This document shows, one piece after another, positions 1 to 30,995 of a stretch of DNA of 30,995 nucleotides. The first letter of the stretch is position 1, and each line of letters opens with the position of its first letter. The position numbers and the translations under genes are program-made. Location: the IMG/VR virus record IMGVR_UViG_3300021093_000252, positions 1 to 30,995 of that record; one strand, 5' to 3'. The stretch is from a virus. The notes beneath the pieces were generated by a model that saw only the letters and a program-made list of their open reading frames with translations, was not told the DNA's origin and ran no database searches.

Positions 1-884
1 TTTGGCTTATTGATGTTTTTCCTTAAATTAGTCAAAAAATTGACAACTACTTCTTCTGCAAATGCAGCATTCGCCGGATCATTTTTTTGAGTTTGAGTCA
101 CGCCTAACGAAAGCGGATTAGCGTTACTTGAAAAAGTGTCATCTACATCGTTCTTTATCAATTGTTCATTTACGTTAATTAAGTTAAAGATCAGTTCTTT
201 ACTAATAAACCCTGTAAAAAATGACTCATCGTCTTGATACACATAATTAGTTATTTCTCTTAGGAAGTTTAGTGGACTCGTATTATAATTTATCCAAGTC
301 ATGACATCCGCTGGTGTGAATTCATTTTGAGCATAACCCAATCCTAATTCAGAACATATCGCTTTTATTGCATCTACTGATGTCAAGTTAGGATAGCTTT
401 TAGACACGTTATTGTAGAGTCGAGGCACAAATAACTCAGCCTTGATCATGTAAGTTGTGCCTTGACTAAGATTTATTCCAGATCCTCTATTTTGAGTGGG
501 AATAGATTTTACCTTAGTAATTAAGTAGTCAGACCGTACTGGTTTAAGCTTATCGTTTCCGCTGTTTATAAAGACACTCACCATCAAATTCCTTTTTGGA
601 AAATAATTACCTGAGAATTCTCCAGAAGGGTCAGTAAATGTTAGATCAAGCTTTGGAATAAAGCTAGACTCGTCTATCATTAAATACTCAATATCAGTGA
701 TTACCTGCCCAGCCAACTTAACAAAGGGTTTAATCGAACCTGCAAGCTGACTAAAGTCTGACCTGCCCTTGTTCTTTCTAGTGATCGACCCAGTTGTACT
801 CTCAGCAGAGTTATCAAAATCGTCAAGCGTTATTAGTTTAATTGACGGTTGAATATGAGTCTTTATGACTTGATTAAATCCCAT
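1..884 (-). CDS. Baseplate hub-like tail protein (partial, C-terminus outside window)
   Basis: The ATG is at 884-882 and 294 codons stay open to the window edge, so the C-terminus is missing. The visible protein (MGFNQVIKTHIQPSIKL...) is mostly polar and beta-rich. It contains a stretch, SPLNFLREITNYVYQDDESF, of the kind seen in phage hub proteins related to T4 gp27 and the gpD family, where a helix follows 'SPLxFLxxI'. In those families the protein forms the central trimer of the baseplate that joins tube and spike. The start lies 2 nt after the stop of the gp53-like gene upstream, so the two are probably translated together in a tail operon. No enzymatic motif is visible. The structural role is well supported by context; the exact hub assignment is an inference from one motif and the gene neighbourhood. 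Confidence 0.6.
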   Translation of the reverse strand, partial: MGFNQVIKTHIQPSIKLITLDDFDNSAESTTGSITRKNKGRSDFSQLAGSIKPFVKLAGQVITDIEYLMIDESSFIPKLDLTFTDPSGEFSGNYFPKRNLMVSVFINSGNDKLKPVRSDYLITKVKSIPTQNRGSGINLSQGTTYMIKAELFVPRLYNNVSKSYPNLTSVDAIKAICSELGLGYAQNEFTPADVMTWINYNTSPLNFLREITNYVYQDDESFFTGFISKELIFNLINVNEQLIKNDVDDTFSSNANPLSLGVTQTQKNDPANAAFAEEVVVNFLTNLRKNINKP

Positions 885-886
885 TT

Positions 887-1471
887 TTAAAAGTTATTCC
901 CGTTTTTTAACTGATCCTGTACTCTACTTCTAGCCGACGACTGATTAGTATTTGTTGTACTAGTCTGTGTCATGTCTCCTCCCAAGATCACTCTTCCTTC
1001 GACCACCTTAACGTTTTTGGCACCGCTTAAGTTAACATTAGGCGGCACTACTTCTGGTACTTTGCTCCTAATCGATTGTAATCTTTGCTGATCTTTTGTA
1101 GTCTTTGGTTTGATCACAGCCTCCTCATTCTTTTTAGCGGGTTCAGTTCCTTTCTCTAGGACACTCTTTGGAGGAACGATTAGTTTTGAGATCTCGCTTA
1201 TTGCTGGAACTAGCATGATTTCTCCCTGCTCTACTGAAAACGGATTAGATATTCCATTAAATTTAAGTAGCGCCTCCCAGTATTCCTGTGACCCAAGAAC
1301 ACGGTCAGAAACCAGGTCAGGCCGCATGTTTTCAAATTCTGAAACGACAGTCGGTCCTGCTGGACCAGCTGCCTCTCCAAAATTAAACGTAGAGCTGACT
1401 AGGTCTACCACTGATTCTCCAAATGCATTCGTAAAAAACTTTTTTACTCTTAATAATTTAGTAGTTAACAT
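887..1471 (-). CDS. Baseplate wedge protein with gp53/LysM-like segment
   Basis: This 194-residue protein contains, at about residues 50-90, the pattern RPDLVSDRVLGSQEYWEALL followed by KFNGISNPFSVEQGEIMLVP. That is the 'Y-W-x-LLxxN-x-I-x-NPFxVxxGxxLxIP' arrangement of T4 gp53-type baseplate wedge proteins, whose core is LysM-like. In T4, gp53 links neighbouring wedges of the baseplate. The C-terminal half is Lys/Pro/Thr/Asn-rich and probably disordered. The gene sits 2 nt downstream of the large tail protein gene and 2 nt upstream of the hub-like gene, a typical tail operon packing. An AGPAGP run occurs near residue 37. A cell-wall LysM enzyme is less likely because no catalytic domain is present and the gene lies inside a baseplate cluster. 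T4 gp53 has 196 residues, a close match. Confidence 0.65.
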   Translation of the reverse strand: MLTTKLLRVKKFFTNAFGESVVDLVSSTFNFGEAAGPAGPTVVSEFENMRPDLVSDRVLGSQEYWEALLKFNGISNPFSVEQGEIMLVPAISEISKLIVPPKSVLEKGTEPAKKNEEAVIKPKTTKDQQRLQSIRSKVPEVVPPNVNLSGAKNVKVVEGRVILGGDMTQTSTTNTNQSSARSRVQDQLKNGNNF

Positions 1472-1473
1472 GA

Positions 1474-3366
1474 TTAATCGTTTGTATATAGTTTTAAGAA
1501 ATAGTCTTTAAGTATAGGTGACTTGGCAAATCCTTCTCCGTATCTTCTTTTAACATCTACTGCAAAATACTCTGCTAAGTTTTGCGCTCTATCAGTAGCC
1601 CCATTATCTGATATGGTAGCAGTTGATTGTGGTCGCTGAGCAGCGGCTGCTCCATTTGTTGCAGTAGGCAATGTTCCATTAGCATCCAGTGCTCGCTGAC
1701 TATTATATTCTCCGAATGAATTTCTAGTACTTGCTGGAGGCTCCAACGCAGTAAAGAACATGTCTCCTCCTCCATGATTAAAAATTGATTCGATATCTTG
1801 TTTTGCTCTAGGTCTGCCGTGATCCAGCGTTACTTTAAATTTTACCTCAGTTGGGAAATCATCCGCTCCTAGTTCTTCTCCAAATTCAATGCTTGTGCTC
1901 TTTAGTATTAAGTTACCGATCACGGCAACTGGATCCATTGGATTTCCTACCATTAAGTGCCACTCTCCTACTGCTCGACCGTCGGCTAATGCTCTCATCA
2001 CTAGTGGGGTCTGGTGAAGTGCGCCCAGTCTAGACGCAAGTAAATTTTGTCCGACTCGACTCGTAACAGCCTCCTTAAATATTGTTTCTATGCCTTCAGT
2101 ATTAGTGACACTGTTTCCTGCAGCCGAGATCGCTTTATTTATAAAATCTTTAAGATCTGCTCCACCGCCAGCTACCATTTGAGTCAACATTGAAAGTAGA
2201 TCCTTAGATGCATTAGCATAATCACCTTGCTCCATACTGTCTGTATTAAACCCAGGCAATAATGGACCAGTCTGTTGAAAATATCGATATCCTCCTCCCC
2301 AAAAGCTAGCTCTATTATACGTTAAACTTAAAAAATTACTTATCAGGTCTAACATCACAATCTTTGGATTGAGCCTAGGTGTTCCAAGAGTCCTTAATTT
2401 ATATTCAAAGGTTAGGTCTATTGCGTTTGTAAAAGTATATCCTCTTTCTCTCTTTTGTGTCTCAGTTATCACATTAATCGGCCCTCTCACGCGATTAGCA
2501 TATGCACCACTCTCGTATTGTTGTTTTAAGTTTTCCTGTAGAGTTTTATCAAATCCAGATAAAGCGTATGGATTTGTTCCTGACTGATTAGCAAACGCAG
2601 TAATTAGTAAATTTCTAGCGGTCTCATTTTCTTTTTTTATACCAAGCGCATCGAATATTTGTTCAAGCTGTATTTCGTTTCCCTGTACATCTTGAATCTC
2701 TTCTCCCTCTTTTGGATATGTTTCCCAGTTAAATCCCCAAGTCATTGCCAAGATCTTACCAAGCGTGTTGCTGGTCCCTTCTCCCCACCAAGTAACGGCT
2801 TGTGCAATTGGTACAAGCGGAAGTTTCTCTGCAGCCACTGCCAAGTTATCCTCAACCGGTATTGGATATCGTCTAAGCGTTAACATTCGATTATTGGGTA
2901 TCTGCCCGTACCATTTACAGTGATAGAAATCCTGAAGAGAGTATGGGTATGGATACAGTGGCCCCTTATGATTAGCGGCTTGTGCGGCTTCCTTGTTTGT
3001 CCACGTAATTATTTTTTCTGCAGTTGGGTTCTGGATCTCTGCTCTTGCAGCGTTTCTTGATTGGGCTGCCGAGTTACCAAGATACCTTGCAGTATCATAG
3101 AGCAATCTATGCCCAGCTAAATCATAGTTACCAGTAGTATTTGCGCTAGTTCCTGCTGCAAAATTTGAATACCTAAAGATATAGAACGGGTTGAATGATG
3201 AACTGGTACCGATCAGAGGTATCTGATTTCCAGATTCCCCATCGACCTTTGCAGTCTTTTCAGTATTTCCGCTATCTGTCGTGTTTTGATCAATGCCAGT
3301 AGGTCTTGAAAGGTTTATAAGACCGTCGCCAGCAACGCCGTCTAAGCCCAAATCAATGAATCCCAT
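1474..3366 (-). CDS. Large tail/baseplate structural protein
   Basis: This is a 630-residue protein with no signal peptide or membrane segment. Its middle is rich in aromatic residues and Asn. At roughly residues 460-530 it carries a tail-tube-like stretch containing GEWHLMVGNPMDPVAVIGN, then ADDFPTEVKFKVTLDHGRPR and a Phe-Asn-Gly-Gly-rich turn. Similar 'GNP...GN...FP.E..F.V.L.HGRPR' strings occur, as I recall, in large tail proteins of myoviruses, where they belong to tube or tube-initiator folds. The C-terminal ~80 residues are Ala/Thr/Asn-rich and then end in a basic, aromatic tail. An AATAAATAA element sits 17 nt upstream of the ATG, consistent with late expression. It is the first gene of a tightly packed tail operon running into the gp53-like and hub-like genes. 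The precise part of the tail it forms (tube initiator, cap or wedge) cannot be decided from the sequence alone. Confidence 0.55.
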   Translation of the reverse strand: MGFIDLGLDGVAGDGLINLSRPTGIDQNTTDSGNTEKTAKVDGESGNQIPLIGTSSSFNPFYIFRYSNFAAGTSANTTGNYDLAGHRLLYDTARYLGNSAAQSRNAARAEIQNPTAEKIITWTNKEAAQAANHKGPLYPYPYSLQDFYHCKWYGQIPNNRMLTLRRYPIPVEDNLAVAAEKLPLVPIAQAVTWWGEGTSNTLGKILAMTWGFNWETYPKEGEEIQDVQGNEIQLEQIFDALGIKKENETARNLLITAFANQSGTNPYALSGFDKTLQENLKQQYESGAYANRVRGPINVITETQKRERGYTFTNAIDLTFEYKLRTLGTPRLNPKIVMLDLISNFLSLTYNRASFWGGGYRYFQQTGPLLPGFNTDSMEQGDYANASKDLLSMLTQMVAGGGADLKDFINKAISAAGNSVTNTEGIETIFKEAVTSRVGQNLLASRLGALHQTPLVMRALADGRAVGEWHLMVGNPMDPVAVIGNLILKSTSIEFGEELGADDFPTEVKFKVTLDHGRPRAKQDIESIFNHGGGDMFFTALEPPASTRNSFGEYNSQRALDANGTLPTATNGAAAAQRPQSTATISDNGATDRAQNLAEYFAVDVKRRYGEGFAKSPILKDYFLKLYTND

Positions 3367-3382
3367 ATCAGGTTTGTTTTTA

Positions 3383-3391
3383 TTATTTATT
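3383..3391 (-). promoter_or_regulatory. Late-promoter-like 9-mer AATAAATAA
   Basis: Read on the minus strand this is AATAAATAA, 17 nt upstream of the 630-residue tail gene. It is one of twelve copies of [AG]ATAAATAA found before mostly virion-type genes and resembles the T4 late promoter core TATAAATA. Confidence 0.5.
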
Positions 3392-3411
3392 ATGTTTAGT
3401 TAAGATCCTCT

Positions 3412-5370
3412 CTAATCCACTCCTTTCAAGAAATCCTTAAAGCTCGATACCTTTTTTACCATTTGAGAGCCTGATTTCTTTTTCTTCTTTCTTCCTGGAC
3501 CAGCTAGGGATAGCGTATCCATTGTGTTGTCTGGTAGGCTTCCTGAAGTCTGCATTGCCGTTCCTGGAGAGGTTCCCATTCCAGCATCTTCATTAGTCTT
3601 CTTTTCAGCTGACTTATAAAATTTAGGACCTTCTCCTTTTTCGTATGGAGTAAGGCCTATTGCGTCTAATCGTAGCTTATTTGTGACTTTACTTACTCCC
3701 TTTTCAAGGTCTCGACCTGCCTGTTTGCTTACTGCAAACACTCCGCCCTTAATTATGCTAAATATCCCATTAAATATTGCCTGATTTTGAGCAGCATTCT
3801 TTCTAGCTAATTCAGCATTTCCTCTGTCTGGCACAGTTGAAAAGAGTCCGACGATGATCTGACCTAGGCCCTTAAGCAGATTCTTTAATGGACTCTCAGC
3901 GATCCTGTCTGCTTCACTGACTGCAAGCCTAACCTTTTGATAAAGAGGCAGCCTAAGATCGGGCTTTAACTGTATTCCCTTAAAGTTCTTCATGTTAAAG
4001 TCCTTAGAGAGATAATAGTTCTTGATCTCCCTCTCTTTAGCTTGTGTGATTGCCTTGATCTTTGAGACAGCATTGTCCATGTCCCTCTTTGAGAGCTCGC
4101 CGTCAACCTCGCTCTCAACGTATTTAGTTATCCAGGCACTGGTCGCATAGAGATAAGCCAATTGGTTTTCTTCTAGCGAGCTTTCCTCGTTTCTGGCCAC
4201 TGCGTTAAACTGTGCGATTCGACCTACATCCGTTAGTGACTCCTTAATCGATGCCTCAAGCCAAGCCGCGTTTTGCTCCTCAAGCTTTTTAAATAGCTTA
4301 TAATAGTCTCCGCCAGGTTCAGAGATCTCACCGTTTGTCATTGGAGGAAGCAGAGATGAGCTTAGGGCAGTCATCAGCTTTTCCTTGATCCTATTCTTTT
4401 TTCTTAGGCTCGGTCGCTCAGTCTTGGTGATCTCCTTCTCCTTCTCCTTGATCGGCGCAGCAAAGAACTTTGAATAGCCTAGGGCGTCGATTAGAGGCTT
4501 CCAATCCACCTCTAACTTTTCTCTACCGGTCTCGTCATTCGGTAGCCCTGAGATGATGTTTTTAGTATCGTTTAGGGAGTTTAAGATCTCCTTTTTAATG
4601 GTCTCTTCGGTTCTTTGTAAGAGCTTAGTCAGTTTTTTCTTATGCGATTCCGCAGCAAAAGCCTTGGCCTTTTCTGCAAGCTCAGGGTTTTTCTCAAGGA
4701 TCGAATTAAGTTCCTCCTTTTTAACCACCTTGCTCTCTCCGTTGGAATCAATCATCTCAAACTCATTGGATTCAATCTTGTTGTCGATTCGCCCAATCCT
4801 ACCGATCTTTACTGTAGGTGCTCCCTCTTCGGTGGATACTGTAATCGGTGCTCCGATCTGCTTTAGAGCAAGCAACAGATTAGTGTCTTTGTCCAGGTCT
4901 GGAGCCTCGTTTGCATACTTAAAAATAAGGTGCATCTTATAGATTCGACTCTTTATGTCAGCCTCTCTAATCAGGAATCTTTTATAACCCTCAAAGTTTT
5001 GGTTTGGATCCAACTTCTTTTTATCTGATGATATCGCGCTCAAGCTCTTTTTTGATCGAGTCAAGTATTCACCTAACCACTCGACCTTACCCGGAACCAC
5101 CATTGCCATTAGGATCTTCTGCAATTCTGGGTTTGCCTGTACCTTTTCTAATAGAAGAATATCTAATTTTTGTAGCACCTGTTCGATGGATTCAAATGAA
5201 GTAGTCCTAGCGATCTTATCGCTGGTCTCTCCACCTATTCCTGATTCAATGATATTGGTGATTTGATCCATTTCAGAAGGGGTGCCTCCTTCCTCTTTCT
5301 TGGACTCAGCGTCCCCTTCCTTGGCCTCGTTAAGTCGTAACCAATTTCTTAAGTATGCTTCAAAACTCAT
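3412..5370 (-). CDS. Large coiled-coil protein with capsid-targeting-like ends (putative internal head protein)
   Basis: The 652-residue product starts MSFEAYLRNWLRLNEAKEG, which resembles the T4 capsid-targeting sequence (MKTYQEFIAEA) and contains an LNE|A site like those cut by T4-type prohead proteases. The rest is highly charged (Lys/Glu), helical and probably coiled-coil over much of its length, with no enzyme motif. Near the C-terminus is a basic run after AGPGRKKKKK, and the last residues, VSSFKDFLKGVD, look like a second targeting peptide. The gene is preceded by GATAAATAA about 20 nt upstream and is flanked by tail genes and a small unknown gene. It may be packaged in the head or act as a scaffold or core protein; T4 core/scaffold proteins are also highly charged and helical. 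The function remains unknown and the head association is an inference. Confidence 0.55.
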   Translation of the reverse strand: MSFEAYLRNWLRLNEAKEGDAESKKEEGGTPSEMDQITNIIESGIGGETSDKIARTTSFESIEQVLQKLDILLLEKVQANPELQKILMAMVVPGKVEWLGEYLTRSKKSLSAISSDKKKLDPNQNFEGYKRFLIREADIKSRIYKMHLIFKYANEAPDLDKDTNLLLALKQIGAPITVSTEEGAPTVKIGRIGRIDNKIESNEFEMIDSNGESKVVKKEELNSILEKNPELAEKAKAFAAESHKKKLTKLLQRTEETIKKEILNSLNDTKNIISGLPNDETGREKLEVDWKPLIDALGYSKFFAAPIKEKEKEITKTERPSLRKKNRIKEKLMTALSSSLLPPMTNGEISEPGGDYYKLFKKLEEQNAAWLEASIKESLTDVGRIAQFNAVARNEESSLEENQLAYLYATSAWITKYVESEVDGELSKRDMDNAVSKIKAITQAKEREIKNYYLSKDFNMKNFKGIQLKPDLRLPLYQKVRLAVSEADRIAESPLKNLLKGLGQIIVGLFSTVPDRGNAELARKNAAQNQAIFNGIFSIIKGGVFAVSKQAGRDLEKGVSKVTNKLRLDAIGLTPYEKGEGPKFYKSAEKKTNEDAGMGTSPGTAMQTSGSLPDNTMDTLSLAGPGRKKKKKSGSQMVKKVSSFKDFLKGVD

Positions 5371-5389
5371 ATGGCCGGTAAGATTTTAG

Positions 5390-5398
5390 TTATTTATC
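5390..5398 (-). promoter_or_regulatory. Late-promoter-like 9-mer GATAAATAA
   Basis: On the minus strand this reads GATAAATAAC, 19 nt upstream of the ATG at 5370. It overlaps the stop codon of the small upstream gene, so the promoter is embedded in coding sequence. Confidence 0.5.
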
Positions 5399-5581
5399 TC
5401 GCTTTTTAAGCTGCTCATAGGGAATCGTCCACATGTTTCTACGAACTTCTCCCTTCATAAAATCATACACTGAGTTTCCGTTCTTGCTCTCCTCTGGGTG
5501 CTGTAATACAGCGTTTTTCAGCTTTGATTTGCCCTTGCGATAGTCGTCAAGGTTTTTCCAGTCTTGGTGTTTGTTAGCCAC
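5390..5581 (-). CDS. Small basic hypothetical protein (63 aa)
   Basis: This 63-residue protein (MANKHQDWKNLDDYRKGKSK...) is strongly basic, with many Lys, Asp and Asn residues and no membrane segment or metal-binding motif. It lies 9 nt after the metallophosphatase gene and is probably co-transcribed with it. Its 3' end overlaps a late-promoter-like element for the next gene. I do not recognise the family. The tight spacing and phage-like codon use support it being real. A small accessory protein, DNA-binding or virion, is possible but nothing in the sequence decides this. Confidence 0.55.
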   Translation of the reverse strand: MANKHQDWKNLDDYRKGKSKLKNAVLQHPEESKNGNSVYDFMKGEVRRNMWTIPYEQLKKRDK

Positions 5582-5590
5582 ATCCTTTGA

Positions 5591-7150
5591 TTATTTTAGA
5601 GTCGTATATTCTCCGTTTATAAAGTTAATGTGTTGAGCCTTACCGTCCTCGTGAATGATCACGTGAGACTGTAACCATGCGCTGGCTCCGATGTTGTATC
5701 CGACTCTTAATTGAGTGGTGGTACCGACTGCCAAGGCTCCGTCCTTTCTGCCAGGAGAGTGGTAGTGTCCAACTATGATCTTATGGTTAAGACGTCTAAA
5801 TTGTTGTAAGCTTCCTCGGCTTCCGTTTGAGCCGATGTCTCCATGCTGACCTAATTCCCAGCCATTAACTATATAACTATCACTTCTACCTAGGGTTATG
5901 AAGTGCGGATATTTATTATTTATCACCCATGGAATCACCCCGTTTGGTGCCTCTCCGCTTAGGATCGCCGAGGAATATTGCATGTACTCTAGCGAGTTTT
6001 TAGGAGTGACGGTCTTACGCCAGTCAGTGTTCTTTAACCACCTGTCCACGAAATCGTCGTGATTGCTTCGAACGATCACAGTATTGTACTCCTCAAAGTC
6101 GCTAAGACCCTCTAATAACTGATCGATCTCCTTCTTTAGAGAATTGGTACCCTCTAACTCCTTTTGATACTGTAAAAACGGATCCTTTTCCTCATGGTGA
6201 CTGATTGACTTTCCATCAAACACGTCGTGTAGGATCACATGATCGGGATTAAGTTCTTCCATGATCTCAAAGGTCTTATTGACGACCCTAGTGTCATGAC
6301 TGCCATAATGTAGGTCTCCCCAAACTATTGCCGAGATCTTATTGATTCTGGTCACATCCTCTTTTTCAACTCGATAGAACAGATCAGTAAAGCTACCGTC
6401 GTCCGTAGCTGTGACCTGTCTCATAAAAAAGATCTCACCGTTCTTGATCTCAACGATCACGAATCCAAGAGTGTGATGAAACTCTCCCTTTTTACCTGAT
6501 TTAGAATCGGTGTAGTTTTTGATAGTGCAGGCACCGGTCGTTACCATCATCTTAGGCGCGTTTCCCTCCAGTACTGGAATCATCTCCATCTGTACCTTGG
6601 GTGAACCGAAAACGCAAGAATTGATACCGCTTAGTCCTTCCATACCCGTCATTGGATTCACAGCAGTCGGTTGGATCTTTACGTCAGACATGATGGATAA
6701 GTACTTATGAATGTCATGACGATTCGCATCAAGATAACTCAATACATCGTCGGCCCAAACCTCTTCGTATTCTTGACTAGTGGACCAGATACTCGTGGGA
6801 TTTTTATATCGACCTGCGATCACATGCACATCAGCGTTAATGAATTCGGCATACGCCTTGATGTTATTTAAAAAGTCTGTGTGTACTGGTGTGTTGTTTT
6901 GTGCCCAAGTTATGATGAACCTCTTAGTCTTTTTGTTATATTCCCTAGCTTGTGCAAGCTTCAACTGCGGTGACTCTTCAGCGGTTTTGGTACTAAAGTT
7001 AAGTTTTGTGATCCAGTTGTTGATTGTTCTAGTCGAACACTCGAATTTTTCAGAGAGACCAGTTATCCTTTCGTCCCAGGAAAGATCTCGGTTGTAATAT
7101 GTCTCACAGATGTAAAGTTTATCGGATTCTTCAAGTTCATTAAACTTCAT
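5591..7150 (-). CDS. HTH-metallophosphatase (calcineurin-like, phage T5 A1-like)
   Basis: The 519-residue product has a helix-turn-helix-like N-terminus (about residues 25-50, with CSTRTINNWITKL) and a C-terminal calcineurin-like phosphoesterase domain. The metal-binding motifs are in order: GDLHYGSHD (278-286), HDVFDG (308-313), RSNHDD (361-366, in the position of the usual GNHD), GQHGD (434-438) and GHYHSPG (461-467). These residues bind two metal ions in the family and support phosphodiester hydrolysis. A similar layout is known for T5 A1-type proteins, which take part in host DNA degradation, so a role in nucleic-acid degradation or processing is plausible. The middle third (about residues 60-260) is not recognised. 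The HTH suggests it binds DNA. The start is the only ATG before the conserved HTH, and a TATAAT-like run lies in the gap upstream. Confidence 0.75.
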   Translation of the reverse strand: MKFNELEESDKLYICETYYNRDLSWDERITGLSEKFECSTRTINNWITKLNFSTKTAEESPQLKLAQAREYNKKTKRFIITWAQNNTPVHTDFLNNIKAYAEFINADVHVIAGRYKNPTSIWSTSQEYEEVWADDVLSYLDANRHDIHKYLSIMSDVKIQPTAVNPMTGMEGLSGINSCVFGSPKVQMEMIPVLEGNAPKMMVTTGACTIKNYTDSKSGKKGEFHHTLGFVIVEIKNGEIFFMRQVTATDDGSFTDLFYRVEKEDVTRINKISAIVWGDLHYGSHDTRVVNKTFEIMEELNPDHVILHDVFDGKSISHHEEKDPFLQYQKELEGTNSLKKEIDQLLEGLSDFEEYNTVIVRSNHDDFVDRWLKNTDWRKTVTPKNSLEYMQYSSAILSGEAPNGVIPWVINNKYPHFITLGRSDSYIVNGWELGQHGDIGSNGSRGSLQQFRRLNHKIIVGHYHSPGRKDGALAVGTTTQLRVGYNIGASAWLQSHVIIHEDGKAQHINFINGEYTTLK

Positions 7151-7195
7151 TTTAAGAAAAGTTTTGTATATTATATTCGAGAAAGGTCTAAAGTT

Positions 7196-9070
7196 TTAGA
7201 CAACCTCCTCTGAATCTTCCTGCTTTTGGTCAGGCTCACTAAATCGTGCGTCCTGGTTCATTTCGTTCACTCTAATGTTCTGTCCTACTTCCTTCTGTAA
7301 GTTAAAAAACTCTGCTGAAACTGATGCCGGCGTCTCCTTCTTAAACTCTTCAAACTTCGAATCCTTAATTAGCTCAAGTATTTCCTCTGACTTTACGAAG
7401 CTTGGCAGCTCCACTAGTTTAAAGTCCTTGGATATTCTCAATGGGATATCCCTCTTCTTGATGTAATCAAACTGTAGAGCATAGTCTTTTACTCGACGAT
7501 CAGTCGTTCCCCATAGGATCGGTTCGTACTTGGGTCTAAGTTCTCTTATTATGTCAGAGATCTGCCCGCTAGGGACGATCATGACGTCGACGATCAGTTC
7601 CGGATATTCCTGTTGCACCTTGTTTAACATGAGTCTAGTTGTCGCAAGAGAAAAAGGAGACTTTTTAGTCTGCACGTCCCTTTTTATAGCCACTAGAACG
7701 GTCTTGTTACCGTTGTTCTCCTTTAGTGCCTTGGCTGCTTTGATGTGACCCATCGTCACCGGTTGAAATCCTCCAATCAGGATGTTTACTCTTTGTGCCT
7801 CAGTCGACTCGCCGATCTTTTTTGCGTGTTCGACTTCGCTTAGGGTCATCCAATCGTTCGGTGATCCGATAAACTCACTAAAGCTCGGAAAGAGCCCTTC
7901 GTAGACCGCATCTCCCATGATTATGTTTTTAATCTTTTGTACGATTAAGTTAAGCTGTGAGATCATTTCTGGAGTAAAGAATCCAGCGCTTGATCTTTTT
8001 CTCACCTTTCTAAAAAAGTTAAGCAATACTTTATAGATCTCCAAATTAGTCGCGTTCTTGCTGATCAGGTTTACCACTTCTGGATCTCCTACCAGGTTCA
8101 AGTCTAACTCAAACTCAGGTCTTTTTAAGTATTCAGGAACGTCTAGCTCAAGTCCATCGTACTTTTGAGAATATTCATTTAGGAAATCCTTAAATATCTG
8201 ATTAATCAGACCGATGTATTTCTGCTCATACTGATCTGAGTCCCCAATCATCTTACGTAGGTTCTCTATGTCGTACATCTCAAAGTGATTCATTAGATCA
8301 ATGACGATCAACCAGATATAATCTTGTGAGTTTGAGGTTTTTGGTTGTGCTTCTTGCGATCTTTGTTGAAATATCGGATCCACAAGTTTTGCTAAGAATG
8401 CCTCGTTTTCAGAGTCCTCCCCATAGAACCTAAACACCAAAGTTTCCAAGTCCCTATCTGAAAAGGTTGACTTCTCATCTGGGCACAGGACTGAGATGAT
8501 GTATTTAGTAAAAGAAGTGGTCTTAAACTTTTCCTCAAGCTCCTTTTGTTCAGTGTATATGAATTCTAGGATCTTGCTCTTTTGTTCGTCGTCAAGCTTG
8601 CCCTCAAATAGGATCGGCGGTGCCTCTACTTCTAGGTAATTTGCCCACCTCGTGAGCTGTTCCCTTGACTGTAGAGTCTCAGTGATCTTGCCGTCATCGT
8701 CTAATCTATGAATGTATGAAAGTACCAAGTTATTCTTAGGCAGCTCTGCTCTTTTACTCGATAGAGTATCGCTCTTAGTAAAGTATTCAAAACCAAAAAA
8801 GAAGTTTGCTGGAATTCTTTGTCTCTTTTCAATGGGTAACTCATGAAAGTGCTTTATTGCAGGATTGTAGTACTTCATCAGCACCTGATCAACATAGGTG
8901 ATTTCACCTGATTTCTTAAAATACTTGAACTGATCGTCCTGTGTCTTTTTTACTCCAAAAAAGGCTCCATCCATCTTTTCATTAATGATGACGTATTGAT
9001 TAAGTAGTCCATTTAAGAAGGACTCGCCCCTCTTTTCGTAGACTTCCTTTAAGTTGTTTATTCCTGCCAT
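7196..9070 (-). CDS. Polynucleotide ligase-like / NMN-adenylyltransferase-like fusion protein
   Basis: This 624-residue protein seems to join two nucleotidyl-transfer domains. The N-terminal part has covalent nucleotidyltransferase motifs of RNA/DNA ligases: EKMDG (31-35, Lys32 the likely adenylated residue), FFGFEYF (91-97, motif III-like), DLETLVFRF (207-215, motif IV-like, with Thr where Gly is usual) and AKLVDP (227-232, motif V-like). The C-terminal part has GGFQPVTMGH (433-442), the HxGH-type nucleotide-binding loop with Thr in the first position, and later SPFSLATTR (471-479), as in NadM/NMNAT and cytidylyltransferase folds. About 190 residues between them are unrecognised and helical. 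Possible jobs are RNA end sealing combined with NAD or nucleotide salvage, or adenylate transfer in repair. It lies 11 nt after a putative virion gene. The domain calls are motif-based; the combined function is inference. Confidence 0.65.
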   Translation of the reverse strand: MAGINNLKEVYEKRGESFLNGLLNQYVIINEKMDGAFFGVKKTQDDQFKYFKKSGEITYVDQVLMKYYNPAIKHFHELPIEKRQRIPANFFFGFEYFTKSDTLSSKRAELPKNNLVLSYIHRLDDDGKITETLQSREQLTRWANYLEVEAPPILFEGKLDDEQKSKILEFIYTEQKELEEKFKTTSFTKYIISVLCPDEKSTFSDRDLETLVFRFYGEDSENEAFLAKLVDPIFQQRSQEAQPKTSNSQDYIWLIVIDLMNHFEMYDIENLRKMIGDSDQYEQKYIGLINQIFKDFLNEYSQKYDGLELDVPEYLKRPEFELDLNLVGDPEVVNLISKNATNLEIYKVLLNFFRKVRKRSSAGFFTPEMISQLNLIVQKIKNIIMGDAVYEGLFPSFSEFIGSPNDWMTLSEVEHAKKIGESTEAQRVNILIGGFQPVTMGHIKAAKALKENNGNKTVLVAIKRDVQTKKSPFSLATTRLMLNKVQQEYPELIVDVMIVPSGQISDIIRELRPKYEPILWGTTDRRVKDYALQFDYIKKRDIPLRISKDFKLVELPSFVKSEEILELIKDSKFEEFKKETPASVSAEFFNLQKEVGQNIRVNEMNQDARFSEPDQKQEDSEEVV

Positions 9071-9081
9071 GAATTTTTCTT

Positions 9082-9645
9082 TTAGATTTCTGGTTCAGTA
9101 GGTTTCGGTGCTGGTTGAGCAGGTTCAGTCGCAGGTTTAGCTTCCGGTTCTGGCTTTTCTTCGGGCTTCGGTGCTGACATTGCTTTTCTAATACTTTCAG
9201 AGTCAATGCTTATCGATAAGCTACGCAAGTTATCAGAATCTTCAGGATTAGCCTCAAAGTATTCGATTACTTTTTTCAAATTGACGTTATTCGCCTCTTC
9301 GCCAAACCCTCCAGCATCCTCGATCTTTTTTCTAAGGTTTTTAGCCGCTTTCCAGGTTCCGCCGTAGCTTAGTGACCAGCAGTAGAATCTCACCTGTTCC
9401 TGTTTACTGTCATAATAGTGCAAAATATCCTTGATTCTTTGAATAGCTCCATTTGCATCACGATATGTCGTTGCTCTACCTAAGTTATCTGAAGGAACTC
9501 CAAACCTTACTTGATCTGATAGAACCTCCATTAGTTCCTCAATTCGAGTGATCAGCTGATCTGCTGGATAACCCTTTAGAGGAGAAGCAGCTTCTTCTGC
9601 TTCCTTAATGTATTGTAAATAGCTTGGTATGTATTTGCTAGCCAT
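9082..9645 (-). CDS. Putative internal head protein with capsid-targeting-like N-terminus and Pro-rich tail
   Basis: The 187-residue protein starts MASKYIPSYLQYIKEAEEA, a capsid-targeting-like peptide with an IKE|A site. A helical middle with an aromatic cluster (QEQVRFYCWSLSYGG) follows, and the last ~35 residues alternate Pro, Glu and Ala and are probably disordered. No enzyme motif is visible. AATAAATAA lies 17 nt upstream of the ATG, as for the other putative cargo genes. It sits between the P-loop kinase gene and the ligase fusion gene and is likely transcribed with the latter. Function unknown; the N-terminus and promoter make packaging into the head the best guess. Confidence 0.6.
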   Translation of the reverse strand: MASKYIPSYLQYIKEAEEAASPLKGYPADQLITRIEELMEVLSDQVRFGVPSDNLGRATTYRDANGAIQRIKDILHYYDSKQEQVRFYCWSLSYGGTWKAAKNLRKKIEDAGGFGEEANNVNLKKVIEYFEANPEDSDNLRSLSISIDSESIRKAMSAPKPEEKPEPEAKPATEPAQPAPKPTEPEI

Positions 9646-9661
9646 CCTAAAATATTTTTTA

Positions 9662-9670
9662 TTATTTATT
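9662..9670 (-). promoter_or_regulatory. Late-promoter-like 9-mer AATAAATAA
   Basis: Minus-strand AATAAATAA ends 17 nt before the ATG at 9645. It overlaps the stop of the kinase gene (9669), so the late transcript would start at that gene boundary. Confidence 0.5.
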
Positions 9671-10274
9671 ATGACCCTTGACCTCTATTTATTAGATCGT
9701 CTAGCATTGTATTGAATTGGGTTGAGCTTGTCTCATCAAAATGGTTAATCATTCGATTAAACTCATTACTTCGACTCAAATCAGTCATTTGAGGCATAAA
9801 CTCCGAGAATACCCTTTCGAAGAGTTCTTTTTCGCGATCAGCATTCTCAAAATTACCAAAGTAGTCTTTTATTCCACGACTGGCTTCAACACCATCGGCT
9901 CTTTCTACATAGAGTACTTTACTCATTTGATAAAGCTCACTGTCGAGTATCTTCTTGAACTCTTCAAGAAGTCTAAGCTGTCCCATTCTTTCCCGATAGA
10001 TCGACCACACGTATGCTGAAAAGATGCAACGATCAAAAACTAGGATGTGATCCTTTAATAGGGTCTGATTGAGTTCAAGAATGGTAAGGACGTTTGCGAT
10101 GCTAAAATAGTGAACGCCTGGACCGGTTTCTTGATCTCTCATCTTGAGATCATCAACGTACTTTGCGAATTGAAACTTATAATAGTGAACCTTTGGATTT
10201 TGATTCTGTTCAAAAAATCGATCGATTAAAAAAGTTTTTCCGCTCAATCGGTGGCCTTCGATTATAACTATCAT
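9669..10274 (-). CDS. P-loop nucleoside/nucleotide or polynucleotide kinase
   Basis: The 201-residue protein opens with MIVIIEGHRLSGKTFLIDRF, a Walker A loop (EGHRLSGKT, residues 6-14) in the form typical of thymidylate and deoxynucleoside kinases. FDRCIFSAYVWSIY (80-93) matches the DR-x(3)-S-x-Y lid/substrate motif of that group. Length fits dNMP kinases (about 200 residues). It would phosphorylate a nucleoside, a nucleotide or a polynucleotide 5' end using ATP. Its ATG overlaps the stop of the HAD phosphatase gene (ATGA, 10271-10274), so the two are translationally coupled. Coupling to a HAD phosphatase, with a ligase-like gene downstream, recalls the T4 Pnkp/Rnl1 repair set, but the motif form fits a nucleotide kinase at least as well. 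Confidence 0.7.
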   Translation of the reverse strand: MIVIIEGHRLSGKTFLIDRFFEQNQNPKVHYYKFQFAKYVDDLKMRDQETGPGVHYFSIANVLTILELNQTLLKDHILVFDRCIFSAYVWSIYRERMGQLRLLEEFKKILDSELYQMSKVLYVERADGVEASRGIKDYFGNFENADREKELFERVFSEFMPQMTDLSRSNEFNRMINHFDETSSTQFNTMLDDLINRGQGS

Positions 10275-10858
10275 CGTAATTGTATTCTTCTTGATTCGCC
10301 TGAACTAAAGTCATAGAGTGAGATCACCTTAGACTTATCGACAAACTGCATGTTTAGTATTATCATATCATCTAGACTCCTTATGGTTTTTAATCTAGTC
10401 ACCTTTTCATAGAAGAAGTCCTGATACTTTCTCAACTGCTCTAGTGAATCCTCATAGATCGCGATCTCCTTGATGTTGGGCAAGTTGCCTAATTCTTCTT
10501 CGAGAATCGCGACCTTTTCGCTCACCCGACCTAAGAAATACTTTTCATCGAACGTTATTCCATGCATCTCTAAAAGACGATCGGCTTCGGGTCGAAGCTC
10601 CTCAGTCCTGTGAGTTATCAGGATCACTCGTGCATTGGGATCATCGCTTGCGGCTTTCCAGTCTTCATATACTGGGCCGATCAATTGAATGTTATGTATG
10701 TCAGGATCCATTGAGCTCGGATGATCGTAGAAAGAGTATGGGTCGGGAAATGTCAGGCCCGAATAGAGTCTCTCTACTGAAAATCGATCGGTGTATCCCG
10801 GCATCCTAAATATCGTCTCATCGAAATCAAAGACTAAAAGTCGAGTTATATTATTCAT
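10271..10858 (-). CDS. HAD-superfamily phosphatase (SAK-HAD type)
   Basis: The product (about 195 residues from the ATG at 10858) starts MNNITRLLVFDFDETIFRMP. FDFDETIF is the HAD motif I with the nucleophile and acid/base aspartates. RVILITHRTEE is the motif II region (Thr in HxT context), and NIKEIAIYEDSLEQL gives the acidic motif IV (YED). The 'DFDETLFRxP' form is typical of the HAD domain of the so-called Swiss-army-knife RNA repair proteins, so a 3' or 5' nucleotide phosphatase is plausible. I chose the ATG immediately before the motif I strand. A possible upstream in-frame start (10897) would run into the intergenic region containing the divergent late-promoter-like element. The stop overlaps the kinase start by 4 nt. 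Confidence in the HAD fold is high; the substrate is unknown. Confidence 0.75.
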   Translation of the reverse strand: MNNITRLLVFDFDETIFRMPGYTDRFSVERLYSGLTFPDPYSFYDHPSSMDPDIHNIQLIGPVYEDWKAASDDPNARVILITHRTEELRPEADRLLEMHGITFDEKYFLGRVSEKVAILEEELGNLPNIKEIAIYEDSLEQLRKYQDFFYEKVTRLKTIRSLDDMIILNMQFVDKSKVISLYDFSSGESRRIQLR

Positions 10859-10871
10859 ACTATATTCTATT

Positions 10872-10880
10872 GATAAATAA
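10872..10880 (+). promoter_or_regulatory. Late-promoter-like 9-mer GATAAATAA
   Basis: GATAAATAAC lies 22 nt upstream of the ATG at 10903, in the gap between the divergent HAD and small virion-candidate genes. It points to the plus-strand gene. Confidence 0.5.
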
Positions 10881-10902
10881 CAAAAAGTTTTATCCAAAAA
10901 AG

Positions 10903-11394
10903 ATGACTAAATACATCAAGCTGTACGAAGACTATCAACAGGACATCAAGACCACGACTGAGGAGACCGGCCACACTTGGACTCAAATCAGAGATGCGAT
11001 CCAGACCAAGATCCCATTCGTGATAATCACCTTTAAGGACAAGGAGAGCTATACTTCTGCTCTTGATTCTGATCTTCTCGATGACGACTACATAAAACAG
11101 TCTGCTGCAATCAGTCACGACGGTAAGTTAATAGACTATCCGTCCATCTTTATGGTGCTTGATGACGATGTCGAATTTAAAGATAAGATACCACAAATCT
11201 TTGAAAAATATAAGATTAAGAACCTGATTCTTGGTAAAAAAGGAGAGGAATACGTAGACTATTATTTTGAAGACGGCTCGACTTCACCGGCAGGAAACGA
11301 AGTAGTCTCTTCAATCAGTAAGGACGATATGGAGAATGACGAGCATTTCAAGATAGGTTCTACATACTACAGGTTTGTCGATTTTGTGAGTTAA
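10903..11394 (+). CDS. Hypothetical protein with capsid-targeting-like N-terminus
   Basis: The 163-residue acidic protein starts MTKYIKLYEDYQQDIK, a weaker version of the capsid-targeting-like peptide shared by other products here. The remainder alternates predicted strands and helices and is rich in Asp and Lys; no known motif is visible. I chose the ATG at 10903 because the late-promoter-like GATAAATAA lies 22 nt upstream. An earlier in-frame start at 10870 would overlap that element. It heads a plus-strand group followed by the UvsY-sized protein and the helicase, but a separate TAAGTATAA element before the next gene suggests separate control. Function unknown; a packaged protein is the best guess. 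Confidence 0.6.
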   Translation: MTKYIKLYEDYQQDIKTTTEETGHTWTQIRDAIQTKIPFVIITFKDKESYTSALDSDLLDDDYIKQSAAISHDGKLIDYPSIFMVLDDDVEFKDKIPQIFEKYKIKNLILGKKGEEYVDYYFEDGSTSPAGNEVVSSISKDDMENDEHFKIGSTYYRFVDFVS

Positions 11395-11408
11395 ACTTTT
11401 ATTCTTTT

Positions 11409-11418
11409 TTAAGTATAA
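11409..11418 (+). promoter_or_regulatory. TTAAGTATAA element (second promoter class)
   Basis: TTAAGTATAA ends 18 nt before the ATG at 11437. The same string precedes the gene at 24007 and a near copy precedes the polymerase fragment. The TATAA part could act as a -10 element for early or middle expression. Confidence 0.35.
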
Positions 11419-11436
11419 GGATAAAAACATTCCGCT

Positions 11437-11871
11437 ATGAACGAGGAGACCAAGACCAAGATTTCTAAAAAGTTTCAGGACAGAAGGGCTGAGGTCTCTA
11501 AGGAGATCTATGAAAACATTGAAAAGCTTTCCAATCTCAAGACTCTTAAGGAAGCCCAGGTCAACATGCTCTCCCTACGTCAGCGATTATTGGAGGACAA
11601 TCATACTCTATTGGAACACGTGACTCTACTCAGAAAAAAATATAGAGACGAACGTTCAGTAGAGATGGAAAACATCTCAAGAAACCTACAGATAAGATAT
11701 CAAGCTAACGAAAAGAATGTTGTGATCGAGGGCAGGACCTCTGCGACTAAGGAATCCTTAGAGATAATTGAGAATCAGGTCTCATTCTTCAATGAGTCGA
11801 TCAAGACCATCGATAACATCATCTTTGGTATCAAGACCCGACTCGATATAGAAAAGACCCTAGGTCTATAA
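11437..11871 (+). CDS. Small coiled-coil protein, UvsY-like candidate
   Basis: This is a 144-residue, highly charged, almost entirely helical protein with heptad-like spacing (MNEETKTKISKKFQDRRAEV...). It lies 15 nt upstream of the UvsW-like helicase gene. T4 UvsY, the recombination mediator that loads UvsA on gp32-coated ssDNA, is a similarly small (137 residues) helical protein encoded near uvsW. Size, charge and position fit, but I see no diagnostic motif and the identity is only a candidate. A TTAAGTATAA element precedes it, unlike the late-type element before virion genes, which fits a replication or recombination role. Alternatively it is an unrelated coiled-coil protein. Confidence 0.4.
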   Translation: MNEETKTKISKKFQDRRAEVSKEIYENIEKLSNLKTLKEAQVNMLSLRQRLLEDNHTLLEHVTLLRKKYRDERSVEMENISRNLQIRYQANEKNVVIEGRTSATKESLEIIENQVSFFNESIKTIDNIIFGIKTRLDIEKTLGL

Positions 11872-11886
11872 AAATAATGCACTGTC

Positions 11887-13320
11887 GTGCTAAGATTCAA
11901 AGTATCACAAGACAAGAAATTCATTAAGCTCGTAGATTCCACTCTAAACAGTGAAAAGACGAGCTTGTTTAGATTTTTTAAGCGAAAGTCTAAAAAAGCG
12001 GCATTCAATGTCCTTGTTGATCGCGGAGTGTGGGATGGATTGGACTCTTTTATTACTAAAGACGGCAATATCGCAATCGGACTGTGGAAAGAGATTTATA
12101 ACTTTGCTGAAAAGTACGGATATGACTGTGAGATCGAGGGAGCAGACCAATTCGTTAACACTAAGCTTGACAAGGCTAAATATCTTAAGTATGTTGAGAA
12201 ACTATTAGACGGAATAGTCGATGAGAGAGGCTTTCCAATCGTGCCCAGGGACTATCAGATCGAAGGAGCGTTTAGAGCTATCAAATATAAGTTCTGTACC
12301 CAAGAGTTGGCGACCTCTGCCGGTAAGACTCTCATCTTTTTCATCTATAACTCATTCTTAAGGGATGGAGGCAAGATCACAAAGGATCGAAAGTCACTAA
12401 TCATCGTTCCAAACATCTCGCTAGTCGGCCAGACTGCCGAAAAGTTCGAAATGTATGCTCAACCTGGTAGAGAATGGAGCGTGTGTACCATTGGAGGTAA
12501 GGACAAGTTCACTCAAGAGCGTTTTGATGATGCTGAAGTCGTGATTTCGACCTATCAGAGCCTAATTAACCTTCCAGTAGAAGTATTTAGGAAGTTTACG
12601 ATAGTTCAAGTGGATGAGGTACATAAATCAAAGGGTAATTCCATTCGAGAGATCCTCTTGACCTGTGTTAATTGGGAATATCGACTGGGTTTATCCGGAA
12701 CAGTTAAATTAGACGAGCAGTTTTCGGATTTTTTTAGGGTTCAGGAAAACGTTGGCCCTCTGGTGATGGTCCTTTCAGCAAAACACCTAATTGATCACGG
12801 ATATTCGCCAAACATCCAGATCAAGATCATAAAACTCAAATACGATGAGTCGGAACCGATGATTCAAAAATACTGGCATCTAAAGGAGACCGGTAAGGAG
12901 ATGTATAACAATCCCAAGGACTTTGGGCGGGACATGTTAGCCATCGAGAAGGGAATTATCTTCGATAGTAAAGAGAGATTAGACTTTATTAGTGATTTAG
13001 CTCGAAAATTCGGAAAAAACTCACTAGTCCTCTTTTCAGACGTCAAAAACGGTTACGGCAAGGCGATTCAGTCTAAATTGTTAGAGTGGAATCCAAATAC
13101 TTTCTATATTGACGGCGAAGTTGACTCAAAGGATCGCGATAGGTTTATTAAAATTCTTGAAAATCCAAGTGACTTAACCGATATTGAATTTGGAGAAATT
13201 AAAATTACAGTTCATCAATATTCTATTGTTCCTTTAAATAATGGTAAGTTTAAATTAGCTAAGGATATTACAATAGATGATGATATATCAGATGAGTGGA
13301 TAAAAAATAATATGATATGA
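11887..13320 (+). CDS. uvsW: UvsW-like superfamily 2 helicase, N-terminal fragment
   Basis: The 477-residue product begins at GTG. Residues 1-100 match the position of the UvsW N-terminal DNA-binding domain, and RDYQIEGAFRAI (121-132) is the Q-like motif. ATSAGKT (142-148) is Walker A, VDEVHKS (242-248) is the DExH box and GLSGT (268-272) is motif III. The start of the second RecA lobe runs to about residue 432 (ILENPSDLTD). In T4, UvsW unwinds branched DNA and R-loops, drives fork regression and helps switch origin use. The gene is broken just before motif V. From about residue 433 the sequence changes to an AT-rich, unrelated 45-residue extension that ends in TGA, overlapping the ATG of an HNH endonuclease gene. 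The missing motifs V and VI are encoded at 14309-14613. Whether this fragment works alone or with the C-terminal piece is unknown. Confidence 0.85.
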   Translation: MLRFKVSQDKKFIKLVDSTLNSEKTSLFRFFKRKSKKAAFNVLVDRGVWDGLDSFITKDGNIAIGLWKEIYNFAEKYGYDCEIEGADQFVNTKLDKAKYLKYVEKLLDGIVDERGFPIVPRDYQIEGAFRAIKYKFCTQELATSAGKTLIFFIYNSFLRDGGKITKDRKSLIIVPNISLVGQTAEKFEMYAQPGREWSVCTIGGKDKFTQERFDDAEVVISTYQSLINLPVEVFRKFTIVQVDEVHKSKGNSIREILLTCVNWEYRLGLSGTVKLDEQFSDFFRVQENVGPLVMVLSAKHLIDHGYSPNIQIKIIKLKYDESEPMIQKYWHLKETGKEMYNNPKDFGRDMLAIEKGIIFDSKERLDFISDLARKFGKNSLVLFSDVKNGYGKAIQSKLLEWNPNTFYIDGEVDSKDRDRFIKILENPSDLTDIEFGEIKITVHQYSIVPLNNGKFKLAKDITIDDDISDEWIKNNMI

Positions 13321-14300
13321 CGAAGGAACAAATAATGAATATTTTTATTGAATTCTGCGGAGCTCCGCAATCACTAGATAAATTAATAGAATATCTTGAT
13401 TTTGTTATTTTATCAAAAAAGGATGATTTGTGCCAAGAGTATTGTGAAACTCATCATATTTTGCCTAGAGCACAATTTTTAGAGTATCAAAATAGCGAAT
13501 GGAATCTAGTTAAATTAAAATATGAAGATCATATAAGAGCCCATGAACTCCTATTCATAGCATATCCAATTAGAAAAAATCAGCGTACTTTAAATTTCAT
13601 GAAAAGTGAAATGAATAAGAATTCACAGTTAATATCAAAGTCATCTAAAAATGGATGGAAAAATTTAAAGCTCAATACTGAAAAATATGAAAATTGGAGA
13701 AATTCTCGAATTAACTATATGAAAAATAATTCCAGCTGTCTACAATCAAAAAGAGCTAAACGTGGATGGGATACTCCTGAAAAATATGAAAAACGGTCTC
13801 AACTCAATAAAGAAAATTGGACACCTGAACTAAGAGCTTGGAAAAGTAGAAGCATGTCTCAATATTTTAAAGATAATCCTCAAGAAATAGCTGAACGTAA
13901 TCAAAAAAGATGGGATAATATGTCACATGAAAAAAGAGAACAATTTAATAATAAAATGAAAATTATAAATTTAGATCCAATTAAAAGAGCAAAGGCCGGC
14001 GAAAAAATTAGTAACAAATGGAAGGATCCTGAATATAGAGATAAAATGAAAAATCGAAATACTTATAAACTTTCCTTTAGGTTTATTTCTCCTACTGGCG
14101 AAATATATGAAAGATCCGGATTTTTTGAAATGATTAATGAGTTTAATTTTTCTCCATATTTTGTAAATAAATTTAAAAATACTGGAAAACCTGTGAGTAC
14201 TACTAAAAAGAGTCAAGACGCTTTAAATACAGTAGGATGGATGTTTTTTCAAAAATAATAAACTAATATGGCAAAACCAAGTAAACATAAAAATTATAGA
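13183..14300 (+). mobile_element. HNH homing-endonuclease insertion splitting the helicase gene
   Basis: An AT-rich block of about 1.1 kb interrupts the helicase between ILENPSDLTD and ATAVIVASY. It contains the 45-codon extension of the N-terminal fragment, the HNH gene and a short leader. Both boundaries are approximate, placed where helicase similarity and base composition change. I see no intein blocks here and did not identify group I intron core elements by eye. Confidence 0.65.
13317..14258 (+). CDS. HNH homing endonuclease inserted in helicase gene
   Basis: The 313-residue protein has an HNH nuclease core near the N-terminus: CETHHILPRAQF (43-54, metal/catalytic His46-His47), Asn63 in NLVKLKYEDHIRAHELL and the last His at 72 or 76. 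A basic middle follows, with repeated Trp/Lys-rich segments (GWDTPEKYEKR, NWTPELRAWKS, RWDNMSHEKRE, KWKDPEYRDKM) of the nuclease-associated modular type. The C-terminal DNA-binding-like part includes RFISPTGEIYERSGFFEM. Such enzymes cut an empty allele and spread their own gene. The start ATG overlaps the helicase fragment stop (ATGA), giving translational coupling. Codon use is much more AT-rich than the flanking phage genes, indicating recent arrival. It is free-standing rather than obviously intron-encoded. Confidence 0.85.
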   Translation: MTKEQIMNIFIEFCGAPQSLDKLIEYLDFVILSKKDDLCQEYCETHHILPRAQFLEYQNSEWNLVKLKYEDHIRAHELLFIAYPIRKNQRTLNFMKSEMNKNSQLISKSSKNGWKNLKLNTEKYENWRNSRINYMKNNSSCLQSKRAKRGWDTPEKYEKRSQLNKENWTPELRAWKSRSMSQYFKDNPQEIAERNQKRWDNMSHEKREQFNNKMKIINLDPIKRAKAGEKISNKWKDPEYRDKMKNRNTYKLSFRFISPTGEIYERSGFFEMINEFNFSPYFVNKFKNTGKPVSTTKKSQDALNTVGWMFFQK

Positions 14301-14342
14301 GATGAAAATGAGGCAACGGCTGTGATCGTTGCCTCATACTGA
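14268..14342 (+). CDS. Mini-ORF carrying the start of helicase motif V
   Basis: The 24-codon frame MAKPSKHKNYRDEN-EATAVIVASY ends at TGA (14340-14342). ATAVIVASY is the strand that leads into helicase motif V (compare VLVASYGVFSTG in T4 UvsW). The rest of the motif, GTFATGID, starts 7 nt after TAC in another frame. The mini-ORF follows the HNH stop by 9 nt and could be translated by re-initiation. A +1 shift over the TGA (TAC-T-GAG) would fuse it to the downstream fragment as ASYEDGTFATGID. This is either a broken remnant or a recoding site. Confidence 0.5.
   Translation: MAKPSKHKNYRDENEATAVIVASY
14310..14335 (+). repeat. Perfect 9-bp inverted repeat in the helicase fragment
   Basis: GAGGCAACG at 14310-14318 and its exact complement CGTTGCCTC at 14327-14335 enclose an 8-nt loop. 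The hairpin lies within codons for motif V and ends 4 nt before the TGA at 14340. No T-run follows, so it is not an ordinary terminator. It could influence recoding or be the scar of an insertion. Confidence 0.7.
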
Positions 14343-14613
14343 GGACGGAACATTTGCCACTGGAATCGATTCTAAAAACCTTCATCACATCATCTTAGCC
14401 GAATCGATCAAGGCTGAGGTCACACTACGTCAAGCAATCGGTAGAGGGATGAGAAAATTGGCAGAAAAGACAAAAGTGCTCGTTTGGGACCTAGTTGATC
14501 AGCTTGATGGCTATTCGATTAGGCACGCTAAAGTAAGAAAAGAGATCTATCGAGAACAGAAATTCGAGACGTCAGACAAGACAGTCGACTTAACGAAAAA
14601 ACGACCTGAGTAG
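14329..14613 (+). CDS. uvsW: UvsW-like helicase, C-terminal fragment
   Basis: This frame encodes the rest of the helicase: GTFATGIDSKNLHHIILAES (motif V) and RQAIGRGMRKLAEKTK (motif VI with the arginine fingers), then VWDLVDQL and a basic C-terminus. T4 UvsW has the same order (SYGVFSTGI...QTIGRVLRKH...WDLIDD). No ATG is available before motif V in this frame. Initiation would have to be at TTG 14329, or the product must come from a +1 shift from the mini-ORF at 14268. The frame is closed upstream by TGA at 14323-14325. The stop codon lies inside a terminator hairpin. As a free 94-residue peptide it would need to associate with the N-terminal fragment to rebuild the ATPase, and this has not been shown. 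It may be a pseudogene piece. Confidence 0.6.
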   Translation: MPHTEDGTFATGIDSKNLHHIILAESIKAEVTLRQAIGRGMRKLAEKTKVLVWDLVDQLDGYSIRHAKVRKEIYREQKFETSDKTVDLTKKRPE

Positions 14614-14621
14614 GTCGTTTT
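14601..14621 (+). terminator. Rho-independent terminator after helicase fragment
   Basis: The stem ACGACCT/AGGTCGT with loop GAGT is followed by TTT and preceded by an A-run, so it may work in both directions between convergent genes. The helicase stop codon TAG lies at the loop/stem edge. Confidence 0.75.
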
Positions 14622-14683
14622 ATGCTATTTTAAAAAAAAGAATATCTTTAATCATTATATAATACCTCGGTGAAGTTAATTGA

Positions 14684-14941
14684 TTATTTTTGTCTTTTTA
14701 TTACATTACGAAGTATTTCAACAGTCTTATTGTCGAATTTACCTGTAACTTTGGGAGCATGTGTTTCTTGAAATCCTTTAAGTGCCTCAACTGTTTCTGA
14801 GTCAAGTTTTCCGGTCTGAGACACACCCAACACGTTTTGAAAACTTTTCAATTCTTCCTCAGTTATGATTGGACCTCCAGGACCAGCGACTTCGTTTACA
14901 AACTGACCGAATGTTTTTACGTGGTTCTTATTCATCATCAT
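14684..14941 (-). CDS. Small protein: capsid-targeting-like N-terminus plus peptidoglycan-binding-like domain
   Basis: The 85-residue protein has two parts. Residues 1-18 (MMMNKNHVKTFGQFVNEV) closely resemble the T4 capsid-targeting peptide and offer a VNE|V cleavage site; AGPGGP follows. Residues 27-85 fit the peptidoglycan-binding domain type 1 pattern: LKSFQNVLGVSQTGKLDSET, VEALKGFQETH and VTGKFDNKTVEIL, i.e. two 'TGK.D..T' turns with the FQ between them. That fold normally anchors wall hydrolases to peptidoglycan, yet no catalytic domain is attached. Two late-promoter-like 9-mers precede the ATG. The combination suggests a protein carried in the virion that may contact the host wall during entry. 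The fold call is motif-based. Confidence 0.6.
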   Translation of the reverse strand: MMMNKNHVKTFGQFVNEVAGPGGPIITEEELKSFQNVLGVSQTGKLDSETVEALKGFQETHAPKVTGKFDNKTVEILRNVIKRQK

Positions 14942-14943
14942 TA

Positions 14944-14952
14944 TTATTTATT
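14944..14952 (-). promoter_or_regulatory. Late-promoter-like 9-mer AATAAATAA (proximal copy)
   Basis: Minus-strand AATAAATAA only 2 nt before the ATG at 14941. A second copy lies 10 nt further upstream; the distal one is better placed to act as a promoter. Confidence 0.35.
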
Positions 14953-14953
14953 T

Positions 14954-14962
14954 TTATTTATC
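14954..14962 (-). promoter_or_regulatory. Late-promoter-like 9-mer GATAAATAA (distal copy)
   Basis: Minus-strand GATAAATAA 12 nt upstream of the ATG at 14941, overlapping the end of the phoH gene. Confidence 0.5.
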
Positions 14963-15719
14963 TATTCAGCCTTTCAGAATTTTCGATCTTTTCAAACACC
15001 TCTTCCAATTTCATGATGATAGGGTGGCGCACGATATCCTCCTTAGACAACTGTGCTATTCCAATCTCCTCTATCTCTACGAAATGTTCGATCAGGATCT
15101 CAAGAGCGCTCTTCTGACCCTTATTGACCGACTTCTGTTTAATATCTCCCAAGAATACCATCTTGGAATTACTGCCGATCCTGGTCAATAGTGTATGTAG
15201 GTGATCCTTCGCTATCTGTTGAGCCTCATCGATCAGGATGATAGCATTGTCTAGGGTCACACCTAATGCGAACTTGATCGGTAGGATCTCAATGTTTCCG
15301 TTTGCCTTTAGAGACTCGGTCGCCTGCTTGCCGATCACCTTGTGAAAATTGGAAATAAATGGATACATGTACATCTCCATCTTCTCCTCTAAGGTTCCCT
15401 TTAAGTAACCTATCTCCTCATCCTTAGGCACGTTAACTGATTTTATTAAGATGATCTTTTTGTAGGTTCCAGGATCCTCCTTTAAGTACTTGAGTGCTCT
15501 AGCACAGGAGAGATAGGTCTTACCCGTTCCTGGAGGTCCAGTTATGATTGATATGTCATGGTCCTCAATAGCGGTTAATGCATCCTTTTGGGCTCTAGAT
15601 TTACACTTTATCTCTATCTTGTTTGAGAACATCTTAGCTGCGGTTAGTGCCTCACGCTCTCTTTGCCAGGTTTCGATATCTTCTAATTCCTCTTTGCTTA
15701 GTTTTTTTCTCTGTGCCAT
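14958..15719 (-). CDS. phoH: PhoH-like ATPase
   Basis: The 253-residue protein carries the PhoH-type P-loop ATPase: GPPGTGKT (61-68), LIKSVNVPKDEEIGYLKGTL with the conserved 'P..E.iGfLpG' pattern (92-110), IILIDEAQQ Walker B (160-168) and KMVFLGDIKQ sensor I. PhoH-like proteins resemble the helicase half of RecD-like and SF1 enzymes and are thought to act on RNA. They are common in marine and T4-like phages regardless of phosphate control, so the name should not be read as a phosphate-starvation role. The gene is 3 nt downstream of an unknown gene with which it probably forms an operon under the late-type element at 16367. Confidence 0.9.
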   Translation of the reverse strand: MAQRKKLSKEELEDIETWQREREALTAAKMFSNKIEIKCKSRAQKDALTAIEDHDISIITGPPGTGKTYLSCARALKYLKEDPGTYKKIILIKSVNVPKDEEIGYLKGTLEEKMEMYMYPFISNFHKVIGKQATESLKANGNIEILPIKFALGVTLDNAIILIDEAQQIAKDHLHTLLTRIGSNSKMVFLGDIKQKSVNKGQKSALEILIEHFVEIEEIGIAQLSKEDIVRHPIIMKLEEVFEKIENSERLNR

Positions 15720-15722
15720 AAG

Positions 15723-16349
15723 TTAGTATATTTTAGCTGCGATCACGATCCCAAGTAGGATCTTTATGTAGTGGATCTGAAAGTTAAGGAAAGCTCGTAC
15801 CGCTTTAAATTGTTTTTCTGAAAACTCAGTGGATCTTAGTGTGGCTGCGCTTAGTTTCTGTAAACCCAGTCTTATCTTTGAATTCAAGGCAGTATCGTAA
15901 ATGCTCGTAAAGTCCACGATTATGTCGCTAAAATTGATCCCAGTAACGTTATCACAATTTAGGAGCTTTAAGAACTTTCTGCCTGCCTTGATCGTCTTGA
16001 TCTTTAATAGAAGGTCATCCTCCTTTAGTGAATTATCCAGAGCCTTGCTTAGGGCGTCCATCTTTTTTATGTTTACTGCCTCTTCGGCTATCCACTCAAC
16101 GTCTCCTCTATAGAGTGAAATTGAGACGTCTGATCCGTCTTCAATATAGTAGAAGTTAAGGCTCTGTATCGTTCCATTGTCCCCAAACGCCTTCACTAAG
16201 ATCGGTGAGATTCCCAATTTTATAAGGTCATCTCCTCGTTCAACCATCGATATGTCATAGTCTCCAAACGGAAACTCTGTCATGAATGGAAGAACCGTCT
16301 TTAATTCTGAAGTCTTATCTACTGCTCCATCTTGGTCACGGTCATCCAT
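15723..16349 (-). CDS. Hypothetical protein upstream of phoH
   Basis: The product is about 208 residues long (MDDRDQDGAVDKTSELKTVL...). The N-terminal half is mixed and acidic with FYYIEDGSDVSISLYRGDVE; the C-terminal half is helical and ends in a hydrophobic stretch (IHYIKILLGIVIAAKIY) that could be an amphipathic or membrane-seeking helix. I chose the ATG at 16349 because AAAGAGG lies 8 nt upstream as a ribosome-binding site; a TTG two codons earlier is too close to it. AATAAATAA lies 17 nt before this ATG. It is probably co-transcribed with phoH. Not recognised; a virion or assembly protein is possible because of the late-type promoter. Confidence 0.55.
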   Translation of the reverse strand: MDDRDQDGAVDKTSELKTVLPFMTEFPFGDYDISMVERGDDLIKLGISPILVKAFGDNGTIQSLNFYYIEDGSDVSISLYRGDVEWIAEEAVNIKKMDALSKALDNSLKEDDLLLKIKTIKAGRKFLKLLNCDNVTGINFSDIIVDFTSIYDTALNSKIRLGLQKLSAATLRSTEFSEKQFKAVRAFLNFQIHYIKILLGIVIAAKIY

Positions 16350-16366
16350 ACCCAAACCTCTTTTTG

Positions 16367-16375
16367 TTATTTATT
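16367..16375 (-). promoter_or_regulatory. Late-promoter-like 9-mer AATAAATAA
   Basis: Minus-strand AATAAATAAC 17 nt upstream of the ATG at 16349, in the gap between divergent genes. Confidence 0.5.
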
Positions 16376-16442
16376 TCCAAGAAATCCATGGAATCTTTAA
16401 TGTGCTGACACTATATAGTATTTTTAGTCTAGTCTGAAACTG

Positions 16443-16463
16443 TATAATACAGGCTAAGTATAA
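16443..16463 (+). promoter_or_regulatory. TATAAT and CTAAGTATAA elements before polymerase fragment
   Basis: TATAAT (16443-16448) and CTAAGTATAA (16454-16463) lie upstream of the ATG at 16471. The second matches the TTAAGTATAA elements before the genes at 11437 and 24007. I see no clear -35 box at a 17-nt spacing. Confidence 0.4.
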
Positions 16464-16470
16464 AAAAGAC

Positions 16471-17133
16471 ATGGAAGATAAATCAAAACAAATTAAAAAA
16501 CTTGATCTTAAGCAGAATGCGATCAAGATCTTAATCAACTCTATTTATGGAGCATTTGGGAATAAGTGGTTCTATTTCTACAATCCCGATATTGCCCAAT
16601 CAATTACGATACAGGGCCAAGACCTAATCAAGTTTTCAATCAAGGCCGTGAATCACTACTTCCTAGAAAAGTGGCACCTTGACACCGACCTGCATAAATT
16701 ATTGGGTCTAGAAGGTTACACGATCAATAAGATCGAGGATGAGGCTGCTATCTACACGGACACTGACAGTGTGGTAGCAGACACTATTATTACTAGCGGA
16801 AAGTATGGCAGTTTATCAGTCGAGGATTGGTATGATCTCAACGTCTCAAATGGATCAGCCGGTAATACTCTTGCTGGTCATGAATCAGTAAAGGTCGATT
16901 CGTCTGATTCAATTTTAAATTGGGATAAGTCAAATGGACTACATGAATCTAGAGTAAAGCGAATCATTCGACATCGAGTTACTAAAGAAAGATGGAAGCT
17001 AACTACTGAATCCGGAAAGACAGTTATTGTTACTGGAGACCATTCACTTATCGTGTTTAGAGATAATGTGCAACTTGAGATAAAAGCCCGTGATATTAAT
17101 CCGAAAACCGATTTAGTTTTAGTAGTAAAATAG
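16471..17133 (+). CDS. Family B DNA polymerase fragment (palm motif B to C) fused to N-terminal split intein
   Basis: Residues 1-99 are polymerase: KILINSIYGAFGN (19-31) is motif B (Kx3NSxYG), which binds the incoming dNTP, and YTDTD (95-99) is the metal-binding motif C. From Ser100 the protein becomes an intein N-half of 121 residues. SVVADTII (block A, Ser1 nucleophile) and TVIVTGDHSLIVF (block B, TxxH) are followed by a stop. The exonuclease and N-terminal domains of a T4 gp43-type polymerase, about 500 residues, are not encoded upstream; a divergent gene lies there instead. The insertion point, inside YTDTD|S, is a known intein site in family B polymerases. The product would trans-splice with the C-half encoded at 18295-19569 to restore YTDTDSIYVQFD. 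Confidence 0.85.
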   Translation: MEDKSKQIKKLDLKQNAIKILINSIYGAFGNKWFYFYNPDIAQSITIQGQDLIKFSIKAVNHYFLEKWHLDTDLHKLLGLEGYTINKIEDEAAIYTDTDSVVADTIITSGKYGSLSVEDWYDLNVSNGSAGNTLAGHESVKVDSSDSILNWDKSNGLHESRVKRIIRHRVTKERWKLTTESGKTVIVTGDHSLIVFRDNVQLEIKARDINPKTDLVLVVK

Positions 17134-18432
17134 ATAAGCAGTATCTGTATATATACTATATGGCAAATAGAATATCATCATCACGTGAATTAGAGAAAAT
17201 ATACTTAGAAAATAATATATCTCACTCTCCATGTAAAGAGTGCTCATCTGCTATTTGGTATCCACATACAATTGTCTCTAGAGATAAAAAAGGAAACGTT
17301 AAAATCGTAAATGCAAATCATTTAACAATTAAGAACTTTAACGGAAAAGACTATCCTCTAGTTGTGTGTTATGACTGTCTAACTTTAAAATTTCCGGAAA
17401 TTTCTAATAAGAACTCAAGTAAACTTTTTAACACTTGTAATGAATACGTAAAATTTGCATTTAAAGTAGAAGATGATGAATTTCTAAGTAAAAGAAAAGA
17501 TCATGGAATAACTTTAGATAAGATGATTCAATTACATGGTGAAAGAGAAGGTACTCAGAAATGGGAAAAATACTGTTCCTTTCAAAGAGAGAAAAATACC
17601 TTTGAATATAAAAAACAAAAATACGACTTAACTAGGGAGGAGTTTGATGAGTTCAATCGATCTAGGGGAGTCACTGAAGCTAATTTAATTAAAAAATACG
17701 GTACTGATATTGGAAAAGCTAAATGGCTGGACTATATAAACCGTCAGCGATTTACAAAGAGCATAGAATATTATATTGATAAGTATGGAAAAAAGGAAGG
17801 TCCTCTTAAATGGAGCGAATTAAATTCATCAAAGGCATTAACTTTATCGAATTTTGTAAAAAGGTATGGCGAAGAGCTCGGATCAAATAAATTCGAAGAG
17901 TATTTGTCTAGATTTAAGACATCAACAAGTAAAGTGTCACAAAGCTTCTTTAATTCTCTTGATTTAAAGTTAGGTGAGTTTAATTTAAAGACGTATTATC
18001 ATTCAAAAAATACTGAATTTTCAATACTTCTTAAAAACCTAAATAAGTATTATAAGTTAGATTATTATATCTTTGATTTAAAAATAGCAATTGAATATAA
18101 TGGAGACTATTGGCATGCTAATCCTGAAATATACTTAAGGGATGACATAATTCATTCCGATCTAACCGCTAACGAAATATGGGATCGTGACACCGCTCGA
18201 ATAAATAATTTACTTTTGGAAAAAGGAATTGAGACTATTAAAGTATGGCAAAAGGATGATTTTATAAATAGAGAAAACATTTTAAATAAAATATATGAAG
18301 AAATTAAACACAGAGTTCGAGAAAATAAAATCAATTGAAAGGCTTACTGACTTTAATGACGAATTTGTGTATGATGTTGAAGTGGACGAAGAGTCTCACT
18401 CATTTATCGCAAACGATATATTAGTTCACAAT
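16768..18432 (+). mobile_element. Split intein with free-standing endonuclease gene (fractured polymerase gene)
   Basis: From the Ser codon (16768-16770) to the intein's final Asn codon (18430-18432) the polymerase is interrupted by an N-intein (121 residues), an endonuclease gene and a C-intein (46 residues). The order N-intein, stop, endonuclease ORF, start, C-intein is the 'fractured gene' arrangement described from marine metagenomes by Dassa and colleagues (2009). Confidence 0.85.
17160..18338 (+). CDS. VSR-like (EDxHD-type) homing endonuclease between intein halves
   Basis: This 392-residue, AT-rich gene encodes a zinc-ribbon-like N-terminus (CKEC 25-28 and CYDC 70-73). About four copies of a roughly 30-residue module with core '[KQ][KL][YH]G...G..KW..Y' follow (near residues 121-138, 176-192, 205-221 and 232-249). 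The C-terminal nuclease domain contains DYYIFDLKIAIEYNGDYWHA (301-320, with Glu312, Asp316 and His319), then WDRDTARINNLLLEKGIETI and KVWQKDD. The order E-D-x-W-H with the downstream 'GxxxIxVWxxD' strand is that of VSR-like homing endonucleases such as I-Bth0305I. The gene overlaps the start of the C-intein gene by 44 nt in another frame. It would promote homing of the whole split-intein block. Confidence 0.8.
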   Translation: MANRISSSRELEKIYLENNISHSPCKECSSAIWYPHTIVSRDKKGNVKIVNANHLTIKNFNGKDYPLVVCYDCLTLKFPEISNKNSSKLFNTCNEYVKFAFKVEDDEFLSKRKDHGITLDKMIQLHGEREGTQKWEKYCSFQREKNTFEYKKQKYDLTREEFDEFNRSRGVTEANLIKKYGTDIGKAKWLDYINRQRFTKSIEYYIDKYGKKEGPLKWSELNSSKALTLSNFVKRYGEELGSNKFEEYLSRFKTSTSKVSQSFFNSLDLKLGEFNLKTYYHSKNTEFSILLKNLNKYYKLDYYIFDLKIAIEYNGDYWHANPEIYLRDDIIHSDLTANEIWDRDTARINNLLLEKGIETIKVWQKDDFINRENILNKIYEEIKHRVRENKIN

Positions 18433-19569
18433 TCAATCTATGTCCAATTTGACTCTGCTATAGATTCAATAATAGGTGCCGAGTTTACTAAGGACGAGGC
18501 TCTAAACGTCTGTATCAACATTGACCGATATCGTCTATCTAGTTATTTTGATGCCTGTTTTGAAAAGTACGGCAAGGTCTTTAATACTAAGAATCGACTA
18601 AAGTTTAAGCTTGAAAACCTTTCTGAGACTGGAATCTGGCTTAAGAAAAAGAATTATGCTATTCGAGTGGCATACGAACCTAATCCAAACTATGAGTTAG
18701 AGCCTCAAGAAAAAAGATACTTAATCATCAAGGGATTGGAACCAGTAAAGGGTTCATATCCTATTTGGGCAAGGGACCGATTGACCGATCTTACCTCCTT
18801 CATCATGGACAGAGGTAAGAGGCTAGACATCGAAAGGGATATTATTCCAAGACTAGTGACTTTAAAAAATGAAGCCATTTCCATGCATCCCGATGAATTG
18901 GCCTTTAATTTTAATATCCGAATCTACAACAAGTATGTCGCTAGCGAAGAGCGGCTTGAACTTAAGAAGGGAATATCGATCTTTCCTCGAGCGGCTGCGA
19001 TCTATAATCACATCCTAATCAAGACCGGCCTTACTGAAAAATATCCCAAGATCAGAGAAAAGGACAAGATCAAGTTTTATTACTGTAATCCTGAACACAA
19101 TGATGGAGGACATGACGTGTTCGCCTATTCTCCAGGAACCTATCCTGACGAGATAGCTCTTAAGATGGATATCGATGCTCAGTTCTTTTCCTTAATCGTG
19201 GAACCGGTGAACCGACTCTTGACTGCAATGAAGATGAGCTCGCTTGATATTAATCTAAAAAGAGCGGTCGATATGGTCACAGTAAAGAGCAAAAAACTTC
19301 TCACTGACGAGCAGTTATATCCGCTATACATCGTCGATCAAGAGACTCTAGAATACGTTGAAGTTCCTGAAAAGTTCTGGAAGGTGATCGGAAATCCGGA
19401 TGCAGATATTCCGGAAGCCGACTTTCAAGAGTACTTGGCAGTGATCACTCGATACGGGCTAAATACCACTATCGTGCCCAAGCCTGAACTCGATAAGTAC
19501 TTGAAAAGAATGACTAAAAAGCTAGAGAAAAAGAATCCAGTACCCGAATTAGAGGAGGAAAATGCTTGA
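18295..19569 (+). CDS. C-terminal split intein fused to family B DNA polymerase C-terminal fragment
   Basis: Residues 1-46 are a C-intein: EFVYDVEVDEESHSFIANDI (blocks F/G) ending in LVHN|S, with the penultimate His45 and terminal Asn46 needed for splicing and Ser47 as the +1 nucleophile. Residues 47-424 are polymerase palm and thumb, starting SIYVQFDSAIDSI and including SETGIWLKKKNYAIRV and the 'IKGLEPVKGSYP' segment that corresponds to the KxD/RGxE region after motif C. The C-terminal tail is acidic and basic by turns; in T4 gp43 the last residues bind the sliding clamp. The ATG lies within the endonuclease gene. The stop overlaps the primase start (ATGCTTGA), with GAGGAGG serving as ribosome-binding site for the primase. 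Trans-splicing would join it to the 16471 product. Confidence 0.88.
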   Translation: MKKLNTEFEKIKSIERLTDFNDEFVYDVEVDEESHSFIANDILVHNSIYVQFDSAIDSIIGAEFTKDEALNVCINIDRYRLSSYFDACFEKYGKVFNTKNRLKFKLENLSETGIWLKKKNYAIRVAYEPNPNYELEPQEKRYLIIKGLEPVKGSYPIWARDRLTDLTSFIMDRGKRLDIERDIIPRLVTLKNEAISMHPDELAFNFNIRIYNKYVASEERLELKKGISIFPRAAAIYNHILIKTGLTEKYPKIREKDKIKFYYCNPEHNDGGHDVFAYSPGTYPDEIALKMDIDAQFFSLIVEPVNRLLTAMKMSSLDINLKRAVDMVTVKSKKLLTDEQLYPLYIVDQETLEYVEVPEKFWKVIGNPDADIPEADFQEYLAVITRYGLNTTIVPKPELDKYLKRMTKKLEKKNPVPELEEENA

Positions 19570-20698
19570 TCTCATAACCGGTTACAACATACATCAGTTT
19601 ATTAAGGACCTTCTTAAAAAGAGGTTTCCGGAAGACCGATTTAAGCAGGAACCTTACGATTCCGGTGACAAGATCAATTTTGCCTGCCCATACTGCGGAG
19701 ATTCCAAGTCTGACTCTAGGAAAAAAAGGGGCAACCTCTATCCGGAACGCGGATTCTATAAGTGCTACAATGACGGTTGCGGAGTAAAGGTCGACTTGCC
19801 CAGATTCATCTCGAAGTTTTCTCTAAAATACTCTCTTGGAGTACCGGACGTCAAGGCTCAAGTAAAGTGGGTACCCCAGACCACCAAGAAGAAGAGAGGT
19901 TCCTTAATTGAACTCTTAATCAATAACCAGGTTGGGGAGCACCTCCTAAGAATAGATCAACTCGTAGAGAGGTTCTCGCTTACTCCTTGCGATGAAGCTG
20001 AACCGGAGTCAAGGGTTGGAGAATTCATTGAGACTCGAAGACTTAGTGCCATTCCTTCCTTTCATGAGTGTGCCTATTTCGATTCAAGGGACGATAAAGT
20101 CTACCTATTTAACCTAGACTTACGTTCAGGCAAGGTGTTAGGTTTTGCCATACGTCGACTTGGAGAAGAGATCACTGGTCCAAAGTACCTCATAAAAAAC
20201 TATTCTGAGCTTAAAAAGAATGGGCTTGTTCGAGGAATCGCGGATGAAGTCATATCAGATATCGATAACATCAATAATTACTTTAACGTCTTAAATGTCG
20301 ATTTTACTAAACCGGTAATGGTGACTGAAGGTCAGATCGATGCGATGTTCCTAAGAAATGCAATAGCCACCACCGGTATCTCCAAAAGTAAGTTACTCTT
20401 GGAAAACCTTCTTAGTAAATCAAACACTCTGATCCTATTCGATAGTGACATTGCCGGCAAGACACAGTCAGTCGACCTGATCAAAAAAGGATATCATGTC
20501 TTCTTATGGAATCGGGTAATGATGGACCTTCGTCAAAAACATCCTAATGTAGACTATCGCACGATCCGTAGTATTAAAGACGTCAATGACCTCTATCAGT
20601 TCATGCAAAGGGTCGACTCTAGCCTCGATTATAGTTCATTTAATGAGTTTGTTTTGGGATACTTTTCAGATTCTCCCTTAGATTTGCTCTACATCTAA
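19562..20698 (+). CDS. DnaG/gp61-like DNA primase
   Basis: The 378-residue protein has an N-terminal zinc-binding domain (ACPYCGDSKS, Cys42/Cys45, and CYNDGC, Cys68/Cys73) that recognises template DNA. A Toprim catalytic domain with VTEGQIDAMFL (254-264) and LILFDSDIAGK (290-300) supplies the acidic residues that bind metal for RNA primer synthesis. Length is close to T4 gp61 (342 residues). It would make primers for lagging-strand synthesis together with a gp41-type helicase not in this window. Its ATG overlaps the polymerase fragment stop and is preceded by a strong GAGGAGG site, so polymerase and primase are translationally linked. No interruption is seen. Confidence 0.88.
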   Translation: MLDLITGYNIHQFIKDLLKKRFPEDRFKQEPYDSGDKINFACPYCGDSKSDSRKKRGNLYPERGFYKCYNDGCGVKVDLPRFISKFSLKYSLGVPDVKAQVKWVPQTTKKKRGSLIELLINNQVGEHLLRIDQLVERFSLTPCDEAEPESRVGEFIETRRLSAIPSFHECAYFDSRDDKVYLFNLDLRSGKVLGFAIRRLGEEITGPKYLIKNYSELKKNGLVRGIADEVISDIDNINNYFNVLNVDFTKPVMVTEGQIDAMFLRNAIATTGISKSKLLLENLLSKSNTLILFDSDIAGKTQSVDLIKKGYHVFLWNRVMMDLRQKHPNVDYRTIRSIKDVNDLYQFMQRVDSSLDYSSFNEFVLGYFSDSPLDLLYI

Positions 20699-20706
20699 AT
20701 AAATAA
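20698..20706 (+). promoter_or_regulatory. Late-promoter-like 9-mer AATAAATAA
   Basis: AATAAATAA overlaps the primase stop codon and ends 17 nt before the ATG at 20724, separating a replication operon from a putative cargo gene. Confidence 0.5.
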
Positions 20707-20723
20707 TAAAAAAATTAACGATC

Positions 20724-21032
20724 ATGAGAAGAATCATGAATTTAAGAGAGTTTCGAATAAACGAGATGGAGGAACCGGAAATGCCATTTGAGATGGACGA
20801 GTCCCTACTTGACGAATTGGTAGAATTAGTCGGATCTGAAGAAGATGTCGAAGAGGCGGCTGGGGATGCATACGACGACTTGGCAGAAGCTGCCGAGAGC
20901 GGAGAGATCGAGATGACAGAAGAGGACATGCCGGAAAAACTAGTAATCGCTGCTCTTCTAGTTAAGCTCGTAGAAAAAGGAAAGCTTGGCCCAGACGATG
21001 CTGATGGACTGATCGAAAAATACTTAGGATAG
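20724..21032 (+). CDS. Small acidic protein with capsid-targeting-like N-terminus
   Basis: The 102-residue protein starts MRRIMNLREFRINEMEEPEM, where NLREFRINE resembles the capsid-targeting peptide and ends in an INE site. The rest is very acidic (Glu/Asp-rich, helical), e.g. LVELVGSEEDVEEAAGDAYD, reminiscent in composition of phage core or scaffold proteins. An internal ATG at codon 5 is an alternative start. The gene is monocistronic: AATAAATAA lies 17 nt upstream and a strong terminator follows the stop by 27 nt. T4 small acidic core proteins such as gp67 are similar in size and charge, but I see no specific signature, so this is only a suggestion. Confidence 0.6.
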   Translation: MRRIMNLREFRINEMEEPEMPFEMDESLLDELVELVGSEEDVEEAAGDAYDDLAEAAESGEIEMTEEDMPEKLVIAALLVKLVEKGKLGPDDADGLIEKYLG

Positions 21033-21059
21033 ACTCAGTCTCTCATATTAAAGTCTAGA

Positions 21060-21087
21060 CCTCGTTCCTACAAGAACGAGGTTTTTT
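21060..21087 (+). terminator. Rho-independent terminator
   Basis: The perfect 8-bp stem CCTCGTTC/GAACGAGG with loop CTACAA is followed by TTTTTT. It ends the single-gene unit of the acidic protein and is followed immediately by the next late-type element. Confidence 0.9.
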
Positions 21088-21092
21088 CTTGA

Positions 21093-21101
21093 AATAAATA
21101 A
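21093..21101 (+). promoter_or_regulatory. Late-promoter-like 9-mer AATAAATAA
   Basis: AATAAATAA lies just after the terminator and only 5 nt before the ATG at 21107. If it is a promoter the transcript would be nearly leaderless, so its role here is less certain. Confidence 0.4.
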
Positions 21102-21106
21102 TCAAT

Positions 21107-21607
21107 ATGGCAAAGGAACGAGACATACATGACTTTCTTAAGCCCCAACGGGGCAAGGTCAAGCAGGGTTACTTTACCCCAATGAATCCTGAAAAATACA
21201 GCGGTGACGTAACCAAGATCATTTATAGGTCCAGTTGGGAACTCAAGTTTCTCACCTATTGTGACAACACGGATGCTGTAGTAGAATATGTGTCAGAACC
21301 CATGCCCATTAAATATTGGAATCCAATCCTAAAACAGGAATCCACCTATTGGGTCGACTGTTACATGGCAACTCGTTCTCCTGAGGGCGAGATCACCAAG
21401 TGGTTGATAGAGGTAAAACCTCAAAAGTATCTTAGTCCACCGGAACCTCCCAATCGACTTACTGAAAAGGCAACTCTTAATTATGCTCGACACGCCAAGG
21501 CATACATCATCAATGATGCCAAGTTTAGAGCTGCAAAAGTCTATGCTAAAAAGAATAATATGCGATTCGGAATCATTACGGAAAACTTTCTCTTTAATAA
21601 GGTGTAA
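21107..21607 (+). CDS. Head completion nuclease, T4 gp4-like
   Basis: The 166-residue protein contains YRSSWELKFLTYCD (40-53), EYVSEPMPIKYW (60-71), a strand with Asp84 (YWVDCYM) and WLIEVKPQKY (99-108). This is the E...D...ExK layout of a PD-(D/E)xK nuclease fold as found in T4 gp4/gp50-type head completion proteins. In T4 that protein acts on filled heads before tail joining, probably trimming or protecting the packaged DNA end. Size fits (T4 gp4 about 150 residues). It is the first gene of a head cluster leading to the portal gene, following a terminator and a late-type element. Confidence 0.8.
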   Translation: MAKERDIHDFLKPQRGKVKQGYFTPMNPEKYSGDVTKIIYRSSWELKFLTYCDNTDAVVEYVSEPMPIKYWNPILKQESTYWVDCYMATRSPEGEITKWLIEVKPQKYLSPPEPPNRLTEKATLNYARHAKAYIINDAKFRAAKVYAKKNNMRFGIITENFLFNKV

Positions 21608-21615
21608 AATATTAG

Positions 21616-22236
21616 GTGAAGGATTTTAACGACATACCTAAAAATAACAGCACTCTGCCCCTTAACGTAGTCGCTAGGGATTTCGGCATTGCTCAAAAAA
21701 GAGGAGAAATGATTCCCGGAAGATTCTATTCACTTAGGACTCAGGTACAGGTGCCTGCTTTAACTGAAGAATACGTTCATGCAATCACAGGTAAAAACTA
21801 CCTAGACTTAAATCCAGTAGGGCTGCTTCTATTTCATGATAATTGGAAGGAGACTGCTCTTGTCCTAAATCTAAAGGTGATGCCACCTAGAGCCAGTGCA
21901 AAGATCTTGGAGTCATACTGGAAGTTTTCTCAACTCAACGGTCTCAATAATCTCTTCGATAAGGAGGGTAACCTACGACCGATTGAGGAGCGTCGATTGA
22001 TCGATCAGCGATTCTACTTGATCACACCGACCGCACTGAGCACAATACTTGGTGTAAACAACCTGAATTACGCAATAAATAAATATAACATGGACCAGGT
22101 ACTTGAGGCTAGGTTAATTGATTGGGACAGATTCGGCATGCTAGTCAATCCTACGCTTACGGTGGACGGTCTCTATCCAGATCCAATAAATCTGGCACGG
22201 GTCTACGAAGACTTTTTAACAAATACTTTAACATAA
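21616..22236 (+). CDS. Hypothetical structural protein upstream of portal
   Basis: The 206-residue protein starts at GTG (VKDFNDIPKNN...), 8 nt after the gp4-like gene, and its stop lies 1 nt before the portal ATG. The pattern GEMIPGRFYSLRTQVQVPAL and the NPVGLLLFHDNWKETALVLN segment suggest a beta-rich structural protein. No enzyme motif or membrane segment is visible. Its place between the head-completion nuclease and portal genes suggests a role in the head, neck or tail completion. I do not recognise the family. An AATAAATAA string within the coding region (22074) is probably fortuitous. Confidence 0.6.
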   Translation: MKDFNDIPKNNSTLPLNVVARDFGIAQKRGEMIPGRFYSLRTQVQVPALTEEYVHAITGKNYLDLNPVGLLLFHDNWKETALVLNLKVMPPRASAKILESYWKFSQLNGLNNLFDKEGNLRPIEERRLIDQRFYLITPTALSTILGVNNLNYAINKYNMDQVLEARLIDWDRFGMLVNPTLTVDGLYPDPINLARVYEDFLTNTLT

Positions 22237-22237
22237 T

Positions 22238-23965
22238 ATGAGTGGATTTTTAGACACATCAGGAAGAAAAACAAGCGGTACCCTATCGAACTTAAGTAAG
22301 TTCGGTACTCGACACGAGGACCTCCTACTTAGAAACTCACAGGCGATCGGTTTTATCGAGAGTCAGTTGCAGTCTAGGACGTCTCGGCTTAACGCAAACG
22401 ATGAGTTGCTTAAGTTTTCAATGGCGATCTCAGACACGACATCCCAATTAAGAACTAAAGCCATTGCATTTTTTCAGTTGGACTATGTGGTAAAAAGGGA
22501 AAGACTAAGAGACGTTGCAGCAAACGGTGAAATCGAGTTTATTCTTGAGACCATCGTCGATGACATGATAGTATACGATGAGGAACAAAGATTTGTGCAT
22601 CCTAAGGACCTTACTGGAAAGATGCTCTATCGTGGAGACACTAAAGAAGAGCGCCTAAACTTTCAGGAAAAGGTGCTTAAGAAATATACTGATAATTTTG
22701 AACGCATCTATAACTCTTGGAGCTTTGGAGAGGGAATCTCTGCATGGCAGTATGCCTTTCAGTTCCTAGTTGAGGGCCACCTCTCTTTTGAGATCATCTA
22801 TGATAACTTAGATAAACCTAAAGAGATAATTGGATTCAAGGAATTGGATCCCGCTAGCATAGCTCCTCAGTTACAGAAGGACGCTAAAGGCAAGATCTTC
22901 TTGCAGTGGCTACAGTACGACCAACAGACTGGTTCTACTAGAGTGCTTAATGATTCACAGGTGATCTATATCTCGTATGCCGTCTACTTCAGGACCAAAC
23001 GAGTAAGTTTCGTTGAGCGACTAATCAGATCGTTTAACCTATTAAGAATCATCGAACACAGTAAAGTTATTTGGCACGTAATGAACGCTCCGATTCGTCT
23101 AGCAACGACCGTGCCGATCGGAAGTAAGAGCTTTCAAAAGGGTCAAGAGGACGTTCGTGAGTTCCTAAACATGTTTAAAGAAGACATCTACTTCAATGGA
23201 GACACTGGAGAACTAAACGTTGAGGGCAAACCTAACATCTTATTCTATAAGAACTATATCATGCCAGTGAACGATCAGAATCAGCAGGTAAAGATCGAGA
23301 CCCTACAGACTCCCGGACCAAACCTATCGGGTTCAGAGCTCCTAAACTATTTCTATAAGAAATTAAAGATGGACTCCAAGATTCCTTATTCTAGATGGGA
23401 GGGTCAGTCTGGAATGGGTGCATTTACCCTTAATGCTGAGGGTATCACTAGGGAGGAGGTTCGTTACCAGAAATTCATCAATCGATTGAGGACTGCGTTT
23501 TCGGAAATGATGGTCAAGCCTTGGTACTTACAGATGTGTTTGGACTTTCCCGAATTAGCGGATGACTATAAGTTTAATAACGCTATTGGAATCAAGTATT
23601 ACAACGATAACGTGTTTGAGGAGATGAAGAAGAACGAGATTGAGGCAAAACGAATAGCTTCTTTCCAAGGCAAAAAAGGAGTCATGAAAGACGACGGCAC
23701 ACCTTACTTCTCTACTGAATACTTGATCAGAGAAGAACTTAAAATGACAGATTCTGAGATTAAAGCTAATCTTGCATGGTTCGATCAAAAACCAGATGCT
23801 GAAGAGGCCGAAGAGCTTCCGCCTCCTCCAGGAGGTGCTGCTCCTGGAGGAGCTGCTCCTGCCGGTGGTGGAGGCGGTGCTGCCGCACCGGCTGCCGCTG
23901 CTGCTGAAGGCGGAGGTAGTGAAGTAAAAGACGGAGGCGAGACTTCCGGTGAAGGCCAACTTTAA
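22238..23965 (+). CDS. Portal vertex protein, T4 gp20-like
   Basis: The 575-residue protein shows portal features: the N-terminal region with ILETIVDDMIVYDEEQR, the central WHVMNAPIRLATTVPIG stretch, the PNILFYKNYIMPVND segment and the TLQTPGPNLSGSELLNYFYK pattern. The last corresponds in T4 gp20 to the 'TLPGGQNLGEIEDVKYFQKKLY' region followed by 'PxSR' (here IPYSRW). A dodecamer of this protein forms the DNA channel, nucleates the prohead and docks the terminase. After about residue 525 the protein changes into a low-complexity Pro/Gly/Ala tail (positions 23815-23950), unusual for T4 gp20. The tail could be a disordered extension lining the head interior or a linker. The N-terminal ~35 residues are Ser/Thr-rich. 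Confidence 0.85.
   Translation: MSGFLDTSGRKTSGTLSNLSKFGTRHEDLLLRNSQAIGFIESQLQSRTSRLNANDELLKFSMAISDTTSQLRTKAIAFFQLDYVVKRERLRDVAANGEIEFILETIVDDMIVYDEEQRFVHPKDLTGKMLYRGDTKEERLNFQEKVLKKYTDNFERIYNSWSFGEGISAWQYAFQFLVEGHLSFEIIYDNLDKPKEIIGFKELDPASIAPQLQKDAKGKIFLQWLQYDQQTGSTRVLNDSQVIYISYAVYFRTKRVSFVERLIRSFNLLRIIEHSKVIWHVMNAPIRLATTVPIGSKSFQKGQEDVREFLNMFKEDIYFNGDTGELNVEGKPNILFYKNYIMPVNDQNQQVKIETLQTPGPNLSGSELLNYFYKKLKMDSKIPYSRWEGQSGMGAFTLNAEGITREEVRYQKFINRLRTAFSEMMVKPWYLQMCLDFPELADDYKFNNAIGIKYYNDNVFEEMKKNEIEAKRIASFQGKKGVMKDDGTPYFSTEYLIREELKMTDSEIKANLAWFDQKPDAEEAEELPPPPGGAAPGGAAPAGGGGGAAAPAAAAAEGGGSEVKDGGETSGEGQL
23815..23950 (+). repeat. Low-complexity Gly/Ala/Pro codon tract at portal 3' end
   Basis: GCT/GGA/GGT/CCT-type codons repeat, encoding PPPPGG, GGAAPGGAAP and GGGGG runs, then polyalanine and a Gly/Glu-rich end. 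GC content is clearly higher than the surroundings. It lies within the portal frame and does not break it. Confidence 0.8.
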
Positions 23966-23978
23966 TCTAACTCATTAA

Positions 23979-23988
23979 TTAAGTATAA
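23979..23988 (+). promoter_or_regulatory. TTAAGTATAA element (second promoter class)
   Basis: TTAAGTATAATA ends 18 nt before the ATG at 24007, the same spacing as before the gene at 11437. Confidence 0.35.
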
Positions 23989-24006
23989 TAGCTAAAAATT
24001 ATACTT

Positions 24007-24390
24007 ATGAAAGAAAAATTAAATGACCTAATTGAGAGATTAGGTGCACTTCCTGCTGAGATCGCAGACCTACAGATCAAGGCATTGACCGTGAATGATG
24101 GAATTCAACTCATCTCAGAAAAAATAGTTCAGAGGGAGTCTGAGATTAAATCAGAGATCAATTCAGCACTGGATGAAAACGGTAAAAAGATCTATTCTAA
24201 TGATGAGGCCAGAAAGATTGCTTTCTTGACTGATGCGAAGGACGACTCTACTCTATCCATGCTCTATGCTGAAAAGTCCGAGCAGTCACATCAATTAGAT
24301 CTAACTAGGATCCTGATTGAAAAACACTCAAATGAGCAGAGAAACATTAGATCGATCCTATCAGTGATCAATTTGGTTTCTGAAGATTAA
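24007..24390 (+). CDS. Small coiled-coil hypothetical protein
   Basis: The 127-residue protein (MKEKLNDLIERLGALPAEIA...) is charged and helical throughout, with likely coiled-coil segments at both ends and a central loop around DENGKKIYSNDEARK. In size and style it resembles the other small helical protein at 11437, and both follow the same TTAAGTATAA element, but I see no aligned motif. It converges with the gp25-like gene, overlapping it by 4 nt at the stop codons. Function not recognised; it could be a non-structural DNA-metabolism accessory, given the promoter type. Confidence 0.6.
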   Translation: MKEKLNDLIERLGALPAEIADLQIKALTVNDGIQLISEKIVQRESEIKSEINSALDENGKKIYSNDEARKIAFLTDAKDDSTLSMLYAEKSEQSHQLDLTRILIEKHSNEQRNIRSILSVINLVSED

Positions 24391-24764
24391 TCGTAAAAAA
24401 GAGCAAAGGAATTCTTTGTCTCAGGTATGTCGATCAGCAGCACGAAGATGTCACGATTTGATTTATCGTCTGGATATAGTGAAGGAGATACTGTGATCTG
24501 TCTTTTTCGTGCTTCTGCGACATACTTATTGATCTGACCAGTCGCATCCTTACCTAATCTACTAGGGTCAATCGAATACTCAAAAAGGTAATTGTCCAAT
24601 TCTATTCCAAAATCGGGTTCTCCCAGAACCTCTCCTTTTCGGGTAAAAAGAGTCATCTTTACCTGCTGAATAGCAGATTCAAGTTCATCACTGATCTCTA
24701 AACGATCCCCTAAATACTTAGGATCCTCATCAGTTCGGGTATAAAAGTCTCTAAGGCTTGCCAT
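24387..24764 (-). CDS. Baseplate wedge protein, gp25-like
   Basis: The 125-residue protein fits the GPW/gp25 family: SDELESAIQQVKMTLFTRKG, EVLGEPDFGIELDNYLFE, then a helix and a C-terminal strand pair (FVLLIDIP). The G-E-x(3)-PDFG-x-x-L-x(4)-FE signature is well kept, and T4 gp25 has 132 residues. Gp25 forms the part of the inner wedge that nucleates sheath assembly; despite old names it is not an active lysozyme. The gene ends a minus-strand cluster that begins with putative cargo genes and a neck/tail candidate, and it is separated from the rest of the baseplate genes (1-3366) by about 21 kb. Confidence 0.85.
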   Translation of the reverse strand: MASLRDFYTRTDEDPKYLGDRLEISDELESAIQQVKMTLFTRKGEVLGEPDFGIELDNYLFEYSIDPSRLGKDATGQINKYVAEARKRQITVSPSLYPDDKSNRDIFVLLIDIPETKNSFALFYD

Positions 24765-24773
24765 ATTAAATAA

Positions 24774-25508
24774 TTATTGTCTAGTAAGATAAAACCAATC
24801 GGGAGTATTTTCTCCCTTCATCATCGTCTTAACGTCCTCCATCTCCTTCTCTGCGGTAGTGACTATGTTTTGATAGTTCACCTTGATTCCTCCAGGTAAG
24901 GAATAGTCGAATGTCTGTAGCATGTGAGCGAGTCTCACCTTTGCATGGGCACGAACGTATCTTTGAAACATCTCGTCCTCGAATAGCTTGTCCTGATCGA
25001 GTTTTTTAAATATCTTGATTACTGCATTCGTTTTTGGAGTCCGACCTACAACTCCTAAAAGCTTACTGTTCTTGTTATAATCGTATGCAATGGTGTCCAA
25101 CAACATCGCTTTTGTCAGGTCCAAGAATGAAAACATCACCGTTCTGTACATGATGCTCTCTCCAATAAAAGGAGTCAAGAATATCTCAGCTCCGATAAAT
25201 TTCTGTTCGGCGAAGTCTCGGTCAATCGTTCCAAAGATCGATCCGCCCTTTGCCTCTTTAAAATCAACCACGAACTGAACACAGTCTGGCAATTGGATTT
25301 GTCTTAATTTTTTAAAAGTTGCAGTCTGGAATAACTCTAAGGGCAACAGCAAATATCTGCTCTCGACTGCGTGTCTCCAGTTATCCCAAAAGTATCGAGA
25401 ATCGTTTTCGATAATACGTTTGATCTCCTTTTCAGGAAGACCATATGGTAGGGCTCCTGAGAAGGTGATCTCGTCTATGATGTCAGTAATAAGCTGTTGT
25501 TCAGTCAT
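24774..25508 (-). CDS. Putative neck or tail structural protein
   Basis: The 244-residue protein starts MTEQQLITDIIDEITFSGAL, followed by LPEKEIKRIIENDSRYFWDN. A central hydrophobic helix region (SFLDLTKAMLLDTIAYDYNK) comes next, and after it an amphipathic stretch and a predicted final helix ending in DWFYLTRQ. No enzyme or membrane motif is evident. Its position, 9 nt before the gp25-like gene and 3 nt after a putative virion gene, points to a virion role. Connector or neck proteins of T4-like phages (gp13/gp14 class) are of similar size, but no diagnostic feature is visible, so the neck assignment is only a suggestion. Confidence 0.5.
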   Translation of the reverse strand: MTEQQLITDIIDEITFSGALPYGLPEKEIKRIIENDSRYFWDNWRHAVESRYLLLPLELFQTATFKKLRQIQLPDCVQFVVDFKEAKGGSIFGTIDRDFAEQKFIGAEIFLTPFIGESIMYRTVMFSFLDLTKAMLLDTIAYDYNKNSKLLGVVGRTPKTNAVIKIFKKLDQDKLFEDEMFQRYVRAHAKVRLAHMLQTFDYSLPGGIKVNYQNIVTTAEKEMEDVKTMMKGENTPDWFYLTRQ

Positions 25509-25511
25509 GTT

Positions 25512-25955
25512 CTATTGATTTTTACCTGTACCGTTTCCTTTTTCATCACTAAATCTAACGCTAGATTTGTCTACGTCTAATTTGAAATCTCGATCTCCCA
25601 TCATTCTACCCATCGCACGTTGATTCTTTTTAGCGATCACGTTATCCTGTTTACCTGCTCTTTCCATAGAGTTCTTCATCACTTGATCCAGTGCTTGTGT
25701 CTTCATCTTCTTTTTCCAATCGCTGTGAAAGATCATGTTCATTGCTCTAGTGATGTCCACCTCTTGCACATGTCCGTCATATCGACTTGGGTTTCTAGCT
25801 GCTTTTTCATTGGCTAACTCTCTAGCTATAGCCATAATCGAAGTATAGAGTCCACCAAGTGCGCCTTGCACCATGCCTTTAAAATTAGTTAGGTATACAA
25901 CTTCTTTAGTCGATTCATTTATGTATTGATGATATGTTTTTATCTTTCTTTCCAT
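25512..25955 (-). CDS. Putative internal head protein with strong capsid-targeting-like N-terminus
   Basis: The 147-residue basic protein starts MERKIKTYHQYINESTKE. IKTYHQYINES is the closest match in this window to the T4 capsid-targeting peptide MKTYQEFIAEA, aligning residue for residue (K-T-Y-x-[EQ]-[FY]-I-x-E). It offers an INE|S processing site. The remainder is basic and helical (e.g. MKTQALDQVMKNSMERAGKQ), compatible with DNA association in the head. Its ATG overlaps the stop of the gene upstream by one base. It belongs to a run of five small genes (25512-27008 plus neighbours) that look like packaged proteins. Function after injection is unknown. Confidence 0.65.
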   Translation of the reverse strand: MERKIKTYHQYINESTKEVVYLTNFKGMVQGALGGLYTSIMAIARELANEKAARNPSRYDGHVQEVDITRAMNMIFHSDWKKKMKTQALDQVMKNSMERAGKQDNVIAKKNQRAMGRMMGDRDFKLDVDKSSVRFSDEKGNGTGKNQ

Positions 25956-26257
25956 TATGTAGCAGGTGCAGCAGGAGTTGCTGGTTGTTGTGGCCGGTTT
26001 GCAGCTGCGTTTTGAGCGGCAGCTGCGTTTTTAGCAAGAGTATCGCCTAATACTTTTTTGCGGTCCTCAATAGCCTTCTCCCAAAGGTTTATCTGAGTCT
26101 TATGCTGAAGTATCTTTGCGCTTAGGTCCTTTAGGGTCGGGTCAGTCAGCATCACGTCTTCCTCCTTGATCATTTGCGGATTCGCTCCTGCTTCTACCTC
26201 TTTAGCTGCCTTTTCTTCAGCGTTTTGAAAGCTCTTAAAATTCTTTACGTAAGCCAT
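25955..26257 (-). CDS. Small putative cargo protein (100 aa)
   Basis: The 100-residue protein starts MAYVKNFKSFQNAEEKAAKE, a capsid-targeting-like peptide (VKNFKSFQNAEE), followed by EAGANPQM. A helical middle comes next, and then an Ala/Pro/Gln-rich end (NAAANRPQQPATPAAPAT) that is probably disordered. AATAAATAA lies 18 nt upstream of the ATG. It overlaps the next gene by 1 nt. No enzymatic motif is visible. The GANP string recurs as G[AS]NP in three neighbouring gene products. Confidence 0.6.
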   Translation of the reverse strand: MAYVKNFKSFQNAEEKAAKEVEAGANPQMIKEEDVMLTDPTLKDLSAKILQHKTQINLWEKAIEDRKKVLGDTLAKNAAAAQNAAANRPQQPATPAAPAT

Positions 26258-26275
26258 TTAATTCTCTCTTTTTTA

Positions 26276-26284
26276 TTATTTATT
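26276..26284 (-). promoter_or_regulatory. Late-promoter-like 9-mer AATAAATAA
   Basis: Minus-strand AATAAATAA 18 nt before the ATG at 26257; it includes the stop codon of the 91-residue protein gene. Confidence 0.5.
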
Positions 26285-26551
26285 CGTAAACTTCTTGTGA
26301 GCCTCCACGAATTCATGATATGACATGACTCTAGTCTTTTTGTCCGCTCTAGGATTGGATCCGAATGCGCTGGTGATCCTACTTCCGCTCAAGAACGGAG
26401 AATTATTCCAATGGGATGGAATGGTCCCAGAAGCGCCCGAATAAAACATCATGGCGTTTGCACGTTTAGTGTCTGGTTCCAATATCCTTTCTGCATGATC
26501 TGGTTCCATTGAGATAGCGCCAAAACCCTCAATCAGTCTTTTTAACTTCAT
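26276..26551 (-). CDS. Small putative cargo protein with C-terminal targeting-like peptide
   Basis: The 91-residue protein begins MKLKRLIEGFGAISMEPDHA and ends with AFGSNPRADKKTRVMSYHEF, then VEAHKKFTNK. The C-terminal MSYHEFVEAH resembles MKTYQEFIAEA more closely than the N-terminus does, so the targeting-like peptide seems to have moved to the C-terminal end, preceded by a GSNP string. The middle is rich in Ser, Asn and Phe. It sits 1 nt after the 151-residue gene and is presumably co-transcribed from the element at 27033. Function unknown. Confidence 0.6.
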   Translation of the reverse strand: MKLKRLIEGFGAISMEPDHAERILEPDTKRANAMMFYSGASGTIPSHWNNSPFLSGSRITSAFGSNPRADKKTRVMSYHEFVEAHKKFTNK

Positions 26552-26552
26552 C

Positions 26553-27008
26553 TTATTCCTGCGGAAAGTCTAGCTCGGCTGACGGTTGGGATAGCGAAAA
26601 CTCAGGAGCTTGGGGTTCCATCTGTTTTGAAAAGTTAAGATCAGTCTCCTGACTTAAAACGTCTTCTTCAGGTGCTTCTCCAGTAGTCTGGCTCATGATG
26701 GCTTCTTGGTTTAAGTTAATAAATTGCTCCAATCCCATACACACTAAAGGGTTGATGCTTTGACAACGATCTATTAATTCTTTAACGGTTAAGTTCATCA
26801 CATCAGGTTGAGGCAATGCCTCCGGTTGGTCCATTGGATTTTCTTTCTTTTCTTTTGGCCCTTCCTCAAAGCTAAAATCTGGCATCATCTCAGCCGGTGA
26901 TTGTACTGGCGCTAGCGGAGCCATTTGTGGCATTTCAGCAGCAGGTGCTGGTGCTCCCATAGGCATTTGTTGAATATCATCTGCCTCATAAAGTCTCTTA
27001 ATTCTCAT
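26553..27008 (-). CDS. Met/Pro-rich putative cargo protein
   Basis: The 151-residue acidic protein starts MRIKRLYEADDIQQMPMGAP, with a short basic-aromatic head and an LYE|A site similar to the other targeting-like termini. Two low-complexity segments follow, rich in Met, Pro, Ala and Glu. Between them is a short helical domain around MNLTVKELIDRCQSINPLVC (one of the few Cys-containing stretches). The remainder looks disordered. AATAAATAA lies 25 nt upstream of the ATG. It is the first gene of the cargo-like operon running down to 24387. Confidence 0.6.
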   Translation of the reverse strand: MRIKRLYEADDIQQMPMGAPAPAAEMPQMAPLAPVQSPAEMMPDFSFEEGPKEKKENPMDQPEALPQPDVMNLTVKELIDRCQSINPLVCMGLEQFINLNQEAIMSQTTGEAPEEDVLSQETDLNFSKQMEPQAPEFSLSQPSAELDFPQE

Positions 27009-27032
27009 TTTCTAAAGGTTTATTTTATAGTG

Positions 27033-27041
27033 TTATTTATT
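27033..27041 (-). promoter_or_regulatory. Late-promoter-like 9-mer AATAAATAA
   Basis: Minus-strand AATAAATAAC 25 nt upstream of the ATG at 27008, in the divergent gap with the gene at 27078. Confidence 0.5.
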
Positions 27042-27060
27042 CTGAAACCCAACGACCGTT

Positions 27061-27072
27061 TTAAGATATAAT
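27061..27072 (+). promoter_or_regulatory. TTAAGATATAAT element (variant of second promoter class)
   Basis: TTAAGATATAAT lies 5 nt before the ATG at 27078. It resembles TTAAGTATAA and contains a perfect TATAAT. Confidence 0.3.
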
Positions 27073-27077
27073 AAATT

Positions 27078-27326
27078 ATGAATGAAAAAGAAATATCTGC
27101 GGCTTCTGCTGCACTAAAGATGGAACTTACTAATTCCATTCTTAATAAATTAGAACAGATCAAGGAAAAGATCAATTGTGGTCAGGGTTCAGACAAGTCT
27201 TCTTATTATAAAATGCTGATCGATATTGATGAAGAACTTGATGATGTTCTACTTAATTGGGAATATTCTCCCATAAATCCTCGACTCTCTTTTCCGGACT
27301 CAGATGGTCTAGATGATGATTATTGA
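27078..27326 (+). CDS. Small helical hypothetical protein (82 aa)
   Basis: The 82-residue protein (MNEKEISAASAALKMELTNS...) has a helical N-terminal half, then an acidic segment (DIDEELDDVLLNW) and a short C-terminal region ending GLDDDY. No motif is recognised. It is the only plus-strand gene within a minus-strand virion cluster and overlaps the protease-like gene by 7 nt tail to tail. A TATAAT-containing element lies directly upstream rather than the late-type 9-mer, which suggests earlier expression. Confidence 0.55.
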   Translation: MNEKEISAASAALKMELTNSILNKLEQIKEKINCGQGSDKSSYYKMLIDIDEELDDVLLNWEYSPINPRLSFPDSDGLDDDY

Positions 27327-27784
27327 TTTATATCTACCGTAAACTTGCCGGCCTTAAGAAAGTTTCGTCCGAGGATGCAATCATATTTCATGTTTGACCT
27401 ATCAGTAAGGGATACCTTTATCAAGAACTCCTGCTCTCCAAACTTAACTATCGTCTCGATCTGATATCGATCTTGGCTTTCTCCAGTTGAGCTCTTCACC
27501 TTTATCTTCTTAAATTCCTTAAAGTCTAGTCTTTTTTTGGGAGATTTGATCCAAAAATAAAGCGTCCCATCCTTCTCCTCTATTCCATTCGCATGAATTG
27601 CAGTATTGTCTGCACCAGTATCGATTTTAGATTTTATCCTAGTTATTCCCAATTCAGGAAAAGACACTTTTTCAACGTGTGAAACTGATTTAGGATTTGA
27701 ACCATAAATGGTCCATCCGTCCGGTCCTTGATTGATCTTAGCCAAGTCTAGGAACTCTCTAAAGCTTTCTACTATTCTTATCAT
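27320..27784 (-). CDS. Retropepsin-like aspartic protease (RimK-associated 'Zn protease' family) with targeting-like N-terminus
   Basis: Residues 49-154 match the family often annotated as RimK-related ATP-dependent zinc protease, which has a retropepsin-like fold. RIKSKIDTGADNTAIHA (49-65) holds the catalytic-type DTGA, and VKSSTGESQDRYQIET (96-111), VSLTDRSNMKYDCILGRNFL (124-143) and a final FTVD strand follow. Residues 1-15 (MIRIVESFREFLDLA) resemble the capsid-targeting-like peptides of its neighbours, and YGSNP (27-31) carries the recurring G[SA]NP string. It could process virion proteins in the head or be injected. T4 itself uses an unrelated serine protease (gp21) for prohead maturation. 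The gene lies directly downstream (0 nt gap) of the GAF-like membrane protein gene. Confidence 0.7.
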   Translation of the reverse strand: MIRIVESFREFLDLAKINQGPDGWTIYGSNPKSVSHVEKVSFPELGITRIKSKIDTGADNTAIHANGIEEKDGTLYFWIKSPKKRLDFKEFKKIKVKSSTGESQDRYQIETIVKFGEQEFLIKVSLTDRSNMKYDCILGRNFLKAGKFTVDINQ

Positions 27785-28387
27785 TTAGTGTGTGGTAGTT
27801 AGTGCTCCTCCTAGAGAAGATGCGTGTACGCTTAGATGATTGGTGTCATCCTGATCAAGCTTCACCTTTTTCTTAGTGTAATCTATTCCAAGTACTCCAA
27901 TAAACTTGTCGTCAATCGTCTTTATCGCAAACAGGTATCCTGATTTACAGCCAGATTCCTCAGCTATGTATTTTAATCCGTATGTTGCTATCGTATCGTC
28001 TTTATAGTCAGCGATCTCAATCGTATCTCTCTCTAGAAGCCTGTTCATGGACTTAGTGAATAGGTTTACTGGGATATTTTGAAAATTGCTCTGAATCGAG
28101 GTTGTGTTCGGAGACACCGTCTCGTATATGACGCTAAACTTGGCGATAGATTTTCCAGTAGGATAAAAATGTCCACCGTTATGAAACTGAGTCACCCAAA
28201 CTCGATCTGCTTTAAACTCTTCCCTGATCTGATCCATTTTAGCCGAAACAAGTTCGCCAGTCTTTAAGGCATCAGTCAACAGGTCAGGTTTCGCTCTCTT
28301 ATCTAACCAATTCTTGATCAGGATAATCAATAATGGTCCAATGACACCAGTGATAAACGCGATAACGATCGGAGTAAAAGAATCCAT
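27785..28387 (-). CDS. Membrane-anchored GAF-like protein
   Basis: The 200-residue protein starts with a membrane segment (residues 6-25, PIVIAFITGVIGPLLIILIK) followed by a basic stop-transfer (NWLDKRAK). The rest looks like a GAF-type sensor domain: DRVWVTQFHNGGHFYPTGKS, IEIADYKDD, a Cys-containing SGCKSGYLFAIKTIDDKFIG and VLGIDYTKKK, in the strand order typical of GAF folds. Such domains bind small ligands such as nucleotides or haem; no ligand can be named here. No output domain is attached. Its stop is immediately adjacent to the protease-like gene start. No late-type 9-mer precedes it, so it is probably read from the promoter of the 345-residue gene upstream. Confidence 0.6.
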   Translation of the reverse strand: MDSFTPIVIAFITGVIGPLLIILIKNWLDKRAKPDLLTDALKTGELVSAKMDQIREEFKADRVWVTQFHNGGHFYPTGKSIAKFSVIYETVSPNTTSIQSNFQNIPVNLFTKSMNRLLERDTIEIADYKDDTIATYGLKYIAEESGCKSGYLFAIKTIDDKFIGVLGIDYTKKKVKLDQDDTNHLSVHASSLGGALTTTH

Positions 28388-28410
28388 TTCTTAAGAATTA
28401 GTATTTTTTA

Positions 28411-29448
28411 TTACATGTTACATCCACAAGAGTATCCATACTCGTTTGAGATCGGAACTTCTCCACACATTTGACATTCGTCATCTTCTGGATACATTCC
28501 GAACCAGCCGCTCTTTTCGTCATTCCACTCTTTTTCTGCCTGTCCTTGTGCATAATAGTTATGACCTCTTTCTCGACTCGCGAATGCTGCATCTTTAAAT
28601 ATTACTGATGCAAGCGCAGTTACCCCTAATGCTGCTGCTATTCCTCCACTGATAAACATTGCAGCCGGTACTATTCCCAATCCTGCAACTGCACCAGTAT
28701 AATTAATTATCTTATGAATGATCTTTCTGGCTTCGAATTCGTTCTTGTCCATTCCAAGTTGTTCATAATCTCTTTCTCTAGGATTAGACCCAAATTCAGC
28801 TTCCTCAAGCTCATCCTTAACCAGTTCACTGAACTCTTCAGGATTGTTTTCTAAATAATCTTTAAGTATTTGCTTTTCTCGATTGCTTAATTCATCGACC
28901 GCTTCTTCTGCTTGGGCAGAAACCTCCTCACCTTCTGATCCTTCTTCTTGAGAAAGATAATCTCCATGGATTCCCATTTCATCATCGGGATTAGATCCAT
29001 ATCCGCTATATGATTCATTCACAAATTGACTAAATCCTTTTACTAGAGAAAAACCTTCTTCTACTTTCTTCTTAGGGTTTGCACCGGCTTCTGGATTTCC
29101 TTCTTCAACATCATCCTCTTCGGATTCTTCAGTCTCTTCACCTTCAGTCTCTTCTTCCTCAGGCTCGTTCTCTTCTGTTTCTTCATCTTCCACTGGGGCA
29201 TTCATACCTTCAGTGTTTTGTGTTGAAAATGCAGGAGAACCCTCCTCTCCAGGCCCGGCCGGAGTAGCTTCATAGCTTCCAGAAACCGGTCGGTTTGGTC
29301 CTATTTGGGGTTGGTCATATGTCTCATCATCAAAGCCTTCTTCGAAATTTGAGGCAGCATTCGTTAGGTCATCTACGCTTGATGGTTCGTTGCTTGCGTT
29401 AGAATATTTATCAGAAAATTCTAAAAAATTTAAAACTCTACCTGGCAT
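28411..29448 (-). CDS. Acidic membrane protein with two targeting-like peptides and zinc-ribbon-like C-terminus
   Basis: The 345-residue protein is modular. Residues 1-16 (MPGRVLNFLEFSDKYS) form a targeting-like head. Residues 60-125 are extremely Glu-rich and disordered. Residues 133-147 (FSLVKGFSQFVNESY) are an internal copy of the targeting-like peptide with VNE|S. Residues 249-284 hold one or two hydrophobic segments (GAVAGLGIVPAAMFISGGIA, then AALGVTALASVIF), and the C-terminus carries CQMC (325-328) with CGC (341-343), suggesting a small metal site. G[AS]NP occurs three times (122, 151, 220). A GATAAATAA element lies 19 nt upstream. One reading is a precursor cut at the internal VNE site, delivering the membrane/zinc part into the head for later injection. 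No known family is recognised. Confidence 0.6.
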   Translation of the reverse strand: MPGRVLNFLEFSDKYSNASNEPSSVDDLTNAASNFEEGFDDETYDQPQIGPNRPVSGSYEATPAGPGEEGSPAFSTQNTEGMNAPVEDEETEENEPEEEETEGEETEESEEDDVEEGNPEAGANPKKKVEEGFSLVKGFSQFVNESYSGYGSNPDDEMGIHGDYLSQEEGSEGEEVSAQAEEAVDELSNREKQILKDYLENNPEEFSELVKDELEEAEFGSNPRERDYEQLGMDKNEFEARKIIHKIINYTGAVAGLGIVPAAMFISGGIAAALGVTALASVIFKDAAFASRERGHNYYAQGQAEKEWNDEKSGWFGMYPEDDECQMCGEVPISNEYGYSCGCNM

Positions 29449-29466
29449 TGTGTATAATTATTTTAG

Positions 29467-29475
29467 TTATTTATC
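29467..29475 (-). promoter_or_regulatory. Late-promoter-like 9-mer GATAAATAA
   Basis: Minus-strand GATAAATAAC 19 nt upstream of the ATG at 29448. The same GATAAATAACTAAAAT string also occurs before the 652-residue gene. Confidence 0.5.
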
Positions 29476-29525
29476 TTAAGCTGCTCTCCAGTTTAGATGA
29501 ATAGGTTTAAAAAAATAATAAGAAT

Positions 29526-29735
29526 ATGTCAATAAAAGTAACTGACGAACACAGAAAACACGAGTTAAGCTTGACTCCAGGAGGGTCTGAAGTAAAGACA
29601 GTATTAACGAATGGTAAAACTTTTATCTATGATAAGATAAAATATGTAAAAGGCTATTGTAGTCGCCTCATCAAGGATCCCAACGTTGTTGAGATCTGGG
29701 TAGACGATGAATTGTATTGGACAAGTAACAAATAA
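29526..29735 (+). CDS. Small hypothetical protein (69 aa)
   Basis: The 69-residue protein (MSIKVTDEHRKHELSLTPGG...) is basic and beta-rich, ending in VEIWVDDELYWTSNK. No motif is recognised. It begins a three-gene plus-strand unit (spacings 12 and 3 nt) that ends at a strong terminator, which supports it being real. Neither promoter string is clearly present before it; AT-rich sequence (AATAATAAGAAT) precedes the ATG. Confidence 0.55.
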   Translation: MSIKVTDEHRKHELSLTPGGSEVKTVLTNGKTFIYDKIKYVKGYCSRLIKDPNVVEIWVDDELYWTSNK

Positions 29736-29747
29736 AACACAATAAAT

Positions 29748-30137
29748 ATGACAGATGAAATGGAAAAGCTAATTGATCTCTATTATGAAGATTCAATTGA
29801 GTTAATGGACGGAAGACTGCTTACGTTTAAGCGTATTCCAAACCATAACTGCACTTACCGTAGAGCAGTAAGGGTTTCACTAGACGATCTTGAGACCGGC
29901 ACGATAACGGATTTAGGAATCTATTTTGATGCGCGTTGGGAGTTTACTTCACCAATGAATGAAAGAACTTTCTGGCTACTTGCAAAGTCAAGTCAGCCAC
30001 AGTTTATGGAGATCTTTGACCGCATGCGAATGAGGATTCCTGGAAGAGAATTTCATGCGTATCGAATGAGAGCTAAGCAGATATCTGAATACGCTTCATC
30101 TAGCATCGATCGTTTAACCCAAATCTTTAAAAACTAG
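29748..30137 (+). CDS. Hypothetical protein (129 aa)
   Basis: The 129-residue protein (MTDEMEKLIDLYYEDSIELM...) has a mixed N-terminal half with paired Cys/His absent and a basic helical C-terminal half (RMRMRIPGREFHAYRMRAKQ). It is not recognised. It is the middle gene of the 29526-30407 unit, 3 nt before the next gene. The basic tail could bind nucleic acid, but this is speculation. Confidence 0.55.
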   Translation: MTDEMEKLIDLYYEDSIELMDGRLLTFKRIPNHNCTYRRAVRVSLDDLETGTITDLGIYFDARWEFTSPMNERTFWLLAKSSQPQFMEIFDRMRMRIPGREFHAYRMRAKQISEYASSSIDRLTQIFKN

Positions 30138-30140
30138 ATT

Positions 30141-30407
30141 ATGGGAAGATACATTACCGTCTATAAGGAAGTAGGTGTAGAAATAACGTTTGATGACGTG
30201 ATGGAATACATCACAGAGTATGCGTCAGATTCTGAATTGCAAGACATTCGAAACGAAGTCAAACCGATAAGCACTGCTGAGTTCAATAACAGTGTTGATG
30301 GATCGTATATCATAGAAGAGAAGAAGATCTTACTGATTAGAGCCGCAAATAAGTACACTCTTGAAGAGCTTGAACAGAGGTTGGGAAACAAGTTTGATTT
30401 AGCATAA
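30141..30407 (+). CDS. Hypothetical protein (88 aa)
   Basis: The 88-residue acidic protein (MGRYITVYKEVGVEITFDDV...) starts with a strand pair and continues in helices (MEYITEYASDSELQDIRNEV). Short phage proteins with a 'Y-x-x-Y-x-E-V-x-V-x-x-x-D' opening are common and uncharacterised. It is the last gene before the terminator at 30417. Confidence 0.55.
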   Translation: MGRYITVYKEVGVEITFDDVMEYITEYASDSELQDIRNEVKPISTAEFNNSVDGSYIIEEKKILLIRAANKYTLEELEQRLGNKFDLA

Positions 30408-30416
30408 AATAAAAAA

Positions 30417-30437
30417 GCCGAGCGTGGCTCGGCTTTT
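30417..30437 (+). terminator. Rho-independent terminator, probably bidirectional
   Basis: The perfect stem GCCGAGC/GCTCGGC with loop GTG is preceded by A6 and followed by T4. It can stop transcription of the plus-strand unit and of the minus-strand gene coming from the right. From here to 30603 the sequence is very AT-rich, with no gene seen. Confidence 0.9.
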
Positions 30438-30603
30438 AAATCCTTTATTATCTTTTACTACTTTTTTTAATACTTCTATTTTTATTATTTTTTTTGTTTA
30501 TTTTTATAAATATTAACTAATAATTCTTATTTCATTTTCAGTTTTAATAACCATTTTATTACCACAAGAAAGTATTGATTTTATCACCACTTACAAAATA
30601 TTT

Positions 30604-30995
30604 CTATACCCAATTTTTTCCATTCCAATATTCAAAACCAGGTAATAATGACTTATAATTGAAAACGTCATAAAAATCTGTTATGTATAGATAATCAAAT
30701 TTACCTAAAAATCTCTGCAAAAGATAGTGATAAGATAATGTGCCGTAAGATTTTTTTGATTTTGTATGATTCATGACTGAAAATAACAACTGGTCTTCAA
30801 TATACAAAATTCTACCCCAAAAAATGTCATCAAAATAAAAATCTTCATAGTGTCCTGATTTATACCATTCAATTCCTATTGGTTTTTTAATTTCAGTATT
30901 ATTAGTGACTTTCGATATTTTTAGTTTTTTTAATTCATCGATTCGTCTTGGTGATATTTTTTTTATTTTGAGTCTCGAGGATTTTGTTTGGTACC
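30604..30995 (-). CDS. Partial AT-rich hypothetical gene (N-terminus outside window)
   Basis: The frame is open from the right edge of the window to TAG at 30604-30606 (about 130 codons), so this is the C-terminal end of a larger protein. It is basic at first (LKIKKISPRRIDELKKLKIS) and then aromatic-rich (HYEDFYFDDIFWGRI, FDYLYITDFYDVF, FEYWNGKNWV). Base composition is much more AT-rich than the other phage genes, resembling the two homing endonuclease genes, so it may be a recent acquisition. No motif is recognised. Confidence 0.55.
   Translation of the reverse strand, partial: YQTKSSRLKIKKISPRRIDELKKLKISKVTNNTEIKKPIGIEWYKSGHYEDFYFDDIFWGRILYIEDQLLFSVMNHTKSKKSYGTLSYHYLLQRFLGKFDYLYITDFYDVFNYKSLLPGFEYWNGKNWV

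Follow-up and report, generated by a model that had tools for sequence, protein, structure and literature searches.

A phage protein family that joins an RNA-ligase-type domain to an NMNAT-type domain

RNA repair and NAD metabolism are both themes of phage counter-defence, described with different proteins (PMC7824862, PMC9503650). On the RNA side, Swiss-army-knife HAD phosphatases and calcineurin-like phosphatases are listed among the proteins that heal RNA ends together with phage ATP-grasp RNA ligases (PMC7824862). On the NAD side, large phages have NatV/NadM (NMNAT–Nudix) and NadR (NMNAT–kinase), in which an NMNAT fold is joined to another enzyme domain (PMC9503650). The protein analysed here resembles NatV/NadM and NadR in that layout, but those enzymes have no fused RNA ligase, and menderaviruses and Xanthomonas phage X1 appear to carry such enzymes in addition. 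Its N-terminal half resembles T4 Rnl2 (RnlB, gp24.1) in the fold of residues 1–240, in the positions of motifs I, III and IV, and in having a helical region after the nucleotidyltransferase domain; it differs in its low identity (~13%), its single motif-V lysine, its family-specific stretches, the attached NMNAT-type domain and the loss of the nucleophilic lysine in some lineages of the family. Both parts belong to known folds. An earlier note on this DNA knew of no characterised phage enzyme with this pair, and we likewise found no description of one in the open-access literature; as far as that literature goes, the fusion is apparently undescribed.

The fusion gene lies at 7196..9070 on the minus strand of the window, which is the full 30,995-base virus record, and is an intact 624-aa open reading frame with an ATG start; its MAGINNL start is common to 15 aligned sequences. 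Three motifs picked out by the earlier note stand at their expected places in this one chain: EKMDG, which is motif I with the nucleophile Lys32 (residues 31–35, 8966–8980), GGFQPVTMGH (residues 433–442, 7745–7774) and SPFSLATTR (residues 471–479, 7634–7660), all on the minus strand. Pfam matches and AlphaFold2 models both bear out its proposal of a ligase-like N terminus fused to an NMNAT-like C terminus, so that the two folds and their fusion are computational observations. An alignment search of viral contigs found 247 related stretches, and among the best 80 of these, which were fetched, nearly all encoded one fused chain with the same domain order, save for copies that were interrupted or cut by a contig end. 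Two independent domain matches, this conserved architecture and dN/dS values far below 1 show that the reading frame is not a chance one; the fusion protein is real and widespread, being carried by many large T4-like phages. A0A6J5NWC5 from an uncultured Caudovirales phage (623 aa) is a member of the window's family, 76% identical over the ligase half in the structural match; its UniProt name, 'Cytidyltransferase-like domain-containing protein', covers the nucleotidyltransferase domain only. One scan of genome contigs returned no cellular relatives of the fusion. Below, we refer to clade A (L077–L106), clade B (the window and its close relatives), clade C (L057–L076) and clade D (L048–L055).

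The RNA-ligase-type nucleotidyltransferase domain (residues 1–240, 8351..9070, minus strand) was recognized by Pfam, by structure matches of AlphaFold2 models and by hhalign. Pfam RNA_ligase matched residues 26–177 of the window protein with an E value of 1.3e-5 and 25.8 bits, just below the cut-off of 27, which the relatives L065 and L059 passed (29.0 and 31.4 bits). Foldseek against the PDB with the full-length AlphaFold2 model (53-sequence alignment, mean pLDDT 75) ranked adenylated T4 Rnl2 highest (E 4e-8), ahead of further RNA ligases and of CoaD and NMNAT chains. Because NMNAT-fold chains filled the VIA list for that model, the ligase half was also predicted and searched alone; residues 1–400 folded with a pLDDT of 81 and a pTM of 0.77. 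The top structural matches of this model were RNA ligases throughout (NgrRnl Z 11.5, T4 Rnl2 Z 11.2, fungal tRNA ligase 11.2, T4 Rnl1 10.3); DNA ligases ranked lower, a few DNA-ligase-type chains reaching Z 9.1 or less. A profile of T4 RnlB and four other phage ligases aligned with hhalign at E 1.8e-6, matching motif I, the motif III glutamate (E95) and motif IV (E209/T210); together with the predicted nucleotidyltransferase fold, this places the N-terminal half in a ligase family, as the earlier note had supposed. The window protein retains K32, D34, G35, E95 and K228. Its motif IV is ET in place of EG, the threonine-for-glycine degeneracy that had been read from the sequence before. In motif V a single lysine (K228) is seen across the whole family, where Rnl2 has KCK against AKLV or LLKxQQ here, an alignment made by eye because hhalign ends before motif V.

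The NAD+-dependent LigA enzymes have an N-terminal Ia domain, which we did not find in the fusion: ~25 residues precede the motif I strand, too few for a domain of that type. The earlier idea that NAD synthesis might be coupled to an NAD-dependent ligase is not supported: the N terminus is short, the nearest structures are ATP-dependent RNA ligases, and menderaviruses and X1 carry separate NadV and additional nucleotidyltransferase genes. We rejected NAD-dependent sealing with built-in NMN recycling; there is no room for an Ia domain and the structure matches lend it no support.

A helical middle domain follows (residues 248–390, 7901..8329, minus strand), delimited by AlphaFold2 secondary structure; in an alignment with megaphage proteins it is conserved also in 635–735 kb phages that have no NMNAT part. 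We do not equate it with the Rnl2 C-terminal domain, because the aligned rows mostly end near residue 240. It is joined to the C-terminal half by a linker (residues 391–424, 7799..7900, minus strand) that is predicted with low confidence (pLDDT under 50 at 388–422) and contains a conserved FPSFSEF. A capsid-targeting site inside this linker was considered and rejected, a profile built from N-terminal leaders giving the linker motif a score that was not significant.

The NMNAT-type (HIGH) domain (residues 425–597, 7280..7798, minus strand) rests on Pfam and on a VIA structure match: CTP_transf_like covers residues 431–514 at E 2.4e-6, above the cut-off, and VIA-align superposes residues 427–597 on an archaeal NMNAT with Z 16.4 over 150 residues at an rmsd of 2.3. 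The likeness to archaeal NMNAT/NadM-type enzymes lies in the fold and, in clade A and in a menderavirus NMNAT, in canonical motifs; the first of these reads GRFQPFHxGH in clade A. In contrast, the active site is degraded in the window, in clades C and D and in the Campylobacter and Vibrio lineages, and the partner domain is a ligase fold rather than a Nudix or ribosylnicotinamide kinase domain. The NCBIfam NMNAT equivalog and subfamily models gave best scores of 30 bits or less against cut-offs of 112–449, clade A included. In the window protein the GR arginine is replaced by G434 and the first HxGH histidine by T439, and SxTxxR is absent, which makes NAD formation by this half doubtful. Two AMP-transferring activities in one chain, as once proposed, would therefore fit clade A, in which both sites look canonical, and not the window protein, with its lost NMNAT residues and its ET in motif IV. 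Judged from these residues, a working NMNAT is doubtful in the window protein and a working ligase is plausible.

Across the family the two active sites have decayed separately. In a 65-row table, K32 was present in 54 rows, motif IV EG in 34, an HxGH-type double histidine in 28, the GR arginine in 21 and S/TxxxxR in 20, whereas all 19 clade A rows kept EKMDG, EG, the motif-V lysine, GR, HxGH and S/TxxxxR. The other 11 rows have N, D, R or V at this position. An IQ-TREE tree built from the ligase and middle parts, whose deepest joins are uncertain owing to some long branches, requires five changes at K32, of which well-supported branches force at least four. Clade C kept the ligase motif set and lost SxTxxR, with HxGH also lost in part of the clade; clade D mostly has asparagine at K32 and mostly retains HxGH. 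The fusion of the 462-kb phage LR756500 (L022) has asparagine at the motif-I lysine and nearly canonical NMNAT motifs; a second protein with an EKLDG motif is encoded directly upstream of it (L022, 10704–11969). In the 635–735 kb phages, the ligase-like and middle parts stand alone and the lysine is missing. Where dS could be measured, Nei–Gojobori dN/dS was ~0.02–0.13 for each of the three domains, even in lineages whose motifs are damaged, and ~0.04–0.08 for each of them within the window's own lineage, so that every part is still under selection, whether catalytic or not. The conservation and the residue losses are thus both observed by computation.

These losses bear most directly on the idea that, in the window lineage, both halves are non-catalytic and form a nucleotide-binding sensor, sponge or scaffold for AMP, NAD or ADP-ribose-type ligands. 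Different lineages have lost key residues in both halves while selection remained strong: clade C gave up its NMNAT site and kept the ligase, clade D mostly gave up the ligase lysine, and the 635–735 kb phages retain ligase-like and middle domains that have neither the lysine nor an NMNAT part. Such a role is harder to reconcile with K32 and the KxDG pattern, which are kept in 54 of the 65 rows, and with clade A, which retains every motif tested in both halves. We consider it unlikely, though far from negligible; the chief alternative to a role at RNA ends is a protein that senses nucleotides or is carried in the virion.

Most clade C proteins (L058–L073) carry ~350 extra C-terminal residues (about 620–1000), which resemble a PD-(D/E)XK nuclease in stretches such as GDIAAGEINIEVKG. 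A gene of similar appearance follows the fusion in Vibrio phage Va1 (L157, 7459–8253); profile comparison with hhalign gave no link between the clade C C terminus and similar-looking neighbour genes.

The observed gene context fits an earlier suggestion of RNA repair best; RNA as the substrate, adenylyl transfer as the reaction and any role of the NMNAT half are our inferences. Upstream of the fusion, clades B and C share an order of HAD_SAK_1 phosphatase, P-loop kinase and then usually a gene of ~187 aa, and a metallophosphoesterase is often found downstream. In the window, all on the minus strand, the HAD phosphatase (10271..10897) is a HAD_SAK_1 (Swiss Army Knife RNA repair) protein with PF10307 over the cut-off and DFDET intact; clades B and C keep it beside the fusion, and it was not detected there in clade D, most of whose members have lost K32. 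The calcineurin-like metallophosphoesterase (5591..7150; phrog_1745/phrog_221) lies downstream and is a conserved neighbour in clades B and D. Near the fusion there are also a helicase gene, a baseplate-wedge-like gene and a UvsY-like gene, the last matched at E 0.075 in the window and 0.0011 in L079; this general neighbourhood resembles that of T4 rnlB (rnlB, uvsW, uvsY, 25). The two phosphatases, this T4 rnlB-like setting, a ligase fold closest to RNA ligases and ahead of DNA ligases, the aligned Rnl2 motif positions, the complete motif sets of clade A, the recurring pairing of the two folds and purifying selection on all domains argue for a role at RNA ends.

Other features argue against such a role. 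The whole family has one motif-V lysine, the window has ET in motif IV, and K32 is lost in L046 and L054, which belong to the same broad clade as the window. Many of the searched contigs hold other RNA_ligase proteins with better scores, so sealing may be covered elsewhere. RlaP, the Pol-beta family that usually partners such ligases, was found in 2 of the 20 records searched, both megaphages. The P-loop kinase (9669..10274, minus strand), which clades B, C and D all have beside the fusion, shows an intact P-loop and DR motif and has a profile match to the PDB deoxynucleoside kinase 6ybh at E 7.7e-6; it had no match in the phage collection. We rejected its identification as a polynucleotide kinase, since the profile search points to deoxynucleoside kinases, and nucleotide salvage therefore fits it better than RNA kinasing.

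Genes with a Pol-beta-like GD(I/V)D(I/L) motif were seen near the fusion or split pair in several genomes (L103, 7016–7990; L079, 6604–7545; L157, 3516–4670; L152, 3387–4307; L155, 3140–4150). Those of Va1, phiKT1024, menderavirus and X1, among them the last three loci, form one family, to which hhalign could not join the clade A gene. The genes tested had no Pfam nucleotidyltransferase-family match, and we found no description of a Pol-beta pairing in the open-access literature. Elsewhere in the window, 14958–15719 encodes a PhoH-like protein (Pfam E 8e-58).

The gene directly upstream of the fusion (9082..9645, minus strand, 187 aa) has an N-terminal leader, YIPSYLQYIKEA, resembling T4 capsid-targeting sequences (PMC9026906). 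The fusion or its partners might be packaged in the head, injected and act early. T4-type leaders of the form F/YxxF/Y-h-x-E are enriched at N termini (p ~2.5e-4 in each of two genomes), and a gp21-type prohead protease was matched in 20 of 25 records. Cyanophage cytidyltransferases, called NMNAT homologues, are often present in virion proteomes (PMC10665884), and that of P-TIM68 begins with a T4-type leader. The fusion itself, however, starts with MAGINNL and has no N-terminal leader ending in a gp21 cleavage site of the kind found in T4 internal head proteins; its linker motif is not leader-like either, and CP220 gp026, a distant relative, is unmentioned in the text of the CP220 paper. Virion carriage is a minor rival, and we judge it very improbable. 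Two other window genes have F/YxxF/Y-h-x-E leaders (14687–14941 and 25515–25955), and related genomes (n = 2) show the enrichment.

The NMNAT half could alternatively make NAD+ against NAD-depleting defences, with the ligase half as an accessory. Clade A, menderaviruses and X1 have canonical NMNAT motifs and those of L022 come close, a nucleoside-kinase-like gene is a neighbour of the fusion, and NadV-type PRTase genes occur in 8 of 25 records. NadV is missing from most records, though these may be incomplete; the NMNAT site is degraded in the window, and clade C lost the site yet kept the fusion. Moreover, Stenotrophomonas menderavirus Ps15 and X1 already carry NadV and separate nucleotidyltransferase proteins of 352–374 aa besides the ligase-linked NMNAT; for Ps15, NadV and NatV are both reported (PMC9025141). 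Separate NAD-salvage genes in these phages make simple NAD salvage unlikely, and we regard it as rather improbable.

A wider search with the menderavirus NMNAT as query (166 aa, GRFQPIHKGH, SATEVR) matched Campylobacter, Vibrio, Xanthomonas and Stenotrophomonas phages, with single-chain pairing in Campylobacter (15 records) and Vibrio phages (6 records). CP220 gp026 (YP_009169160.1, 503 aa), Va1_166 (QAU04508.1) and a phiKT1024 protein each combine a ligase-like domain, with EEKYDG or EHKTDG and then EGxxL, and an NMNAT-like domain in one chain; the first two are annotated 'hypothetical'. They are distant from the window protein (shorter, at 484–503 aa, with a different linker and middle region), and hhalign of the window-family profile with the CP220/Va1 ligase half gave E 9e-5. 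In the deposited sequence of Campylobacter phage IBB35 (HM246721; L151, 4866–6300), a frameshift between the domains has led to annotation of the fusion as two genes; relatives such as CP220 have it intact. Ps15 and X1 have a 268–286 aa KxDG protein encoded directly upstream of a canonical NMNAT gene, the two genes overlapping by 4–8 bp. The motifs KVDG/KLDG and EGV(I/V)I suggest that these proteins may be ligase-like; hhalign and Pfam gave no ligase match for them. Nothing else points as strongly to joint action of the two folds as this recurring pairing, fused or adjacent.

A bolder reading is that the protein is a new kind of RNA-end enzyme of phages, its RNA ligase and its NMNAT-type enzyme both working on one RNA end. 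5'-Adenylated ends made by the ligase might, for instance, be swapped for NAD-like caps or incorporated into them, or the NMNAT half might provide a built-in cofactor supply for sealing. The two folds recur in one chain in large-phage, Campylobacter and Vibrio proteins and, judged by their motifs, as overlapping menderavirus and X1 genes. We think a joint RNA-end enzyme of this kind distinctly improbable.

The reading that we place first, and on which we are evenly poised, is an RNA-end sealing or adenylating protein with an auxiliary NMNAT-fold domain. The ancestral protein, in the state of clade A, would act at RNA ends that the neighbouring phosphatases and kinase would first trim. The ligase half would take AMP from ATP onto the motif-I lysine and pass it to a 5'-phosphate end, thereby sealing or capping it, and the NMNAT-fold half may, as part of this task, supply or handle NMN/NAD or a related group as the adenylated nucleotide. 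In the window lineage, the ligase half, which kept K32, probably still binds or transfers AMP, and the NMNAT half has probably become a binding or regulatory domain. With most key residues of that half gone, the window protein is probably an RNA-end repair protein and not a two-enzyme NAD factory.

Proteins filed as 'hypothetical' or 'cytidyltransferase' now have a usable alignment. Each active site has decayed independently of the other, so that the family offers a natural experiment as to which half is important. Since the two folds are recurrently linked in cultured phages, a direct test, with RNA ends and NAD-type nucleotides offered to one protein, is possible.
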